NCBI RefSeq assembly: GCF_003586445.1
Contig: NZ_CP030028.1
Coordinates: 944,501-1,008,500, forward strand
Direction: 5' to 3'
Length of the DNA stretch: 64,000 bases
From: Bacillus sp. Y1
Lineage (GTDB): Bacteria > Bacillota > Bacilli > Bacillales > Cytobacillaceae
The number at the start of each line of letters is the position of its first letter. The first letter of the stretch is position 1. The translations under genes were made by a program, and so were the position numbers. The notes beneath the pieces were generated by a model. That model saw only the letters and a program-made list of their open reading frames with translations. It had not been told where the DNA came from and ran no database searches. Positions 1-64,000 of this stretch are shown piece by piece.

Positions 1-99
1 TTAAGTTCCGGTAAAGAAGTATATTAATTTTCAAGATTTTGGTATTATAATAGCAATCAAAGAAAGTGAGTCTTAAGAAAAAGAATAGGAGTATATAAG

Positions 100-720
100 A
101 TGCTGACATTTATTTTTGTAGTTTTGTTGTTATTTTTAATTCCAGGTCCAGCAGTCTTTTTGACGATAACTCAAACCATAAAAGGTGGCAGGAAGAACGG
201 AATTGTTACGGGACTAGGAATTGCCGTCGGGGATTTTCTTCACACATTAGCTGCGGTACTGGGTCTTTCCGCAATTTTGATGACCTCTTCATTTGCCTTT
301 GAAATAGTAAAGTATATGGGTTCTGCATACTTAGTGTATTTAGGAATTCGTGCCATAATTGAAAAAGCTCATAAAGTGGAACCAATTGATAAAAGAGAAA
401 GTAACCTAAATCCAAATATGTCATTTCGTCAGGCGATGTTAATCGAGTTGCTTAATCCAAAAACATCTCTATTTTTCTTGGCGTTTCTGCCTCAATTTGT
501 TAAGAGTGGGGATACACCTGTCACAATTCAGTTGTTAGTCCTTGGCTTAACGTTTGTGTTAATGAGTATCACTTATACAACTAGTTTAGTGTTAGTAACA
601 AGTACGATCGGTAATAAGCTCTTTGCAAAGACGAAGAAAAGTGCAAAATGGATGGGAAAAGTGGTTGGCTTAGTGTATATCGGTTTAGGAATTAAACTGG
701 CGCTACAAACTCAGAAATAA
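100..720 (+). CDS. LysE/RhtB family amino-acid exporter
   Basis: A 206-residue hydrophobic protein with about six membrane segments, the usual size of the LysE/RhtB family of amino-acid and small-metabolite exporters. The family signature is present near the N-terminus: PGPAVF around residues 15-20, followed by spaced glycines and a GD pair near residues 44-45. A ribosome binding site (AGGAG) precedes the ATG. A TATAAT hexamer at 46-51 is a possible -10 box, but no good -35 accompanies it. The substrate cannot be told from sequence. The next gene is 66 bp downstream on the same strand, with no terminator seen between them. Confidence 0.85.
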   Translation: MLTFIFVVLLLFLIPGPAVFLTITQTIKGGRKNGIVTGLGIAVGDFLHTLAAVLGLSAILMTSSFAFEIVKYMGSAYLVYLGIRAIIEKAHKVEPIDKRESNLNPNMSFRQAMLIELLNPKTSLFFLAFLPQFVKSGDTPVTIQLLVLGLTFVLMSITYTTSLVLVTSTIGNKLFAKTKKSAKWMGKVVGLVYIGLGIKLALQTQK

Positions 721-785
721 CTAGGATGAATAATTTACAAAAAACTGTGAAAAATACCTCTGTTGGAATATAAAGGAGGATAACC

Positions 786-1148
786 ATGGAACAAACACTT
801 TACGAAAAAGTTGGCGGAGAAGAGGCAATTGCAAAGGTAGTAGACTATTTTTATTCTGAGTTAGTTCTTAAAGATGATTCCGTTAATCATTTTTTTAAGG
901 GCACCGATATGGAAAAACAGCGTCGCCATCAAACCAAATTTATTAGCTTTGCTTTAGGTGGTCCAAATCAATATTCGGGACAATCAATGGCAAAAGCCCA
1001 TGAAGGGATGAATTTGCAACCAGCTCATTTTGATGCGATTGCAAAGCATCTCCACGATGCGCTTGCTCATTTTGGTGTTAGCGAAGCAGACATCGATACG
1101 GCTTTAACAAAAGTAGCATCGCTTAGAGATGACATTATTTATAAATGA
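786..1148 (+). CDS. Group 1 truncated haemoglobin
   Basis: A 120-residue protein of the short trHbN class, which binds haem and oxygen or NO in the cytoplasm. It starts with the typical LYEKVGG segment. A Phe-Tyr pair at residues 22-23 fits the B9/B10 positions that shape the distal pocket, and His72 in KAHEGM fits the proximal F8 haem ligand. The ATG follows a strong AAAGGAGG site. A hairpin terminator comes right after the stop. Bacillus subtilis YjbI is a group II truncated haemoglobin; this sequence instead resembles group I forms. The physiological role, such as NO detoxification or oxygen scavenging, is not shown by context. Confidence 0.9.
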   Translation: MEQTLYEKVGGEEAIAKVVDYFYSELVLKDDSVNHFFKGTDMEKQRRHQTKFISFALGGPNQYSGQSMAKAHEGMNLQPAHFDAIAKHLHDALAHFGVSEADIDTALTKVASLRDDIIYK

Positions 1149-1150
1149 TT

Positions 1151-1175
1151 AGCTGCCTATTAGGTAGCTTTTTTG
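1151..1175 (+). terminator. Terminator after truncated haemoglobin
   Basis: Arms AGCTGCC and GGTAGCT surround a five-base loop and are followed by a T6 run. It lies two bases after the haemoglobin stop codon. Confidence 0.75.
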
Positions 1176-1291
1176 TTTCTAATTTATAAAAAGATATATG
1201 AAAAAATTGGAATTATATCTTAAACTAGGATCCGTATTATGTTTTAATGTTGATAATGGAGAAAAATAACAAGTGATAAGGAGTGAGTGTG

Positions 1292-1747
1292 ATGGATATT
1301 AGACTTGATGATTTAAGAGGTTCGGAGATTGCTGAGTTAATAGGTGATCATCTACACAGCATGACATTACATTCTCCACCAGAAAGCATTCATGCGCTTG
1401 ATTTAGAAAAATTAAGAAAACCAGATATAACGTTTTGGAGTGCATGGGAAGGTACGGAGTTGCTTGGTTGTGCAGCACTGAAAGAGCTTAATCCTCATCA
1501 TGGGGAAGTGAAGTCAATGAAAACATCACCCAAACATTTGAGAAAAGGGGTAGCGAAGCAGTTACTTGTGCATCTGATTGAAGAAGCAAAGCGCCGTGGT
1601 TATAAAAGAATAAGTTTAGAAACAGGGTCAATGGAGGCGTTTGAAGCCGCCAAAACATTGTATACCAAGTTTGGGTTTACGTATTGTGAGCCGTTTGCTG
1701 ATTACAAAGAAGATTTAAATAGTGTCTTTATGACAAAGGAATTGTAA
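1292..1747 (+). CDS. ysnE: GNAT acetyltransferase YsnE
   Basis: A 151-residue GNAT-fold N-acetyltransferase. The order SPPESIHALDLEKL, ITFWSAWEG, GEVKSM and LETGSM closely follows what I recall of Bacillus subtilis YsnE. The acetyl-CoA pyrophosphate loop is RKGVAK at residues 84-89. The frame is open from a GTG at 1283, but AAGGAG at 1279-1284 is correctly spaced only for the ATG at 1292, so that start is chosen. The acceptor substrate is unknown; YsnE has been linked to indole-acetic-acid production in some bacilli, which I regard as unproven here. Confidence 0.85.
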   Translation: MDIRLDDLRGSEIAELIGDHLHSMTLHSPPESIHALDLEKLRKPDITFWSAWEGTELLGCAALKELNPHHGEVKSMKTSPKHLRKGVAKQLLVHLIEEAKRRGYKRISLETGSMEAFEAAKTLYTKFGFTYCEPFADYKEDLNSVFMTKEL

Positions 1748-1793
1748 GATGAGTTAAGAAAATTATTATCGGTTAATTCACGAAAAGATATAT

Positions 1794-1826
1794 AACAAAT
1801 CCCTCCTTGTTAAGGGGGGATTTGTT
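1794..1826. terminator. Bidirectional terminator between convergent genes
   Basis: The inverted repeat AACAAATCCC / GGGATTTGTT with a short loop lies between the convergent ysnE and CBO0543 genes and overlaps the stop codon of the leftward gene. Confidence 0.7.
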
Positions 1827-2415
1827 ATGGTTTGCTTTCAAGTTTTTTAAATCGTTTTAAAATGATCCAACAAATAATCCCTAGTAGCCAATAGATAGGA
1901 AAAGAATAAATATGCTTCCATGTTAATTCTTTGTAAATATGTAACCACTCCATAAAGGGTTCTGCAACAAAAGCAAGAAAGGCAGAAAGGATTCCCGTTG
2001 ATATGAGGAACGGTTTAAAGTGATTTCCCCACCTTTGATACAAATACATAAACGGGACGATTACAACTCCTACATCATAAGGATAGTATTGTGGGTACAA
2101 GTAAGGGGTAAGACGAACTGGATATACCCAAACAAGTGCGCTGCTACCAATTGAATCTAGGATAATTGCTGTAATACCATAAAACAACCCAAAAGCAGTA
2201 ATTTCAGTAATTCTTTTTGTATCAATCGTTTTCCACCATACAATAGGCGATAAAATACTTAAAAGGACGAGAAGCCACCAGTTAAAGGATAAGTAGTTAT
2301 GGTCCCGCCAATACTCGCGAAGAGTTTCATAAAACTCTTTCTCCGCCTCTATGACTTGATCCATTGAAATGGAATACAGAAGAAAATCGAAAATGAAAGA
2401 CAATGAGTTCACCAC
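1825..2415 (-). CDS. CBO0543-family integral membrane protein
   Basis: A 196-residue polytopic protein with about five membrane helices, aromatic-rich loops (PYLYPQYYPYD) and a WWKTID segment. It resembles the CBO0543 family of clostridial and Bacillus membrane proteins of unknown function. The start given is a GTG with a poor upstream ribosome binding site; an in-frame ATG at 2364 also lacks one, so the N-terminus is uncertain. A second, shorter member of the same family is encoded at 33191-33697. No function can be assigned. Confidence 0.7.
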   Translation of the reverse strand: MVNSLSFIFDFLLYSISMDQVIEAEKEFYETLREYWRDHNYLSFNWWLLVLLSILSPIVWWKTIDTKRITEITAFGLFYGITAIILDSIGSSALVWVYPVRLTPYLYPQYYPYDVGVVIVPFMYLYQRWGNHFKPFLISTGILSAFLAFVAEPFMEWLHIYKELTWKHIYSFPIYWLLGIICWIILKRFKKLESKP

Positions 2416-2606
2416 ACTTATTCATATACCTACAGTTTACCCAAATTTATGATTAACCATAAATCTCCTGATTCTTTAAAGTAAACTTTTTATTGGTAAA
2501 TATTTCTCACAAAATGCTTGAAAAATCTAAAAAGGTAGCCTACTACTGAACTTCTGTTAAGAGTATAATGAAAGACAGGACTATACGCCTAGAGGAGTGA
2601 CAGATC

Positions 2607-5264
2607 ATGGTGAAGCATCAGAAATCTATTGGCGTTTTCATTTTTGTTTACATACTTTTTTACTATTTTGTCGTCTTGTTCGGAGATCCTAGTGTTCGCT
2701 TGATAGTAGTAATGAGAAATATCATTTCTACAATTGGACCACTAATTTCCAGTATGTGGTTGTTATCTGGATTCTTAAAAAGTGATGGAAAAAGAGATTA
2801 TTTTTCGTTATTTCTTTCTCTTGGAACGTTTAGCTACTTCATAGCAGAAATATTGTGGATGTATTATGAGAGCTACTTGTTTGTTAATGTTCCTTATCCT
2901 GGTTCACCTGATATCTTTTACATGCTTCAAATTATGTTTTATTTAATTGCATTAGGTTATTACTTTTACCAGGTAAAAACAATTCATCGGTTAATGCGCT
3001 GGATATTTGAAGTACTTATTGTTATGATATCCGCTACCACGCTCAGCTATCATTTTATTATGAAAAGCTTAATTGTGAACCCAGAGATCACAGGAGCCTA
3101 CCTAATAGTTTCCCTTGGATACCCAATTGGGGACTTAATTTTATTATTTAGTGCACTGATATTATATTTTGATTCAGATGATTTTGGTAAAAGAAATGCG
3201 TTATTTTATATTTTGGTTGGACTAGTTTTTCAAGTATTTGCTGATTCTGGATACGTATATTTAACGCTAAGAGAAAAATATGAGACAGGTACCTTACTTG
3301 ATCCATTATTTACTCTAGCTCTATTACTAGTCGGATTTTCTAGTTTTTATATGAAACCAGTTAATAAACAGCAATCGGATACAGTTAGTCCTTCAAAAGT
3401 GGGGTTATGGAGATTAATTATTTTATATACGTTCCTAATGGCACTTTTACTCATTTTTTATAAAATAGAAGGAATTAATTTTACTCTATTCACAATAAGT
3501 ACAACGTTTATCATTTTTCTAATCATTGTTCGACTAGTATTTATCTTGGTGGAAAACAACCGATTACTTTTGAAATATGACAAAAATAATAAAGATTTAC
3601 TACTTAGTACAGAACGATATTTGTCTCTTTTTAAATATCATCCAGATGCAGTGTTCTCCCTTCGCTTGAATGGAACCTTTCAAAGTGCAAATGCCTCTTG
3701 TGCACAATTAGTTGGAATGGAAACCGTTCAGCTAATTGGAAAATCATTTTATCAGTTCATAGATCCGAGAGACCTTGATCGAGTTGCCACTCATTTTTCA
3801 AAGATAGAAGAAGAACCACAGGTGTTCGAAGTAACTTTAAACAGTAAGAATGGAAGTGCTTATTCTGTAGTCATTACCCTTGTACCAATTGTAGTTAATG
3901 GTCAGATTGAAGGAATTTATGGAGTTGGGAAAGACATTACGGAAGTAAAGGTAAGTATAGATAGGATTAATTATATGGCGTACCATGATTTGTTAACAGG
4001 GTTGCCTAACAGAGCTTTGTTTGAGAGTGTGTTAGATGCAGAAATCAAAGACGGTACTACAGATAATAGTATGTTAGCCGTTATGTATATTGATTTAGAC
4101 CGGTTTAAAAATATAAATGATACACTTGGTCATGATGCAGGAGATGAGTTACTTGTAGATATGGCTAAGCGTCTTTCAAATTGTGTTGGTGATCAAGCAA
4201 TAATAGCAAGGCAAGGTGGCGATGAATTCACGCTACTATTTAATCATATTGTAGATCGGGATCATGTTATTACACTGGCGGAGTCTGTTTGTCGTGTATT
4301 AAGTGAGCCATATTCGATAAGAAACTATGAATTTTTAGCCACACCTAGTATAGGGATTTCCATTTTCGAGCCTGGGAATTCAGAAACGGCTATTTCTCTT
4401 ATGAAAAAAGCAGACTTAGCTATGTATAAAGCTAAAAACAATGGAAGAAATCAATTCAGAATCTTTGAACCGAAAATGGAAGAAGACTCAAGAAACACGT
4501 TTGTATTAGGAAGTGACCTTAGTAAGGCTGTTCATAACAATGAACTAGTTTTACACTACCAGCCACAATTTGATACTGAAGAAAATCGAATGTACGGTGT
4601 AGAAGCACTTATTCGTTGGCAGCATCCTACATTTGGATTATTATACCCCGGTGATTTTATTTCAATTGCAGAAGATACAGATCTAATCATCTCTATTGGA
4701 GAATGGATTCTGAGAGAAACTTGTAAACAAGGAAAGCTATGGGGAGAACAATTAAGGATTTCAGTCAATATTTCTCCGAAGCAATTCCAATCAGCGCAAC
4801 TGATTGAAACCATTAAGCGTGTTTTAGAAGAAACAAAACTTAGGCCAGATCTTCTCAATATCGAGATCACTGAGGCAGTGGCAATGAGTAATATGAATGA
4901 AACTTTAAAAAAACTGGAAGCTATTAGAATGTTAGGTGTTAATCTATCCATTGATGATTTTGGTACAGGTTATTCTTCTCTCTCCTATCTTCCGAAATTA
5001 CCAATTACAGAGTTAAAGATTCCTAGAGAGTTTCTAGTCGAAATGGAACACCATGCAGCATATAAGGCCATTATTCAAACCATTATTGCATTAGGAAAAC
5101 GGTTGAAGGTAGACGTGATTGCTGAAGGGGTAGAAACACAAAAACAAAAGGAAATGCTAGAAAAAATGAAGTGTCATATGATGCAAGGGTATCATTTTAG
5201 TAGACCGGTTCCTGTAGATGAAATTGAGAAGATGTTGTATGTTGAAAAGTTAGGTTTTAAATAA
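2607..5264 (+). CDS. Membrane PAS-GGDEF-EAL cyclic-di-GMP enzyme
   Basis: An 885-residue protein. Residues 1 to about 320 hold roughly eight membrane helices (a DUF4084-like sensor region). A PAS domain (about 335-440), a GGDEF domain (about 450-610) and an EAL domain (about 625-870) follow. The diguanylate cyclase signature is an intact RQGGDEF with GGDEF at 537-541. The phosphodiesterase domain has VEAL (EAL at 666-668), DDFGTG, EGVE and QGYHFS. The usual KIDxxF motif reads KIPREF, so its Asp is Pro, which could weaken hydrolysis. It is a single gene with its own terminator. It probably makes or degrades cyclic di-GMP in response to a membrane signal; the net activity cannot be predicted. 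Confidence 0.85.
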   Translation: MVKHQKSIGVFIFVYILFYYFVVLFGDPSVRLIVVMRNIISTIGPLISSMWLLSGFLKSDGKRDYFSLFLSLGTFSYFIAEILWMYYESYLFVNVPYPGSPDIFYMLQIMFYLIALGYYFYQVKTIHRLMRWIFEVLIVMISATTLSYHFIMKSLIVNPEITGAYLIVSLGYPIGDLILLFSALILYFDSDDFGKRNALFYILVGLVFQVFADSGYVYLTLREKYETGTLLDPLFTLALLLVGFSSFYMKPVNKQQSDTVSPSKVGLWRLIILYTFLMALLLIFYKIEGINFTLFTISTTFIIFLIIVRLVFILVENNRLLLKYDKNNKDLLLSTERYLSLFKYHPDAVFSLRLNGTFQSANASCAQLVGMETVQLIGKSFYQFIDPRDLDRVATHFSKIEEEPQVFEVTLNSKNGSAYSVVITLVPIVVNGQIEGIYGVGKDITEVKVSIDRINYMAYHDLLTGLPNRALFESVLDAEIKDGTTDNSMLAVMYIDLDRFKNINDTLGHDAGDELLVDMAKRLSNCVGDQAIIARQGGDEFTLLFNHIVDRDHVITLAESVCRVLSEPYSIRNYEFLATPSIGISIFEPGNSETAISLMKKADLAMYKAKNNGRNQFRIFEPKMEEDSRNTFVLGSDLSKAVHNNELVLHYQPQFDTEENRMYGVEALIRWQHPTFGLLYPGDFISIAEDTDLIISIGEWILRETCKQGKLWGEQLRISVNISPKQFQSAQLIETIKRVLEETKLRPDLLNIEITEAVAMSNMNETLKKLEAIRMLGVNLSIDDFGTGYSSLSYLPKLPITELKIPREFLVEMEHHAAYKAIIQTIIALGKRLKVDVIAEGVETQKQKEMLEKMKCHMMQGYHFSRPVPVDEIEKMLYVEKLGFK

Positions 5265-5278
5265 TAGATAAATAAAAG

Positions 5279-5323
5279 AACACCTTTATGATAGAAAAAG
5301 ACACATTCATAAAGGTGTTTTTT
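5279..5323 (+). terminator. Terminator after GGDEF-EAL gene
   Basis: AACACCTTTATG pairs with CATAAAGGTGTT and is followed by a T run, 15 bases after the stop codon. Confidence 0.8.
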
Positions 5324-5361
5324 AATTGTTAAAAACTGTCTGAAAATTAAATATATGGATA

Positions 5362-5405
5362 AAACACGAACATTATGATAAAAAAATAATAAAATGTTCG
5401 ATATT
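5362..5405 (+). promoter_or_regulatory. Probable PurR-box pair upstream of nupN
   Basis: Two inverted copies of a CGAACATT core (5362-5374 on the plus strand, 5393-5405 on the minus strand) are 18 bp apart. The Bacillus PurR box consensus is AWWWCCGAACWWT. The right copy matches 12 of 13 positions and the left copy 11 of 13. Paired, oppositely oriented PurBoxes are the known arrangement for PurR-repressed genes. They sit just upstream of a promoter-like sequence and a purine-nucleoside importer operon. Confidence 0.65.
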
Positions 5406-5409
5406 TGTA

Positions 5410-5438
5410 TTGTTATTTCATATGTAATTTGGTAGATT
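5410..5438 (+). promoter_or_regulatory. Predicted nup operon promoter
   Basis: TTGTTA, 17 bp, TAGATT: a reasonable SigA-type promoter immediately downstream of the PurR-box pair and about 55 bp before the nupN start codon. Confidence 0.45.
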
Positions 5439-5491
5439 ATTAATCAGGTATTAAACATGCATATGATGAAAACACACATAGGGGGAACGTC

Positions 5492-6511
5492 ATGAAAAAG
5501 TTATTTTCCGTATTGATCTTAGGATTGATTCTACTAGTTGCAGGTTGTGGTGGAGCTGAAGAATCAGAGAATAATAGTAGTTCAACAAATGAAGAAAAGA
5601 AAAAGATTGCCTTAGTACTACCTGAAAAAATGGGTGTGAATCCTTTCTTCCAGCAAATGGATGAAGGGGCGAAACAAGCGGCTGAGGAATTTGGAGTGGA
5701 ATTAAAGACGATTGAATCAACTGATCATTCGGCTATTGAAGAAAATCTTCGTGTAGCGGTTGCTGAAGGTTATGACCTAATTATTACGTCTTCTTTTGAA
5801 TCAGAAGATGCCCTTAAAAAGGTAGCAGCAGAAAATCCAGATCGTCAATTTGCGATTATTGATACAGTAGTAGATTTACCTAATGTTCAAAGTGTTAACT
5901 TCCGTGAACACGAAGCGGCTTATCTTTTAGGAGCTGCTGCAGGACTTTCAACGAAGACGGACAAAGTTGGTATGGTAGTTGCAATGGATATTCCATTAAT
6001 GAAAAAGTGGACGGTAGCATTTGAACAAGGTCTTAAGGAAACGAATCCAGACGCTGAGTTCCTAGTAAACTATGTGGGAAGCTTCTCAGATCCTGCTAAA
6101 GCGAAGGAATTAGCGTTGCTTCAAGCTTCTAAGGGTGCGGACTTTGTTGCTGGTGCTTCAGCAGTTGGTGATTTAGGAGTATTTGAAGCAGCAAAGGAGC
6201 AAGGTTTCTTCACATCAGGTCAAGATATTGATCGTACAGAAGTAGATCCTGAGCATGTCGTTCTTTCCCAGCTTAAAGGTACGGATGCAGCAGCTTATGA
6301 AACGGTAAAAGCTTATGCAAATGGTAGCTTTGAACCTGGAGTGGTTGAGTATGGTCTAAAGGAAAAAGGTGTTGGCTTAACGTATGTGACACATGAAAGC
6401 AACACACCACTACATTCTTTTGTTGGTCAGGAAGCTATTGATCAAGTAAAAGCACTTTATGATGAGATCATTGCAGGTAGTAAAGTGATTGAAAATCCAT
6501 TAAGTGAGTAA
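5492..6511 (+). CDS. nupN: BMP-family nucleoside-binding lipoprotein (NupN-like)
   Basis: A 339-residue substrate-binding lipoprotein of the Bmp/PnrA family. The signal peptide ends in the lipobox VAGC with the lipidated Cys19. A linker rich in Ser and Asn follows, then the two-lobe binding fold (KIALVLPEKMGVNPFF, DFVAGASAVGDLG). The ATG follows GGGGGAAC. It heads an importer whose order, binding protein, double ATPase, two permeases, equals Bacillus subtilis nupNOPQ (yufNOPQ), which takes up guanosine. A hairpin follows the gene, as is common where the binding protein is made in excess over the membrane parts. The exact nucleoside specificity is inferred from the family. Confidence 0.85.
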   Translation: MKKLFSVLILGLILLVAGCGGAEESENNSSSTNEEKKKIALVLPEKMGVNPFFQQMDEGAKQAAEEFGVELKTIESTDHSAIEENLRVAVAEGYDLIITSSFESEDALKKVAAENPDRQFAIIDTVVDLPNVQSVNFREHEAAYLLGAAAGLSTKTDKVGMVVAMDIPLMKKWTVAFEQGLKETNPDAEFLVNYVGSFSDPAKAKELALLQASKGADFVAGASAVGDLGVFEAAKEQGFFTSGQDIDRTEVDPEHVVLSQLKGTDAAAYETVKAYANGSFEPGVVEYGLKEKGVGLTYVTHESNTPLHSFVGQEAIDQVKALYDEIIAGSKVIENPLSE

Positions 6512-6523
6512 ACTGAAAAAATC

Positions 6524-6558
6524 AAACCGACTGCAGATTGTAGTCGGTTTCCATTTTT
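6524..6558 (+). terminator. Intercistronic hairpin between nupN and nupO
   Basis: AAACCGACT pairs perfectly with AGTCGGTTT around a nine-base loop and is followed by CCATTTTT. It lies between two genes of one operon, so it probably acts as a partial terminator or mRNA stabiliser that raises NupN over NupOPQ. Confidence 0.65.
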
Positions 6559-6573
6559 ACAGGGGGGAAAACA

Positions 6574-8112
6574 ATGACTTATCGCTTAGAGATGAAGGCA
6601 ATGACCAAGAAATATGGCGATTTCCTTGCGAATGACGGCATCTCCATTCAATTAAAAAAAGGAGAAGTTCTTGCGATTGTTGGTGAAAATGGTGCTGGTA
6701 AAACAACGCTCATGAGGATGCTTTATGGGTTAGAACAGCCAACGAGTGGAGAAATTAAGCTAAATGGCAAACAAGCCCAATTTTATGGACCTCAAGATGC
6801 GATCGAACAAGGAATAGGAATGGTTCATCAGCATTTTATGTTATTTAGTGATTTTACTGTTACCGAAAATATTGTGATTGGGCATGAACCCATCAAGAAT
6901 GGATTCTTTAATAGAAAAATGGCAGCGGAACAGGTTCAAAAGTTGAGTGATCAATATAAGATTCAAGTGAATCCTAGTAAAAAAGCTGGAGATTGTTCAG
7001 TAGGAGAACAGCAACGGATTGAAATTTTAAAAGTGCTATATCAGGGTGCGGAAATTATTATTCTTGATGAGCCGACAGCTGTGTTAACCCCTTTTGAAGT
7101 GGATGAGCTATTAAAAACGATTCGCTTTCTAGCGGATCAAGGAAAAAGTATCATTCTTATCACTCATAAGTTACCAGAAGTCATGAAAGTAGCCGATCAT
7201 GTGACAGTGTTACGAAATGGACGTGTAACAGGGAATGTAAAAAAGATGGACACTTCGATTGATCTACTGGCTACGATGATGGTAGGACGAGAGCTCCAAC
7301 AGCTTTCAGAGCGTAATCAACTAAATGGAGAGCCCTTGCTAGAACTAGAAGAGATTTCGATAAAAGGGAAAGGTTCAAAACCTATATTGGATCAGCTTTC
7401 TTTAACGGTTCATCGCGGGGAAATAGTAGGAATTGCGGGAGTATCAGGCAACGGCCAATCTGAGTTGATTCAAGCGATTTCGGGATTAACATCGGTTGAT
7501 CAGGGGGACATACGTTTAGGTGATACCCATCTAGTTGGTAAATCTGTAGCATTTAGAAGAAATGAGGGGCTCGCTCATATACCAGAGGATCGCTTTTTAT
7601 GGGGAGCTGCGAAGGATGCTACGATTGAAGAAACCGGTGTAATGGGATATTACAATAAAAAAGCCTTTAACAAGTATTCCTTTATTTTGAAAAGCTCGTT
7701 TCGAGAGGTTGTAAAAGGTTGGATTGACCGCTTCGAGATAAAGGTTAAATCGGTTGATGACAAGTCAGGGAACCTTTCTGGCGGAAACCTTCAAAAACTA
7801 ATTGTTGCACGTGAACTTGGATTTGAAACCAATTTTCTCATTGCAGCTGAACCAACTCGTGGTGTCGATATTGGTGCCATGGAATATATCCATGAGGCAA
7901 TCCTTGAAAAGCGTAACCGTGGGGATGGAATTTTACTTGTCTCTTCGGAGCTATCGGAAATTCTATTACTATCAGACAGAATTGCGGTCATGTTTGAAGG
8001 GAAAATCGTTGATGTTCTTGAAAGAAAAGATGCAACAGAAGAACGTCTGAGTGTACTTATGGCAGGAGGAAAAGAAGATGAATCTTCAGAGAAAAATACA
8101 ACAACTGCTTAA
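6574..8112 (+). CDS. nupO: Nucleoside ABC transporter ATPase (NupO-like)
   Basis: A 512-residue protein with two ATP-binding cassettes in tandem, as in sugar and BMP-type nucleoside importers. Cassette 1 has Walker A GENGAGKTT (37-45), signature SVGEQQR (from 142) and Walker B IIILDEPTA. Cassette 2 has an altered Walker A region (GVSGNGQSE) and signature LSGGN (about 402-406), with the ATP-site Asp of Walker B replaced (IAAEPTRG); this asymmetry is normal for the family. The ATG follows AGGGGGG. It overlaps nupP by 35 bp. It energises import through NupP and NupQ. Confidence 0.88.
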   Translation: MTYRLEMKAMTKKYGDFLANDGISIQLKKGEVLAIVGENGAGKTTLMRMLYGLEQPTSGEIKLNGKQAQFYGPQDAIEQGIGMVHQHFMLFSDFTVTENIVIGHEPIKNGFFNRKMAAEQVQKLSDQYKIQVNPSKKAGDCSVGEQQRIEILKVLYQGAEIIILDEPTAVLTPFEVDELLKTIRFLADQGKSIILITHKLPEVMKVADHVTVLRNGRVTGNVKKMDTSIDLLATMMVGRELQQLSERNQLNGEPLLELEEISIKGKGSKPILDQLSLTVHRGEIVGIAGVSGNGQSELIQAISGLTSVDQGDIRLGDTHLVGKSVAFRRNEGLAHIPEDRFLWGAAKDATIEETGVMGYYNKKAFNKYSFILKSSFREVVKGWIDRFEIKVKSVDDKSGNLSGGNLQKLIVARELGFETNFLIAAEPTRGVDIGAMEYIHEAILEKRNRGDGILLVSSELSEILLLSDRIAVMFEGKIVDVLERKDATEERLSVLMAGGKEDESSEKNTTTA

Positions 8113-9154
8113 GCCTTTATTCCAACCAATGATAGCGGTCCTGATTGGACTGTTAACCGGAGCACTTGCCATAGCTCTTATTGGAGAGTCTATTTTCGAT
8201 ACGTACAAAGTCATGTGGGATGGAGCGTTTGGAAACTTCTACTTCCTAACAGCTACTCTTGCCCGGGCTACTCCTATCATATTGATAGGGTTGGGATTAG
8301 CTCTCGCCTTTCGAGCAGGTGTGTTTAATATGGGGGCAGAAGGTCAGATGGTATTAGGGGCCGTGTGCGCGGCGCTTGCAGCCCTTTATGTACCAGGTTC
8401 TGGGATCGTTAAATTTCTTTCGGCGTTTCTGGCAGGCTTTATAGCTGGGGGATTATGGTCATTGTTAGCCGGTTGGATGGAAGTGAAATACAAAGTACAG
8501 CTATTGATTTCTACCCTTCTTTTAAACTATGTCGCTGTCTTGTTCGCAGGTTACTTGGTGGCGGAACCCTTCCAGGATAAGTCAGGCTCTGCTGCCCTAG
8601 CTCAGACGCCTATGATTGATCAAGCAGTTTGGCTTCCTAAACTGTTTTCTGGAATGAGCGTGCATATGGGGTTTGTAATAGCCGTTATTGGTGCGGTCAT
8701 CTTATATGTGGTTCTCCAATTTACTTCTTCTGGATATGAAGTGAGAATGCTCGGGAAGAACCCTTTCTTTGCTGAATACGGCGGTATTAATAAACAGAAG
8801 GTTCTCCTCTTTAGCATGTTTTTTAGCGGTGGGATTGCTGGGTTAGCTGGAACAGTTGAGGTTCTCGGATCTCAGTATCGATATGTAGAGGGAGCCCTAA
8901 CCGTACCGGGCTATGCATGGACAGGTTTAATGGCAGCACTGTTAGCAAACTCCAATCCATTAGGTACAGCAGTAGCTGCGATTTTACTGGCAGCCTTACA
9001 AACGGGTGCGATGGGGATGGAACGAAACACAGAAGTACCTTTGGAAATTGCTAGTGTCATTCAAGGTGTTCTTATTTTATTCGTTACTGCAAAATTCACC
9101 TTAAGCTGGTGGAAAGTTAAAAAGAAAGCGGGTGACGTGAATGGAGCTGTTTGA
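8078..9154 (+). CDS. nupP: Nucleoside ABC transporter permease (NupP-like)
   Basis: A 358-residue integral membrane permease of the BPD_transp_2 family with about nine or ten helices. The motif AFRAGVFNMGAEGQ is typical of BMP-type nucleoside importers. The frame is open from 8051, but the AGGAGG at 8065-8070 selects the ATG at 8078, which overlaps the end of nupO. It pairs with NupQ to form the channel. Its end overlaps nupQ by 14 bp, which suggests translational coupling. Confidence 0.87.
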   Translation: MNLQRKIQQLLKPLFQPMIAVLIGLLTGALAIALIGESIFDTYKVMWDGAFGNFYFLTATLARATPIILIGLGLALAFRAGVFNMGAEGQMVLGAVCAALAALYVPGSGIVKFLSAFLAGFIAGGLWSLLAGWMEVKYKVQLLISTLLLNYVAVLFAGYLVAEPFQDKSGSAALAQTPMIDQAVWLPKLFSGMSVHMGFVIAVIGAVILYVVLQFTSSGYEVRMLGKNPFFAEYGGINKQKVLLFSMFFSGGIAGLAGTVEVLGSQYRYVEGALTVPGYAWTGLMAALLANSNPLGTAVAAILLAALQTGAMGMERNTEVPLEIASVIQGVLILFVTAKFTLSWWKVKKKAGDVNGAV

Positions 9155-10058
9155 TTATTCCCTTTTTGCTTCAGCTATCCGAATGGTAAGCCCTATTCTA
9201 TTGGCTGCCTTAGGAGGAGCATTATGTGCTCGAGTCGGAATCTTTAATGTGGGTCTTGAGGGCTTAATTCTAGCAGGTGCCTTTTCCGCAATCGTTGGTA
9301 ACTATTATAGTGGAAGTGTGATAGTAGCTGTTTTAACCGGAGCCTTCGGTGGTGTTCTAGTCTCTTTATTATTTGGACTAGCGACGATCAAGTTTAAAGC
9401 TAATCCGATTGTAGCCGGTATTGCTATAAACTTTCTTGTTTTAGGATTAACTACTTTTGGCCTCCGAGCCATATTTCAAGTAAAAGGAGCCTTTTATGAT
9501 AAGGACATGAATGGACTTCCGAAGTGGGACCTTCCACTTATTGAAAATATACCTGTGATTGGAAAGCTTCTATCAGGTCACTCGCCACTTGTGTATACTG
9601 CCTTTATTGCAGCGATACTATTATATATTTTCTTGTTTAAAACCGTCGTTGGGTTCCGTATTTTAGCAGTCGGAAAAAATGAAGCAGCGGCAAGAAGCTT
9701 AGGATTAAAGGTTACCGCTCTTCAGTATGGAGCAATTGTGGCAAGTGGAGTTTTATGCGGTCTTGCAGGTGCCCAGCTATCACTTGGTCAAGTTACTATG
9801 TTTACTGAGGGAATGACGGCTGGAAGAGGATTTATCGCGTTAGTAGCGATGATGCTTGGTCAGTCACATCCGATTGGCATGATTGGTTCGAGTTTATTGT
9901 TTGGTCTGATGGATGCGATGAGTATCAGGCTACAAGGGTTTTCTATGCCTACGCAATTCACGGCCATGCTTCCATACGTGATTACGATTATCGCAATGTT
10001 CTTTTTAAAGGATCGTGGCTTAGAATCACAAGCATCAGGACAGCAAAGCTCTAGATAA
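9141..10058 (+). CDS. nupQ: Nucleoside ABC transporter permease (NupQ-like)
   Basis: A 305-residue second permease of the same importer with about nine helices. The conserved ARVGIFNVGLEG segment near residues 30-41 mirrors the motif of NupP. The start overlaps nupP and has a weak GGTGA site, so translation is probably coupled to nupP. The gene is followed 17 bp later by a molybdopterin oxidoreductase gene, so the operon seems to continue beyond the transporter. Confidence 0.87.
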   Translation: MELFDYSLFASAIRMVSPILLAALGGALCARVGIFNVGLEGLILAGAFSAIVGNYYSGSVIVAVLTGAFGGVLVSLLFGLATIKFKANPIVAGIAINFLVLGLTTFGLRAIFQVKGAFYDKDMNGLPKWDLPLIENIPVIGKLLSGHSPLVYTAFIAAILLYIFLFKTVVGFRILAVGKNEAAARSLGLKVTALQYGAIVASGVLCGLAGAQLSLGQVTMFTEGMTAGRGFIALVAMMLGQSHPIGMIGSSLLFGLMDAMSIRLQGFSMPTQFTAMLPYVITIIAMFFLKDRGLESQASGQQSSR

Positions 10059-10075
10059 GAACAGGGGTGAAACAC

Positions 10076-10744
10076 ATGAGCTTAAATAAAGCAGACAGAA
10101 TTAAACGAACAAGAGTACCAGTAGCCGATCCCAAGCATGCGAAACGGCTTCCGCCTGGACAAGCGTTAACGGAACGTTTTCCGATTTTGCATGAAGGAGA
10201 CGTTCCTGTTTATGATTTGGAAAAGTGGGATTTAAAGGTCTTTGGTGAGGTAGATAAAGAGGTCGTACTCACCTATAAGCAAATGAAAGAAATGCCTGAA
10301 ACAACCGTGACCGTTGACATTCATTGTGTTACTCGCTGGTCTAGATTTGATAATCAATTTACGGGAGTAAAGTTCAGTGATTTCTTAAAGGCAATAGACA
10401 TCACTCCTAAGAGCAAATACGTGATGCTTCATGCAGACCATGACTATACAGCGAATATTGCATTGGCTGATTTGTTACAGGACGACGTACTTCTTGCTCA
10501 TACATTTGAAGGGGAGCCATTAACGGATAAGCACGGGTGGCCATTAAGGCTTATTGTCCCTCATCTATATTTTTGGAAGAGTGTGAAATGGATTAGAGGA
10601 ATTGAGTTTATTGACGAGAATAAACCGGGATTTTGGGAACAAAATGGATTCCATCTTAATGGAGACCCTTTTAAAGAGGAACGATTTTCGGGAGAGGAAC
10701 TTCCTATTCCGGAGGATGAATGGGAGCGAAAAGACTTTGACTAA
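10076..10744 (+). CDS. Sulfite-oxidase-like molybdopterin oxidoreductase, single domain
   Basis: A 222-residue protein made of only the molybdopterin-binding domain of the sulfite oxidase / MsrP (YedY) group. Cys84 in DIHCVTRW fits the conserved cysteine that binds molybdenum, and HGWPLRLIVPHLYFWKSVKWI is the family segment near the C-terminus. There is no twin-arginine or other signal peptide, no haem domain and no dimerisation domain, so it should be cytoplasmic. AGGGG at 10063-10067 favours the ATG at 10076 over the GTG at 10067. It lies between a nucleoside importer and a nucleoside phosphorylase; its substrate and electron partner are unknown. A larger relative is encoded at 60528-61598. 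Confidence 0.8.
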   Translation: MSLNKADRIKRTRVPVADPKHAKRLPPGQALTERFPILHEGDVPVYDLEKWDLKVFGEVDKEVVLTYKQMKEMPETTVTVDIHCVTRWSRFDNQFTGVKFSDFLKAIDITPKSKYVMLHADHDYTANIALADLLQDDVLLAHTFEGEPLTDKHGWPLRLIVPHLYFWKSVKWIRGIEFIDENKPGFWEQNGFHLNGDPFKEERFSGEELPIPEDEWERKDFD

Positions 10745-11465
10745 CTTTCTGCCAAACCTTAAATTAGCGTCTGATTGTTTACCAGAGCGAGTCATTGTAT
10801 GTGGAGATCAGGCACGTGCGAAAATCATTGCAGAATTAATGGACAATCCAACTAAATTAGGTGAAAACCGTGAATACCATAGTTTTTCAGGTAGCTGGAA
10901 AGGAACAAAAGTAGCTGTGGTTAGTCACGGAGTAGGAGCACCAGGAGCAGCCGTCTGCTTTGAGGAGTTGATCATGGGTGGTGTCCAATCAATCATTCGT
11001 GTAGGGACGGCTGGCTCTTATCAAAAAGACGTACAGCCTGGCAGTCTTGTCATCAGTACCGCTGCTGTAAGCTGTGATGGGCTAACGAAACAAATTGTTC
11101 CTCCCGGGTTTCCAGCTATTGCCGATCGGACCATTGTAGAGGAATTAACAAATGCAGCGTCATCAAATGTTAAAGACCTATTGGTGAAAGAAGGAATGAC
11201 GCTTACTCTTGATGCGTTTTATTCTGGTGTTCTCGAATTTCCTCACCAATTATATAAAAAAGCAGGAGTTGTCGCAGTTGAAATGGAAAACTCAGCTCTT
11301 TTTGTCATCTCCTCTTTGAAAGGGATTAAAGCGGGAGCTATTTTAGCGATTGATGGCTTTGCAGATGCGGAACTTAGAGAAGAGTATAATCCTCATAACG
11401 AGGTAGTTGGTAAAGCAGTGAACGCAGGAATGAAAGTTGCTTTAGACGCAATTATACAAATGTAA
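10716..11465 (+). CDS. Nucleoside phosphorylase (PNP/UDP family)
   Basis: A protein of about 249 residues of the PNP/UDP phosphorylase superfamily, which splits nucleosides with phosphate into base and ribose-1-phosphate. Motifs seen are VIVCGDQARA (phosphate loop), RVGTAGSYQ, and GVVAVEMENSALF with the Glu that contacts ribose. GGVQSIIRVGTAGSY resembles uridine phosphorylase more than purine enzymes. The start is uncertain: GGAGG touches the ATG at 10716, so that spacing is poor, while a TTG at 10737 has GGGAG ten bases upstream. It overlaps the preceding oxidoreductase gene. With nupNOPQ it would salvage imported nucleosides. Confidence 0.83.
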   Translation: MNGSEKTLTNFLPNLKLASDCLPERVIVCGDQARAKIIAELMDNPTKLGENREYHSFSGSWKGTKVAVVSHGVGAPGAAVCFEELIMGGVQSIIRVGTAGSYQKDVQPGSLVISTAAVSCDGLTKQIVPPGFPAIADRTIVEELTNAASSNVKDLLVKEGMTLTLDAFYSGVLEFPHQLYKKAGVVAVEMENSALFVISSLKGIKAGAILAIDGFADAELREEYNPHNEVVGKAVNAGMKVALDAIIQM

Positions 11466-11489
11466 TTCAACTGACGTATGTTGAAGAGG

Positions 11490-11526
11490 AAATGACCTTC
11501 ACTTTTAAAGTGGAGGTCATTTTTTT
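11490..11526 (+). terminator. Terminator of the nup operon
   Basis: AAATGACCTTCACTT pairs with AAGTGGAGGTCATTT and runs into a T7 tract. It is the first strong terminator after nupN apart from the intercistronic hairpin. Confidence 0.85.
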
Positions 11527-11610
11527 AGGCTCGTACACTTTCTGAATTAGGTTTAACCTATGACCTCTCATGGGTAAGAAGTCTTTAACACTCGTAAGGG
11601 AGGGATTAAA

Positions 11611-11919
11611 GTGGAAGTACTCTCTGTAATTGGGTTACTTATTATCCTTTTAGTGGGGTGGATGATTTGGTCAAAACTGACTTGGAAAACCATCATGGTC
11701 GGTTCAGACATTCGTTCCGAGGAATCAATTAGAGATAAATATAGACTATATAAATCTGAGAATATACGTTGCCGGTTGAAAAAAGAGGTGCAGACCCCTA
11801 TTGTTACTGGAGTAAATCCAGTGGTAAGCAATCATGTGGATCCAAATGCCAGCTCATCCATTCTTAAGCTACTGGTTCATCGAAGAGATATCTATAAAGT
11901 CAATCAATTGAAGTATTAG
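11611..11919 (+). CDS. Small single-span membrane protein, unknown function
   Basis: A 102-residue protein starting with GTG behind a good GGGAGGG site. Residues 4-22 form one hydrophobic helix. The remainder is polar and basic (RDKYRLYKSE, CRLKKEV) and would face the cytoplasm. I do not recognise a family. It stands between two terminators, so it is probably transcribed alone. The clear ribosome binding site and flanking terminators are the main reasons to call it real. Confidence 0.6.
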   Translation: MEVLSVIGLLIILLVGWMIWSKLTWKTIMVGSDIRSEESIRDKYRLYKSENIRCRLKKEVQTPIVTGVNPVVSNHVDPNASSSILKLLVHRRDIYKVNQLKY

Positions 11920-11929
11920 TAAAAATGGT

Positions 11930-11970
11930 GGGTATTCATAGCATAACAAAGTGCTTTGAATACCCTTTTT
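11930..11970 (+). terminator. Terminator after small membrane protein
   Basis: GGGTATTCA (then AGCA) pairs with (TGCT then) TGAATACCC and is followed by T5. The same outer arms occur in the terminator at 22787. Confidence 0.85.
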
Positions 11971-12046
11971 GATTTTTCTAAAGTTCAGTTCCGCCCAAAC
12001 GGTTTTTCTCCTACTTGAATAGGCTGTTGTCAAGGGGGTGAATCAT

Positions 12047-12904
12047 TTGAAATGGGGGAATTTCTTGCTCATCTTCATTAGTGCGTTAGTTTTATTATTG
12101 CTTCCAATCTTCTATTTTCAGTCTGATTCAAATGAAACTAGTCATAACGAAACTCAAACTACCACCGCCAGTATAAACGAGCAACCCGATAATACTACAG
12201 AAGAAAACGGAAATATTGAAGATGGAAATGAAAAAGCCAACACAACTATCGATCCAAACGCTGATTATTGGGGAGTCGATTCTGCGTCATATACGACAGA
12301 AGAGCGATACGCCTGTGTAAATGAAAATTTCGGAAAGCCTACTGTTTGGGGGAGATATCTAGGGACGATTGATGGTGTTTCTAGTGGGTTAACAACAGAG
12401 GAAGTAGAATATTTGCATGCAAATGAAGTAAAAATCCTTCTGATCAATAATCAATTTAATAATGCAACTGGATATGAAAACGGGGTAGAGCAAGCGAATA
12501 TTGGGATCTCTCTGGCAGGGGAGTTAAATGTGCCAGAGGGTGTAGCTATATTTGCAGATATTGAACCAAATTATCCTGTCGATTCTGCATTTATTCAAGG
12601 CTGGTTTGATACGATGATGGGTTCTCCTTATGAGCCAGGTATTTATGGTGTATTCTCTCCGGATAGTGCTTTAGTTGAGGCATACCAAGTTTCTATAAAC
12701 GAAAATCAAGAGATTCAAAATAAGGTAATTCTGTGGACGGCCTATCCTCATGTAGACGTTACCACTCAAGCAAATGCACCAGCAAATGCTGCAGAGGCTC
12801 CTGAAGGTTCACTGTTGTATGGTTGGCAATATGGAATTGATGCAGCAACATGTAATATAGATACAAACCTTTTTAAAGGCAGTTTATTCGATTTTCTTTG
12901 GTAA
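12047..12904 (+). CDS. Secreted DUF1906 (Rv2525c-like) glycoside-hydrolase-fold protein
   Basis: About 285 residues. An N-terminal hydrophobic helix (residues 5-23) acts as signal or anchor, a Thr/Asn/Glu-rich linker runs to about residue 70, and a TIM-barrel DUF1906 domain follows (WGVDSAS, WGRYLGTIDG, FADIEP, LYGWQYG). Family members are predicted cell-wall glycoside hydrolases, often linked to spore or envelope surfaces; activity is not proven for most. AAGGGGG at 12032-12038 is spaced for a TTG at 12047 rather than the GTG at 12038, so TTG is chosen. It is monocistronic, with terminators on both sides. Confidence 0.78.
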   Translation: MKWGNFLLIFISALVLLLLPIFYFQSDSNETSHNETQTTTASINEQPDNTTEENGNIEDGNEKANTTIDPNADYWGVDSASYTTEERYACVNENFGKPTVWGRYLGTIDGVSSGLTTEEVEYLHANEVKILLINNQFNNATGYENGVEQANIGISLAGELNVPEGVAIFADIEPNYPVDSAFIQGWFDTMMGSPYEPGIYGVFSPDSALVEAYQVSINENQEIQNKVILWTAYPHVDVTTQANAPANAAEAPEGSLLYGWQYGIDAATCNIDTNLFKGSLFDFLW

Positions 12905-12915
12905 TAATATGAATC

Positions 12916-12952
12916 AAATAACCTCTTTCCTTAAAGGAGAGAGGTTATTTTG
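12916..12952 (+). terminator. Terminator after DUF1906 gene
   Basis: AAATAACCTCTTTCC pairs with GGAGAGAGGTTATTT, with TTAA in the loop. Confidence 0.8.
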
Positions 12953-13099
12953 TATATTTAATAATATTATCTAATAAATATGCTGGAATTTCGGAGTGAC
13001 ATATATTATATTAGAAAAATAGTAAAAATGTTGAATAAATATTTAATGCTATGTAATTTTATGAATATACCTTTTTCCATATATAAAGGAGTGTTACTA

Positions 13100-14272
13100 A
13101 TGAACAATCAATTAAAACAATATTTAGAGACGATACAAAACAAGCTATGGGAAATGAGTGATTCCCTTTACCACGACCCTGAGCTAGGTGATCAAGAATA
13201 TAAATCTATGGAAAAACTAGTTACGTTTCTAAAGGAGCATCATTTCGCAGTGGAAACAGGAATTGTCGGGCGGTCGACTTCCTTTAAAGCGGTATACGAC
13301 AGTAAAAAAGAGGGACCTACAATTGCCTATCTATCCGAATATGATGCACTACCTGGGGTAGGACATGGATGCGGACATAATATGATAGGAACAATGAGTG
13401 CAGGAGCTGGCGTGTTGTTGAGCAAAATGGTTGATGAGATAGGTGGACGAGTGGTTGTTCTTGGAACTCCTGCTGAAGAAACAAATGGAGCGAAGGTTCC
13501 GATGGCTGAGCAAGGGATTTTTGATGATATTGATGTGGCTATGATTTTGCACCCAGCTGACGAATCTTATGAAAGTGGAGATTCCTTGGCAATGGATGCG
13601 ATTCAATTTGAATATTCAGGTCAGTCAAGCCATGCGGCTGCATCTCCTGAAAAAGGAATCAATGCTCTTGATGCAGTCATTCAGCTCTTTAACGGTATTA
13701 ATGCCCTTCGTCAGCATGTGACATCCGATGTACGAATTCATGGGATTATTAAAGAAGGTGGAGTTGCTGCAAACATCGTTCCCGATAAAGCAGTTGCCCA
13801 ATTTTATGTGCGTGCGAAAAACCGTAGCTATTTAGATGAAGTCGTCCAGAAAGTGAAAAATATTGCCCATGGTGCGGAATTAGTAACAGGGGCAAAAGTT
13901 GAAATCACCAACTATGAACTTAGTTACGACAACATGCTAACCAATCAAACGCTATCCGAACTTTTTACAGAAAACCTACTTGCTACAGGGGTAAAAAAGG
14001 TTTTAAAAGCAAAGGACACATATGGATCTATTGACATGGGCAATGTAAGTCATGTTGTCCCTGCCATTCATCCGTATATTGGACTTGATTCACCGGGCCT
14101 TGTTGCCCATACAAAGGAGTTTGCAGATATTACTATTACGGAGAATTCTCATCAAATCTTGAGTAAAGGCGCACTTGCTCTTGCTTCAACTGGTTATGAA
14201 TTACTTACGAATAAAGAGATCTTTGAAAAAGTGGTAAACGAATTCCTAGAAACGAAAAGAATCCACGGATAA
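13100..14272 (+). CDS. M20-family metallo-amidohydrolase
   Basis: A 390-residue zinc peptidase/amidohydrolase of the M20 family, most like the cytoplasmic M20D amidohydrolases that release acyl or aminobenzoyl groups from amino acids. Metal-site segments seen are GHGCGHN (Cys91, His93), PAEETNGAK (Glu125-Glu126) and SSHAAASPEKGINALDA, where the dimerisation domain begins. The frame is open 40 codons further upstream, but the AAAGGAG before the ATG at 13100 fixes the start. An arginine-type importer follows in the same direction after 169 bp, so the enzyme might process an imported N-substituted amino acid; that link is inferred. Confidence 0.8.
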   Translation: MNNQLKQYLETIQNKLWEMSDSLYHDPELGDQEYKSMEKLVTFLKEHHFAVETGIVGRSTSFKAVYDSKKEGPTIAYLSEYDALPGVGHGCGHNMIGTMSAGAGVLLSKMVDEIGGRVVVLGTPAEETNGAKVPMAEQGIFDDIDVAMILHPADESYESGDSLAMDAIQFEYSGQSSHAAASPEKGINALDAVIQLFNGINALRQHVTSDVRIHGIIKEGGVAANIVPDKAVAQFYVRAKNRSYLDEVVQKVKNIAHGAELVTGAKVEITNYELSYDNMLTNQTLSELFTENLLATGVKKVLKAKDTYGSIDMGNVSHVVPAIHPYIGLDSPGLVAHTKEFADITITENSHQILSKGALALASTGYELLTNKEIFEKVVNEFLETKRIHG

Positions 14273-14318
14273 TCGTATTGATTTGTTAAAATAATAAAAT
14301 TATAAATACAGTTCGAAT

Positions 14319-14333
14319 AATAATCTGAATATT
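14319..14333 (+). promoter_or_regulatory. Candidate CodY box upstream of artP
   Basis: AATAATCTGAATATT matches the CodY consensus AATTTTCWGAAAATT at 12 of 15 positions. CodY controls many amino-acid importers in bacilli. The region is very AT-rich, so chance matches are easy. Confidence 0.3.
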
Positions 14334-14376
14334 TTTATATTAAAAAAGCTACTTTTCAAAATTATATGCGTGTGTT

Positions 14377-14398
14377 ATTATTCAATCAGTTGAATAAT
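14377..14398 (+). repeat. Inverted repeat upstream of artP
   Basis: ATTATTCAA and TTGAATAAT form a perfect 9-bp inverted repeat with a 4-bp spacer, 44 bp before the artP start codon. The size and position fit an operator for a dimeric regulator; none is identified. Confidence 0.4.
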
Positions 14399-14441
14399 TA
14401 TTCGTATACATCATATAAACGTTATATAAGGAGGAAACAAC

Positions 14442-15209
14442 ATGAAAAAGTTCGGTTTATTTATTACTTTAATTTTAACGTTAGTATTGGCAGCATGTGG
14501 CCAAAATAACGAATCTGGAAACGGTGAAGCAGAAGAGGGCAAAAAAGTATTAACCATGGGAACCTCTGCAGATTTTGCTCCATTTGAATCTCGAAACACA
14601 TCAGGAGAAGTAGAAGGCTTCGATATTGATTTAGCTAAATACATTGCAGAAGAATTAGGCTATGAGCTAAAAATTGAGGATATGAAATTTGATGGACTAA
14701 TTGGCGCACTTCAAGCGAATCGTGTAGATCTAGTATTATCAGGAATGTCTGCTACAGAGAAGCGTGCTCAGAATGTTGATTTTTCTACTCAGTATCATCA
14801 TTCAGGTGAAATGTTTATCACATTAAAGGACTCTGAAGTGACATCCCTTGATCAATTAGAAGGAAAAACGGTTGGAGTTCAGTTAGGTACGATTCAAGAA
14901 GAGGGTGCTCGAAAGCTTCAGGAAACAGTTGATTTTGAAATCAAGGCTGTTGACAACGCAACGATCTTGATTCAAGAATTGCAATCGAACCGTATTGATC
15001 TAGCGTACTTGGATAAGTCAGTAGCTACAGGATATATTAATGAGCAAGGATTAGCAGGATTTGATGATCCTACTTCGAGCTCACCAGGAATGGCGGTTGC
15101 TTTTCCAAAGGGCAGTGAACTAGTTGACGAAGTAAATCAAGTCCTAAAGGAAATGGAAGAGAACGGGAAGCTAGAAGAATTAAAAGCGAAATGGTTATCT
15201 GAAGAATAA
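14442..15209 (+). CDS. artP: Arginine-type ABC importer, binding lipoprotein
   Basis: A 255-residue family-3 solute-binding lipoprotein. The signal peptide ends in LAAC with the lipidated Cys20. The mature part shows the polar-amino-acid binding fold (TMGTSADFAPFES, EGFDIDLAKYIAEELG, LVLSGMSATEKRA). Lengths of this gene and the next two (255, 219 and 240 residues) and their order equal Bacillus subtilis artPQR (yqiXYZ), the arginine importer, which is why I use that name. The specificity could instead be another basic or polar amino acid. A strong AAGGAGG site precedes the ATG. Confidence 0.8.
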   Translation: MKKFGLFITLILTLVLAACGQNNESGNGEAEEGKKVLTMGTSADFAPFESRNTSGEVEGFDIDLAKYIAEELGYELKIEDMKFDGLIGALQANRVDLVLSGMSATEKRAQNVDFSTQYHHSGEMFITLKDSEVTSLDQLEGKTVGVQLGTIQEEGARKLQETVDFEIKAVDNATILIQELQSNRIDLAYLDKSVATGYINEQGLAGFDDPTSSSPGMAVAFPKGSELVDEVNQVLKEMEENGKLEELKAKWLSEE

Positions 15210-15245
15210 GTTTAACCAGAAAAATCTTAAAGTGAGGTGTAAGGC

Positions 15246-15905
15246 ATGAATTTGGATTTTAGCCAAATTGTGCCTTATATTCCTTTTATTTTAGAAGGAA
15301 TATGGGTTACATTACAGTTTGTCATTATATCAATTATCTTTGGTTTTATTTTAGGAACGGTTCTAGCATTATGTAAAATTTCAAAAATTAAAGCATTGAA
15401 CTGGTTTGGGGATGCATATACATCTATTTTCCGTGGAACACCATTAATTTTGCAGTTAATGATTATTTATTTTGCGATTCCACAATTAACAGGCTATGAT
15501 ATTTCTCCATTTTTATCAGCTATCCTTGCATTTGGTCTGAATTCCTCTGCATATGTATCGGAAATTATCCGTGCTGGAATTCAAGCAGTTGATAAGGGAC
15601 AAACAGAGGCTGCTCAAGCTCTTGGGGTACCTTATCGGTTGATGATGAAGGACATCATTTTACCACAGGCTTTAAAAAATATTTTACCTGCACTCATGAA
15701 TGAATTTATTACATTAACGAAGGAATCGGCTATTGTCTCAACTATTGGGTATTTAGATCTTATGCGCCGAGCTCAAGTAGTCGGTGCTGATATTTATCGA
15801 AACTTTGAACCTCTAATTTTTGTAGGGGTCATTTATTGGCTACTTGTTATGGTGTTAACGATCATTGGGAAAGTTGTTGAAAGGAGGTTGAAGTTCAGTG
15901 ATTAA
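15246..15905 (+). CDS. artQ: Arginine-type ABC importer, permease
   Basis: A 219-residue permease of the HisMQ type with about five membrane helices. The cytoplasmic loop that contacts the ATPase is seen as [25 protein letters not shown] (EAA motif). [12 protein letters not shown] is the conserved N-terminal segment. It lies 36 bp after artP and overlaps artR by 8 bp, so permease and ATPase are translationally coupled. Confidence 0.85.
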
Positions 15906-16620
15906 AGTGGAAAACCTCTATAAACAATTCGGTGATAATGAAGTACTAAAGGGTATCACGACTAATATTAATAGTGGTGAAGTTGTTTCGATTATTGGAC
16001 CATCTGGGTCTGGAAAATCAACTTTTCTTCGCTGTATCAACTTATTAGAAGTGCCAACAAAGGGAACTATATCGATAGACGGTCAAAGTATTACAGATAA
16101 AAATACAAATATACTAAAGGTTCGTCAACAAATTGGGATGGTTTTTCAGCACTTCAACTTGTTTCCGCATTTAAATGTACTTGAAAACTTAACGTACGCT
16201 CCAATCAAAGTAAAAGGAGAAACGCGACAAGTAGCGGAAGAAAAGGCTCGTAATTTGCTTGCGAAAGTGGGACTTACAGAAAAGGAAAAGGCATTTCCTA
16301 GTAACCTGTCAGGTGGACAAAAACAGCGTGTTGCTATTGCTCGTGCTTTAGCGATGGAGCCGAACTTAATGCTATTTGATGAGCCAACATCCGCACTTGA
16401 CCCTGAAATGGTTAAGGAAGTACTGAATGTAATGAAGGACCTAGCAAAGTCAGGTATGACGATGGCGATCGTTACCCATGAAATGGGATTTGCACGTGAA
16501 GTGGCTGACAGAGTATTATTCCTTGATGGTGGAGTATTGCTTGAAGACGCAAGTCCAGATGAGTTTTTTAGTAATCCAAAAACAGCGAGAGCGAAGGATT
16601 TCTTAGAGAAGGTATTATAA
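15898..16620 (+). CDS. artR: Arginine-type ABC importer, ATPase
   Basis: A 240-residue polar-amino-acid ABC ATPase. It has Walker [10 protein letters not shown], a Q-loop ([10 protein letters not shown]), the signature LSGGQKQR, Walker [15 protein letters not shown] and a switch His in VTHEM. Its GTG start overlaps artQ and follows GGAGG. A terminator ends the operon. Confidence 0.88.
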
Positions 16621-16635
16621 GATATAGTTGTGTTT

Positions 16636-16670
16636 AGGGCTATCCAAATGGATGGCTCTTTTTATTTTTT
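16636..16670 (+). terminator. Terminator of the art operon
   Basis: GGGCTATCC and GGATGGCTC with an AAAT loop, followed by a T-rich tract. Confidence 0.75.
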
Positions 16671-16724
16671 ATTAAATGTAAAAATGTTCATATTTTTGCC
16701 AAATTAAAGATGGTATTTTATTTG

Positions 16725-16738
16725 TGAAAACGCTATAA
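16725..16738 (+). promoter_or_regulatory. Catabolite-responsive element (cre) overlapping kduI -10 box
   Basis: TGAAAACGCTATAA matches the CcpA site consensus TGWAANCGNTNWCA at 13 of 14 positions. A TATAAT -10 hexamer at 16734-16739 overlaps it, so CcpA bound here would block the promoter when preferred sugars are present. No good -35 is seen. Confidence 0.6.
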
Positions 16739-16746
16739 TTAATTTA

Positions 16747-16777
16747 TGGAACATCATACCACGATGTGGAACGACAT
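16747..16777 (+). promoter_or_regulatory. Direct-repeat operator candidate upstream of kduI
   Basis: TGGAACNNCAT occurs twice (16747-16757 and 16767-16777), exactly 20 bp apart, so on one face of the helix. It lies between the -10 box and the kduI ribosome binding site. A likely binder is the IclR-type regulator encoded at 21181-21945, but this is inference. Confidence 0.4.
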
Positions 16778-16795
16778 ATAAAGGAGATGTAATTT

Positions 16796-17626
16796 ATGGA
16801 AATTAGATACTCGACACACCCTGAACATGCTAAAACATTTACTACTGAAGACCTTAGAAAGCATTATCTTGTTGAAGACTTATTTGTGCCTGGTGAGATC
16901 AAGCTTACCTACTCCATGGAAGACCGTGTAATTATCGGTGGAATTACCCCAACGAAAGAAACGATCTCTTTAGGAGGATACGACGAAATTAAGGCTAACT
17001 ACTTTTTAGAGAGAAGAGAAGTGGGAATCTTTAATGTTGGAGGTAACGGAAACATTACTGTCGACGGTGAAGTTTATGAGATGGAGAATAAAGACTGCTT
17101 GTATGTGGGATTAGGGAAGAAAGAACTTCTTTTTACAAGTGAATCAGCTGAAAATCCAGCAAAGTATTATTTATTCTCAGCATCTGCTCATAAAGAGTAT
17201 CCTGTGCAGCATGTTTCCTTTAAATCCATTGAAGGTGATCGTTTGGGAGCTCTTGAAAGTGCGAACGATCGTGTGATTCGTAGAATGATCCACAATGAGG
17301 GAATCCAAAGCTGTCAAGTGGTAATGGGAATGACTCAGTTAAATACAGGAAGTGTATGGAACTCGATGCCAACTCATACTCATGATCGCAGAATGGAAAC
17401 TTATTTGTATATCGATTTAGACGAAAATGCTAGAATGTTCCACTTTATGGGGGAGCCAACTGAAACAAGACATATCGTTATGAAAAATGAACAAGCGGTG
17501 ATCTCTCCGCCATGGTCCATTCATTGTGGTGCTGCAACAAGTAATTATACTTTCATTTGGGCAATGGCTGGCGAAAATAAGACCTACAATGATATGGATC
17601 AAGTGACAATGGATCAACTAAAGTAA
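16796..17626 (+). CDS. kduI: 5-keto-4-deoxyuronate isomerase
   Basis: A 276-residue cupin-fold zinc isomerase that converts 5-keto-4-deoxyuronate to 2,5-diketo-3-deoxygluconate, the step after unsaturated uronate release from pectin or related polyuronides. Metal-site and family segments are MPTHTHDRRMETYLY and PPWSIHCGAA. The length equals the KduI family. The ATG follows AAAGGAG. It is the first gene of the uronate cluster behind a cre site. Confidence 0.92.
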   Translation: MEIRYSTHPEHAKTFTTEDLRKHYLVEDLFVPGEIKLTYSMEDRVIIGGITPTKETISLGGYDEIKANYFLERREVGIFNVGGNGNITVDGEVYEMENKDCLYVGLGKKELLFTSESAENPAKYYLFSASAHKEYPVQHVSFKSIEGDRLGALESANDRVIRRMIHNEGIQSCQVVMGMTQLNTGSVWNSMPTHTHDRRMETYLYIDLDENARMFHFMGEPTETRHIVMKNEQAVISPPWSIHCGAATSNYTFIWAMAGENKTYNDMDQVTMDQLK

Positions 17627-17682
17627 TTTAAAACTAGTCACATTAACAATATAAAAATAATGAAATAGGAGTGTAATAAAAT

Positions 17683-18459
17683 ATGAGTTTACAAGATTTC
17701 TCATTAGACTTTTTTAGCCTACAAGATAAGGTAGCTATCGTAACAGGTGGAAATACTGGTCTTGGCCAAGGGTATGCGGTCGCGTTAGCAAAAGCTGGAG
17801 CAGATTTGTTTATTGTTACGCATGATACAAATTGGGATGAAACGAGAGCATTCATTGAAGAGACGGGAAGAAAGGTCCATTTCCACCAGGCTGACCTAAC
17901 GAATAGAGACTCCTTGAAGAAAGTAGTAGAGGGCTGTCTAAATGTGTATGGAAAGATTGATGTATTAGTAAATAATGCGGGAACCATTAGACGTGCTCCT
18001 TTACTAGAGTACAAGCAAGAAGATTGGGATGCGGTCATGGAAATTAACCTAAACGCGGTCTACTTTTTAAGCCAAGAAGTTGCAAAAGTGATGGTAGAGC
18101 AAAAGAGCGGCAAGATTATTAACATTTGCTCTATGCTTTCCTTCCAAGGTGGGAAATTTGTTCCGCCGTATACAGCAAGTAAGCATGCAGTTGCGGGTGT
18201 TACGAAAGCGTTTGCTAATGAGTTAGGACAATATAATGTTCAAATTAATGCAATTGCTCCAGGCTACATTGCAACAGCAAATACAGCACCTATTCGTACA
18301 GACGAAAAGCGTAATGCAGAAATTCTTTCACGTATACCAGCCGGACGTTGGGCAGATCCTTCTGATCTAATGGGGGTTGTTGTTTTCTTATCAAGTAGAG
18401 CTTCAGATTATATGAATGGATCAATCATAGCAATTGATGGTGGTTGGTTAGCACGTTAA
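17683..18459 (+). CDS. kduD: 2-keto-3-deoxygluconate-type dehydrogenase (KduD)
   Basis: A 258-residue short-chain dehydrogenase that reduces 2,5-diketo-3-deoxygluconate to 2-keto-3-deoxygluconate. The NAD(P) loop TGGNTGLGQG is at residues 21-30, NNAG is present, and the catalytic Tyr163/Lys167 are in YTASK. It follows kduI by 56 bp, the standard kduI-kduD pairing, which supports the assignment over other gluconate dehydrogenases. Confidence 0.88.
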   Translation: MSLQDFSLDFFSLQDKVAIVTGGNTGLGQGYAVALAKAGADLFIVTHDTNWDETRAFIEETGRKVHFHQADLTNRDSLKKVVEGCLNVYGKIDVLVNNAGTIRRAPLLEYKQEDWDAVMEINLNAVYFLSQEVAKVMVEQKSGKIINICSMLSFQGGKFVPPYTASKHAVAGVTKAFANELGQYNVQINAIAPGYIATANTAPIRTDEKRNAEILSRIPAGRWADPSDLMGVVVFLSSRASDYMNGSIIAIDGGWLAR

Positions 18460-18484
18460 AGAATCTCAGAAAGGAAAGATTAGA

Positions 18485-18931
18485 GTGATTACAGGAAATC
18501 TAGAAGATATCAGAGAAAAGGCCGTTTTAGACGATAAGATTTTATCAAAGTTAGAGTTCCTAAAAGGTGACTTTTCACAATATACAGCCGGACGTTATGA
18601 AGTTGATAATAACTCGTTCTTTTTCCTAAATGAATACGAAACAAAAGAGGAAGAAAGCTGTTTTTGGGAAGCACATAGAAAGTATTTAGATATCCATTAT
18701 ATTTTAGAAGGACAAGAGAAAATTGGGGTTGACCATATTGGACGCCAGCAAGTGAAGGAAGAGTACGATGCGGAGAAGGATGCCATCTTTTTTAAAGGTG
18801 ATGTCCTCTCTGGAATCACAATGAATCCTGGAGATGTTATGATTTGCTTCCCTGAAGATTCGCATATGACGGGCTTAATTGCTCAAGAAAAACAAAAGGT
18901 GAGAAAAGTAGTGCTTAAAGTGGAGTTATAG
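18485..18931 (+). CDS. YhcH/YjgK/YiaL-family protein
   Basis: A 148-residue protein of the YhcH/YjgK/YiaL (DUF386) family, a cupin-like beta fold found in sialate, uronate and keto-sugar operons. Typical segments are WEAHRKYLDIHYILEG and PGDVMICFPEDSHM, whose His and Glu could hold a metal. It starts with GTG behind AAAGGAAAG, 25 bp after kduD. The biochemical role is not settled for the family; anomerase or isomerase activity on an open-chain sugar acid is a fair guess. Confidence 0.8.
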   Translation: MITGNLEDIREKAVLDDKILSKLEFLKGDFSQYTAGRYEVDNNSFFFLNEYETKEEESCFWEAHRKYLDIHYILEGQEKIGVDHIGRQQVKEEYDAEKDAIFFKGDVLSGITMNPGDVMICFPEDSHMTGLIAQEKQKVRKVVLKVEL

Positions 18932-19127
18932 GGACCAACACAGAAGAATATGGGATGAAACGTTAAGGCGGCCAATGGTTGGCAGACCTAGGAAAAAGCC
19001 ACCTGTAACATTTCGAATTGTTTTTTGAAACTTAAAGATAGCATAAAATTGACAATTATTCAATCATCTCAAGTTCTTTTGCGTGAAATTTACCTATATA
19101 AAAATTAGAAGGGAAAGGTAATGCAAA

Positions 19128-20123
19128 ATGAAAATCATGAAGTCAATTGAAAAGATCCCTGGCGGATTAATGCTTGTTCCACTATTTTTAGGAGCAATTA
19201 TACACACTCTTGCTCCAACCTCAGGAGAATATTTCGGGTCGTTCACAAATGGTTTAATGACGGGGACAGTTCCTATTTTAGCGGTATGGTTCTTCTGTAT
19301 GGGTGCAGGCATCAACATAAAAGCAACGGGTACAGTATTAAGAAAGTCTGGAACACTTGTATTAACGAAAATTGCAGTTGCATGGGTTATAGCTATTATT
19401 GCCTCCATGTTTATGCCAGAAGGCGGAATTCAAACAGGATTATTTGCTGGTTTCTCAGTTCTTGCTTTAATTGCTGCAATGGATATGACAAACGGTGGAC
19501 TATATGCTTCCATCATGCAACAGTACGGAACGAAAGAAGAAGCGGGAGCTTTTGTATTAATGTCACTTGAATCAGGACCATTAGTAACGATGTTAATTCT
19601 TGGCTCAACGGGCTTAGCAGCATTTGAACCACATGTGTTCGTAGGGGCAGTTCTACCTTTCTTAGTTGGTTTTGTTCTTGGAAATTTAGATAGTGATTTA
19701 AAAGATTTCTTTAGCAAAGCTACTCATACAATGATCCCGTTTTTTGGATTTGCCCTAGGAAACACAATTGATTTAACGGTCATTGCAAAAACAGGTCTTG
19801 CCGGTATTATCCTAGGTGTTCTTGTAATCATTGTAACTGGTATTCCGTTAATCTTAGCAGATAAATATATCGGTGGTGGAAATGGTACGGCAGGCTTAGC
19901 TGCATCTAGTACAGCAGGAGCAGCTGTTGCAAATCCTATGATTATTGCTAATATGAAGCCGGAATTTATGGATGTTGCTCAATCAGCTACTGCTTTGGTT
20001 GCAGCTTCTGTTATTGTCACATCCATTTTAGTACCAATCTTAACAGCCTATTGGTCTAAATATATGAAAAAGAAAAACAAAGGAAATGTAAAAGAAGAAG
20101 ATATCAACGCAACTGCTGTCTAA
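19128..20123 (+). CDS. kdgT: 2-keto-3-deoxygluconate permease
   Basis: A 331-residue integral membrane protein of the KdgT family with about ten helices, a proton symporter for 2-keto-3-deoxygluconate. The start [19 protein letters not shown] and the internal NGGLYAS and [12 protein letters not shown] segments are typical. The 196 bp before it hold no gene that I can see. AAGGGAAAGG precedes the ATG. It delivers external KDG to the kinase encoded next. Confidence 0.88.
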
Positions 20124-20131
20124 TAGTAGCT

Positions 20132-20166
20132 AAAGAGAGGCATAGCAGCACAGTATGTCTCTCTTT
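20132..20166 (+). terminator. Intercistronic hairpin between kdgT and kdgK
   Basis: AAAGAGAGGCATA pairs with TATGTCTCTCTTT (one G-T pair). It ends only in TTT, so it is more likely a processing or stability element than a full terminator. Confidence 0.5.
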
Positions 20167-20189
20167 AAATAAAGGGGAGAAGAGGAAGT

Positions 20190-21143
20190 ATGAGTAAAAT
20201 CATTACAATCGGTGAACCGATGGCTCTCTTCGTAGCAGAGCAAAGTGGTTCTTTAGAAGAAGTGAACCGATTTAGTCGGTTTGTTGCCGGGGCAGAGGTG
20301 AACTTTTCGATCGGAATGTCCCGCTTAGGTCATGAGGTTACCTATATTACCCAACTTGGGAAAGATCCTTTCGGTAAAAACATAGAGAAGTTTCTTCAAC
20401 AAAATGGGATTGATACAACCTATGTTAAATATGAATCAAAATATGTAACGGGTATGCAATGGAAGCAAAAAGTCGAAGTGGGAGACCCAGAAGTGTTCTC
20501 TGCAAGGAAAAACTCTGCAGCTTCTCATATGAATATAGAGACAATTAATAATGTAAGCTGGGACGGATTTGATCATATTCATTTAACTGGAATACCACCA
20601 GCATTATCGGAAGAGTGCCGAGCAGCTGTCTATGAGTTATTGAGAGTGGCACGTGAGAAAGGAGTTCAAATTTCTTTTGACCCGAATTTACGTCCAGGAT
20701 TATGGCCAGACCAAAAAGAAATGGTGAGGATTATTAATGATTTAGCTTGTCAGGCGGATATTGTTCTGCCAGGTATTACAGAAGGAAAGCTATTGACAGG
20801 CTGTGAAGATGAGGCTGAGATTGCACAGTTTTATCATGCTGCTGGAGTGAGAACAGTGGTTATAAAATTAGGTGCAAAGGGAGCTTTCACAAGTTCTGAA
20901 GGGAAGCAGTTTTATACAGAGGGTTTCCTGGTAGAAAAAGTCGTTGATACGGTTGGGGCTGGTGACGGATTTGCCGTCGGTGTAGTGAGTGCTTTGTTAG
21001 AAGAACAAAAAATAGAGGATGCAGTGATACGTGGAACAGCAATTGGAGCTTTAGCGGTTATGTCTCCAGGAGATAATGATGGGCTACCAGATCGAGCGGA
21101 ACTAAGCTCATTTATGGAAACAAGGAGAATAAATATAAAGTAG
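20190..21143 (+). CDS. kdgK: 2-keto-3-deoxygluconate kinase
   Basis: A 317-residue PfkB-family sugar kinase. The ATP/anion-hole signature DTVGAGDGFAVG starts at residue 253, and the N-terminal region has the family GxxxxxNxxxxxARLG-like pattern (AGAEVNFSIGMSRLG). It phosphorylates 2-keto-3-deoxygluconate to KDPG, the substrate of the aldolase encoded at 22104. The ATG follows AGGGGAGAAGAGG. Confidence 0.88.
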   Translation: MSKIITIGEPMALFVAEQSGSLEEVNRFSRFVAGAEVNFSIGMSRLGHEVTYITQLGKDPFGKNIEKFLQQNGIDTTYVKYESKYVTGMQWKQKVEVGDPEVFSARKNSAASHMNIETINNVSWDGFDHIHLTGIPPALSEECRAAVYELLRVAREKGVQISFDPNLRPGLWPDQKEMVRIINDLACQADIVLPGITEGKLLTGCEDEAEIAQFYHAAGVRTVVIKLGAKGAFTSSEGKQFYTEGFLVEKVVDTVGAGDGFAVGVVSALLEEQKIEDAVIRGTAIGALAVMSPGDNDGLPDRAELSSFMETRRINIK

Positions 21144-21146
21144 AAA

Positions 21147-21173
21147 ATTTCCTTCCCAGTCAGGGAAGGAAAT
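21147..21173. terminator. Terminator between convergent kdgK and iclR-type gene
   Basis: ATTTCCTTCCC pairs perfectly with GGGAAGGAAAT around AGTCA. It sits in the 37-bp gap between convergent genes and can serve both, though T tracts are short. Confidence 0.65.
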
Positions 21174-21180
21174 GGCTTTA

Positions 21181-21945
21181 TCAAGAACCGATGTAACCTA
21201 GATTTCTAGAGATATCTAAGCTAGTCTGTCTCATCTTATCTATTAATGTATCGTTTATTTTATCCATTGTCACACGATTACTAGGACCAGAGATACTAAA
21301 ACTAGCAATAATCTTGCCTGTATGGTTGTATATCGGTGCGGCGATGCATCGTATTCCTTCTTCATTTTCTATATTATCCAAGGCGTATTTTTGTTTCTTA
21401 ATCTTATTTATTTCTTCTCGAAGTCCCTCAGGGGTTGTGATGGTTGATTCTGTCTTAGGGATAAAATTCAACTTTGAAACTAATTCTTCAAAATGGTCTG
21501 ACTCCATTCCAGAATATAATATTTTCCCGACAGCAGTACAATACATCGGTGCGCGGTTTCCGACACGTGAGAACATTCGAATGGTTTGATTGCTTTCAAT
21601 TTTATCAATATACACAATTTCACCACGGTCTTCGATGCATAAATGGACGGTTTCATTTACATCAAGGGAAAGCCTTTCTAGGTAAGGTTTTGCCGTATTC
21701 ACAATGTCATTATTATTTAAAATATTTCTTGAGAGAAATAGTACTTGCAATCCTAATTTATACTTATCGGATTCCGAATCTTTTACGACATAGTTCATAT
21801 TGGATAATGTTGCTAAGAGCCTGTGGACGGTACTTTTTGATAGACCAACTTGTTCGGATAAACGGGCAATTTGTATTCCATCGGGATAATCTGAAAGCTT
21901 ATTCAAAATAGTTAAGGCTCTTTCAAGTGATTGGACGTTTGACAC
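21181..21945 (-). CDS. kdgR: IclR-family regulator of the KDG cluster (KdgR-like)
   Basis: A 254-residue IclR-type regulator. A winged helix-turn-helix at about residues 5-65 (LSEQVGLSKSTVHRLL) is followed by the effector-binding domain (EVVYIDK-like segment, MYCTAVGK, GIRCIAAPI). GTG start with AGAGGT upstream. It lies inside the KDG gene cluster, divergent from kdgA, so KDG is the natural effector guess. Bacillus subtilis uses a LacI-type KdgR for this pathway; the IclR type is the one known from enterobacteria, so the symbol reflects role rather than orthology. Confidence 0.8.
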   Translation of the reverse strand: MSNVQSLERALTILNKLSDYPDGIQIARLSEQVGLSKSTVHRLLATLSNMNYVVKDSESDKYKLGLQVLFLSRNILNNNDIVNTAKPYLERLSLDVNETVHLCIEDRGEIVYIDKIESNQTIRMFSRVGNRAPMYCTAVGKILYSGMESDHFEELVSKLNFIPKTESTITTPEGLREEINKIKKQKYALDNIENEEGIRCIAAPIYNHTGKIIASFSISGPSNRVTMDKINDTLIDKMRQTSLDISRNLGYIGS

Positions 21946-21986
21946 AGTCGGTTACCTCTTTCAATGGATTTATATATGTAGAATGC

Positions 21987-22025
21987 ATAGAACTTTTTAT
22001 TTTAAAATTTAAAACGCCGTTCTAT
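21987..22025 (+). repeat. Inverted repeat in the kdgR-kdgA intergenic region
   Basis: ATAGAAC (21987-21993) and GTTCTAT (22019-22025) face each other across 25 bp in the divergent promoter region. It shares GAAC with the direct repeat before kduI and may be part of an operator. Confidence 0.3.
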
Positions 22026-22103
22026 TATATGATACGGCAGCACGATAGTTTTGTAAATTTAATAAAAAATGTTTCATAAAATATATAAAAAGTGGGGATT
22101 CAC

Positions 22104-22775
22104 ATGAATAAAATCAATGTTCTATCAAAGGTTTCAGAGTGTGGAGTAGTGGCAGTAGTGAGAGCAGAGACGAAGGAAGAAGCAGTAACAATCTCTAATG
22201 CATGTATTCGAGGTGGTATTCAGGGGATAGAAGTAACTTTTACTGTCAAAGAAGCGGATGAAGTAATTAAAGAGTTAACGTCTCTATATAATGAACGCAA
22301 TGATGTGGTGATTGGAGCTGGTACGGTTCTTGACTCAACTACTGCTAGAATAGCCATCCTTGCAGGGGCACAGTTCGTAGTCAGTCCTTCCTTTGATGAA
22401 GAAACCGCAAAATTATGTAACCTCTATCAAATCCCTTATATGCCAGGTTGTATGACAATTACGGAAATGAAGCGTGCTCTTGAATCTGGTGTTGATATTG
22501 TGAAGTTATTCCCAGGGAACAACTTTGGCCCTGATTTTGTTAAGGGACTAAAGGCACCACTTCCACAAGTGAACATTATGCCAACAGGTGGGGTTAGTCT
22601 TGAAAATGTGGATCAATGGATTAAAAACGGCTGTGTAGCAGTAGGAGTAGGAGGAAATCTATTAGCACCAGCTAAGACGGGAGATTATGACCTAATTACG
22701 GAGTATGCAAAGCAGTATGTTGAAAAAGTTAGAGCTGCACGTGGGGAAGATGTGTTAGAAGCAAAAACAATATAA
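22104..22775 (+). CDS. kdgA: KDPG/KHG aldolase
   Basis: A 223-residue class I aldolase that cleaves 2-keto-3-deoxy-6-phosphogluconate into pyruvate and glyceraldehyde-3-phosphate. The Schiff-base Lys134 is in DIVKLFPGN. Also seen are the base Glu in EVTFTVKEA and the phosphate loop PTGGV. The frame opens at a GTG at 22092, but GTGGGGA is spaced for the ATG at 22104. It completes the route from 5-keto-4-deoxyuronate to glycolysis within this window. Confidence 0.9.
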   Translation: MNKINVLSKVSECGVVAVVRAETKEEAVTISNACIRGGIQGIEVTFTVKEADEVIKELTSLYNERNDVVIGAGTVLDSTTARIAILAGAQFVVSPSFDEETAKLCNLYQIPYMPGCMTITEMKRALESGVDIVKLFPGNNFGPDFVKGLKAPLPQVNIMPTGGVSLENVDQWIKNGCVAVGVGGNLLAPAKTGDYDLITEYAKQYVEKVRAARGEDVLEAKTI

Positions 22776-22786
22776 ATATGAAAGTT

Positions 22787-22822
22787 GGGTATTCATGGAC
22801 ACATGAATACCCTTTAACTATT
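22787..22822 (+). terminator. Terminator after kdgA
   Basis: GGGTATTCATG pairs perfectly with CATGAATACCC around GACA, then TTTAACTATTTT. It stands between kdgA and the convergent catalase gene. Confidence 0.8.
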
Positions 22823-23716
22823 TTACATATTTTCCATTAATCGTTTGGCGATTTTTGCGTAATCATCTCGATCGATTCCTGGAGCAAATTCTTCAGGTAG
22901 CTCTTCTAAATTTGGAATAGGTGCCCCCTTAGGAGCTCCAGTAATTACTTTGAGCTGGTTTCCATTTTCAGGGTTTGTTCCTTTCCAAATTTTTGAGATA
23001 TCTGTATAATGGCCAACATCATTCCATGTATATAAAACATTTGATAAGCCTTGATCCTCAAATTTTTTTGCATGATCGAACTTTCTGTTAGATAGATTAG
23101 GAATCGGAACCATTTTTTTAACATCTACGCCCGTAGCAATTTCTAAAGCTTTAGCATAAGCGAGTACATGCGTCCCACCTCTGACAAGTAAGTACCCTAT
23201 CATTTCACGAGCAGTTTCATGTTCTGTCATTTCATATACTCTCATCTTATGTGTGCGTGCTCCTACCTCTAAAAAGAAATTATGAAGTAAATCTAGCACT
23301 AAGTTACCGCTGCTAAATACATTGTCTCCGGTCCAAGGACGCCCCATAGAATCACCTGCTAATGCCGTTTGAGCAGTAGCTATAAAGTGATACGTACTTC
23401 GTGCATCCATTCCTTCACGTAAAGGGGTAACATCAGGGTCCCCAGGAAAGGTGTTTCCGCGTGATAACAAGTTGATTGTATTACTAACGAGCTCCACATG
23501 ACCAAATTCTTCTGCTGTTATACTTGCTACGAGGTCATAAAAAGGTTTTAATTTATCCTTTTGACGGAAGTTAAAAGACTGATACATGTAATTGTTTAAT
23601 GTTGACATTTCTCCAAATTTTCCACCTAACAACTCCTGAACAGCAGCGGCCGCATTCGGATCACCATGCTCTGGAACAGGAAGGTCAATCAATAATTTAT
23701 TTTCGCGTTTAAACAT
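22823..23716 (-). CDS. Manganese catalase family protein
   Basis: A 297-residue di-manganese catalase. The four-helix ligand set is visible: GEMSTLNNY, ITAEEFGHVELV (Glu and His), and TAREMIGYLLVRGGTHVLAYA (Glu and His). A C-terminal tail rich in Pro and Glu follows (about 260-297). It resembles Bacillus subtilis YdbD/YjqC and more distantly the spore-coat protein CotJC. It would decompose hydrogen peroxide, possibly in the spore or under stress. It follows the yuzF-like gene by 12 bp, so the two form an operon. Confidence 0.87.
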   Translation of the reverse strand: MFKRENKLLIDLPVPEHGDPNAAAAVQELLGGKFGEMSTLNNYMYQSFNFRQKDKLKPFYDLVASITAEEFGHVELVSNTINLLSRGNTFPGDPDVTPLREGMDARSTYHFIATAQTALAGDSMGRPWTGDNVFSSGNLVLDLLHNFFLEVGARTHKMRVYEMTEHETAREMIGYLLVRGGTHVLAYAKALEIATGVDVKKMVPIPNLSNRKFDHAKKFEDQGLSNVLYTWNDVGHYTDISKIWKGTNPENGNQLKVITGAPKGAPIPNLEELPEEFAPGIDRDDYAKIAKRLMENM

Positions 23717-23728
23717 CGGATGACCTCC

Positions 23729-23947
23729 TTATCCTCTAGGAATAACCCAGATAATTTGTTGAGTGCGTATAAAGAATGGAGAACCTCCTGATTCCACTAC
23801 AATATGGTCAGGCATAACAGACTTAAGTAATCCAGTTACAGTCCCTCTGACAGTTTGGACGGCAACCATTCGCCCTGTAATCCCTTGGAGAGCATGATAC
23901 ACATACGAGTCAATTTGACTGACAAAAGATGGTGTTTGTTGATTCAT
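23729..23947 (-). CDS. yuzF: YuzF-like DUF2642 protein
   Basis: A 72-residue protein with the DUF2642 pattern also found in small spore-coat-like proteins: MVAVQTVRGTVTGLLKSVMPDHIVVES and a C-terminal IRTQQIIWVIP. I recall YuzF of Bacillus subtilis as close in size and sequence. Preceded by AAGGAGCG. It is first in a two-gene unit with the manganese catalase, so the pair may act at the spore surface; this is inferred. Confidence 0.75.
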   Translation of the reverse strand: MNQQTPSFVSQIDSYVYHALQGITGRMVAVQTVRGTVTGLLKSVMPDHIVVESGGSPFFIRTQQIIWVIPRG

Positions 23948-24052
23948 GAAGTTTTCGCTCCTTTATTTTGTATATCAAACAGTTATATGTATGACGAGAC
24001 AGTAATAGTTATACATAATAGAATGCAAACTATTAATTTATTCAGAAGTTTC

Positions 24053-24081
24053 TTGACATTATTTTTATAGATTGGTAAGGT
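24053..24081 (+). promoter_or_regulatory. Predicted promoter of the S-box mmu operon
   Basis: A perfect -35 TTGACA is followed after 17 bp by TAAGGT, just before the riboswitch. Confidence 0.5.
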
Positions 24082-24091
24082 TGATAAAAAT

Positions 24092-24201
24092 ATTTCTTAT
24101 CCAGAGAGGTGGAGGGACTGGCCCTGTGAAGCCTCAGCAACAGATCAACTAGGATACTGTGCTAATTCCAGCGGGTGATTTTTCCTCGATAGATAGGAGC
24201 G
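24092..24201 (+). ncRNA. SAM-I (S-box) riboswitch
   Basis: The S-box core is plain: TTCTTATCCAGAGAGGTGGA, then GGGACTGGCCC, TGTGAAGCCTCAGCAAC, ACTAGGATACTGTGCTAATTCC and a closing GATAGATAGGAG. S-adenosylmethionine binding stabilises the aptamer and allows the downstream terminator at 24221 to form, shutting off the S-methylmethionine uptake and methionine-forming genes when SAM is plentiful. Confidence 0.95.
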
Positions 24202-24220
24202 GACGTTTTTATTTGTCAGT

Positions 24221-24250
24221 AGTGCACTCGTTTCCTGAGTGCGCTTTTTT
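24221..24250 (+). terminator. S-box expression-platform terminator
   Basis: AGTGCACTC pairs with GAGTGCGCT (one G-T), followed by T6. It lies between the aptamer and mmuP. Confidence 0.88.
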
Positions 24251-24324
24251 GTTTCCCTCACTATAGTATTCATTGATAGTTTGTAATAGTTGCTTCTGGA
24301 TGTAGGTTAAGGAGAGAGTTAGTT

Positions 24325-25731
24325 GTGAAAGTGGAAGAACAAGGATTTCAAAGGAAAATGCAAGCAAGACATTTAGTCATGTTATCCTTAGGTGGGGTCA
24401 TTGGGACCGGTTTGTTTTTAAGTTCAGGTTATACGATTCAACAGGCAGGACCGTTTGGAACGATTCTTTCGTACTTAATCGGTGCCTTGGTGGTCTACTT
24501 AGTTATGTTATGTTTGGGGGAGTTATCTGTACATATGCCAGAAACGGGAGCGTTTCATAGTTACGCAGCCAAATATATTGGACCCGCAACAGGTTTTACT
24601 GTTGCTTGGTTGTATTGGTTAACTTGGACAGTGGCACTAGGGTCAGAGTTCACAGCTGCTGGGTTATTGATGCAGCGTTGGTTCCCAAATGTGAATGTAT
24701 GGATATGGAGTGCTCTATTTGCTATTTTAATTTTTTTATTAAATGCTATAACTGTTAAATTCTTTGCTGAATCAGAATTTTGGTTTGCATCCATAAAAGT
24801 TCTTGCAATTTTGTTCTTTATTATTTTAGGTGCAGCAGCTATGATTGGTATTCTGCCAATAGAGGGTTCTGAGACAGCACCCGTGTTTTCAAATATCATT
24901 GGCCAAGGGTTATTTCCAAACGGTGTATTTGCTATTTTTATGACCATGTTGGCAGTGAATTTTGCATTTTCTGGGACAGAATTAATTGGGATTGCTGCAG
25001 GAGAAACTGAAAATCCAGAAAAGGCAATTCCGAAGGCTATTCGAACGACTCTATGGAGATTAATTATCTTCTTTGTCGGAACCATCATTGTGTTATCCGC
25101 TCTACTCCCTTTTTCAGCTGCTGGGGTATTGGAAAGCCCGTTTGTTGCTGTTCTTGATAGAATAGGGGTACCATATGGTGCGGATATTATGAACTTTGTT
25201 ATCTTAACGGCCATTTTATCGGCCGCGAATTCTGGATTATACGCTTCCTCAAGAATGCTTTGGTCACTTGCAGAAAAAGAAACAATCTCTCCAATCTTTG
25301 CAAAGCTAACAAATCGAGGTGTACCACTTAATGCTATTATTTTCAGTATGCTAGGTGGTGGCTTAGCGCTGTTTTCTAGTATTATTGCACCTGATACTGT
25401 ATATATCGTACTTGTGTCCATTTCAGGACTAGCAGTAGTTATTGTATGGATGAGTATTAGTGTTTCACAGTTATTATTCCGTAGACAATATGTAAAAGAA
25501 GGCCATTCCGTGCAAGACCTAGCTTACCGAACGCCATGGTATCCTATCGTGCCGATTGCAGCGTTCCTTCTTTGTCTGGCTTCCTGTATAGGTATTGCTT
25601 TTGATCCAACACAGAGAATTGCACTGTTTTGTGGAATTCCATTTATCTTGCTTTGCTATGCTAGTTATTATATAAAACAAGGGTTTAACAAGAAGGGAGA
25701 CGTTTACGTTGAAAAAAACCAACCCAATTGA
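24325..25731 (+). CDS. mmuP: S-methylmethionine / amino-acid permease
   Basis: A 468-residue APC-superfamily permease with about 12 helices. The N-terminal helix has the substrate-site [12 protein letters not shown] motif, and helix 6 has [19 protein letters not shown]. The GTG start follows AAGGAGAG. It overlaps the homocysteine methyltransferase gene by 23 bp, the mmuP-mmuM arrangement (ybgF-ybgG in Bacillus subtilis), and lies behind a SAM riboswitch, which together support S-methylmethionine as substrate. Other amino acids remain possible. Confidence 0.83.
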
Positions 25732-26647
25732 TGCTATTTTAGAAGATCAGTCACTTATTATTTTAGATGGTGCAATGGCTACCGAGCTTGAATCCTATGG
25801 ATGCAATTTGGATGATCCTCTATGGTCAGCGCGTGTGTTACTTGAGAATCCACAGCTAATTTATCAGGTACATTTAGACTATTTTCAGGCAGGTGCAGAT
25901 TGTGCGATAACTGCAAGCTATCAAGCAACAGTTGAAGGATTTACAAAACGTGGATTACAAGAAGAAGAAGCCTTGGAATTGATAAAAAAGACAGTAGTGC
26001 TTGCGAAGAGTGCAAGAGATGACTTTTGGCAAGAAGAGCAACAACTGGTTAGACCCAAACCATTGGTAGCTGCATCTGTTGGTCCATATGGTGCTTTCTT
26101 AGCAGATGGCTCAGAGTATGTTGGGAACTATGGGGTGAGCGATAATCTCCTTAAAGATTTCCACCGTCAGAGAATGGCGGTACTTATAGAAGCTGGAGCT
26201 GATATTTTGGCATTTGAAACCATTCCTTCCCTTCAGGAGGCCAAAGTATTAATTTCTTTATTGCAGGAGTTTCCTGGAACTTATGCATGGCTTTCCTTCT
26301 CCTTGAAGGACGAAAGGTCAATAAGTGACGGTACGTTGTTACAAGAATGTGCTGAATTGGCAAATGAATGTGAACAGATTGCTGCCGTTGGATTAAACTG
26401 TGCTCCATTAGATTATGTTACAGGAGCCATTAGCAATCTTAGAAACCATACAGAAAAACCTATTATTGTTTACCCAAACTCTGGGGAAACGTATGATCCC
26501 GAGACAAAAACTTGGCACGGTCAAGAATCATGCAATACACTCGAGTCGAAATCAAAAGAATGGTACGAAGCTGGGGCTCGATTAATTGGAGGATGTTGCC
26601 GAACATCACCAAGGGATATTGAAGCGATTGCGGGGAAGTGGCGCTAA
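25709..26647 (+). CDS. mmuM: Homocysteine S-methyltransferase
   Basis: A 312-residue zinc-dependent methyltransferase that moves a methyl group from S-methylmethionine to homocysteine, giving two methionines. The zinc ligands are Cys231 (GLNCAP) and Cys296-Cys297 (GGCCRTSP). [10 protein letters not shown] is the conserved N-terminus. Start TTG with AAGGGAGA at good spacing, inside the end of mmuP, so it is translationally coupled. Repressed by the upstream SAM riboswitch. Confidence 0.9.
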
Positions 26648-26770
26648 TTTCCGAGGAAATATCAAAAACTTCGTGGATATTTACCATGATTCGCTAAAAA
26701 TATATACATCCATATTGCAAAAAACGCAAAGGGTTTCGTTTTCGGGTGCATACGTATAAAATGACACATA

Positions 26771-26810
26771 AAATAGCGTGAGAATTTTGACTCACGCTAT
26801 TTTCTTTTTT
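26771..26810 (+). terminator. Terminator of the mmu operon
   Basis: AAATAGCGTGAG pairs with CTCACGCTATTT and is followed by a T-rich tract. It lies 124 bp after the mmuM stop. Confidence 0.8.
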
Positions 26811-26949
26811 AGTTTAATTGGCATTCGAAAGGACACACTTATTTACAATGATAATACTTGTTTGTACAGTTAAAATATGTTTTCAATTTTAATTTCAAAT
26901 AGAATGTCATTGTAAATGTATTAAACCACTTAAACTTAAAGCATCGGGT

Positions 26950-28442
26950 GTGGTTTCCAAAGGTAATTTCCATCAAGTCCAGTCCGAATAGCCACTGATT
27001 CAGACACCCCAAGGTAATATCATGGAAGTCCAGTCCGAATAACCGCTGGATTCGGACACCCCAAGGTGATATCATGGAAGTCCAGTCCGAATAGCCACTG
27101 GATTCAGACATCCCAAGGTAATATCATGGAATTCCAGTCCGAATAACCGTTGGATTCGGACACCCCAAGGTGATATCATGGAATTCCAGTCCGAATAACC
27201 GTTGGATTCGGACACCCCAAGGTGATATCATGGAAGTCCAGTCCGAATAGCCGCTGGATTCAGACACCCCAAGGTAATATCTTAGAATTCCAGTCCGAAT
27301 AACCGCTGGATTCGGACACCCCAAGGTAATATCATGGAAGTCCAGTCCGAATAACCGCTGGATTCGGACACCCCAAGGTAATATCATGGAAGTCCAGTCC
27401 GAATAGCCACTGGATTTGGACACCCCAAGGTAATATCTTAGAAGTCCAGTCCAAATAGCCACTGGATACAGACACCCCAAGGTAATATCATGGAATTCCA
27501 GTCCGAATAACCGCTGGATTCGGACACCCCAAGGTAATATCATGGAAGTCCAGTCCGAATAGCCGCTGGATTCAGACACCCCAAGGTAATATCATGGAAT
27601 TCCAGTCCGAATAACCGCTGGATTCGGACACCCCAAGGTGATATCATTGAATTCCAGTCCAAATAGCCACTGGATTCGGACACCCAAGGTGATATCATTG
27701 AAGTCCAGTCCAAATAGCCGCTGGATTCGGACACCCCAAGGTAATATCATGGAATTCCAGTCCAAATAACCGCTGGATTCGGACACCCCAAGGTAATATC
27801 ATGGAATTCCAGTCCAAATAGCCACTGGATTCGGACACCCCAAGGTAATATCATGGAATTCCAGTCCAAATAACTGCTGGATTTGGACACCCCAAGGTAA
27901 TATCTTAGAATTCCAGTCCGAATAGCCACTGGATTCAGACACCCCAAGGTATATCTTAGAATTCCAGTCTAAATAGCCACTGGATTCGGACATCCCAAGG
28001 TAATATCTTAGAATTCCAGTCCGAATAACCGCTGGATTCGGACACCCCAAGGTGATATCATGGAAGTCCAGTCCGAATAGCCACTGGATTCGGACACCCC
28101 AAGGTAATATCTTAGAATTCCAGTCCAAATAGCCGCTGGATTCGGACACCCCAAGGTAATATCATGGAATTCCAGTCCGAATAACCGCTGGATTCGGACA
28201 CCCCAAGGTAATATCATGGAATTCCAGTCCGAATAGCCATTGGAATTCAGACATCCCAAGGTAATATCATGGAATTCCAGTCCGAATAACCGTTGGATTC
28301 AGACACCCCAAGGTAATATCTTAGAATTCCAGTCCGAATAGCCACTGGATTCAGACACCCCAAGGTAATATCATGGAATTCCAGTCCAAATAGCCACTGG
28401 ATTCAGACACCCCAAGGTAATATCATGGAATTCCAGTCAGAA
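26950..28442 (-). repeat. Tandem array of about 28 copies of a 52-bp hairpin unit
   Basis: A gene-free stretch of 1.5 kb built from directly repeated 52-bp units (one of 51 and two of 53 bp). Each unit contains arms GTCCGAAT and ATTCGGAC around a nine-base loop such as AACCGCTGG, then CACCCCAAGGTAATATCA, then TGGAATTCCA (palindrome) in most copies. I count 28 hairpin copies from about 26980 to 28400 and a truncated 29th at the right edge. There are no unique spacers. Eleven hairpins are perfect or compensated; fourteen carry one or two changes that leave G-U pairs only if the minus strand is the RNA. The strand given is for that reason and because the operon upstream on that strand reads into it. 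Long open frames across the array are artefacts of the 52-bp period. Confidence 0.9.
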
Positions 28443-28453
28443 TAGCTTATGAA

Positions 28454-28777
28454 TTACAGCCCTTGATTTAATAACTGAGCCTCCTCGCTTATCTCAACTG
28501 TATCCTCTAGTGGAGTTCTAGCAGAAGATGTTTGTTGAACATTTGAGGTAGAATTATTTCCTTGGAGTCTTTGAATTTCCGTTTCGATTTGCTGGATTTG
28601 TTTTTCAAGCTGTTGTATCTCTTTTTGCTTTTTGTCATCGTCTTCTTTAGACGCTTTTACTTTTTCCATTTGATTTTGTAGTTGTTGCTTTTGCTTTTCT
28701 AATGCTGCAATGGAAGTGCTTGATTGATTCATAGAATTATATGCTGTAGAACTTGATGTAATAGAAGATACTTGCAT
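28454..28777 (-). CDS. FlxA-like coiled-coil protein
   Basis: A 107-residue hydrophilic protein. Residues about 22-70 form a long coiled coil rich in Gln, Lys and Glu (ALEKQKQQLQNQMEK, QLEKQIQQIETEIQRLQ), as in the FlxA-like family. N-terminal Ser/Thr-rich and C-terminal Glu-rich tails flank it. There is no signal peptide. GTG at 28789 is too near the AGGAG site, so the ATG at 28777 is preferred, with a rather long 13-base spacing. It is last of a five-gene leftward operon, 30 bp after the cadherin-like gene, and reads into the 52-bp repeat array. Function unknown. Confidence 0.65.
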   Translation of the reverse strand: MQVSSITSSSTAYNSMNQSSTSIAALEKQKQQLQNQMEKVKASKEDDDKKQKEIQQLEKQIQQIETEIQRLQGNNSTSNVQQTSSARTPLEDTVEISEEAQLLNQGL

Positions 28778-28807
28778 AATTTTGTACACGCTCCTAAAAC
28801 AATAATA

Positions 28808-30163
28808 TTAAAAATTAAATAGGGATTTTATCCAGTCCCAAAATGACCCCGAACTTTCTGATGATTGGTTAGACGTTTGCATTGCTTGTTTATTTTGTCC
28901 TCGTTGATTTCCTGACATGTTTGACTGAGCAATTGTAGAATCGGTTGTTTTTGATACAGAAGCTTCGGTAGATTCATCAGTATTAGAGGTTTCGGTAGTT
29001 TCTATTTCTTCGATCTCTTTATCAAAAACTAAAACATATGTTTTACGGTCATCTCCGTTTGTAACGGCTACGGATATCGCAGTTTTTGCTTGATCGGGAA
29101 GAGCAACTGTCGTACTCGTGCTTCCTTCAATTTCAACCTCTGCATCACTTTCACCAGTTGTAGCCGCGATCGTAACACTAGTTACGTCTGTACCGACAGC
29201 AATATGATATGTGTAGGTATCTGAATCAAAGGTTTTATTCCATGTTCCTGATGAAACTGATAGTGCTGATAAATTAGCAGTAGTTGGAGTTTCCGCTTGT
29301 GCTCCTGAACTACTTGTCGAAGTTCCCTGAGCAGTCGATGATGTTCGAGTAGAACCAGACCCAGTTTGTGAAGTTGATACAAGATTGGTAATAGTCGGTT
29401 GGTCCTTAGTTGTTGTAGATTGATTGGTATTTGTTTTTGTATTGTCAGACGTATTAGTATCAGTAGAGCTGTTTACCATAGCCGCTCTTGTGATCGTAAC
29501 AGTATACGTAGACTGATTTCCATTCTCTGCTGTAATAACGAATGACACGGTGGTTTTACCTACTGGGAGTTCAATGGTATGGCCATTCTTTGGATCCACA
29601 GTAATTTCTCCCACTTTAACAGTAGTTGTGTCGACTGAGGTTTCAGGTTTAATAGTTATTGAGCTTATGGAATTTTCTACATCAACTGAGTAACTTGTAA
29701 TAGAAGGTGAAAAATTAAGATCTCCACTAGAAAGAGTAAGATTAGATAGACTGCTATTTTCATTTAATGCTCGAAAAATTGTTAGTGTATATGTAGTTAC
29801 TTCACCACCATTTGTGAGTGTTATTGTAAAAGTATTTTCACCTGTATTAAGTGAATAGATCAGCTGCTCTTTGCTTGTAACTTCCTCTCCATTTATCGTT
29901 AAAAGTGTGCCATCGATTTCAGTGTCCAGAAGTAAACTCATGCTATATATATCATTTGATACAGTTGCTGTGTATGTGGTTACATCTTTCGAAAACGTTT
30001 GATCGAGCTCAAAATCGAGTATTTCGAGTGCTGATAATCGTGTTGTACTTTCTATTGTTGCGTTTTCCTCGGCACTAGCGTGATTAATTGGGGAAGCAGA
30101 AAAAGTTGCGAAGGTAATCATGGATCCAACAATAGCTACATTTAGCCCTTTTTTTATATGCAT
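28808..30163 (-). CDS. Secreted protein with three cadherin-like beta-sandwich domains
   Basis: A 451-residue exported protein. A signal peptide ends at about ASA-EEN near residue 31. Three cadherin-like (PF12733-type) domains follow, each opening with an LSxLxxxxG-like strand and ending in a TYTLTI-like strand: about 40-130, 135-225 and 290-380. Domains 2 and 3 are split by a Ser/Thr/Gln-rich linker of about 60 residues. The tail is polar and ends in an aromatic SFWDWIKSLFNF. GAGGTG favours the ATG at 30163 over 30175. It lies 67 bp after a MacAB-like exporter operon and probably forms its extracellular partner or cargo; that is inference. Confidence 0.78.
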   Translation of the reverse strand: MHIKKGLNVAIVGSMITFATFSASPINHASAEENATIESTTRLSALEILDFELDQTFSKDVTTYTATVSNDIYSMSLLLDTEIDGTLLTINGEEVTSKEQLIYSLNTGENTFTITLTNGGEVTTYTLTIFRALNENSSLSNLTLSSGDLNFSPSITSYSVDVENSISSITIKPETSVDTTTVKVGEITVDPKNGHTIELPVGKTTVSFVITAENGNQSTYTVTITRAAMVNSSTDTNTSDNTKTNTNQSTTTKDQPTITNLVSTSQTGSGSTRTSSTAQGTSTSSSGAQAETPTTANLSALSVSSGTWNKTFDSDTYTYHIAVGTDVTSVTIAATTGESDAEVEIEGSTSTTVALPDQAKTAISVAVTNGDDRKTYVLVFDKEIEEIETTETSNTDESTEASVSKTTDSTIAQSNMSGNQRGQNKQAMQTSNQSSESSGSFWDWIKSLFNF

Positions 30164-30194
30164 GTTGCACCTCATTTCGTAGTTTCTCGTAAAA

Positions 30195-30228
30195 TATCAT
30201 CTGGCCATGATATTCACGGCCAGTGATA
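30195..30228 (-). other. Intercistronic hairpin between exporter permease and cadherin-like gene
   Basis: TATCA-CTGGCC and GGCCAG-TGATA pair with a one-base bulge. No real U tract follows on the minus strand, so it is more likely an mRNA stability or attenuation element than a terminator. Confidence 0.45.
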
Positions 30229-30230
30229 AG

Positions 30231-31400
30231 TTATTCCTGACGAAGCGCTTGAATCGGATTTAGTTTTGATGCTTTGTTAGCTGGGAACACCCCAAAAACG
30301 ACTCCTATTAATAGGGAAAATAGGAAAGCAAGTAATGTAACGGATGGGGAGTATGAAATGGTGATGCTAGAGAATACTTCCATTAGTTTTGAAACTCCTA
30401 ATCCAATTACAACTCCGATTAAACCTCCGAGTGTACTTAAAACAACTGCCTCTATTAAAAATTGCAATAATATTGATCTACGATTGGCTCCAATGGCTTT
30501 TCGTATTCCGATTTCTTTCGTTCGCTCAGAAACTGAAACGAGCATGATGTTCATGATTCCGATACCGCCTACCAGCAAGGAGATGCTTGCTATGCCACCA
30601 AGCATAAGGGTCATTGTATCGGAAACAGAGGTCATCGTCTCCATTAAATCCTCTTGGCTTGATACAGAATAATAGTCGCTTGAATTCGGGAAAAGGGTAG
30701 TCATCACACCTTGTACTTGGAACATGGCACGATTTACATAATCTTCACTCTCTGCTTGAAAGTAGACTGTTCCAATTGCTGTACTCTGCGTTATTCTCTG
30801 GGTGGTTGAAAGGGGAGTGATAATAACATTATCCCCACTCGTACCGAGAGAGGTACCAACAGACTCTAGAACTCCCACTACTTGGAAGGATACACCTTCA
30901 ATTTGTACGCTCTGTCCAACTGGGTTTTCATATGGAAACAAGGTTTCAGCAGTAGTGGATCCAAGGACAACCACCTTCTGTCGTAGTTCATCATCCATAT
31001 CGGTAATGAATCGACCTTGACTCAAGATTAAATTTCTAACGGATAAGTATGAAGAGTTGGTACCTGTTATGGAAACTTGTGCTGTGTTTTCCTGATTTTT
31101 TGCATTTATTCGCCCAGTAACAACAGGGGACACCTCTGAAATACCGTTCAATTCCTGGAATTCTAGAATTTGGTCCTCCTTCAATTGAACAGATTCCGTA
31201 TCATTCACACTCAAGGTAATTAGGTTCGTTCCTAAGCTTCCGATTTCATCTGTTACTGACTGTGAGGAGCCTTGTCCGACTCCGACAAGCGTGATAACTG
31301 AGGCAACTCCAATAATAATTCCTAACATCGTTAAAATAGCCCGGATTTTATTGCTCTTGATACTCTTGAGTGCCATTTTGATAGATTCGACTAGGTTCAA
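30231..31400 (-). CDS. MacB-like ABC exporter permease
   Basis: A 389-residue permease of the MacB/FtsX type: helix 1 near residues 20-45 (TMLGIIIGVASVI), a large extracellular MacB_PCD domain (about 50-260), and three C-terminal helices with SERTKEIGIRKAIGA between them. A GGAGGTGA site sits just before TTG at 31400, giving the typical start MNLVESIKMALKSIKSNK; longer in-frame starts have no such site. It overlaps the ATPase gene by 53 bp. Closest Bacillus subtilis analogue in layout is yknXYZ, which defends against the SDP toxin. Confidence 0.85.
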   Translation of the reverse strand: MNLVESIKMALKSIKSNKIRAILTMLGIIIGVASVITLVGVGQGSSQSVTDEIGSLGTNLITLSVNDTESVQLKEDQILEFQELNGISEVSPVVTGRINAKNQENTAQVSITGTNSSYLSVRNLILSQGRFITDMDDELRQKVVVLGSTTAETLFPYENPVGQSVQIEGVSFQVVGVLESVGTSLGTSGDNVIITPLSTTQRITQSTAIGTVYFQAESEDYVNRAMFQVQGVMTTLFPNSSDYYSVSSQEDLMETMTSVSDTMTLMLGGIASISLLVGGIGIMNIMLVSVSERTKEIGIRKAIGANRRSILLQFLIEAVVLSTLGGLIGVVIGLGVSKLMEVFSSITISYSPSVTLLAFLFSLLIGVVFGVFPANKASKLNPIQALRQE

Positions 31401-32088
31401 ACCAATCACCTCCATTTTCATAAAGCTGTCCATCATGGATTCGAACGATGCGATTGGTTTCCTTCGCAACCTCTAAGTCATGGGTAATAATGACAATCGT
31501 CTGTCCGCGTTTGTTTAATTCTTTTAACATCTGTAATAACTCGTTACTAGTTTTGCTATCAAGTGCACCAGTAGGCTCGTCAGCAAGAAGTACAGGAGGA
31601 TCACCGGCTAACGCTCTTGCTATGGCAACCCTTTGCTGCTGTCCACCTGAAAGTTGTGTTGGCATATGGTGGATTCGTTCACCTAGGCCCACTCTTTCCA
31701 GACTATTAATTGCTTTTTCTCTACGTTCTTTTACACTTAATCCTCTATAAACAAGAGGAAGTTCGACATTTTCAAGGGCGGTCAATTTATTTAGTAAATT
31801 AAAATTTTGAAAAATAAACCCGATTTTCACATTTCTTATGGCTGCAAGCTCATGATCCTTCATATTGTTGACTTTCTTTCCGTCAAGCAAATATTCACCT
31901 GAGTCTGGTTTGTCGAGGCAACCGATCATATTCATAAAGGTAGATTTTCCTGAACCAGATGGACCGATGATAGAAAGGAAGTCCCCTTCATTAATTTGAA
32001 GGGAGACCTCTTGTAGTGCTTTGACTGTTTCGCTGCCTAGTTCGTATGATTTGGACATTTGATTGATTTCAATGACTGGTTTTATCAT
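31348..32088 (-). CDS. MacB-like ABC exporter ATPase
   Basis: A 246-residue ATPase of the LolD/MacB class. It has Walker [10 protein letters not shown], signature LSGGQQQR, Walker B LLADEPTGALDS and a switch His in IITHD. The ATG at 32088 overlaps the tail of the adaptor gene closely, and a purine-rich GGCGGCGAG precedes it. Together with the adaptor and permease it forms a tripartite exporter of peptides or other envelope-active compounds. Confidence 0.87.
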   Translation of the reverse strand: MIKPVIEINQMSKSYELGSETVKALQEVSLQINEGDFLSIIGPSGSGKSTFMNMIGCLDKPDSGEYLLDGKKVNNMKDHELAAIRNVKIGFIFQNFNLLNKLTALENVELPLVYRGLSVKERREKAINSLERVGLGERIHHMPTQLSGGQQQRVAIARALAGDPPVLLADEPTGALDSKTSNELLQMLKELNKRGQTIVIITHDLEVAKETNRIVRIHDGQLYENGGDWFEPSRIYQNGTQEYQEQ

Positions 32089-32089
32089 A

Positions 32090-33061
32090 TTACTCGCCGC
32101 CTCTTCCTGCTCTATCAGTAGGAGGGGTGCCCATTCCACCATCACTTGGGAAGCCGCTTGCTCCGCCAGTTCCAGAGAAGTCTCTCATTGCCCCTCGATC
32201 GGTAGCTGAGTCACTGCTTGAAGAAATGGTGATAGCTAATTGTATAATTTGCCCTTCCTCTAGTCCCGAAACAATCTCAATATTTTGGTCATCATTGATA
32301 CCAGTTTCGACAACTTGTTGGGTAGTCACAGCTTCTTCACTTTCACTTGTCTCAGACTCTTGGATCGTTACAAATTTTTCATTGCCATTAATTTTTACAG
32401 CTTCAATCGGAACATAAAGAACACTTTGTTTGCTTTCAGTTGTGATATTTACTTCAGTTGACATTCCAATTAAAAGATCTTTTGAATCATCAAATTGTAC
32501 GGTTACCTCAAAGCTAGAAACACCATTTGAAGAAGTTCCTTCTTTAGATACCTTTGTAACGGTACCTGTAAATGATTCATCAGGATACGCGCTTGCGGTG
32601 ATTGTTGCTACTTGCCCTTCTTTAATACTTGCAATATCTAATTCATCTACCCCGATCACTGTTTGAAGAGTTACATAATCGGTCACATGTGCAACAACTT
32701 GTCCGTTCTGTAGGTTGTCTCCAGCTTCCACATCAAGAGTGGTAATTGTTCCGGCATGTGGGGCAGTAATCGGATCGCTTCCATCCGTAAAAGTAATTAA
32801 CTCTGCTCCTTCTTCGACGACATCGTTCTCACTAACAAGAACCTCGTCCACTTCTCCTCCAGAGTCTGCAGTCACGTCGTTGCTTTTAATGGAAGCAACG
32901 GTGCCAGAACCACTAACTTGTACCTCGATATCTCCTCTTTGTACGGTAGAAGTCATGACTTGCGCTTCTGCAGTAGCAACGGTTTGGTTACTTTTATAAA
33001 ACCAAAAGCCCCCTCCTGCTAAGAGAATTACAACAACTCCAATAGACATCCATTTCTTCAA
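32090..33061 (-). CDS. HlyD/MacA-type membrane-fusion adaptor
   Basis: A 323-residue adaptor. An N-terminal membrane helix (about 5-22) is followed by the lipoyl-like and beta-barrel domains (VSGSGTVASIKSND, ITAPHAGTITTLDVEAGD, GTVTKVSKEG). The final 45 residues are Gly/Ser/Asp/Arg-rich and low in complexity. TTG start with GAGGAGG eight bases upstream. It is first of the exporter operon (adaptor, ATPase, permease, cadherin-like, FlxA-like). Upstream on the minus strand, TTTAAGG occurs twice 11 bp apart (33117-33134), a spacing used by OmpR-type response regulators. Confidence 0.83.
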   Translation of the reverse strand: MKKWMSIGVVVILLAGGGFWFYKSNQTVATAEAQVMTSTVQRGDIEVQVSGSGTVASIKSNDVTADSGGEVDEVLVSENDVVEEGAELITFTDGSDPITAPHAGTITTLDVEAGDNLQNGQVVAHVTDYVTLQTVIGVDELDIASIKEGQVATITASAYPDESFTGTVTKVSKEGTSSNGVSSFEVTVQFDDSKDLLIGMSTEVNITTESKQSVLYVPIEAVKINGNEKFVTIQESETSESEEAVTTQQVVETGINDDQNIEIVSGLEEGQIIQLAITISSSSDSATDRGAMRDFSGTGGASGFPSDGGMGTPPTDRAGRGGE

Positions 33062-33190
33062 ACCTTTTACCTCCTCAATATGAAAACATTGTTATGAATT
33101 CATTATTACGAGGAAACCTTAAAAAATCCTTAAAGATTTGAAAAGGGAGAATGGAATTACCAAGAGTAAGGGGAATTCTGTTAGTAAAAA

Positions 33191-33697
33191 TTATTTGAGT
33201 GGAATCTGAAAATACCACAACATGAAGCTTATAATGCCGGTTGATAACACATAGGTTAAAATTGGGCGTGAAAAATGTAATCGAATCATACTATACATGA
33301 CCGGATAAAAGAGGAAATCCATCCAATAGGAATAATTGTTATGTAAAAGAAGCCTGTTAAATTTATAGAAAACATATTCGATTGCCATGGAGGAGATGAC
33401 CCAAAGGATAATAAACCGGATTTGCCTAAACAATGGTTTATCAATTGGATAGTAAGATAAGTACAAAAGTGTAATCGCAGGCAAGGTAATAAACGTATAT
33501 AAAAGATCGATAATGGTGTGTGACATAAGGAAGTAATCAGGCTGATATTCCCACAGCAATTTGTCATGACAAAAGAAGTTATATAGTAAATTGCTTGTGA
33601 TCACATAAAAAATGGTGTGATTGTATTTCAACCATTCTCGCCAATTTCCTAACCTGTAGGCAAGCAAGAATAATAGGGTAATCAATAGTAAGTGCAT
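33191..33697 (-). CDS. CBO0543-family integral membrane protein (second copy)
   Basis: A 168-residue protein with about five helices and aromatic loops (YKFNRLLLHNNYSYWMDF, YPVMYSMIRLHFSRP). The overall pattern resembles the CBO0543 protein at 1825-2415, though identity is low. The ATG follows GGGAGA. It lies between the exporter operon and the thrZ leader, all leftward from here. Function unknown. Confidence 0.65.
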   Translation of the reverse strand: MHLLLITLLFLLAYRLGNWREWLKYNHTIFYVITSNLLYNFFCHDKLLWEYQPDYFLMSHTIIDLLYTFITLPAITLLYLSYYPIDKPLFRQIRFIILWVISSMAIEYVFYKFNRLLLHNNYSYWMDFLFYPVMYSMIRLHFSRPILTYVLSTGIISFMLWYFQIPLK

Positions 33698-33774
33698 AGC
33701 TGTCTCCCTGCATATAAAAATGTTTATTTTGACATTATTTTTCCAATTTATTGAGAAAATATGTTAAAAAGGTG

Positions 33775-33803
33775 TTGACGAAAAGGAAATTATTCTATAT
33801 ATT
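33775..33803 (+). promoter_or_regulatory. Promoter of the thrZ T-box leader
   Basis: TTGACG, 17 bp, TATATT: a near-consensus SigA promoter about 25 bp before the first T-box stem. Confidence 0.75.
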
Positions 33804-33828
33804 AGCTAATAAATTACAATTCATTTTG

Positions 33829-34079
33829 CGATGAAAAGGACATGAATGCTACTGTACGGTTAACAGAGAGGGAAGACAAAGGCTGGAATCTTCCTAACGC
33901 AGCTGTCGCATTTACCACCTTGGAGCTGTATTGGTGAAATCAAAGTAATCAATACCGTAGCTGCTACGATACAGCAAAACGAAGCCATCTCTCCTACTTT
34001 AGAGGTGGGAAGTTGGGTGGAACCACGAGACAAACACACTCGTCCCTTGTTAGAGGGATAGGTGTGTTTTTTGTATTTT
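33829..34079 (+). ncRNA. T-box riboswitch 1 (threonine)
   Basis: A tRNA-sensing leader. Seen in order: the stem I start (GATGAAAAGGACATG), AGAGAGGGAAGA, GCTGGAATCTTCC, an ACCACC stretch at 33914-33919 suited to an ACC (Thr) specifier, the T-box core TGGGTGGAACCACG (34014-34027), and the terminator ACACACTCGTCCCTTG ... AGGTGTGTTTTTT (34034-34072). Uncharged tRNA-Thr would stabilise the antiterminator and permit readthrough. It is followed at once by a second, nearly identical copy. Confidence 0.93.
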
Positions 34080-34094
34080 AAAAATAAATAATTC

Positions 34095-34347
34095 ATGCAA
34101 TGAAAAGGACATGAGTGCGATTGAACGGTTAACAGAGAGGGGAGACAAGGCTGGAATCTTCCTAACACAGAAGTTGCATTTACCACCTTGGAGCAGTATT
34201 GGTGAAATCACAGTAATCAATACCGTAGCCGCTACGATACAGCAAAACGAAGCCGCCTCTCCTATTTTTAGAGGTGGGAAGTTGGGTGGAACCACGAGAC
34301 AAACACACTCGTCCCTTGTTAGAGGGACAGGTGTGTTTTTTTATTTT
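34095..34347 (+). ncRNA. T-box riboswitch 2 (threonine)
   Basis: A near-copy of the leader at 33829, about 266 bp downstream: same stem I start, ACCACC at 34182-34187, the T-box core ending AACCACGAG at 34290-34298, and its own terminator (about 34304-34343). Two terminators in series must both be read through to reach thrZ, giving tight control. Bacillus subtilis thrZ is known to have three such leaders in tandem. Confidence 0.93.
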
Positions 34348-34365
34348 ATAAAGGAGGCTATATTA

Positions 34366-36282
34366 ATGGAAGTAAATATTCAATTCCCTGATGGAAGTAT
34401 GAAAAGATATAAAGAGGGTGTAACTTTAGAGGAAATCGCTCAGGGGATAAGCCCAAGTTTGCGGAAGAAAGTGATCGCCGGAATGGTGAACGGAATGATG
34501 TTTGATCTTAAAAGAGAGATCCATAACGATGCAAGTATTCAACTGCTTGAAAGAAATTCAGAAGAGGGTATTAAGATTATGAGACACTCAACTGCCCATG
34601 TGTTAGCTCAAGCGATTAAACGGTTGTATAATCATGTCCATTTATCTATCGGCCCAGTGATTGAAAATGGATTTTACTATGATTTTGATGTCCCAGAAAG
34701 CATTACAGTAAAAGACTTGGGGAAAATTGAAAAAGAAATGAAGAAAATCATTGCTGAAAACCTAAATATTGAAAGGGAAGAGTGGTCACGAGAGGAAGCG
34801 AAGCGAGTTTTTGCCCATGACCCTTATAAGCTTGAATTGCTTGATGCCATTCCTTCTGAAGAAAAAATAACTGTGTATCGTCAAGGTGAGTTCTATGATT
34901 TATGTCGTGGCCCGCATTTACCGTCCACTGGATATGTTAAAGAGTTTAAATTAACTCATGTTTCGGGAGCCTACTTTCGAGGGGATAGCAATAATAAGAT
35001 GTTACAACGTGTGTACGGAGTTGCTTTTACTTCAAAGGAAGAACTCGATGAATACTTCCACTTTTTAGAGGAGGCTGCTAAGCGTAATCATCGGAAGCTA
35101 GGAAGTGAACTTGAACTGTTCATGTTTTCTGAAGAAGCACCTGGAATGCCATTTTACTTAACAAACGGACAATTGATTCGAAATGAACTGGAAACATTTT
35201 TAAGGAAGATTCAAAATTCTTTTGACTATAAAGAGGTTCGAACTCCTTTTATGATGAATCAGCGACTATGGGAGCAATCTGGTCATTGGGATCACTATAA
35301 AGACAATATGTATTTCTCAGAAGTGGATGAACAAAGCTTTGCTTTAAAGCCGATGAATTGTCCTGGACATATGCTGATATTTAAGGATAAGTTGCGTTCC
35401 TATCGTGACCTTCCGATTCGTATGGCGGAGTTTGGTCAGGTGCACCGGCACGAATTTAGTGGTGCACTTAATGGGTTGTTACGGGTAAGAAGCTTTTGCC
35501 AAGATGATGCACATATCTTTGTAACACCCCAGCAAATAGAAGATGAAATTACTTCTGCTCTACAACTAATTGACTATGTATATAAAGTATTTGGGTTTGA
35601 ATATAGCATCGAGTTATCGACAAGACCGGAAGATTATATGGGGGAGAAGGCGTTATGGGATCGAGCAGAAGGGTCTTTGTTAAATGTTTTGAATAAACTG
35701 GGTCTTCCTTTTCAAGTTAATGAAGGGGACGGTGCATTTTATGGGCCTAAGATCGATATCCACATAAAGGATTCTTTAAAAAGGAGTCATCAGTGTGCTA
35801 CAGTTCAGCTCGATTTTCAAATGCCTGAAAAGTTTGACCTTTCTTATATTGATGAACAAAATAAAAAGGTACGACCTGTTGTTATTCACCGAGCTGTATT
35901 TGGATCTATTGATCGCTTCCTTGGTATCTTAATAGAGCATTTTGGCGGAGCCTTTCCTGCATGGCTAGCACCAGTTCAAGTCAAGGTAATACCAGTTTCG
36001 AATGATGTTCATCGGGAATATGTGAAGAAATTAAAACAGCTACTTAAAAAGGAAGAAGTTCGCGTGGAGGTTGATTTCCGTGATGAGAAGCTAGGCTTCA
36101 AAATAAGAGAAGCACAAATGAAAAAGATTCCTTATGTGCTAGTAGTAGGTGATCGTGAACAGGAAAATCAATCGGTTAGCGTGAGGCAGTATGGTTCAGA
36201 GAATTCGGTAGATATGGATTTTGAACAATTTACTAACATGCTTCGAAAGATGATTGTTGATAAGAAGTTATTAACATACTGA
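34366..36282 (+). CDS. thrZ: Threonyl-tRNA synthetase (ThrZ-type)
   Basis: A 638-residue class II synthetase that charges tRNA-Thr; Bacillus subtilis ThrZ is also 638 residues. Domains: TGS (1-63), editing domain with His74 and His78 of HxxxH, catalytic core and C-terminal anticodon-binding domain. The zinc ligands that recognise threonine are Cys332 (MNCPGH), His383 (DDAHIF) and His508 (VIHRAVFG). The frame is open another 85 codons upstream through the T-box, but AAAGGAGG before the ATG at 34366 fixes the start. The tandem T-box leader implies an inducible isoenzyme; a housekeeping thrS would lie elsewhere. Confidence 0.93.
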   Translation: MEVNIQFPDGSMKRYKEGVTLEEIAQGISPSLRKKVIAGMVNGMMFDLKREIHNDASIQLLERNSEEGIKIMRHSTAHVLAQAIKRLYNHVHLSIGPVIENGFYYDFDVPESITVKDLGKIEKEMKKIIAENLNIEREEWSREEAKRVFAHDPYKLELLDAIPSEEKITVYRQGEFYDLCRGPHLPSTGYVKEFKLTHVSGAYFRGDSNNKMLQRVYGVAFTSKEELDEYFHFLEEAAKRNHRKLGSELELFMFSEEAPGMPFYLTNGQLIRNELETFLRKIQNSFDYKEVRTPFMMNQRLWEQSGHWDHYKDNMYFSEVDEQSFALKPMNCPGHMLIFKDKLRSYRDLPIRMAEFGQVHRHEFSGALNGLLRVRSFCQDDAHIFVTPQQIEDEITSALQLIDYVYKVFGFEYSIELSTRPEDYMGEKALWDRAEGSLLNVLNKLGLPFQVNEGDGAFYGPKIDIHIKDSLKRSHQCATVQLDFQMPEKFDLSYIDEQNKKVRPVVIHRAVFGSIDRFLGILIEHFGGAFPAWLAPVQVKVIPVSNDVHREYVKKLKQLLKKEEVRVEVDFRDEKLGFKIREAQMKKIPYVLVVGDREQENQSVSVRQYGSENSVDMDFEQFTNMLRKMIVDKKLLTY

Positions 36283-36442
36283 ATAACTTTTAAGAAAATA
36301 CTGAAAACGAATTGAAAAATGGAAGAGAATAGTATAGTATTTATGTTGGATACAAGGTTTATCGCCTTGATCTATTGAATGATAAATGTAGGAAAATAAT
36401 AATGTAGGTTAACGGACTCTAGATATATACGCTAGATTTTAT

Positions 36443-36491
36443 AGCCACCGTAAGCAATAGGAATCTCTCCTATTGCTTACGGTGGCTTTTT
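36443..36491 (+). terminator. Very strong hairpin terminator between thrZ and the kinase
   Basis: A perfect 20-bp stem (AGCCACCGTAAGC... with five-base loop ATCTC) followed by T5. It lies 160 bp after thrZ and 49 bp before the kinase start, so it may end thrZ or act in a leader of the kinase gene. Confidence 0.88.
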
Positions 36492-36539
36492 ATATGTAGT
36501 TTACAAAAATATATATAAGAAAGGAGAGTATCCTGCCCA

Positions 36540-37649
36540 ATGGCTAATATTGGAGATGAAACTAAAAGCATTCTATTGAAGGAATTTATAGATATGAACA
36601 TAAAAAAAGGCTTTTCTATCCTCTCAAAGAGTAAGGATACCTTTTTGGTAATCTGCTCTCTAGGAAATATTGAATATGCCAGCCAGCCGTGTGAAGATCT
36701 TTTTGGTTATTCAACCAATCATTTGCAGAGGCTAGGATTAAAAGACCTATTCGATACAGATGTATTAAATGAAGGTCACTCTTTTTATGAAGGAAAATCA
36801 CAGGGAAAACGAATGACACTTGAATCAAGGGTAAAGGGGAAGGGCGACAAGACTACTGATGTAACGGTAACACTTATACCGATTTACTTGAAAGATCAAT
36901 GGATAGGCTCATATATCATTCTCGAGCAGTCTATCAATAATAAAGATAGTAATGATGTCATCGACCAGTTAGCGCAATTGTCAGAAAAGCGTGCAACTGC
37001 TGGTCACTTAGCAGCTGGGATTGCACATGAGATTCGTAATCCTATTACAGCTATAAAGGGATTTCTACAGCTATTAAAGGATGAGTATGAAGGAAATGAA
37101 ATTTATTACGGAGTTATTGATTCTGAGATCGAAAGAATAGAACTTATCCTAAGAGAGTTGATGGTTCTAGCAAAGCCAAATACGCAAAAGTATGAAAAGG
37201 TGAATATTCAGTTACTACTTGATCAGGTGCTGACCCTCATGGAACCACATGCGCTATTAAACAATATTCAGCTACAGAGAAATTTTTATTTTGATAACCC
37301 ATTCCTCTTATGTGATAACAATCAATTAAAACAAGTGTTTATTAATTTTATAAAAAATTCTATAGAGGCTATGCCGGATGGAGGAATTATTCGTATTGAA
37401 GGTGGAGTTTTAACAGACATGAGCATAGAGGTGTCAATTGTTGACGAAGGAAGTGGAATGCCGAAGGAAGTTCTTGATCGGGTGGGGGAGCTATTTTTTA
37501 CTACAAAGGAAAATGGAACGGGCTTAGGGATGCTTGTTAGTCAACAAATTATAAAGGAACATAAAGGAACGATTCATATTAAGAGCGACTCCAAGGGTAC
37601 ATGTGTGAAAGTACGATTTATGCCTGGTGAGAACCTCTTAGGCATTTGA
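36540..37649 (+). CDS. Soluble PAS histidine kinase, sporulation type
   Basis: A 369-residue cytoplasmic sensor kinase with no membrane helices. A PAS domain (about 20-130) precedes HisKA with the phosphorylated His163 in AHEIRNPITAIKGFLQLL, which is the form typical of phosphorelay kinases KinA-KinE, and the ATPase domain (N box NSIEAM, G1 DEGSGM, G2 GTGLGM). No response regulator gene is adjacent, as expected if it phosphorylates Spo0F. AAGGAGAG precedes the ATG by 12 bases. The link to sporulation is inferred from the His motif. Confidence 0.82.
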   Translation: MANIGDETKSILLKEFIDMNIKKGFSILSKSKDTFLVICSLGNIEYASQPCEDLFGYSTNHLQRLGLKDLFDTDVLNEGHSFYEGKSQGKRMTLESRVKGKGDKTTDVTVTLIPIYLKDQWIGSYIILEQSINNKDSNDVIDQLAQLSEKRATAGHLAAGIAHEIRNPITAIKGFLQLLKDEYEGNEIYYGVIDSEIERIELILRELMVLAKPNTQKYEKVNIQLLLDQVLTLMEPHALLNNIQLQRNFYFDNPFLLCDNNQLKQVFINFIKNSIEAMPDGGIIRIEGGVLTDMSIEVSIVDEGSGMPKEVLDRVGELFFTTKENGTGLGMLVSQQIIKEHKGTIHIKSDSKGTCVKVRFMPGENLLGI

Positions 37650-37657
37650 ATTAAATC

Positions 37658-37686
37658 TTGTGAACCGTTGAGAAAAATGGTATGAT
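37658..37686 (+). promoter_or_regulatory. Predicted promoter upstream of first MpsC gene
   Basis: TTGTGA, 17 bp, TATGAT, right after the kinase stop. It would give a leader of about 175 nt containing the hairpin at 37811. Confidence 0.45.
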
Positions 37687-37810
37687 ACTCCTTGTCTAAT
37701 GTCTTGCTGTCATTAGTTTTATAAGAAATAATACATTTATATACAATTTTATTATGATTTTTATTTAAAATGGTAAATGGTAGAAACTATTATATAGTCG
37801 TCTTAACCGT

Positions 37811-37849
37811 GGCCTAACTTCTTTTTTGAGAAGTTAGGCCTTTTTATTT
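37811..37849 (+). terminator. Terminator-like hairpin just before first MpsC gene
   Basis: GGCCTAACTTCT pairs perfectly with AGAAGTTAGGCC around six bases, followed by T5ATTT. It lies only 18 bp before the next start codon and downstream of a predicted promoter, so it could end the kinase transcript or attenuate the MpsC gene. Confidence 0.8.
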
Positions 37850-37866
37850 ATGTAAGGGGGATTTGA

Positions 37867-38556
37867 ATGCTAGCTACGCAAGATGATTTGCATGCTCTCA
37901 GTAGTTCATTTAGCAAGCTGCTTAAGAGAGGATTCGGGAAAGGACCTGAAACGTGTTATGCCGTATTAAAAGGAAACAAGCTTTACGTTTATTTACGGAG
38001 TTTTATGACACCTGCTGAAGAGGTTCTATATGGGAATCACCAAAACAATTTACTTACAGAATTTCGAACCTCCGTAATTCAATCACTTTCTAAAGAGCTC
38101 TTACAGGAATCGTCTAGACTCTTAGGTGTTCAGTTTGAATCCTTTTATCAAGATTGGAATTATGATACGAATTCAGGAATGTTACTTCTTGTTTCTAACA
38201 ATGTCAAAGTTGATATAAAGACAGAGGAAATGGTTAGTGATGGTGTGTACAAAGTGATTCGAACGGTCGGTGCTCGCTTACATAAACTGCCAGTTACTTT
38301 ACGAACTGTACCTTCTCCTACCAATTGCTATGTGGTTGAATCAAAAGGAATATTGCTACCGCTTGAAAAGTTAATTTATGAAAGAGGACAAACGGATCTT
38401 TTACTTACCCAAGCAAGAAATATTAAAAAGGGGTATTGGACGCATAAGAGTGTATTTGAAGAAATATTGAACCGTTCCGTTGAAGATATATTTATGATGT
38501 GGGACTATGGGGAAAACAAGCATTATTTAATTATAATATTTGGAAGAATAAATTAG
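37867..38556 (+). CDS. MpsC-family (DUF2294) protein, two-domain
   Basis: A 229-residue soluble protein. It appears to hold two DUF2294 (MpsC, PF10057) repeats: about 8-115 (SKLLKRGFGKGPETCYAVL, FQDWNYDTNSGMLLL-like end) and about 125-228 (VGARLHKLPVTLRTVPSP, EDIFMMWDYGENKHYLIIIF). MpsC was named after a Staphylococcus aureus locus for a membrane-potential-generating system; its biochemical role is not known. GGGGG precedes the ATG. A paralogue follows 147 bp downstream, and a PAS kinase lies upstream. Confidence 0.75.
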   Translation: MLATQDDLHALSSSFSKLLKRGFGKGPETCYAVLKGNKLYVYLRSFMTPAEEVLYGNHQNNLLTEFRTSVIQSLSKELLQESSRLLGVQFESFYQDWNYDTNSGMLLLVSNNVKVDIKTEEMVSDGVYKVIRTVGARLHKLPVTLRTVPSPTNCYVVESKGILLPLEKLIYERGQTDLLLTQARNIKKGYWTHKSVFEEILNRSVEDIFMMWDYGENKHYLIIIFGRIN

Positions 38557-38565
38557 CTGTCAAAT

Positions 38566-38604
38566 AGAGAGAAGTGGATTTTAGATCCACTTCTCTTTTG
38601 TTTT
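38566..38604 (+). terminator. Terminator between the two MpsC genes
   Basis: AGAGAAGTGGAT and ATCCACTTCTCT pair around a short loop and run into TTTT. Confidence 0.83.
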
Positions 38605-38702
38605 GGGAAAAAAGATAAAATCGAGGAGCTATGGGAAACCTAAATATACATCTTCAAATAGTGAGATTTTGGAATAAATAAATCAAAAGGGAGGTTAACA
38701 GT

Positions 38703-39416
38703 ATGTCTACAGAACCCTTTCAAGAAAAACTCATGAAAATAAGTAGCCTAACAAGTAAGATGTTACGGAAGAATTTTGGACGTGGTCCAGACTCTTGCTT
38801 TGCATTTGCTAACGGTCCATATCTTGTTCTATACATAAGAAGGTTTCTTTCCCCAATGGAATCTGTATTGCTTGAAAGTGGAAACTCAGACAAGATAGAC
38901 ATGTCCCGAACAATAGTCATGGATAAAATTTTAACTCAACTGAAGGGAATGCTCGAAATCGAATTAGGGGCAGATGTAAGATCAGCTTATCATGATTGGA
39001 ATTATTATCAAAATACAGGTATGATCACAATTGAATTTGAGAGTAATGTAACAGGGGCAGTTGCAAATAGTGAAGAAAATCCTATTTTTAAAAACCTAAT
39101 TGATGAGGTAAACCGAATAAGCATTATCGTACAGAAAAAACCGGAAAATACAAAAGCGTTTTTTATCACGCCAAGGGTGTATTTGGTCAAGAGAGAGGGA
39201 ATTTTGGTTGAAATTGAAAAGTCTTTAATTGACAAAGGCTATGAGCAAACTCTAATTGTTACAAAAGATGAATTAGAAAAATCATTTTTGCATCATAATG
39301 GACATTTTGAAGATATATTTAGCCTACCGGTTGCGGATATTTTTGTAGATTGGGATTTGCAAGCTGATAACAGCATCATTTGTTTTATTCTAAAGAATGA
39401 GCGGAGGAGCGAATGA
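38703..39416 (+). CDS. MpsC-family (DUF2294) protein, second paralogue
   Basis: A 237-residue paralogue of the preceding gene, with the same two-repeat plan: LTSKMLRKNFGRGPDSCFAF and YHDWNYYQNTGMITIEF in the first half, and NRISIIVQKKPENTKAFFITP and VADIFVDWDLQADNSIICFIL in the second. The repeated (Y)xDWNYxxNxGM motif is the clearest family mark. GGGAGG lies eight bases before the ATG. It is separated from the first copy by a terminator, so the two may be expressed differently. Confidence 0.75.
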   Translation: MSTEPFQEKLMKISSLTSKMLRKNFGRGPDSCFAFANGPYLVLYIRRFLSPMESVLLESGNSDKIDMSRTIVMDKILTQLKGMLEIELGADVRSAYHDWNYYQNTGMITIEFESNVTGAVANSEENPIFKNLIDEVNRISIIVQKKPENTKAFFITPRVYLVKREGILVEIEKSLIDKGYEQTLIVTKDELEKSFLHHNGHFEDIFSLPVADIFVDWDLQADNSIICFILKNERRSE

Positions 39417-39417
39417 A

Positions 39418-39468
39418 ATGAGTCATCTATTGGAACAGCAAGGGCTAAAGAAGATAAATGAAAATTAG
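39418..39468 (+). CDS. Possible 16-residue peptide after MpsC gene
   Basis: ATG behind a perfectly spaced GGAGGAG, overlapping nothing and two bases after the MpsC stop. It encodes MSHLLEQQGLKKINEN and stops before a terminator. It could be a real micropeptide, or the remnant of a longer lost gene. Confidence 0.3.
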   Translation: MSHLLEQQGLKKINEN

Positions 39469-39502
39469 TAAAGAGAAACCTAGAGAAAACTATATTACCT
39501 GG

Positions 39503-39541
39503 AAAGGAGATAGAACGAATAACCAGTTCTACCTCCTTTTT
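39503..39541 (+). terminator. Terminator after second MpsC gene
   Basis: AAAGGAG-TAGAAC and GTTCTA-CTCCTTT pair with one internal mismatch, followed by a T tract. Confidence 0.78.
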
Positions 39542-39581
39542 AGTTTGAGCTACGTCTTAAGAAGTATTTTTATGTGCGATA

Positions 39582-39610
39582 TTTACAGTGTAACAGTGTT
39601 ATGTTACATT
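39582..39610 (+). promoter_or_regulatory. yhbD promoter with palindrome in the spacer
   Basis: TTTACA (39582-39587), 17 bp, TACATT (39605-39610). The palindrome TGTAACA-N6-TGTTACA (39589-39608) fills the spacer. MerR-like regulators bind such spacer palindromes, and YhbD has a MerR-like N-terminus, so autoregulation is likely. Confidence 0.5.
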
Positions 39611-39632
39611 GGGGTGAGAAGAGGTGAATAAA

Positions 39633-40265
39633 ATGGAAGAACAGTTAATTTCAAAAAAGGACCTGTTAGAACAAACAGATATTACTTATGGTCAACTTTA
39701 TCGTTGGAAAAGGAAAAATTTAATACCTGAGGAATGGTTCATAAGAAAAGCTACTTTTACAGGGCAGGAAACTTTTTTTCCAAAAGAAAAGATTATTGAA
39801 AGAGTTAGTCAAATTAAAAATCTTAAAGATACAAAATCACTAGATGAGTTAGCGAATGTTTTTTCACCTCAGACGAAAGAAATAAAGCTATTAAAAAAGG
39901 AATTTATTGAACGGAACATTGTTTCGTCAAATACTATAGCTATTTTTGAGGAACAAATCGCATCACTTCAAATAATCCCCTTTCAAACAGCATTAAACTT
40001 GTATTTATTAGAAAAGGCGTTAGAAACTGGTGAGATAGGATGGGAAGAAGGAAAACAAGTAGTTCAAACCTTAAATGATCATTCTTCGAAATTGGAACTA
40101 CCTGCTTATTTAGTTGTTTTAAGAAAAATGGGTATTGTAACTGTCTTACTTGTTGGCAGCAGTAATAATTTTTATGTGGACGATAAGACAAAGGTAGCTA
40201 TACATCTAAATATCGAAAAGGTTATGGATGAATTACTTAATAATTTAGTGATTGGGGGTTTTTAG
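39633..40265 (+). CDS. yhbD: YhbD-like MerR-type regulator (DUF4004)
   Basis: A 210-residue protein. The N-terminal region resembles a MerR winged helix (SKKDLLEQTDITYGQLYRWKRKNLIP, then FFPKEKIIERVSQI). The remainder is the DUF4004-type domain with a predicted coiled and helical body. GAGGTG favours the ATG at 39633 over the GTG at 39624. Gene order yhbD-bacE-bacF is that of Bacillus subtilis. It probably regulates the operon; evidence is the HTH plus the palindrome in the promoter. Confidence 0.78.
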   Translation: MEEQLISKKDLLEQTDITYGQLYRWKRKNLIPEEWFIRKATFTGQETFFPKEKIIERVSQIKNLKDTKSLDELANVFSPQTKEIKLLKKEFIERNIVSSNTIAIFEEQIASLQIIPFQTALNLYLLEKALETGEIGWEEGKQVVQTLNDHSSKLELPAYLVVLRKMGIVTVLLVGSSNNFYVDDKTKVAIHLNIEKVMDELLNNLVIGGF

Positions 40266-40266
40266 G

Positions 40267-40923
40267 ATGACAATTGATAAGCCTTCCAATTTAAAGTTGG
40301 TTGGGGAAGGTAGTGCCTCTGGAGGAGTTTATGAAACTATTCGGGTTACCGGTCAGGGAAGTATTATTGGAGATGTTTCAAGTAAAAAGGCGAAGATCGT
40401 GGGCGAATGTACAATAAAGGGAAATGCAGAGGTAGAACAATTTTCAATAATAGGTAAGGGGGAAATAGAAGGAGATATTTCTTGTGAACAGTTGAAGTTA
40501 ACCGGTGATATACAGATAAAGAATAAGTTTAAAGCTAGTCACGTACATGCAAGGGGCTATATAACTTCAAACGGGAATATTGAAATAGAAAAAATGAATA
40601 TTAAAGGTGGATTCAATATTAATGGCATGCTTAATGTGGGTGAACTGAAAATAGATTTACAGTTGGCGCCAAGCTTTGTTCGTGAAATTGGAGGAGAAAA
40701 AATCACGATTACTAGGAGAAGTCTTGTTAATAGGTCAAGTACTCTCGAAGTGGAGTTAATTGAAGGCGATGAAATCTATCTCGAATATACTTCAGCACAG
40801 ATGGTACGGGGAGATGTCATTGTTATCGGTCCAGGATGTCACATTAACCAAGTTGAATACCGATCGTCGTACAAAAATAAACAGAAATACTCAGAAAATA
40901 TAAAAACAGTGGTACAGATTTAG
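40267..40923 (+). CDS. bacE: Bactofilin BacE (YhbE)
   Basis: A 218-residue bactofilin (DUF583), a cytoskeletal protein that polymerises through a right-handed beta-helix. Repeated short beta strands with hydrophobic/Gly patterning cover residues about 15-125 (GQGSIIGDVSSKKAKIVGEC, GKGEIEGDISCEQLK). A C-terminal domain follows (about 130-218), as in BacE. It starts one base after the yhbD stop. In Bacillus subtilis BacE and BacF are needed for flagellar hook and filament formation. The frame opens at a TTG at 40252, but GGGGG fits the ATG at 40267. Confidence 0.83.
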   Translation: MTIDKPSNLKLVGEGSASGGVYETIRVTGQGSIIGDVSSKKAKIVGECTIKGNAEVEQFSIIGKGEIEGDISCEQLKLTGDIQIKNKFKASHVHARGYITSNGNIEIEKMNIKGGFNINGMLNVGELKIDLQLAPSFVREIGGEKITITRRSLVNRSSTLEVELIEGDEIYLEYTSAQMVRGDVIVIGPGCHINQVEYRSSYKNKQKYSENIKTVVQI

Positions 40924-40944
40924 AGGAAATGGGAGGGGAATGAA

Positions 40945-41670
40945 TTGACTACACAAGAAAAAGGGAACTTAGTATTATCTGGAAACGGTGAAACAGCAGG
41001 TGGAACATTTGAAAAAGTTGTGATTAATGGTAGTGGAATTGTCAATGGACATATTGAATGCAATGAATTTAGGTGTAATGGATCTGCGAGAATTAATGGA
41101 AATATAAAAGCTCAAAATACAATAATAAATGGAAGTACAAAGGTACTTGGAGATGTTGTTTCAAAGAAAATGGAGATTCACGGACATTCAACAATAGAAG
41201 GAATGGTAAACTTTGGAGAACTAGAAATCAATGGACACACTAAAATAAAAAGTAGTATCAAGGGTGAAAAGCTATCCTTGGAGGGCATTACAAAAATCGA
41301 AGGTGATTGCGAAGTTGAAACAGCGTATTTAAACGGAGCATTTACGATAACTGGATTGCTAAATGCGGATGAAATTTCAGTACAATTGCATGGAAGGTCA
41401 TCTGTAAAAGAAATCGGTGGAGAAAAGGTTACTGTTAAAAGAGAAAATAGAATTTTATTCATATTTGAAAAGTTAATAAAGCCTTTGAGCAAAGAACTTC
41501 AGGTGGATCTCATTGAAGGTGACATTCTTAACCTAGAATATACGAAGGCAAATACGGTACGAGGGAATCATATCGTTATCGGACCGGGATGTAAAATTGG
41601 GGTCTTGGAGTATAGTGGCGACCTTCATCTATCAGATGAGGCTATAGTCAAAGAGAAAGTTAAGATATAA
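40945..41670 (+). CDS. bacF: Bactofilin BacF (YhbF)
   Basis: A 241-residue second bactofilin with the same plan: a beta-helix repeat region (about 20-140; INGSGIVNGHIECNEFRC, EIHGHSTIEGMVNFGELEING) and a C-terminal domain whose segments EIGGEKVTVKRE and VIGPGCKIG match those of BacE. TTG start behind GGGAGGGG. No clear terminator is seen after it. It probably co-assembles with BacE. Confidence 0.83.
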   Translation: MTTQEKGNLVLSGNGETAGGTFEKVVINGSGIVNGHIECNEFRCNGSARINGNIKAQNTIINGSTKVLGDVVSKKMEIHGHSTIEGMVNFGELEINGHTKIKSSIKGEKLSLEGITKIEGDCEVETAYLNGAFTITGLLNADEISVQLHGRSSVKEIGGEKVTVKRENRILFIFEKLIKPLSKELQVDLIEGDILNLEYTKANTVRGNHIVIGPGCKIGVLEYSGDLHLSDEAIVKEKVKI

Positions 41671-41802
41671 AGGTGTACGATTCTACCGTATTATTATTTA
41701 TCAAACAATACCTGTTCCCTAAAGAGAATCAAGCAAAATATGTTTAAAACCAAATAGCTACGTTCATAAAGATAATAGTATATTCTCCAAAGAGGTGTCT
41801 TT

Positions 41803-42180
41803 ATGATCGAGTTTCTGCAAGAGCTTTTCCATTCCAATAATCAATTAGTGACTTTTATCATTGGTGTAGTCTTTATATTTATAATCGTTTCAATCGTTCG
41901 CTCTATATTTCGAATGGCACTTCCATTTGTTGTCATTGGACTAGTAATGGTTGTTTTTCTTGGACATTCTCCTGATGATGTGATGAATAAAGGGAAGCAG
42001 TTTATTGCTCAAGGCTCTAATTTGATTCAAGACCTTTTGCCATTTATTCAGTCAGGTGACGGGGAAAAGGAGGGGGATCTTTCGGAAACACCTCCAGGGT
42101 TTGCTCCCTTTTCTGAGGAAGATGAAAACAAAGAAATTTTTAAAAATGATGAGAATGAACTTGAGATAAATAAGTTTTAA
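41803..42180 (+). CDS. Small membrane protein, unknown function
   Basis: A 125-residue protein. Two hydrophobic helices (about 15-32 and 38-53) are followed by an acidic, Pro/Glu-rich tail of 55 residues (SETPPGFAPFSEEDENKEIF). AGAGGTG precedes the ATG. I recognise no family. It follows bacF by 132 bp on the same strand and may share its transcript, since no terminator is visible. Confidence 0.6.
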   Translation: MIEFLQELFHSNNQLVTFIIGVVFIFIIVSIVRSIFRMALPFVVIGLVMVVFLGHSPDDVMNKGKQFIAQGSNLIQDLLPFIQSGDGEKEGDLSETPPGFAPFSEEDENKEIFKNDENELEINKF

Positions 42181-42277
42181 TTAGTCGTTATCGATGCCCC
42201 ACAAACTGTATACAAAGAAAAGAAATCCTTTTTTCCTCCATAAGGTTTCATTATAATTAGTGAAGAGGTGAAAGCTT

Positions 42278-42853
42278 ATGGCACGTGAACGGAAATTTTC
42301 CAATGAAGAACTGTTTCAGTTAGTAAAGAAAATGCTTCTTCAACATGGATATGAAGGATTCCATTTTGGCCTGTTAGCAGAGCAACTGGATGTTTCAAGA
42401 GGAGCCTTATATAAATATTACGAAAACAAAGATGAGTTAATTACGGATTTTATGCTGTATGAAATGCAGTTATTTATTGGAGATTTAGCTCAGATAGAAA
42501 ATCAGGGAGACTTTGAAGCCCGGTTTGATTTCTTAATGAAACTTATTTTTGATAAAGCAGAAGTTCATCAACTCATTACGGTTGTCCAACAAATGGGATC
42601 TAGTTCAAATGAAAAAGCAAAAGAAAATAAAGAACAGTTAGAAAAGCTTCCTTTAGAAATGTATCGATATCTGCAAAACTTTATTTCATTTGGGAAAAGG
42701 GAAGGCAAACTTAAGGAACATATTCCTGATAGTGTCATGCTCGGATTGATATTTCAATCCATAGCCATTCCAAATCATTTTGGTTTACCAAAGTCGGTTT
42801 GGGTGGATTCAATCAAGGAAATCATTAGTAAAGGAATGTTTGCACATTCATAA
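42278..42853 (+). CDS. TetR-family regulator of the MMPL pump
   Basis: A 191-residue TetR regulator. The DNA-binding domain (about 8-55) contains LLAEQLDVSRGALYKYYENKDEL, the recognition helix of the family; the C-terminal ligand domain is typical. GAGGTG precedes the ATG. It lies 108 bp upstream of an MMPL transporter on the same strand, with two matching operator-like sequences between them, so it probably represses the pump until an inducing lipid or drug binds. Confidence 0.85.
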   Translation: MARERKFSNEELFQLVKKMLLQHGYEGFHFGLLAEQLDVSRGALYKYYENKDELITDFMLYEMQLFIGDLAQIENQGDFEARFDFLMKLIFDKAEVHQLITVVQQMGSSSNEKAKENKEQLEKLPLEMYRYLQNFISFGKREGKLKEHIPDSVMLGLIFQSIAIPNHFGLPKSVWVDSIKEIISKGMFAHS

Positions 42854-42870
42854 TTGACACAACTGTCACT
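42854..42870 (+). promoter_or_regulatory. TetR operator candidate 1
   Basis: TTGACACAACTGTCACT. It contains TGACA-N4-TGTCA and matches, at 14 of 17 positions, the minus-strand reading of the site at 42917-42934. It starts one base after the tetR stop. Confidence 0.45.
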
Positions 42871-42914
42871 TACGCTTGATAATAAGGGTGGCAATTGTGT
42901 TTTTATTTTTATTC
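42858..42914 (+). terminator. Imperfect terminator after tetR gene
   Basis: ACACAACTG-CAC-TTA can pair with TAAGGGTGGCAATTGTGT with bulges, followed by T5AT5ATT. It overlaps operator candidate 1. Confidence 0.5.
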
Positions 42915-42916
42915 AA

Positions 42917-42934
42917 AGTTACACTTGTGTCACT
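42917..42934 (+). promoter_or_regulatory. TetR operator candidate 2 at MMPL promoter
   Basis: AGTTACACTTGTGTCACT is an 18-bp near-palindrome (AGT-ACAC-GTGT-ACT). It abuts a TATAAA-like -10 box at 42934-42939, so binding would block transcription of the pump gene. Confidence 0.5.
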
Positions 42935-42961
42935 ATAAATTTTAACTAAGGGGAGAAAAGC

Positions 42962-45070
42962 ATGAAATCAATTCTCAAGGTAATTACTGACCGAGTTTCC
43001 ACCAGAAAAGGAACATGGGTTACATTAGGTGTTTGGGTCATAGTAACAGTCCTTCTTGCCATACTTGCACCGAGTGCGAAAGATTACGAATCATCCAATA
43101 TTACTTCATTACCTAGTGATGCAAAGTCAGTTATTGCTCAAAATAAACTTGATCAATATTTTAAAGACAATGACGGAACTCCGGCGATTCTCGTTTTTCA
43201 ATCAAGCGACGACAAGATAGTGAATGTATCTGAATTAGAGTCATTTATCAAAGAGGTTCAAAAGGTAGAGGGAGTTAAGGAAATTGTTCCAATAACTACT
43301 TTGCCACCACAAGCCACAGAAAGCTTCTTTTCCGAAGATAAGAGTACAGTCATCCTGCCGGTTACTTTTGAGGCTGACTTTGAAGCGAAAGAAATGAGGG
43401 CCTCTCAAGAAAAGATGATGGAGATTACTGAGGAATCTACGGATTTGACGTTAAAGATAACCGGACCAGCTGGTATTGCTGTAGACGCTCTTGATTTGTT
43501 CTCGCGAGCAGATGTTGTGCTCCTTTTATCAACTGTTGGCCTTATCCTTGTATTGTTAATAGTAATCTACCGTTCACCTCTACTTGCTTTAATCCCACTT
43601 CTTGCTGCCGCATTTGTCTATGAAGTGGTGAATCAAGTGCTTGGTCTAATGGGGAAAGCGGGTTTACTTATTAACAACCAAACATTTTCAATCATGACGA
43701 TTTTATTATTTGCAGCAGTCATTGATTATTCATTATTTGTCTTTTCTCGCTATCGAGAGGAATTGAAAACGTATGATAGTAAGCATGAAGCCATGAAAGA
43801 AGCAATGAGGGAGACGGGATTACCAGTTTTCTTCTCTGGTGGTACAGTCCTTGCCGCAATGTTGGTATTATTCTTCGCAGAATTTGGGGATTACCGAAAT
43901 TTTGCACCTATTTTTGCAACGGCAATGCTTATTATTATGTTAGCTTCGGTCACATTAGTTCCTGCCCTTTTTACACTATTCGGAAGAAAATCGTTCTGGC
44001 CTAAGATTCCTAGAGTTGGGGAGGAATCAGTTAAAGCAAATTCTTTCTGGAGTAAAATTGGTCGAATTGTAGTAAAGAAGCCAGTTGTTTCAACTGTAGC
44101 AATTGGGATTATCTTGGTAATTTCGGCATTAAATATGTTCAATCTGAAGTACGAGTTTGATACAATGAAGTCCTTTCCTGAGGATATGCCATCTAGGATC
44201 GGGTATGAAATATTAGAAGAGAAGTTTGAAAAGGGAGATTTAGCTCCAACAACTGTCTTGTTAGAAGCTTCTGAGCAAGTGACGATGGAGCAACAGGACG
44301 TAATCATGAAAGAGCTGAAGAAACAACCCCTTGTTAGCAGTGTTCGTCCAAGTGGTGTAACAGAAGACCAAAAAGTAGTTCAATTTACGCTTACTTATAC
44401 AGAAAGTCCATACGATAGTGAAACGATGGATGCGTTGGAAAAAACGAGAGACAATTCGAAGCAAATTGTAAAGGATGCAGGTCTTGAGGGTGAGCTTTAC
44501 TTTGCTGGCGAAACAGCCAACCGAATTGACGATCGTGCAACGAATAACAGAGATCTCATCGTAATTGTTCTATTAGAGTCTATTCTCATCTTTGCTATGC
44601 TTATTGTAATGACAAAGTCGTTCAAGCTACCTTTATATATGATGGGGACCATTTTATTATCGTTCCTGGCAGCTGTTGGGTTAGGGATGTTCCTGACAAA
44701 CCTATTTTTTGATATTGATACAGTTAGTAACCGCGTCCCACTTTACTCCTTCGTCTTTTTAGTGGCGTTAGGAATTGATTATAATATCATTCTTATTTCA
44801 AGGTTTATGGAAGAAAGAAAAATTCACCCTGTTAAGAAAGCAGTTGAAATTGCTGTAGCCAATACGGGCGGTGTTATTTCTTCAGCAGGAATCATTCTAG
44901 CTGCTACCTTTGCCGTGTTAATGACTCAACCGATTCAACTATTATTTGTATTTGGCTTTATTGTTGCGGTCGGGATTTTATTAGACACCTTCTTAATTCG
45001 AGGGATTTTATTACCCGCATTACTTGTTTTGTTTGAAAAAGATTCGTCTATGCAAAAAGGTCAGCAATAA
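42962..45070 (+). CDS. MMPL-family RND-type transporter
   Basis: A 702-residue MMPL transporter with two repeats of one helix, an extracytoplasmic domain and five helices. Conserved residues of the proton pathway are seen in VIDYSLFVFSRYREEL (repeat 1) and LGIDYNIILISRFMEER (repeat 2). Family members export lipids, fatty acids or drugs by proton antiport. AGGGGAG precedes the ATG. Controlled by the TetR encoded upstream, most likely. A shared terminator separates it from the convergent RND pump. Confidence 0.87.
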   Translation: MKSILKVITDRVSTRKGTWVTLGVWVIVTVLLAILAPSAKDYESSNITSLPSDAKSVIAQNKLDQYFKDNDGTPAILVFQSSDDKIVNVSELESFIKEVQKVEGVKEIVPITTLPPQATESFFSEDKSTVILPVTFEADFEAKEMRASQEKMMEITEESTDLTLKITGPAGIAVDALDLFSRADVVLLLSTVGLILVLLIVIYRSPLLALIPLLAAAFVYEVVNQVLGLMGKAGLLINNQTFSIMTILLFAAVIDYSLFVFSRYREELKTYDSKHEAMKEAMRETGLPVFFSGGTVLAAMLVLFFAEFGDYRNFAPIFATAMLIIMLASVTLVPALFTLFGRKSFWPKIPRVGEESVKANSFWSKIGRIVVKKPVVSTVAIGIILVISALNMFNLKYEFDTMKSFPEDMPSRIGYEILEEKFEKGDLAPTTVLLEASEQVTMEQQDVIMKELKKQPLVSSVRPSGVTEDQKVVQFTLTYTESPYDSETMDALEKTRDNSKQIVKDAGLEGELYFAGETANRIDDRATNNRDLIVIVLLESILIFAMLIVMTKSFKLPLYMMGTILLSFLAAVGLGMFLTNLFFDIDTVSNRVPLYSFVFLVALGIDYNIILISRFMEERKIHPVKKAVEIAVANTGGVISSAGIILAATFAVLMTQPIQLLFVFGFIVAVGILLDTFLIRGILLPALLVLFEKDSSMQKGQQ

Positions 45071-45075
45071 GGAAA

Positions 45076-45112
45076 AGAGCCAGTCACAAGTTCCGGTGAC
45101 TGGCTCTGTTTT
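45076..45112. terminator. Bidirectional terminator between MMPL and RND genes
   Basis: AGAGCCAGTCAC pairs perfectly with GTGACTGGCTCT; T tract on the plus side and AAAA on the other, so it works for both convergent genes. Confidence 0.85.
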
Positions 45113-48100
45113 ATGCTTCCATACTTTGTTCGTTTGCTAATTGTGTTCGTTGTTTCTTAGATTTTTTGAAATGTAAAAGCTCATAAATCACTGGTATGAC
45201 AACAAGAGTAAGTAGGGTTGCTGCTGCTAATCCACCAATAACAACAACAGCTAAGCTTTGTGACACAAGGGCACCTGTCTCTGCTTTTTTAAACAAAAGT
45301 GGGAGCATAGCGCAAATGGTTGCAACGGCTGTCATTAAAATCGGACGCATTCTCGTTGCAGTTGCCTCCACAATCGCTTCCCGAATGATCATTTTTTGTT
45401 CGTTTTGTTTAATACGGTCTAACAATACAATTGCATTCGTGACGACGATACCAATCAGCATAAGGGCACCCAATAGAGCGGTTATATCCACAGGAATTCT
45501 GCTAATCACTAGTCCAAGCACAGCACCAATCGCTGCAAGTGGAAGGGAGAATAGAATAGCGATAGGAGCTCTTACTGTTTTGAAAGTAATCACCATGATT
45601 AAGAAAACAGCTCCGATGGAAACAATCATGGTCATAAATAAATCAGAGAAGTCATTCGCTTGTTGAACACTAGCTCCTCCAACAAAAATTTCAACATCAT
45701 CAGGAAGTTTGATTCCGCCAGTTCCCTGAACACCAAATATAGCTTCATTCATTTCTTTTGAGATTTCGGAAATGCGTGCAGAATCAATATTTGCAGTTAC
45801 TCGAACATATTGGTCCCCATCTTTATGGAAGACACTCGTTGATTCTTCACGTTTCGTAATCGAAGCAATCTCAGAAACAGGGACTAAGCCAGTTTGAGTA
45901 ATAACAGGGATATCATTAATCTCATCAGCTGTAGCTGGAGATAGCATTGGTTCCAATAATACAGGCGTATCTTGTTGATCTAGTTTTATCATGCCAATTG
46001 GCATAGCATTCAGCATGGCAGCCACAGCTTGAGCTGTTTGTTCAGAGTTTACTTTACTTGAGTCCACTTCAAGTGAAAAGACCGTTTTCTTTTCTTCAAA
46101 ATTGGTAGAAACTTTTTCAACACCATCAATACCCGAAATCTCATCCTTCACTTTTAAAGCTGTTTCTTCTAGATTATCTAAGGAATCCCCCATCACATCG
46201 ATGGTGATTTGGGAGGATGAACCAGACATCATCGAGCTTGCTGAAACCGTAAGCTCGGCATCGCTATAATTCTCTTTTTCACCTTCAATCAGTTTGATCA
46301 CTTGATCCGTATCGTTTTTATCTTTAAGAATAATAGAAAAGCTTGTTGCTGTTGGTGATTTTACATCTCCGTATTGAGCAGCTTCGGCAGAATTCCCCAT
46401 TTGAGTAAAGTTATGTTCAACCTCTTCTTGCTTAAGAATGAACTCCTCTAGTTTGAGGGAGCCTTCCTTTACCTCGTCAATAGGAGTATTATTCGGGTAC
46501 GTTAGATTGGCCACGATGAAATCAGAGCTTGAGTTATCAATGGCACCTTTCGGCAGCGTTACGTAGGTTACAATCGAGCCAGAAAAAACAAATAGTGCTA
46601 GGAGAAGGACTGCCCATTTATGATTGAGTGACCAAGTTACTAGTTTAATGAACTTTACCGCTGGCTTATGTTCAGGTAGCTTTGTATTTTTTAGCAGTCC
46701 TGCGCTCATGAGTGGGACAACGGTTAAAGCTACTACTAATGAAGCGAGCAGAGAATAGGTAATCGTTAATGCAAATGGAAGCATTATATCCTGAAGTGAT
46801 CCACTTACAAGACCAATTGGTAGAAATACTGCCACGGTTGTTAGGGTTGACGATGTGATGGCTGTTCCTACTTCTTTTGTTGCCTCTATGACTAAAGGTA
46901 CTGAGAATTTTTCTTTTTGCATTTTGCGGAATATATTTTCTATTACTACGATACTATCGTCTACTAGACGACCAACAGCTACTGCCACTCCCCCTAAAGT
47001 TAGAACATTAAGTGTAATTCCTGAGCGTGACAGGAGGAATAATGTAAAGGCTAGGGACAATGGGATAGACACAATTGTAATAAAGGTGGAGCGAATGTTT
47101 CTTAGGAAAAGCATAATAACAATCGTTGCAAACAATGCTCCAAGTAACACTTCCTTCATCATTGTGTGTACAGAGTTTTCAACCATATCTGTTAAGTCTA
47201 AAACCACTGTAGTCTCCGATTGGCTAAACTTCTCGTTTAGTTCCTTAATTGATTTATCGAGCTCTTTACTGATAGATACGGCATTAGATGCACTATCCTT
47301 TGTCACTATTAGGAAAAGACCATCTTCACCATTAATGTGATTCAACGTATCATTGGGTTCTTGTTTATCAACCGTTGCGATATCTTTTAAACTTACCCCT
47401 GGAGATACTTGTAAGTTTTTTAACTCTTCCAGACTATCGATACTGCCAATAACTTTAATATTACTTGATTTACCATCTATCGTTTGCTCTCCTACAGCCA
47501 TCGATGAATTCTGTCCTTGTAACACGGTCATGATGGTTTGAAATGGAACCTGAGTTTGTGCAAGCTTTGCATTATCTATTTTCACAGATACATAGGAATT
47601 TGCTTCTCCCATGGTTTGTATATTAGCAATACCGTCAATATCTTTTAAAACGGGAACAATTTCTTTTTTTGCGAACTCCACATTTTCAGCCGTTAATCCG
47701 TCCTCGAACGTGATTGAAATCTGTGAGATTGGAATCATATTCGTATTTAGTTGAATAATATTTGGTTTTGACACGTTTGGTGGAAGGGTAAGCGTGCTTA
47801 GTGCATCCTGTACCTCTAGCTTCGCATCCTTCATATTGGTCTTGGAGTCGTAAAAGATATCAAGCTTTGAATATCCGTCTCCTGTAGTAGAATAGATATT
47901 CGTTTTACCTTTTACTCCTTCGAGTACCGTTTCCATTGGATTCGTCACTTGCTTTTCCATCGTGTCAGAGTCTGATCCTTGACCTAGCACAACGACTGAA
48001 ACTTGTGGCTGGTCAGCTGCAGGAAAGAATTCCATAGGTAATGTGGTGTAGCTTAGGATCCCTAAGCCGAGGACCAAGATCGTAAGAATGGATACTGCAG

Positions 48101-48137
48101 CTTTGTTACGAAAGGCCCACCTTGTAAAAATAGACAT
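45111..48137 (-). CDS. swrC: SwrC/AcrB-type RND efflux transporter
   Basis: A 1008-residue RND pump with twelve helices and two large extracytoplasmic domains. Typical marks are FAFRNKAAV-like start, GGVAVAVGRLVDDSIVVIENIFR with the helix-4 Asp pair of the proton pathway, and GIVVTNAIVLLDRI. It resembles Bacillus subtilis SwrC (YerP), which exports surfactin and supports swarming. The frame extends 14 codons upstream, but GAGGAG favours ATG at 48137. No adaptor or TolC gene is near, as normal for Gram-positive SwrC. Confidence 0.83.
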   Translation of the reverse strand: MSIFTRWAFRNKAAVSILTILVLGLGILSYTTLPMEFFPAADQPQVSVVVLGQGSDSDTMEKQVTNPMETVLEGVKGKTNIYSTTGDGYSKLDIFYDSKTNMKDAKLEVQDALSTLTLPPNVSKPNIIQLNTNMIPISQISITFEDGLTAENVEFAKKEIVPVLKDIDGIANIQTMGEANSYVSVKIDNAKLAQTQVPFQTIMTVLQGQNSSMAVGEQTIDGKSSNIKVIGSIDSLEELKNLQVSPGVSLKDIATVDKQEPNDTLNHINGEDGLFLIVTKDSASNAVSISKELDKSIKELNEKFSQSETTVVLDLTDMVENSVHTMMKEVLLGALFATIVIMLFLRNIRSTFITIVSIPLSLAFTLFLLSRSGITLNVLTLGGVAVAVGRLVDDSIVVIENIFRKMQKEKFSVPLVIEATKEVGTAITSSTLTTVAVFLPIGLVSGSLQDIMLPFALTITYSLLASLVVALTVVPLMSAGLLKNTKLPEHKPAVKFIKLVTWSLNHKWAVLLLALFVFSGSIVTYVTLPKGAIDNSSSDFIVANLTYPNNTPIDEVKEGSLKLEEFILKQEEVEHNFTQMGNSAEAAQYGDVKSPTATSFSIILKDKNDTDQVIKLIEGEKENYSDAELTVSASSMMSGSSSQITIDVMGDSLDNLEETALKVKDEISGIDGVEKVSTNFEEKKTVFSLEVDSSKVNSEQTAQAVAAMLNAMPIGMIKLDQQDTPVLLEPMLSPATADEINDIPVITQTGLVPVSEIASITKREESTSVFHKDGDQYVRVTANIDSARISEISKEMNEAIFGVQGTGGIKLPDDVEIFVGGASVQQANDFSDLFMTMIVSIGAVFLIMVITFKTVRAPIAILFSLPLAAIGAVLGLVISRIPVDITALLGALMLIGIVVTNAIVLLDRIKQNEQKMIIREAIVEATATRMRPILMTAVATICAMLPLLFKKAETGALVSQSLAVVVIGGLAAATLLTLVVIPVIYELLHFKKSKKQRTQLANEQSMEA

Positions 48138-48366
48138 TGTAAAATTTCTCCTCTCATGGTAAAAACTAATAATAATCACAAGATGTATCTTAACATAATT
48201 TGTTCATGACTAAGAACAGTCTCTAGACCGATACCGCAATACTTACAAAGACTTAATAAAAGGGTTTTCTTGAAGTTAATGAAAATTTTCTGTTAAGATT
48301 GTTCGTTTTATTGAATTATAAAGAATTAGGAATAATTGAAAGCTAATTTCACTGTGTTTGAAAATT

Positions 48367-48551
48367 AAGCGGAATAATTCCGGTTAAATTGGGAAATACT
48401 TATATTTCCTTAAAAATAAGAGGAGTTTTTCCGTTTATATTATCCAAATCGTTGAATTTGGTCATATTTAGAGCATTTAATCGGAATATCTCCGCTTATT
48501 TCTGCTTCATAGGATGCCCCTATATACATTAGCAGGAAATTCTCCGCCTAT
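48367..48551. repeat. Cluster of four degenerate palindromes in a 530-bp gene-free region
   Basis: The stretch 48180-48650 holds no gene. Within it four related elements of about 21 bp appear at 48367, 48416, 48479 and 48531, each of the form AAGCGGAATA-TTCCGCTTAT or a weakened version. Spacing is 49, 63 and 52 bp. The last runs into CCTATGACCTCTCATGG, which also occurs at 11557-11573 next to another palindrome. Probably a dispersed Bacillus intergenic repeat. Confidence 0.55.
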
Positions 48552-48654
48552 GACCTCTCATGGATACCCGACATCGATACGTTGAAGGCAGAAATGGTTT
48601 GCAAAATTCTTAATGAGCAAAATTCGTAATTCTCAATCCGAAGAATTAGTAATA

Positions 48655-48695
48655 AAAGCAAAAAGAGCAAGGGTATAAGCCCTTGCTCTACTTTT
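48655..48695. terminator. Terminator of the bioY-bioB operon
   Basis: AGAGCAAGGG pairs perfectly with CCCTTGCTCT around TATAAG; U tracts are present in both directions, best on the minus strand after bioB. Confidence 0.83.
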
Positions 48696-48706
48696 GTTAT
48701 GCCTTT

Positions 48707-49702
48707 TTATGCCGTTGTTTCTTCTTTAGCAAATTCTATTTCAAATCCGAGATCTTGAAGCATTTTGTGGTCTGCCGTTGTTTCTTGCCCAGCTGTTGTT
48801 AAATAGTCACCCACAAAAATCGAATTAGCTGGGTACAATCCGAGAGGTTGAAGACTCCTAAGATTAACTTCTCGACCGCCAGAAATCCGAATTTCCTTCG
48901 ATGGATTAATAAAGCGCATTAAGCAAAGAACTTTTAAGCAATAACGGGGATTTAACTCATTTACTCCTTGAAGGGGTGTACCATCAATGGCATGAAGGAA
49001 ATTGACAGGGATAGAATCAGCATTCAATGCTTTTAGGCTTCTCGCCATGTCAATAACATCTTGTTGCGTTTCCTTCATACCAATAATAACTCCAGAGCAT
49101 GGAGAGATACCTGCGTTCTTTACTAACTCGACTGTGTTTACTCGATCTTCATATGTATGGGAGGTAGTAATGGATTCATGGTGACTCTCTGACGTGTTAA
49201 TATTATGATTGTATCTGTCGACTCCTGACTCCTTTAATCGCTTTGCCTGTTGTGGGTTGAGTAGCCCCAGGCAAGCACAAACCTTCAGACCGTATTTGTC
49301 CTTTATCTCCTCGACGGCAGAAGTGACAATATCCACTTCTTTGTCGCTTGGACCTCTGCCACTTGCAACTATACAGTACGTGCCGGCGTTTAGATGATAG
49401 GCGCGTTCGGCACCTTGTAGAATCGTTTCCTTATCCATCATTCGGTATTTTTGGATAGGTGCGCTTGAGATACTGGATTGGGCACAGTAACCACAATTTT
49501 CTGGACATAGTCCTGATTTGGTGTTGATGATCATGTTAAGCTTTACTTTGTTGCCGTAATAATGACTTCGTATCACATAAGCTGCCTGAAGGATCTCAAG
49601 CAGCTCATTGTCAGGACAAGTAAGGATATTTAACGCCTCATCATTCGTGAGCTCGTGGCCATTTAATACATCAAGAGCAAGTTTTTTCCAGTTATTCACC
49701 AT
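48707..49702 (-). CDS. bioB: Biotin synthase
   Basis: A 331-residue radical-SAM enzyme that inserts sulfur into dethiobiotin. The SAM cluster ligands are Cys66, Cys70 and Cys73 (CPENCGYC). YNHNINTSE, GIIGMKET-like and ISGGREVNL segments carry the [2Fe-2S] and substrate ligands. It lies 19 bp after bioY. No other biotin synthesis gene is in the window, so the cell may import dethiobiotin or biotin through BioY or keep bioADF elsewhere. Confidence 0.92.
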   Translation of the reverse strand: MVNNWKKLALDVLNGHELTNDEALNILTCPDNELLEILQAAYVIRSHYYGNKVKLNMIINTKSGLCPENCGYCAQSSISSAPIQKYRMMDKETILQGAERAYHLNAGTYCIVASGRGPSDKEVDIVTSAVEEIKDKYGLKVCACLGLLNPQQAKRLKESGVDRYNHNINTSESHHESITTSHTYEDRVNTVELVKNAGISPCSGVIIGMKETQQDVIDMARSLKALNADSIPVNFLHAIDGTPLQGVNELNPRYCLKVLCLMRFINPSKEIRISGGREVNLRSLQPLGLYPANSIFVGDYLTTAGQETTADHKMLQDLGFEIEFAKEETTA

Positions 49703-49721
49703 GTATCCTCTCTTTCCGCTA

Positions 49722-50312
49722 TTAAGCAGTTCTTTTTAAATGTTTGAAGCTACCCTTTGATAAAACTGTTTTTTCTAGTCTAATAGCAAGAATTGCAGCT
49801 AGTACTGTAAGAATAATATCTTTTGGCATTGGAACGACCATCCAAGACCAAGCCATTTGGTAAGTAAAACCTTCAGGTGCTGCCGCCCAAAGTTTGTATG
49901 CCGCGTACATCCAATTTGTTCCGAATACATAATTAATAACAAGCCCGACCATAGCAGCTGTGATGAAGCCAGAAAGGGATCTGTTCTTTTCTACGATTTT
50001 TCCTACTACAAAAACAGCAATAACATATGAAACGATAAATCCAAAGGTAGGACTCAAGAGAGTGGAAAAACCAGCTCCGAATTTGGCGAAAACAGGAACG
50101 CCCACTAATCCTACAAGCGCATAAACAGTCATGGAAATCGTCCCTAAACGACTACCAAGAATCAAACCTGCTAAAATAGCAAAAAAAGTTTGTAGAGTAA
50201 TTGGAACTCCACCTACCACCAAAAATGGCACAAATGAGGTAATGTTTGCACCTACAGCCATTAATGCAACAAACATCGCTGCTAGTGTAAGATCAATTGT
50301 TTTTAATTTCAT
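49722..50312 (-). CDS. bioY: Biotin transporter BioY
   Basis: A 196-residue S-component of an ECF-type vitamin importer with six helices. Family marks are ITSFVPFLVVGGVPITLQTFFAILAG and LGSRLGTISM near the N-terminus. It can work alone or with a shared EcfAAT module. AAAGGGG precedes the ATG. A BirA-type operator is located 57-86 bp upstream, so bioY-bioB are repressed by biotin through BirA. Confidence 0.9.
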   Translation of the reverse strand: MKLKTIDLTLAAMFVALMAVGANITSFVPFLVVGGVPITLQTFFAILAGLILGSRLGTISMTVYALVGLVGVPVFAKFGAGFSTLLSPTFGFIVSYVIAVFVVGKIVEKNRSLSGFITAAMVGLVINYVFGTNWMYAAYKLWAAAPEGFTYQMAWSWMVVPMPKDIILTVLAAILAIRLEKTVLSKGSFKHLKRTA

Positions 50313-50368
50313 AAAAATATCCCCTTTATTTTTTTATATAAATAAAGAATAAATTTTCAGAGTCTTTT

Positions 50369-50398
50369 TTGTCAACTTAATATTTTTTAGGTTAACAA
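50369..50398 (-). promoter_or_regulatory. BirA operator upstream of bioY
   Basis: TTGTCAAC-N14-GTTAACAA, an inverted repeat matching the Bacillus BirA operator (TTGTTAAC-N14-16-GTTAACAA) at all but one base. It sits in the bioY promoter region. Confidence 0.85.
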
Positions 50399-50560
50399 AA
50401 AAGTTATTCTTATCTATAGAAAAAACGAAGATTAGCCTTTGAGATTATCCTTTCAGAAAAGCTCAAAAAATTGTCATATTCCTTTTGTTAAATCATGTTT
50501 CTTTTTCCTCATAACCGTAGTAAAATACGCTTATAAAATGGAAGGGAAGAGAAGAGAAAG

Positions 50561-50836
50561 ATGAAGTTTCCTAAAGATGTAATACTTGATTCTGTTGTTG
50601 AACGAAAAAACCACGAAGCCTATGGATTAGAATTTGTCCAAGAACTTGGAAATGATGATGCCGGTTACTCAGAAATGGTCGTTATCATTTTTAAATATAA
50701 AGATAAATACTACAGTGTAGATATCCAACATGTGAATGGTGAGAATAACTACGATCATTGGGACAAAGAGGTTGACTGCCCGGAAGTCGTTCGAAAGGAA
50801 GCCATACAATATTATTGGGAAGAAGTTAAACAATAA
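50561..50836 (+). CDS. Small acidic protein, unknown function
   Basis: A 91-residue protein rich in Asp, Glu and Tyr with several predicted beta strands (YSEMVVIIFKYKDKYYSVDIQ) and a helical end (PEVVRKEAIQYYWEEV). GGGAAGAGAAGAG precedes the ATG. A strong terminator follows its stop within 10 bp. I do not recognise a family. Its gene structure, with own ribosome site and terminator, makes it credible. Confidence 0.65.
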   Translation: MKFPKDVILDSVVERKNHEAYGLEFVQELGNDDAGYSEMVVIIFKYKDKYYSVDIQHVNGENNYDHWDKEVDCPEVVRKEAIQYYWEEVKQ

Positions 50837-50843
50837 AAAATCG

Positions 50844-50882
50844 AAAGGCATCAAGATGGATTCTCATCTTGATGCCTTTTAT
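50844..50882. terminator. Bidirectional terminator between convergent genes
   Basis: AAAGGCATCAAGATG pairs perfectly with CATCTTGATGCCTTT around GATTCT, with T and A tracts on the two sides. Confidence 0.87.
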
Positions 50883-51649
50883 TATTCCTTGACGGCAATG
50901 ACACGAATTCGTTTATAATCCGCAATCCATTGATTATCGTGAAATAAGCTTGATTTTAGTTGATGTTCTATCCTTTTGATGATTTCCTCTTGCTTCTCCA
51001 CATCTAATCCACGAAAAAAACTCAGTGCGAACATCTTTATCCAGTTCTTTAAACCATTCGGCCCTTCTAGGGGAGTTGGTCTATCATAGTGTTGGGCAAG
51101 TGTAACTCTAAAACCAACTGTCTCCATTAACGAAGAATATTCACCAATACTAGGATAATACCATGGGAAATCAGTTCTATGGCTATCTCTCCCTAATTGA
51201 TGGCTAATTTCATCAATAATGGTTTGTACATTCCCTTTACCACCGAATTCTGCTACGAATCTTCCGCCTTGTTTTAAGCTTTTGTATATACATTCTAAAG
51301 CTTGCTTAGGTTGTGTTACCCAATGAAGAGTAGCATTAGAAAATACAGCATCAAATTCACTTGTATAAAGTAGTTCTGTTGCATCTTGGACGAAAAATGG
51401 TATTTCAGGATATTTTTCTAATGCTTGTGCAATCATATTATTTGATTTATCTACCCCTATCACTTGGGCCCCTTGTTCAAATAATCTTTTCGCCAAATCA
51501 CCGGTTCCGCATCCTAAATCAAGGATTCGCTCTCCTTTGAGGGGGGCTAACAATTCAATGAGACTATTCCCGTATTTCGAGACAAATGAGTGATTTTTAT
51601 CGTATAAGTTCGCATTCCATTGATCTGTTTGATGTGAAACATTCTCCAT
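50882..51649 (-). CDS. Class I SAM-dependent methyltransferase
   Basis: A 255-residue methyltransferase. Motif I, which binds SAM, is ILDLGCGTGDLA (about residues 42-53). An acidic loop VIGVDKS and motif IV FDAVFSNATLHWV follow; the last is characteristic of trans-aconitate methyltransferase-like enzymes. The AAGGGAGAG site is spaced for the ATG at 51649, not for the TTG at 51655. Monocistronic. The acceptor substrate cannot be told. Confidence 0.82.
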   Translation of the reverse strand: MENVSHQTDQWNANLYDKNHSFVSKYGNSLIELLAPLKGERILDLGCGTGDLAKRLFEQGAQVIGVDKSNNMIAQALEKYPEIPFFVQDATELLYTSEFDAVFSNATLHWVTQPKQALECIYKSLKQGGRFVAEFGGKGNVQTIIDEISHQLGRDSHRTDFPWYYPSIGEYSSLMETVGFRVTLAQHYDRPTPLEGPNGLKNWIKMFALSFFRGLDVEKQEEIIKRIEHQLKSSLFHDNQWIADYKRIRVIAVKE

Positions 51650-51801
51650 ACCCAACTCTCCCTTGTTTGAATTATCGAAATTTTAACATATTTAAGCATA
51701 TAAGAAAAATTTCCCAATCGAAATATGATATGGTATAAGATAAGCGGTAGAATTAAGGGGAAATTAATAAGTAATCATTTAAATAAAGGAGGAAAATCGA
51801 T

Positions 51802-52347
51802 GTGAGTGATACTACAAAAAAGGAAGTATATTCTTGGTTTAAATCAATTGTGTTTGCATTTATTGTTGCTTTTATTTGTCGTCACTTCCTATTCTCGCCT
51901 GCGATCGTATACGGGGAATCTATGTTACCAACCTTTCAAGAGCATGACCGGCTGTTGGTAAGTAAAGTATCGGATATTCAACGATTTGATCTAATTGTAT
52001 TTAACGCACCAGATTCTAATGAACGGTATATTAAAAGGGTAATTGGCTTGCCTGGAGATCAGATAGAAATGAAAGATGATACCCTTTTTATCAATGGGAA
52101 CCCGGTGAAAGAACCGTACTTAGAGGATATAAAAAAAGATCTATATTTAGATAAATTAACTGGAGATTTTACACTTGAGGAGTTAACAGGAAATAGAGTC
52201 GTGCCTGATGGAGCGTTATTTGTTATGGGAGATAACCGGCTGCATAGTAAAGATAGTCGATTTTTTGGCCCAATTCCTATTTCATCTTTAATAGGAGAAG
52301 TGAAGTTGCAGATTTATCCTTTAAGAAAATTAGGTATGCCGGAATAA
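51802..52347 (+). CDS. Type I signal peptidase
   Basis: A 181-residue membrane serine protease that removes signal peptides from exported proteins. One N-terminal helix (about 14-33) anchors it. The catalytic dyad is Ser40 (GESMLPT) and Lys78 (YIKRVIGLPGD). The C-terminal box MGDNRLHSKDSR is present. It starts with GTG behind AAAGGAGG; an overlapping ATG is followed at once by a stop. Size fits the Bacillus Sip family (SipS/SipT/SipU/SipV type). Confidence 0.92.
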   Translation: MSDTTKKEVYSWFKSIVFAFIVAFICRHFLFSPAIVYGESMLPTFQEHDRLLVSKVSDIQRFDLIVFNAPDSNERYIKRVIGLPGDQIEMKDDTLFINGNPVKEPYLEDIKKDLYLDKLTGDFTLEELTGNRVVPDGALFVMGDNRLHSKDSRFFGPIPISSLIGEVKLQIYPLRKLGMPE

Positions 52348-52437
52348 CTATTTAGTGAAAGTATAACTCGTTCCAAAGTGGAAATTTTAGAGGAAATGCT
52401 AAACCTTATCGTGATTTAAATAATTAAATAAACCAAG

Positions 52438-52467
52438 AAGCACTTCGAAATATGGAAGTGCTTTTTA
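52438..52467 (+). terminator. Terminator after signal peptidase gene
   Basis: AAGCACTTC and GGAAGTGCTT around GAAATAT, then T tract. Confidence 0.75.
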
Positions 52468-52485
52468 TGTGGAAAATAAAAACTG

Positions 52486-52502
52486 TGTTAGAAAATGTAA
52501 CA
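52486..52502 (+). promoter_or_regulatory. TnrA/GlnR box upstream of the guanidine operon
   Basis: TGTTAGAAAATGTAACA fits TGTNAN7TNACA exactly. Its centre lies about 50 bp before the predicted transcription start, the place from which TnrA activates promoters in Bacillus subtilis under nitrogen limitation. Confidence 0.65.
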
Positions 52503-52508
52503 TGAGTG

Positions 52509-52537
52509 TTGGGGGAGTTTTGTAATCCATATATACT
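52509..52537 (+). promoter_or_regulatory. Predicted promoter of the guanidine operon
   Basis: A weak -35 TTGGGG, 17 bp, and -10 TATACT. A poor -35 is expected of an activator-dependent promoter. Confidence 0.5.
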
Positions 52538-52569
52538 TAAACCAACATAGATCATCATCAAAATTACAT

Positions 52570-52730
52570 AAAGGCTCTCTAAGCAGTATCGGTGAGAGCA
52601 AAAAGCTGTCTAGGGTTCCGTTGGTTTAGTGTATGATCCACCCCTTACACTAGTATCAAGTCTGGTCCAAGAGAGAGCGTATAGAATTTTTTTTCTATAT
52701 ACACGGAAGGATAAAAGCCTGGGAGATTCA
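52570..52730 (+). ncRNA. Guanidine-I (ykkC) riboswitch
   Basis: The conserved core is plain: CTAGGGTTCCG (52610-52620), TCTGGTCCAAGAGAG (about 52661-52675) and ACACGGAAGGATAAAAGCC then TGGGAGA (about 52701-52726). An extra hairpin, GGCTCTC / GAGAGC, precedes the aptamer (from 52572). Guanidine binding would stabilise the aptamer and prevent the terminator at 52709, turning on the operon. Confidence 0.93.
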
Positions 52731-52763
52731 TTCTCTCAATCTTTTATCCTTCTTTTATTTTTT
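52709..52763 (+). terminator. Guanidine riboswitch terminator
   Basis: GGATAAAAG...GGGAGA pairs with TCTCTC...CTTTTATCC, then TTCTTTTATTTTTT. The left arm is part of the aptamer core, which is how ligand binding competes with termination. Confidence 0.9.
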
Positions 52764-52795
52764 CAAAAACAAAATCTAACAATGAGGTGAAGAGA

Positions 52796-53806
52796 ATGAG
52801 AAAAATGAAGTTTGTATTTTTAGCAGTCGTATTGGTTGGAACAATGGTCTTAAGTGCTTGTGGAAGTTCAACAAAAGAAACCTCTGGAAGTGAATCCAGT
52901 GGCAATACCGTTAAGATTGGGTTTAGTGCCCTACCTAGCTGGTACTTATGGCATCTTGTGGATCAAAAGGGATTCTTTGAAAAGTATGGTGTTGATGTTG
53001 AATTGGTCTATTTTCCAGTCTATGCTGACTCTTTATCGGCCTTAAATACAGGAAAAATCGATGGAAATACTCAAGCGTTGTTAGATGCGATTCCCCCTTT
53101 AGATAAAGGAATTGATTTAAAAACCATTTTTATTACGGATAATTCAATCGGTGGCGATGGAATTGTTGCGACAAATGATATTCAATCGGTTGAAGATTTA
53201 AAAGGAAGATCTGTAGGTACGGAACTAGGAACGATTGAACACTTCTTCCTACTGACTGCTCTTGAAGATGCAGGTATGACGGAATCTGATGTGAAATTCA
53301 CAAACCTGACTGTACCAGATGCAGGGAATGCTTTTCTATCCGGAAATATTGATGCAGCTGGACTTTGGGAGCCATTCTTAAGCAAAGCAGTTGCCAAGGA
53401 AGGAACACATAAACTGGTTACTTCTGCTGATTATCCTGGGTTAGTATCTGACGTGTTTGTTGTTCGAGATGATGTTACGAAAGAGAAGAAAGAAGAGTTA
53501 CAAAGAATAGTAAATGCTTGGTTTGATGCAGTTGACTACTTGGAAAAGAATCCGGAAGAATCCATTGACATTATTGCAAAAGAGGCTGGTATTACTAGTG
53601 AAGAGTTAACAGAAGGATTTAAAGGGTTCAAAATGTTTTCTCCTGAAGATAATCTTGCATCCTTTAAAGAAGGAAACAGTTATGATTCATTCTATTATAC
53701 CGCAGAAAAAAATGCAGAGTTCTTAAAGAGACAGGATTATGTGGATGAAATACCTGACTTCTCCGATTTTGTTGATTCGTCCTTTGTTGAAAATGTTTCA
53801 AAATAA
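52796..53806 (+). CDS. Guanidine-operon ABC importer, binding lipoprotein
   Basis: A 336-residue substrate-binding lipoprotein of the nitrate/sulfonate/taurine (SsuA/NMT1-like) class. The signal peptide ends in LSAC with the lipidated Cys22. The mature part has SALPSWYLWHLVDQKGFFEKYGV and GRSVGTELGTIEHFF segments. GAGGTG favours the ATG at 52796 over the GTG at 52787. It is the first gene after a guanidine-I riboswitch; importers of this type in such operons are thought to bring in guanidine or a derivative. Direct proof of the ligand is lacking. Confidence 0.83.
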   Translation: MRKMKFVFLAVVLVGTMVLSACGSSTKETSGSESSGNTVKIGFSALPSWYLWHLVDQKGFFEKYGVDVELVYFPVYADSLSALNTGKIDGNTQALLDAIPPLDKGIDLKTIFITDNSIGGDGIVATNDIQSVEDLKGRSVGTELGTIEHFFLLTALEDAGMTESDVKFTNLTVPDAGNAFLSGNIDAAGLWEPFLSKAVAKEGTHKLVTSADYPGLVSDVFVVRDDVTKEKKEELQRIVNAWFDAVDYLEKNPEESIDIIAKEAGITSEELTEGFKGFKMFSPEDNLASFKEGNSYDSFYYTAEKNAEFLKRQDYVDEIPDFSDFVDSSFVENVSK

Positions 53807-53829
53807 TAAGAATAGAAAGGATGAGTGAA

Positions 53830-54645
53830 ATGAATCTACCAAAAAATAGAACAATTAGAAGCTTAACTTCTATACGTGAAGAGGTACCAAAAAAATGGTA
53901 TTTGTTTGGAGTATGTATTACCTTTCTATTACTCTTCCTATTCTGGGGCGGTATTAGGTTTATTAACATCGTTGATGAAGTCTTCCTCCCAACCCCAAAT
54001 GGAGTGGTCCTTTCGTTAGCACAATCTTTTGGAAGCGCAGAGTTTTGGGAGCATATTGGAATAAGTGTGTATCGCGTATTTATGGGGTTTTTACTGGCTT
54101 GTGTGATTGGTATTCCGCTTGGAATATTGGCTGGAACCTTTAAATTCGCAGAATCATTTATTTTACCAATGTCAGAGTTTATCCGATATATGCCTGCAGC
54201 AGCCTTTATTCCTCTTATCATGGTTTGGGCAGGAATTGGGGAAACAGCCAAGATTTTGGTGATCTTCATTGGTTGTTTCTTTCAGCTCATCTTGATGGTG
54301 GCGGATGATACCAATCGTATTAGCAAAGATTTGCTGTACGCTTCTTATACTCTCGGTGCGAACCGAAAGCAAGTGATTTTTAAAGTCATCATCCCTGCGT
54401 TACTGCCAAAACTCATGACAACCCTACGTCTGATTATGGGTTGGGCTTGGACTTATTTAGTCGTTGCTGAGCTGGTGGCAGCGAATAATGGACTTGGATA
54501 TTTCATTATGAAGGCACAGAGATTCTTAGATACAGAGTCTATCTTTGTGGGGATTATTGTCATTGGCTTATTAGGGCTAATCATTGATAGAGCATTTGCG
54601 ATTGCGAATAAAAAGTTATTTCCTTGGGTGGAAGGTGGAAATTAA
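53830..54645 (+). CDS. Guanidine-operon ABC importer, permease
   Basis: A 271-residue permease of the SsuC/TauC type with about six helices. The EAA-type loop (YTLGANRKQVIFKVIIPALLPKLM) contacts the ATPase. AAAGG suits the ATG at 53830 better than one at 53821. The stop is immediately followed by the ATPase start codon. Confidence 0.85.
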   Translation: MNLPKNRTIRSLTSIREEVPKKWYLFGVCITFLLLFLFWGGIRFINIVDEVFLPTPNGVVLSLAQSFGSAEFWEHIGISVYRVFMGFLLACVIGIPLGILAGTFKFAESFILPMSEFIRYMPAAAFIPLIMVWAGIGETAKILVIFIGCFFQLILMVADDTNRISKDLLYASYTLGANRKQVIFKVIIPALLPKLMTTLRLIMGWAWTYLVVAELVAANNGLGYFIMKAQRFLDTESIFVGIIVIGLLGLIIDRAFAIANKKLFPWVEGGN

Positions 54646-55440
54646 ATGGTTACTATTGTACAGCCAAAAGTGGTAGTTGATCCGGTTGACATTGAAATTG
54701 AAATCAATGGATTATCAAAAATCTACGAAACGAAAAACCGTACGTTCCAAGCTTTGGAGGATGTTTCTTTATATGTGAAAAATGAGGAGTTTGTTTCCAT
54801 TTTGGGACCATCTGGCTGTGGGAAATCAACGATTCTTCGTATATTAGCTGGTCTAGAAGAAGCAACGTCTGGGTCAGTTAAAGTATCGGGTGAGGAAGTA
54901 CAAGGTCCAAGCGTCAAGAGGGGGATGGTCTTCCAATCTTATACCCTTTTTCCATGGTTGACCGTTCGTGAGAATATTGAATTTGGTTTGAAGTTAAAAG
55001 GTGTTAGCTCGAAGGAACGGAAAGAAATCTCAGATAAATACTTAGAACTTGTTGGTCTTGAGCGGTTTGCCAATTCTTATGGAAAAGAATTATCAGGTGG
55101 TATGAAGCAGCGTGTTGCCATTGCCCGTTCGTTAGCAAATAACCCAGAGGTATTGTTGATGGATGAACCGTTCGGCGCACTCGATGCACAAACGAAGCAG
55201 TCCATGCAGCAGTTGCTATTAGATATTTGGAAAAAAGAAAAAACAACCATTGTCTTCATTACCCACGACATTGATGAATCGATCTTTCTTTCCCAACGAA
55301 TTTACGTAATGGATGCTCGCCCGGGAAAAATAAAGGAGGAAATCAACGCTGATCTTCAATTATTTAAAAATGGTGAACTAGTAGAAGTGGACCGATTTAT
55401 GAAACTAAAGAAACATATCATTACACTACTGAAGCATTGA
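54646..55440 (+). CDS. Guanidine-operon ABC importer, ATPase
   Basis: A 264-residue SsuB/TauB-type ATPase with Walker A GPSGCGKST, signature LSGGMKQR, Walker B LLMDEPFGALDA and a switch His in FITHD. It starts directly after the permease stop and its own end overlaps the frame of the next gene, so translation is coupled. It energises uptake by the preceding two components. Confidence 0.87.
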   Translation: MVTIVQPKVVVDPVDIEIEINGLSKIYETKNRTFQALEDVSLYVKNEEFVSILGPSGCGKSTILRILAGLEEATSGSVKVSGEEVQGPSVKRGMVFQSYTLFPWLTVRENIEFGLKLKGVSSKERKEISDKYLELVGLERFANSYGKELSGGMKQRVAIARSLANNPEVLLMDEPFGALDAQTKQSMQQLLLDIWKKEKTTIVFITHDIDESIFLSQRIYVMDARPGKIKEEINADLQLFKNGELVEVDRFMKLKKHIITLLKH

Positions 55441-55469
55441 TGATGATGGTCAAAAGGAGGGAAAAGAGG

Positions 55470-56183
55470 ATGACACACGTTTGGTCGACCATTCTTTCTC
55501 CTGGTGGAAAATGGTCAGGGTTTATTAAACGAGGGAAGATTATTCGGTTTACTGCACTTGAGGAAGGTGCGAATGTATCCATTCTTTTTTATAACGCGAG
55601 GGACTTAGCCGAGCGCTATGTTATGTCTGATACTCTAAAGTCTCAGTTTACAAGCCATTTAACAAAAGGTCATGTTCTTTTAAGTGATAATGGCCGAGTG
55701 TTGGCAAGTTTTGTAGAAGACAGTGTTGGCTGGCATGATCCAATCGCTGGATGTACAACTCGTGAGAAAACGGATGCAAAATATGGAGTAACCACCTATC
55801 AAATGCAGCGAAATGAGTGGTTTCGAAGTGGTCGAGAAAACTTGATTACCGAGCTTGCACGAAATGGCTTGGGGGCACGTGATTTAGTACCAGTAGTCAA
55901 TTTATTTTCTAAAATAGCTACAGATGAAAATGGTCAATTAACATTCAAAAAAAATCATTGTCCAAGAGGTGCTACCGTGACCTTGAGAACGGAGATGGAT
56001 CTGTTAGTTGTCCTTTCTAATACACCTAATCCTCTAGATCCAAAGACAGAGTATCCGGCTGTACCTGTCAAAATGGAGGTTCACACTTCACCATCAGTAG
56101 AAGAGGATGACATCTGTGTTAATAATCGTCCAGAAAATCGTCGTGCATTTGAAAATACATGGGCTTATTACGCTTTATACTGA
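55470..56183 (+). CDS. Urea-carboxylase-associated protein 1 (DUF1989), CgdAB-type
   Basis: A 237-residue DUF1989 protein. Conserved segments are FTALEEGANVSILFYNARDLAERY, SVGWHDPIAGCTT (possible metal-site His and Cys) and VVNLFSKI. Paired DUF1989 proteins were shown in guanidine degradation to form carboxyguanidine deiminase (CgdAB), which releases ammonia after guanidine carboxylation. AGGAGG suits the ATG at 55470; longer starts overlap the ATPase gene. Which subunit this is, A or B, I leave open. Confidence 0.82.
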   Translation: MTHVWSTILSPGGKWSGFIKRGKIIRFTALEEGANVSILFYNARDLAERYVMSDTLKSQFTSHLTKGHVLLSDNGRVLASFVEDSVGWHDPIAGCTTREKTDAKYGVTTYQMQRNEWFRSGRENLITELARNGLGARDLVPVVNLFSKIATDENGQLTFKKNHCPRGATVTLRTEMDLLVVLSNTPNPLDPKTEYPAVPVKMEVHTSPSVEEDDICVNNRPENRRAFENTWAYYALY

Positions 56184-56210
56184 TACTTTTCCCTGAAGGA
56201 GGACAAATAA

Positions 56211-56855
56211 ATGCCTATTCTAACGAAAGTGGAAAGTCCACGTAAGGCTAAGGATGCGATATATAGTGAAACCATCTTGGCTGGAAAAGGATTTATGAAA
56301 AAGCTTCTACCCGGACAAGTAATAAGAATTGAAGACATAGAAGGAAACCAATCAGTGGATGCTTTGTTTTATGATGCGGAGAATCCTGATGATCACTATA
56401 GTACAGTTTTAACTATTGCTGAGCAGGAGAATATGTACCTAAATACCGGTTCGACCCTACTTGCGGAATCAGGTAAAGAGCTTGTCACCATCGTTGCAGA
56501 TACGGTTGGTTGTCATGATGCATGGTTTAGTTTTTGTTCTGCACAAAGCAATACGGTCCGATACGGACATGACAAAATTGATATGCATAACTGCCGTGAT
56601 ACCTTTTTGCTTTTGATGGAAGAAAATCATGCGAGATATACAAAAAGGGATCTACCACCAAGCGTAAACTTCTTTTGTATTGTACCATTTACTCAGGATG
56701 GTGCCATTGAATTTGTTGATGGTATTTCTGCTCCAGGAAGTTATGTTGAGCTAAAAGCTAAATGTAGCACAATGGTTCTCCTTAGCAACTGCTCACAGCT
56801 AAATAACCCATGTAATGACTATAACCCAACACCTATTAAAGTCTATATTTGGTAA
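56211..56855 (+). CDS. Urea-carboxylase-associated protein 2 (DUF1989), CgdAB-type
   Basis: A 214-residue second DUF1989 protein. Marks are IEDIEGNQSVDALFYDAENPDDHYS, TVGCHDAWFSFCSAQSN with His/Cys, and VNFFCIVPF. It is the usual partner of the preceding gene and should form a hetero-oligomer with it. AAGGAGGAC precedes the ATG. The guanidine carboxylase and allophanate hydrolase that work before and after these enzymes are not in this window. Confidence 0.83.
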   Translation: MPILTKVESPRKAKDAIYSETILAGKGFMKKLLPGQVIRIEDIEGNQSVDALFYDAENPDDHYSTVLTIAEQENMYLNTGSTLLAESGKELVTIVADTVGCHDAWFSFCSAQSNTVRYGHDKIDMHNCRDTFLLLMEENHARYTKRDLPPSVNFFCIVPFTQDGAIEFVDGISAPGSYVELKAKCSTMVLLSNCSQLNNPCNDYNPTPIKVYIW

Positions 56856-56942
56856 TCGTAGACTGTTAGGTAGTGTTGCTTTCTCAAATGACCTTTTTAA
56901 CGGAAGTGTAATACATCAAAAGGAGGAATTGTTCTGGAGAAA

Positions 56943-57668
56943 TTGATTGATTTAAACTGTGATATGGGCGAAAGTTTTGGCCTGTATAAATATGGTGCTG
57001 ATGTGGAACTTATGCCATTAATAAGCTCTGCTAATATTGCGTGTGGTTTTCATGCAGGGGACCCACATGTTATGCGGGAATCTGTTGAGTTGGCAACTCA
57101 ATATGGTGTAAGGGTTGGAGCACATATAGGATTACCCGATAGACTAGGCTTTGGGCGTCGTGAAATGAAGGTTAAACCACAGGAGATATACGATTATACT
57201 CTTTACCAGCTCGGAGCTCTTGCTGGTTTTTTGCAAAAAAGTAATACATCATTGTCTCATATAAAACCGCATGGTGCTCTTTATATGATGACAGCTGAAA
57301 AAAGAGAGTTAGCGGAAGTAACGGTGGAAGCCGTGTTGGACTTCAATCGTGAAATTGAGATCTATACATTACCTAATTCAGAGCTTTATCATGCGGCAAA
57401 AGAAGCAAAATTAAACGTAGTGAGCGAATATTTTGCTGATCGACCATATGTAAATAATTATGTGAAAATGTTCGGCTGGACGTTAGAGGAAATCGGACAG
57501 CCAAACGAAATGGCCAAAAGGGCTTTGCAATTGTTGGAGGAAAGCCCAGTTGAAACGATTTGTGTGCATAGTGATACACCTAATGCACCAGCAATTATGA
57601 GATCGGTTCGAGAAGCCTTATTAGAAAATGGCTGGCAAATAGGAAGGAAATCGCTAATAGTTAAGTAA
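56943..57668 (+). CDS. pxpA: LamB/YcsF family, 5-oxoprolinase subunit A-like
   Basis: A 241-residue protein of the LamB/YcsF family (PxpA). Motifs are LNCDMGESFG, SANIACGFHAGDP, VRVGAHIGLPD and IKPHGALYMM. PxpA with PxpBC hydrolyses 5-oxoproline, but no pxpB or pxpC is adjacent. Start is unclear: AGGAGG at 56921 is 16 bases before TTG at 56943, yet only seven before an in-frame CTG at 56934, which would add MEK. It ends the guanidine operon, before a terminator. The role in guanidine or amide metabolism is unknown. Confidence 0.78.
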   Translation: MIDLNCDMGESFGLYKYGADVELMPLISSANIACGFHAGDPHVMRESVELATQYGVRVGAHIGLPDRLGFGRREMKVKPQEIYDYTLYQLGALAGFLQKSNTSLSHIKPHGALYMMTAEKRELAEVTVEAVLDFNREIEIYTLPNSELYHAAKEAKLNVVSEYFADRPYVNNYVKMFGWTLEEIGQPNEMAKRALQLLEESPVETICVHSDTPNAPAIMRSVREALLENGWQIGRKSLIVK

Positions 57669-57834
57669 GTTGAAAATTCCTTCTATATGAAGATAATAAA
57701 CAAATAACAAGCACCAAAGTATAATTGCTAATATGAGAAGTGAGTGTTTAAATAGTTTCATCATAGTATTAGTTTGAGAAGTAATGTTTGAAATATTCCA
57801 TGCTACATGCGGAATTTAACAGAACTTGAATGAT

Positions 57835-57869
57835 AAAAAGGTGTCAGCTAGGGATGCTGACACCTTTTT
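57835..57869. terminator. Terminator of the guanidine operon
   Basis: AAAAAGGTGTCAGC pairs with GCTGACACCTTTTT around TAGGGAT; symmetrical, so it also serves the convergent esterase gene. Confidence 0.87.
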
Positions 57870-57876
57870 GATGTAT

Positions 57877-58986
57877 CTATTTTTTCACTTGTTTAAATAC
57901 CCATTCAATCATTTCTTTATTTTCATAAGCTGGTACCCATGAACCATGGTTATATCCAAGCTCTGCTGGATACTCTGTATAAATTGGATTTCCACCAGCA
58001 TTCTGAATCGCTGCTACAATGTTTTGTGAGTAAGATACCGGGATGATAATGTCATCTACTGCATGGAATGCCCAGATTGGTTTATTCACTAGCTTAGAGG
58101 ATTGAGCTGGATCTCCACCACCAGCAATTGGTACCATGGCAGCAAATAGATCAGGATATCTTATGTTCAGATTGAACGTACCAAATCCACCTTGAGACAA
58201 TCCAGTAGAGTATAGTCGGTTGCTATCAATATTGTACTCATTTCTAACTTTTTGAAGAATATTATAGGCAGTTTCTAAGTCTTTGGAAAACTCGAACACT
58301 CTGTTTAGACTAATATTGTTATTTGTGTCTCTAGTGATTCCAAACCCACCATCGTGTACATTACGTGCTTGAGGGGCAAGGACAAAGGCTGGATTCTTTG
58401 CTTGATTTTCAGGAGCTGCCCAGATCACAGCACCATCATTGGCTAGGATTTGCTTTTCGTTATCAGTGCCTCGCTCTCCGCCTCCATGTAGGAATAGAAC
58501 TAGCGGGTACGATTTTGAAGGATCATAATTTTCTGGTACATAAAGGCGATAAGGCATGTCATTGTAGGTGAAACTTAAGAATTTTGAAGCAATGGCTTCT
58601 TTTGTTGTGAATGTATAAGTGAACGAGGATACCGAACTTATCGTTTCTCCGTTACTAACTTCTAATGCTTTGCTATTAGCATTCCCACGAATGGCAATGG
58701 CTTTCACAGTGGTATCTTTGGTAACTGTAATGGGTGCAGAATATAAGTTACTATCTTTTGAAGGTGTTGATCCATCCAGTGTGTAATAGATATTTACACC
58801 TGGTGTTGAGGATTGTAGTTCAACTGTTTGTGACTTGTAATATGTACCTGATTCAATGGAGGCTTCTGGTGAAGCAATTTGACCGTTTGAATTTAGTTGC
58901 TTTGCTTGTCCTATAGGTGCAAATGCTTGAAATGCGAGGACGACTAAAAGTAGTGCGCATATGCCTTTCATTACTAATCTCTTCAT
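57877..58986 (-). CDS. Secreted esterase with chitobiase-like C-terminal domain at its front
   Basis: A 369-residue exported alpha/beta hydrolase. A signal peptide ends near GQA-K (residue 28). A CHB_HEX_C_1-type beta domain (about 38-125; VNIYYTLDGSTPS) precedes the catalytic domain. Nucleophile Ser264 in GLSQGG, acid Asp311 or Asp312 in HAVDD and His347 in YNHGSW form the triad, and LFLHGGGERG holds the oxyanion region. It resembles feruloyl or poly(3-hydroxybutyrate)-type esterases. AGGAGG precedes the ATG. A cre site upstream suggests it acts in carbon scavenging. Confidence 0.8.
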   Translation of the reverse strand: MKRLVMKGICALLLVVLAFQAFAPIGQAKQLNSNGQIASPEASIESGTYYKSQTVELQSSTPGVNIYYTLDGSTPSKDSNLYSAPITVTKDTTVKAIAIRGNANSKALEVSNGETISSVSSFTYTFTTKEAIASKFLSFTYNDMPYRLYVPENYDPSKSYPLVLFLHGGGERGTDNEKQILANDGAVIWAAPENQAKNPAFVLAPQARNVHDGGFGITRDTNNNISLNRVFEFSKDLETAYNILQKVRNEYNIDSNRLYSTGLSQGGFGTFNLNIRYPDLFAAMVPIAGGGDPAQSSKLVNKPIWAFHAVDDIIIPVSYSQNIVAAIQNAGGNPIYTEYPAELGYNHGSWVPAYENKEMIEWVFKQVKK

Positions 58987-59034
58987 GAATTCTTCCTCCT
59001 ATTAACATAGTAAAATACAAGGCTAATCATAGAT

Positions 59035-59048
59035 TATAAGCGCTTTCA
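59035..59048 (-). promoter_or_regulatory. cre site at the esterase promoter
   Basis: On the minus strand TGAAAGCGCTTATA matches the CcpA consensus at 13 of 14 bases. It overlaps a minus-strand TATAAT at 59033-59038, the same layout as at kduI. Confidence 0.65.
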
Positions 59049-59106
59049 TAAAAAGATAGCCTTTTTCCTTTTTTCTTAGGAAAAAGTTTGCAAATCCTTT
59101 TAAAAC

Positions 59107-59138
59107 AAGAAAGAGCTACATTTTCATGTAGCTTCTTC
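59107..59138 (-). terminator. Terminator after DUF1129 gene
   Basis: AGCTACA and TGTAGCT form a short stem; on the minus strand it is followed by CTTTCTTGTTTT. Confidence 0.55.
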
Positions 59139-59166
59139 ATAAAAAAGGGTTCTATTCTCCTGGTAG

Positions 59167-59838
59167 TTAAGCCTCAATTTTTTTCACTCCATACCCAGCG
59201 ATCCAAATGATGCAACCGCATAAAAGGGAAGCCCACCAAGAAAGGGAAAAGGAAGGTCCAATCTCTGGCATCAGTTTGCTTGCAACAATGATTAAAGCCA
59301 TTGATACACTCCCGAAAATACCTGCCTTAATCATATCCTTTTTATTATTCGGCTTTTCAAGGAAGAGTGAGTCCTTAATAATTTTAAAAATATACCAAAC
59401 TCCAAAGGATATACTAGCTAATATAACACTAAGAACAATGATAGAGGTAAGAGGATATACCGTCGTTGTTATTTCTTTGAATTGAGATCCGATCAGAATA
59501 ACGATAGAACGCATGATTAACATATAACTTATAACATTTAATGCGAGACCACTTATGAATGGAAGTACCTGGCGCTTTTTTTCCTTTGGAAGGTTTTCAA
59601 TAATCTCATCAGCATACTGCTTAGGATTGGGTCCAAAGATATCTTTAGCTGTTTTACCTTCGTTTTGAGCCTCTAATAAATGGTCGAGCATTTCCATTAA
59701 CACTTCCTCGGACTGTTGCTCCGAGAGGGTTAGTTGCAGTCGAATGTATACTAACATGTCACCATAATATTTTTCATTTTCTTTGGTTAACCTTTCGCGC
59801 TTTCGATTATTTTCTTCAATCAGTTGCTTTGCTTTCAT
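59167..59838 (-). CDS. DUF1129-like membrane protein
   Basis: A 223-residue protein. A cytoplasmic helical part (about 1-90; LSEQQSEEVLMEMLDHLLEAQNEG) is followed by four to five membrane helices. Such proteins commonly follow PadR regulators and resemble DUF1129/DUF1700 families with a HAAS-like helical domain. It overlaps the padR gene by 23 bp, so it is co-translated. Function is unknown; membrane-stress sensing is often suggested. Confidence 0.7.
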   Translation of the reverse strand: MKAKQLIEENNRKRERLTKENEKYYGDMLVYIRLQLTLSEQQSEEVLMEMLDHLLEAQNEGKTAKDIFGPNPKQYADEIIENLPKEKKRQVLPFISGLALNVISYMLIMRSIVILIGSQFKEITTTVYPLTSIIVLSVILASISFGVWYIFKIIKDSLFLEKPNNKKDMIKAGIFGSVSMALIIVASKLMPEIGPSFSLSWWASLLCGCIIWIAGYGVKKIEA

Positions 59839-60166
59839 TATTAATCCTCCTTTGAAATAAAGAATGAATGGGGAGAAAAACCTGCTCCCACTCTAATGCG
59901 ATGGTTTCTAGCGCCTCTTTTCCAGCATCTGTTAGATAATAATACTTTCGATTAGGTCCAGATTCAGACGGCTTCATTTCTCCCCGAATGAGGCCGTTTT
60001 TTTGAAGGCGAAGAAGAACAGGGTAAATGGTTCCTTCACTCACATCACTTAAACCAATGTCTTGAAGCTTTTTAGAAAGTTCATAACCATACACAGCTTC
60101 CTTCTCAATTACCGCTAAAACACAGCCATCCATAATCCCTTTTAATAACTGACTTCGAAAAGACAT
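59816..60166 (-). CDS. PadR-family transcriptional regulator
   Basis: A 116-residue PadR regulator with a winged helix-turn-helix (KEAVYGYELSKKL, VSEGTIYPVLLRLQKNGLI, GPNRKYYYLTDAGKEAL) and a C-terminal dimer helix. The frame opens earlier, at 60196, but the ATG at 60166 fits a purine-rich AAGTGGG and the family start MSFRSQLLKGI. A promoter with an adjacent inverted repeat suggests autorepression. Confidence 0.85.
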   Translation of the reverse strand: MSFRSQLLKGIMDGCVLAVIEKEAVYGYELSKKLQDIGLSDVSEGTIYPVLLRLQKNGLIRGEMKPSESGPNRKYYYLTDAGKEALETIALEWEQVFLPIHSLFQRRINNESKATD

Positions 60167-60220
60167 AAAGCATACCCACTTCCTGGTACATTGCATAACA
60201 AGATAGCTTTAGAAAAAAAC

Positions 60221-60280
60221 AACTACTTTGTTATACATGGTAGTTACCTTTATTGTAAGTAATTGGTTTTTGTTTGTCAA
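60221..60280 (-). promoter_or_regulatory. padR promoter and operator-like inverted repeat
   Basis: On the minus strand TTGACA (60275-60280), 17 bp, TACAAT (60252-60257). The inverted repeat AACTAC-N13-GTAGTT (60221-60245) lies at the expected start point. A related TTGTTATGCAATG sequence on the other strand at 60185-60201 may be a second half-site. Confidence 0.55.
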
Positions 60281-60286
60281 TATTTA

Positions 60287-60341
60287 AAAATCCCCCCTCT
60301 CTGCACTAAGATTATTTATATACAAGAATAGGGGGGATTTT
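60287..60341. other. Long-loop inverted repeat between padR and a small ORF
   Basis: AAAATCCCCCCT pairs perfectly with AGGGGGGATTTT across a 31-nt loop. It may be a terminator for a minus-strand transcript or a structure in the leader of the small ORF at 60374. There is no gene visible between 60197 and 60373. Confidence 0.5.
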
Positions 60342-60373
60342 GTGATTAAGGTGGTGTTAATGTTAAGGGCAGT

Positions 60374-60511
60374 ATGGATACGGGTATGATTGAAGTTTGG
60401 AAGAAGGATGTTCATTGGGAAGAGGTTTTGGCAGACTATATAATTACAGACTTACAGGAGCTAATTGATTTGGTCGATACTTTGAATATGGAGAAAAGAA
60501 GGGACGCTTAA
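60374..60511 (+). CDS. Possible 45-residue acidic protein
   Basis: ATG at 60374 with AAGGG four bases upstream. It encodes a peptide rich in Asp, Glu and Leu (WKKDVHWEEVLADYI, TDLQELIDLVDTLN) that could form an amphipathic helix. Its stop lies inside a strong terminator. The nine-residue frame starting at 60359 ends in an ATGA overlap with an inner ATG at 60386, so the start is uncertain. No family recognised. Confidence 0.42.
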   Translation: MDTGMIEVWKKDVHWEEVLADYIITDLQELIDLVDTLNMEKRRDA

Positions 60512-60532
60512 AGATCCCTTCTTTTATTTATT
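60496..60532. terminator. Terminator after the small ORF
   Basis: AGAAGGGA and TCCCTTCT around CGCTTAAAGA, followed by TTTATTTATT. It overlaps the small ORF stop and lies by the convergent oxidoreductase gene. Confidence 0.72.
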
Positions 60533-61598
60533 CTATTTTTACCATTATCTTGTCGATTGCATGATAGCCATAGCCTTTTCGATTCCAAAAGGGCTTTTTT
60601 GGTTGAACACGATTATCCGAGTCGGTAGCTCTAGACATAATGGTGTATTCACCTTTTTTCTCAGCTCTCCAGTGATAGTACCAAGTAGTCCAAGGATAAC
60701 CATTAGGGTCCAAGGTTTCTATGTTTGCATCGTACCACGATCCTCCATTGTCAGTACTAATTTCAACCTTTAGTATATGTCCTTGGCCAGTCCAGGCTAT
60801 TCCCCTTATTGTGTGTGTGCCCGTTTGTAAAATATCTCTATCCAGTGGCTGCTGAATCGTTGAATTTACATGGATTGTGGTCACTGGAACAGCTTCTTTG
60901 TTGCTTTCTTTGTACGGGTAATATACATAATCAATCGTTTGAAAGGGACCTGTAAATGGAGAATCAGTAACGATTATTTGCTTAATCCATTTAACCGAGG
61001 CCATAGCATACCACTGTGGAACAATTAGTCTTAAAGGAAAGCCGTGCTTAAAAGGGATAGGTTTGCCATTAAATTCATAAGCAATAATCGTGTCTGGATG
61101 AAGAGCTTTTTCTAAAGGAAGACTTCGAGTGTAAGAGACTAATTGATCAGTGTCTTTACGCTCCCCATAATCAAATCCTTCAACAACTACTTCAAAAGCA
61201 CTTTCTTTTATACCTGCAAGTTCTAGTACATTTCTTAATGGTACACCTTTCCAAAGTCCTTGGCTCACCGCCCCTTTTTCCCACTGCTCACCAAACACTT
61301 TCGGCTCGAAAAAGCTTCGCTTATTCCCTGAACATTCAAGAACTACCTTTACCTGTTTTGAGGGCAATTGGGTTAGTTGTTGTAATGAAAAAAACAATGG
61401 TTTTTTCACATGACCACTAACGGGCAGCCAGTAGCTAGAGTATGAGAGCGCTGGGTAGGAAAAGTGATTGCGTCTATAGAAAAGTCGAGAAGAAGTGGTG
61501 TCGCTGTCTAGAAAGGAGATGGGTGACTCTTGATTCTCAGGATGAAGGCTTTTGGTTATTAAATAAGGTTTTGCACTAGGTTGGAAGTGATTATTCAT
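60528..61598 (-). CDS. Sulfite-oxidase-type molybdopterin oxidoreductase
   Basis: A 356-residue enzyme with the molybdopterin domain (about 30-220) and the C-terminal Mo-co dimerisation domain (about 235-350). Cys89 in VVLECSGN fits the molybdenum ligand; FKHGFPLRLIVPQWYAMASVKWI matches the family. No signal peptide, so cytoplasmic unlike typical periplasmic SorA/SOX enzymes. GGAGGAG precedes the ATG. Likely oxidises sulfite or a related compound; electron acceptor unknown. It is the second such gene in the window. Confidence 0.85.
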   Translation of the reverse strand: MNNHFQPSAKPYLITKSLHPENQESPISFLDSDTTSSRLFYRRNHFSYPALSYSSYWLPVSGHVKKPLFFSLQQLTQLPSKQVKVVLECSGNKRSFFEPKVFGEQWEKGAVSQGLWKGVPLRNVLELAGIKESAFEVVVEGFDYGERKDTDQLVSYTRSLPLEKALHPDTIIAYEFNGKPIPFKHGFPLRLIVPQWYAMASVKWIKQIIVTDSPFTGPFQTIDYVYYPYKESNKEAVPVTTIHVNSTIQQPLDRDILQTGTHTIRGIAWTGQGHILKVEISTDNGGSWYDANIETLDPNGYPWTTWYYHWRAEKKGEYTIMSRATDSDNRVQPKKPFWNRKGYGYHAIDKIMVKIE

Positions 61599-61747
61599 CT
61601 GTCTCCTCCAAATTTAATAGATTGTTTTGTAAAGAATATGTGGCTACCGAATGAAATAGTCTTTTGTGGCTGTAAAGACCTTGTTTTTACGAAGACATTT
61701 TGGCAGTATAAGAGAGGGTTAAAACTAGTTTGATCGGAGGAATACAA

Positions 61748-62083
61748 ATGGCTAACTTGCCAAATTGTCCAAAGTGCCAATCGGAATACACATACGAAGA
61801 TGGTACATTGTATATTTGTCCAGAGTGTGCACATGAATGGACAACAGATAGTGAAATAAGTGAAGAGCAAAAGGTCGTGAAGGATGCAAACGGGAATGTA
61901 CTAAACGATGGTGACACTGTTTCAGTTATTAAGGATCTAAAAGTAAAGGGATCGTCATCAGTGATTAAGATCGGTACGAAGGTGAAAAATATTCGTCTTG
62001 TCGAAGGCGATCATGATATTGACTGTAAAATTGATGGATTTGGTGCGATGCAATTAAAATCGGAATTTGTAAAGAAAATATAG
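61748..62083 (+). CDS. yjdM: YjdM (PhnA) zinc-ribbon protein
   Basis: A 111-residue protein, the same length as Escherichia coli YjdM/PhnA. An N-terminal zinc ribbon with Cys7, Cys10, Cys24 and Cys27 (CPKC, CPEC) precedes the conserved SH3-like domain ([25 protein letters not shown]). CGGAGG suits the ATG at 61748 rather than the TTG at 61730. Despite the old name it is not phosphonoacetate hydrolase; its role is uncertain. Confidence 0.88.
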
Positions 62084-62231
62084 CATAAGAATTGATTGAT
62101 TAAAGCCGTATAATACATATTTGTGGTATTTACTGGATATATAAGGATATACTAGTAGGAAGGGAACATCCATATGGTCTTCTAGTTCTCATTTGTAGAA
62201 GGCAAGAGACCCTTAGGAAGGATGGCCAAAA

Positions 62232-62600
62232 ATGACTGTAATCGGTTACCAAGCTCAAGTAGCAGATGGAATTAGAAAAAAAGGAATCAAAAGAGTGAAC
62301 TCCTTTTTTAAAACACCTGAAGAAGCAGTAGAAGAGGCTTTTTCTTTAAAGGAAAAGTTGGATTTAAGATACAAAAATAAAATCAAGTGGGATTATAGTA
62401 AGAAAATTACAGGCACACTTGAAAAAATGAAGATCCTAAAGGGGTACTTAGATGGAGATGAAGATTCCAGTGCTTTTTATCTTCAGATTACTACCTCAGA
62501 GATTCAGAGAAATTTAAAATTATCTACTCCTAGTAAGCCCAAAAAGTTTACTGCGAATGACAAAAAAGTAATGACAAAAGTAGCTAAAATATTTGTATAA
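62232..62600 (+). CDS. Basic protein of unknown function
   Basis: A 122-residue protein rich in lysine (estimated strongly basic), with a start MTVIGYQAQVADGIRKKGIK and helical segments TPEEAVEEAFSLKEKL and NDKKVMTKVAKIF. GGAAGG precedes the ATG. No membrane helix or signal. I do not recognise a family. It lies between yjdM and a cold-shock gene. Confidence 0.6.
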   Translation: MTVIGYQAQVADGIRKKGIKRVNSFFKTPEEAVEEAFSLKEKLDLRYKNKIKWDYSKKITGTLEKMKILKGYLDGDEDSSAFYLQITTSEIQRNLKLSTPSKPKKFTANDKKVMTKVAKIFV

Positions 62601-62763
62601 TTTATTTCCTATGTGGTTGGAGAATATATGTAATTATTACTTATCATTGTTTTATTGCTCATAACCTGTTATTCTTAGATAGAATTATTTTTGTTCGGTC
62701 TGTAAGGAAAAAATAGTGAAAGCTTTTTCGCCTTTGATTTCTCATTGAGCAATGATAGTATTA

Positions 62764-62780
62764 ATTGTGGAGTATTCCAC
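62764..62780 (+). promoter_or_regulatory. Hairpin in the cold-shock gene leader
   Basis: GTGGA and TTCCAC form a small stem just before the AGGAGG site (62783). Cold-shock leaders often hide or expose the ribosome site with temperature; here the helix is short. Confidence 0.35.
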
Positions 62781-62795
62781 GCAGGAGGAAACAAC

Positions 62796-62996
62796 ATGCA
62801 ACAAGGTACAGTAAAATGGTTTAATGCAGAAAAAGGCTTCGGTTTTATCGAGATTCAAGGTGGAGAAGATGTATTTGTTCACTTCTCAGCGATTCAAGGC
62901 GAAGGATTTAAATCTTTAGACGAAGGTCAAAAGGTTACTTTTGATACTGAGCAAGGTCAACGTGGACTTCAAGCTACGAACGTAAAAAAAGCTTAA
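62796..62996 (+). CDS. Cold-shock protein, CspA family
   Basis: A 66-residue CspA-type OB-fold RNA chaperone. RNP1 is KGFGFIEI (13-20) and RNP2 is VFVHF (26-30). The frame is open from 62745, but AGGAGG before the ATG at 62796 fixes the start and gives the normal family length. A strong terminator follows. It binds single-stranded nucleic acid and aids translation at low temperature. Confidence 0.93.
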
Positions 62997-63013
62997 GTTT
63001 AATATACGTAAAA

Positions 63014-63043
63014 GCAGATGGTCAAATGGCCATCTGTTTTTTT
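63014..63043 (+). terminator. Terminator after csp gene
   Basis: CAGATGG and CCATCTG around a short loop, then T7. Confidence 0.85.
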
Positions 63044-63066
63044 ATGTCTCATTAAGATAAAAGAAA

Positions 63067-63103
63067 TGGAGCTAAAACCTTTGAGGTTTTAGCACCATTT
63101 TTA
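63067..63103 (-). terminator. Terminator of the chemoreceptor gene
   Basis: ATGG-GCTAAAACC pairs with GGTTTTAGC-CCAT with one mismatch; on the minus strand it follows the chemoreceptor stop and ends in a T tract. Confidence 0.8.
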
Positions 63104-63106
63104 TTG

Positions 63107-64000
63107 TTATTCATGCACTTTGAATGTATTTACCATTGCTTGAAGATCTTCAGCCATTTTAGCTAATGAATGAGCGGAAGCGGTGATTTCTTCCATTGAA
63201 GCAAGCTGTTCCTCAGCACCTGCAGCCACAGTTTGAGAACCTGATGAAGATTCTTCCGTTTTCATTGAGATATCAAAAATACCCATGGCAACCTGCTCCA
63301 CGCTTGAAGATAACTGCTTAACTGCAGCAGATACTTCAACGGATTGTCTTGATACATCCGAAGCAGAGTGAAGAATTTTCTCAAATGATTTACCGGTATC
63401 ATTAATTAGTACAAGACCAGTTTGTACTTCTGTTGTACATTTATCCATTGATACAACTGCATTAGCAGTACTGCTTTGAATATCATGTATCAAGTGTGTA
63501 ATTTGTTCAGCCGAACGTCGAGATTCCTCAGCTAATTTTCTTACTTCATCAGCCACCACTGCGAATCCCTTTCCATGTTCCCCAGCTCTTGCTGCTTCAA
63601 TTGCTGCATTTAAAGCAAGTAGATTTGTTTGCTCTGATATACCAGAGATAACTGCCAGGATTTTTTCAATCTCGGAAGATCGGTCTCCCAAGTCCTTAAT
63701 AATACTAGATGATGTTTGGACTGTTTCATTAATGGATCCCATTTGGTCAATGGTTTTCTTGAGAGCGATATTTCCTTTTTCTGATTCTTCGGTTGTTACA
63801 TTTGAATGATTAGAAACTTGCGTAATCGAATCCGCGATATTTGTAATGCCAATTGCCATTTGTTGTGTAGAAATGGATACAACTTCTGTACCCTTTACAG
63901 ATGCTTCGCCGTTAGCTGCCATAATAGAACTAGCTTCAGCAATTTGTTCTGCGGCTTTATTTGTTTCTTCAGCACTAGCCATTAGCTGCTCAGAAGAGGC
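63107..64000 (-). CDS. Methyl-accepting chemotaxis protein, 3' part
   Basis: The frame is open to the window edge, so at least 298 C-terminal residues are present and the sensor end is missing. The signalling hairpin tip [36 protein letters not shown] is fully conserved and binds CheA and CheW. Flanking coiled coils carry methylation-type Glu/Gln heptads. There are no membrane helices in the visible part. The gene forms a single unit with its own terminator. The ligand cannot be judged. Confidence 0.88.

Follow-up and report, generated by a model that had tools for sequence, protein, structure and literature searches.

A 52-bp tandem array of Bacillus sp. Y1 belongs to a chromosome-wide satellite set and is most likely a lattice of inverted half-sites for a putative DNA-binding protein

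Two convergent genes of Bacillus sp. Y1 are separated by about 28 near-identical copies of a 52-bp unit whose two arms can pair with each other, and this locus raises the question of whether the arms matter as hairpins of an RNA, as sites in duplex DNA, or not at all. We analysed a stretch of 64,000 nucleotides around the array (the window, to which all coordinates refer). A first-pass annotation of this DNA had described a hairpin-repeat array of about 28 copies downstream of an exporter/cadherin/FlxA operon. The array was confirmed by TRF, which placed it at 26978-28446 with a period of 52, 28.3 copies, 91% matches and a score of 2299, and by a recount of its hairpins. The features on which the analysis rests are as follows.

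25709..26647, plus strand: homocysteine S-methyltransferase gene (PF02574), the convergent neighbour across the array
26770..26803, listed on the plus strand: intrinsic terminator beyond the array (terminator scan)
26978..28446, no strand: 52-bp tandem array of 28 hairpin units plus decayed ends, unit GTCCGAAT-N9-ATTCGGAC-N27
26982..27005, no strand: first hairpin unit still recognisable, with a loop of 8 (hairpin recount)
27864..27888, no strand: unit with a compensated double change, GTCCAAAT/ATTTGGAC (hairpin recount)
28384..28408, no strand: last hairpin still recognisable, from which a decayed part-unit runs to about 28446
28454..28789, minus strand: FlxA-like gene, the last before the array (PF14282)
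28808..30175, minus strand: cadherin-like beta-sandwich protein (PF12733)
30231..31469, minus strand: MacB/FtsX-type permease
31348..32145, minus strand: ABC transporter ATPase
32090..33061, minus strand: HlyD-type membrane fusion protein

The operon call was borne out by the identification of the FlxA-like, cadherin-like, permease, ATPase and HlyD-type products. The array is intergenic; flxA and the methyltransferase gene, which are convergent, flank it with their 3' ends. A terminator scan of 26500-28900 gave two sites, both on the plus strand, namely 26770-26803 and a weak one at 28639-28653 inside flxA; as had been claimed, none lies between flxA and the array, and minus-strand read-through into the array is therefore plausible. 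From the symmetry of its hairpin, the terminator at 26770-26803 may also stop minus-strand transcripts that have passed the array, with a minus-strand tail of only TTTT. The same hairpin is found in a relative carrying about 1.5 units (L243), and two further sites (L244 and L245) have a different terminator-like hairpin and no array.

Several familiar kinds of element were considered for the array. Protein coding was rejected, since 52 is not divisible by 3 and the array has only short ORFs that overlap one another in several frames. CRISPR arrays combine repeats of dyad symmetry and constant spacing with unique spacers; the linkers here are near-copies of one another, as the annotation had also noted, and a CRISPR array was rejected as well. 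Type III toxin-antitoxin RNA arrays stand directly upstream of a toxin gene; the array here has no such neighbour, being flanked by the methyltransferase gene and flxA. Rfam at gathering score listed no family within the array. Its only hits in the window were two riboswitches outside the array, a SAM riboswitch (24094-24199) upstream of a permease-like long ORF (24325-25731) and a Guanidine-I riboswitch (52599-52727). Elsewhere in the window, a 268-bp tandem duplication (33827-34352, 91% matches) overlaps the start of a threonyl-tRNA synthetase-like ORF; it resembles a doubled T-box leader, with no T-box listed by Rfam at gathering score.

The array is not alone on its chromosome. The host contig, a single sequence of 5.03 Mb with dnaA at its start, carries at least 16 arrays of 8-28 units each with the architecture given above; those read are the window array, nine others (L036-L043 and L045) and six more (L248-L253). 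The further arrays have 66-73% identity to the window array. Matches at 4.82 Mb suggest one more array as likely, and those at 0.54, 3.34 and 4.52 Mb are single matches or a remnant. Among ten host arrays compared, linkers differ from array to array; by eye, the linker preceding the unit at 26982..27005 is closer to those of other arrays than to those of its own. Similar arrays were also found in other genera of the order when the unit was searched in relatives, a check that the annotation had proposed. Because the architecture recurs both on the host chromosome and in other genera, the window array is beyond chance. It belongs to a set of non-coding 52-bp satellite arrays spread over the chromosome.

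Across the order, 9 of 397 sampled genomes match a pattern of GTCYGAAT arms and 11 of 397 contain at least one perfect palindrome, while a scan of named genomes gave at least 118 stretches with arrays. Among the matches listed are the genera Aquibacillus, Neobacillus, Mesobacillus, Peribacillus, Robertmurraya, Natribacillus, Ammoniphilus and others, and the species Bacillus methanolicus, there in strain DE0196, and Sporosarcina globispora. Some genomes holding GTCCGAAT arrays also contain 52-bp arrays with quite different arms (L158:6755-7287, L189:5937-6156, L149:17-242, L086:2846-3101 and L100:1026-1235). In B. litorisediminis, a 21-bp unit is repeated in tandem 16.8 times (L078:5282-5633), which is the other size class among published repeats.

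The window array belongs to the Bacillus 52-nt tandem repeats published by Subirana and Messeguer (PMC8161180), in whose survey 1886 of 4029 Bacillus tandem repeats have units of 51-53 nt. Its period and copy number agree with their definition (unit of 51-53 nt, at least four copies), as do its non-coding, intergenic position, the presence of several arrays of the same length and different sequence in one genome (at least 16 here), and a species-specific sequence with partly conserved position. One of their families, oceanisediminis 79_52_5, has the arms GTCCGAA/TTCGGAC. These authors described the 52-nt repeats as constant in length, with "no sequence conservation" and of unknown function, suggested nucleoid proteins or small RNAs, and observed that a short signal is often accompanied by its reverse within the same repeat. 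Among the papers listed by a literature search on the arm sequence, the repeat or a bound protein, only those of Subirana and Messeguer and an editorial citing them were relevant, which does not establish absence from print. A word search of a transcriptome paper on B. methanolicus (PMC4342826) for repeat, CRISPR, palindrom and hairpin gave no match.

We then asked what is constant in these repeats. A first set combined 80 of the at least 118 named loci with the loci found by BLAST and the window array, and came to 119 arrays, two of them duplicates, and 1165 units; 1134 of these units have a loop of 9, and the step is 52 in 953 cases. Likewise, over all fetched loci with duplicates removed (153 arrays, 1449 units), the loop was 9 in 1416 of 1449 and the step 52 in 1192 of 1296; most loci of both sets had been fetched using the 9/52 geometry itself. 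The 37 arrays found by BLAST and not by fixed geometry (412 units) gave a loop of 9 in 396 of 412 and a step of 52 in 325 of 375, other steps being 51 in 15 and 53 in 33; skipped units were rare (step 104 in 2 of 375). Errors of period showed no sign of compensation between adjacent steps (2 pairs of +1/-1 vs 10 of +1/+1). Arm positions carried 1.4-1.9 bits of information each (116 arrays), loop positions at most 0.6, and linker positions at most 0.4 save five at 0.7-1.3. Diversity per site within arrays was 0.032 in arms, 0.128 in linkers and 0.167 in loops (95 arrays with at least four usable units each, up to two of them duplicates), the arms being less diverse than the linkers in 92 of 95. 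With duplicates removed and all fetched loci included (122 arrays), the values were 0.029, 0.125 and 0.162, with arms lower in 118 of 122. Units were recognised by their arms, with at most 3 mismatches, so arm conservation is flattered in these figures.

The same geometry extends to repeats with other arms. Among 25 published consensus units with other arms, GTC-N19-GAC ranked first when all inverted triplet pairs were counted at every span: it occurred in 5 of 25 against a null mean of 0.18, and only 2 of 1000 shuffled sets reached 5 for any pair. Of 27 published units, 9 contain an 8-N9-8 inverted repeat in which 7 or all 8 positions pair; loops of 7 or 11 occurred in 10 and 9 published units, about as commonly as a loop of 9, and the axis can be common to them. 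Of the 397 genomes sampled across the order, 84 contain a generalised frame, (GTC-N19-GAC-N27)n, searched as three frames 52 bp apart; they fall in 36 of 136 genera, and the highest count on one strand was 460 matches. The control, the same pattern read backwards, was non-zero in 9 genomes with at most 11 matches, so some low frame counts may reflect chance or another frame. Four genomes (G105, G187, G085 and G213) matched only this reversed control (CTG..CAG), perhaps another 52-bp family with its own frame.

Within the frame, the inner half-sites vary between genomes (GTCCTTCAT, GTCGTTCAT, GTCATCGAG, GTCACATAGA, GTCCAGTAGA, GTCAGAAT, GTCTTTTTGA and others). Of the six positions 4-9 of the half-site, 4.68 on average were identical within an array, 3.89 between arrays of one genome and 2.20 between genomes. 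This set comprised 41 named loci with one entry each from 27 genomes; the seven multi-array genomes, four with two arrays only, gave 52 ordered pairs. An earlier count (54 arrays) gave 4.69, 4.11 and 2.15, with pieces of one array counted as several and unnamed loci used. The host genome contains no run of three units without A at position 6 in both arms. Such a pattern would be expected if a lineage-specific factor bound these sites as a homodimer. The available text of PMC8161180 (main text) and PMC8625621 was not found to state a common GTC-N19-GAC frame, for which the sequences compared here provide evidence; nor does the main text of PMC8161180 state the 8-N9-8 inverted half-sites, the sharing of half-sites within a genome or the lack of arm covariation, all of which were found here.

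Taken together, our preferred reading, to which we assign a probability of about 0.5, is that the array is most likely a duplex-DNA lattice of inverted half-sites for a putative dimeric, lineage-specific DNA-binding protein. Each unit would offer two inverted half-sites (GTCCGAAT here), 17 bp apart from centre to centre and recurring at 52-bp intervals of about five B-DNA turns. A homodimeric protein of lineage-specific specificity would read them, and the 52-bp spacing would be needed for its assembly along the DNA. The arrays may grow and shrink by unequal crossing-over or slippage, as is suggested by their higher-order repeats and by the copy numbers at one orthologous site given below. The complex might serve nucleoid anchoring, titration or the upkeep of the satellite itself, with chromosome organisation as a first guess; transcription of the array as the 3' end of the operon is probable and would be incidental. 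A duplex-bound precedent of similar geometry is the CIRCE operator of HrcA, a 9-N9-9 inverted repeat (TTAGCACTC-N9-GAGTGCTAA) that stands in single copy at promoters and is bound by a dimer. CIRCE shares with the array the inverted half-sites around nine bases; in contrast, its arm sequence is different, and the arrays are tandem and lie most often in convergent or co-directional gaps. Identity with this operator was rejected, the window array having other arms and lying at two convergent 3' ends.

Some observations speak against such a lattice. The 17-bp half-site spacing (1.6 turns) puts the two half-sites on different faces of the DNA, and a partner DNA-binding protein was sought and none found. 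More than one half-site type occurs in each of two genomes (G238 and G324), so one factor per genome is too simple. Arms agree better within one array than between arrays of one genome (4.68 vs 3.89). In L325 (from G238) and L279, one half-site type gives way to another, both arms of each unit being of the same type. The fixed spacing could also stem from a copying mechanism.

A rival reading is that of a self-maintaining satellite without host function, whose arms and 52-bp spacing would be recognised by an enzyme of amplification or dispersal (a nickase, a transposase-like protein or a recombinase) and whose arrays the host would tolerate in 3'-3' gaps. We consider this possible, though rather unlikely. 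In its favour, the distribution is patchy within genera, with many frames in some sampled genomes and none in others (G226 and G294; G032 and G113), and copy number varies at one orthologous site. There, the copy count that the annotation had called for gave 28 units in the window and about 1.5, 0 and 0 in three congeners with flxA (G002, G001 and G004). At one of these sites (L245, from G001), the exporter and cadherin genes are absent between an flxA remnant, which matches residues 73-110 of 111, and a region matching window position 33092 onwards. By eye, arrays look decayed in genomes with few perfect palindromes, and higher-order periods of 103-261 are present, both of which would fit a satellite. 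The same holds for a preference for convergent gaps, as harmless insertions would show: 37 of 112 array gaps are convergent, compared with 51 among the 302 remaining gaps that measure 100 bp or more (p=6e-4) and 96 among all 573 remaining gaps (p=2e-4), with orientation classes resting on mechanical ORF calls. Depletion of divergent gaps depends on the control, being seen against the gaps of at least 100 bp (17 of 112 vs 91 of 302, p=0.002) and not against all 573 (107 of 573, p=0.42).

On the other hand, an amplification enzyme was sought and none found. REP/BIME elements are dispersed intergenic palindromes tied to RAYT transposases; they resemble the arrays in being dispersed, intergenic and palindromic, but lack a 52-bp tandem lattice, and PF01797 does not track the arrays. 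Y1 transposases of this family (RAYTs not separated from IS200) occur in 21 of 26 genomes irrespective of arrays, including the array-free G113 and G294, and are absent from the frame-rich G007, which makes a Y1/RAYT partner unlikely. Searches of plasmids, phages and viral contigs gave no match to the unit, which argues against the satellite reading and led us to reject an origin from such elements. Moreover, congeners carry arrays at orthologous flanks, judged by flanking-protein orthology, for 6 of the 10 host loci compared. A common neighbour gene was rejected too: in all-against-all BLASTP the ORFs on either side of the arrays sorted into orthologues and small groups of up to 9 sequences, with no gene family recurring beside most arrays.

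The reading put forward by the annotation, in which serial hairpins form an expressed RNA at the operon's 3' end that would protect the mRNA or act as a protein sponge, is weakened by our results, and we now regard it as improbable. Some evidence does favour it. Besides the lack of a listed terminator before the array, transcription of 52-nt repeats has been reported for B. coagulans in the accessible text of PMC8625621. In the window array, the recount of 28 hairpins gave 10 perfect ones, one perfect via a double change (27864-27888), and 14 that pair by G-U only with the minus strand as RNA; one pairs only with plus-strand RNA (the 9th) and two with neither strand (the 10th and 20th). The earlier hairpin classes thus stood for every unit except the 9th, which had been counted as broken on both strands. 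Changed pairs favour minus-strand G-U by 16 to 2. The comparison of transitions with unpaired bases, another check proposed earlier, was split: at arm G/C sites ts/tv was 3.4-3.7 vs 1.3-1.4 in loop and linker, as a wobble-tolerant stem would give, but there was no such excess at arm A/T sites (0.75 vs 1.07 outside the arms).

In contrast, pairing between the arms is not visibly selected. Over 117 arrays with 1112 hairpins, 13 double changes were seen (11 paired), with 12.6 expected by independence and 13.3 by within-array shuffling; over 153 arrays with 1416 hairpins there were 16 (13 Watson-Crick) for 12.4 and 15.3 +/- 2.6 expected, so double changes are near chance. Nor did the G-U changes follow transcription: in a test of 45 co-directional arrays, the transcribed strand was favoured in 12 and the other in 14 (p=0.85). 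Unit orientation relative to co-directional genes was 23:22, which shows no preference. The proposed folding check gave modest results (two two-unit pieces on both strands, z from -0.5 to -2.2). In several relatives, the arms of one unit sometimes do not pair though both fit one half-site (GTCCATTAGA/GTCTTATAGA, and GTCTTTGAGA with GTCCAATAGA), and an RNA would not need an exact 52-bp spacing. In the other-arm families, paired cells numbered 1526 vs 1498 +/- 8; covariation was rejected, since 25.6 + 6.6 of the 27.6 excess cells came from two mixed arrays, without which the pairing excess sums to slightly below zero. These 2 of 54 other-arm arrays mix two half-site types, each type in matched pairs. 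With double changes near chance, no transcribed-strand bias and modest folding scores, arm sequence seems to matter more than pairing.

Finally, a neutral minisatellite shaped only by strand-biased C deamination, which the annotation had offered as another reading, is very improbable: CpG sites do show the highest transition frequency within arms, and unequal crossing-over would explain homogenisation, but deamination alone does not account for arm variability that is roughly a quarter of that in linkers (0.032 vs 0.128; 0.029 vs 0.125), arms hold across genera while linkers diverge, the 9/52 geometry is nearly fixed, and the strand direction of G-U changes is inconsistent across arrays (37 vs 32).

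Beyond this locus, the half-site lattice invites a broader and more tentative proposal, which we hold with some doubt: the 52-bp satellites of Bacillales may largely form a single system in which inverted GTCnnnnn half-sites make up a chromosome-wide lattice, and a dimeric protein family whose specificity shifts with the sites would read them. A common GTC-N19-GAC frame with lineage-specific half-sites offers a concrete bait for finding the protein, and through this frame the purpose of bacterial satellite DNA becomes directly testable. CENP-B boxes are a conserved protein-binding box within centromeric satellites that have higher-order repeats; the arrays resemble these satellites in the conserved box and the higher-order repeats, and differ in that CENP-B satellites are eukaryotic and the bacterial protein counterpart is only putative. 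If the proposal is true, binding specificity and hundreds of dispersed sites would have shifted together between lineages, and the arrays would be a bacterial counterpart of satellite DNA with its box-binding protein.
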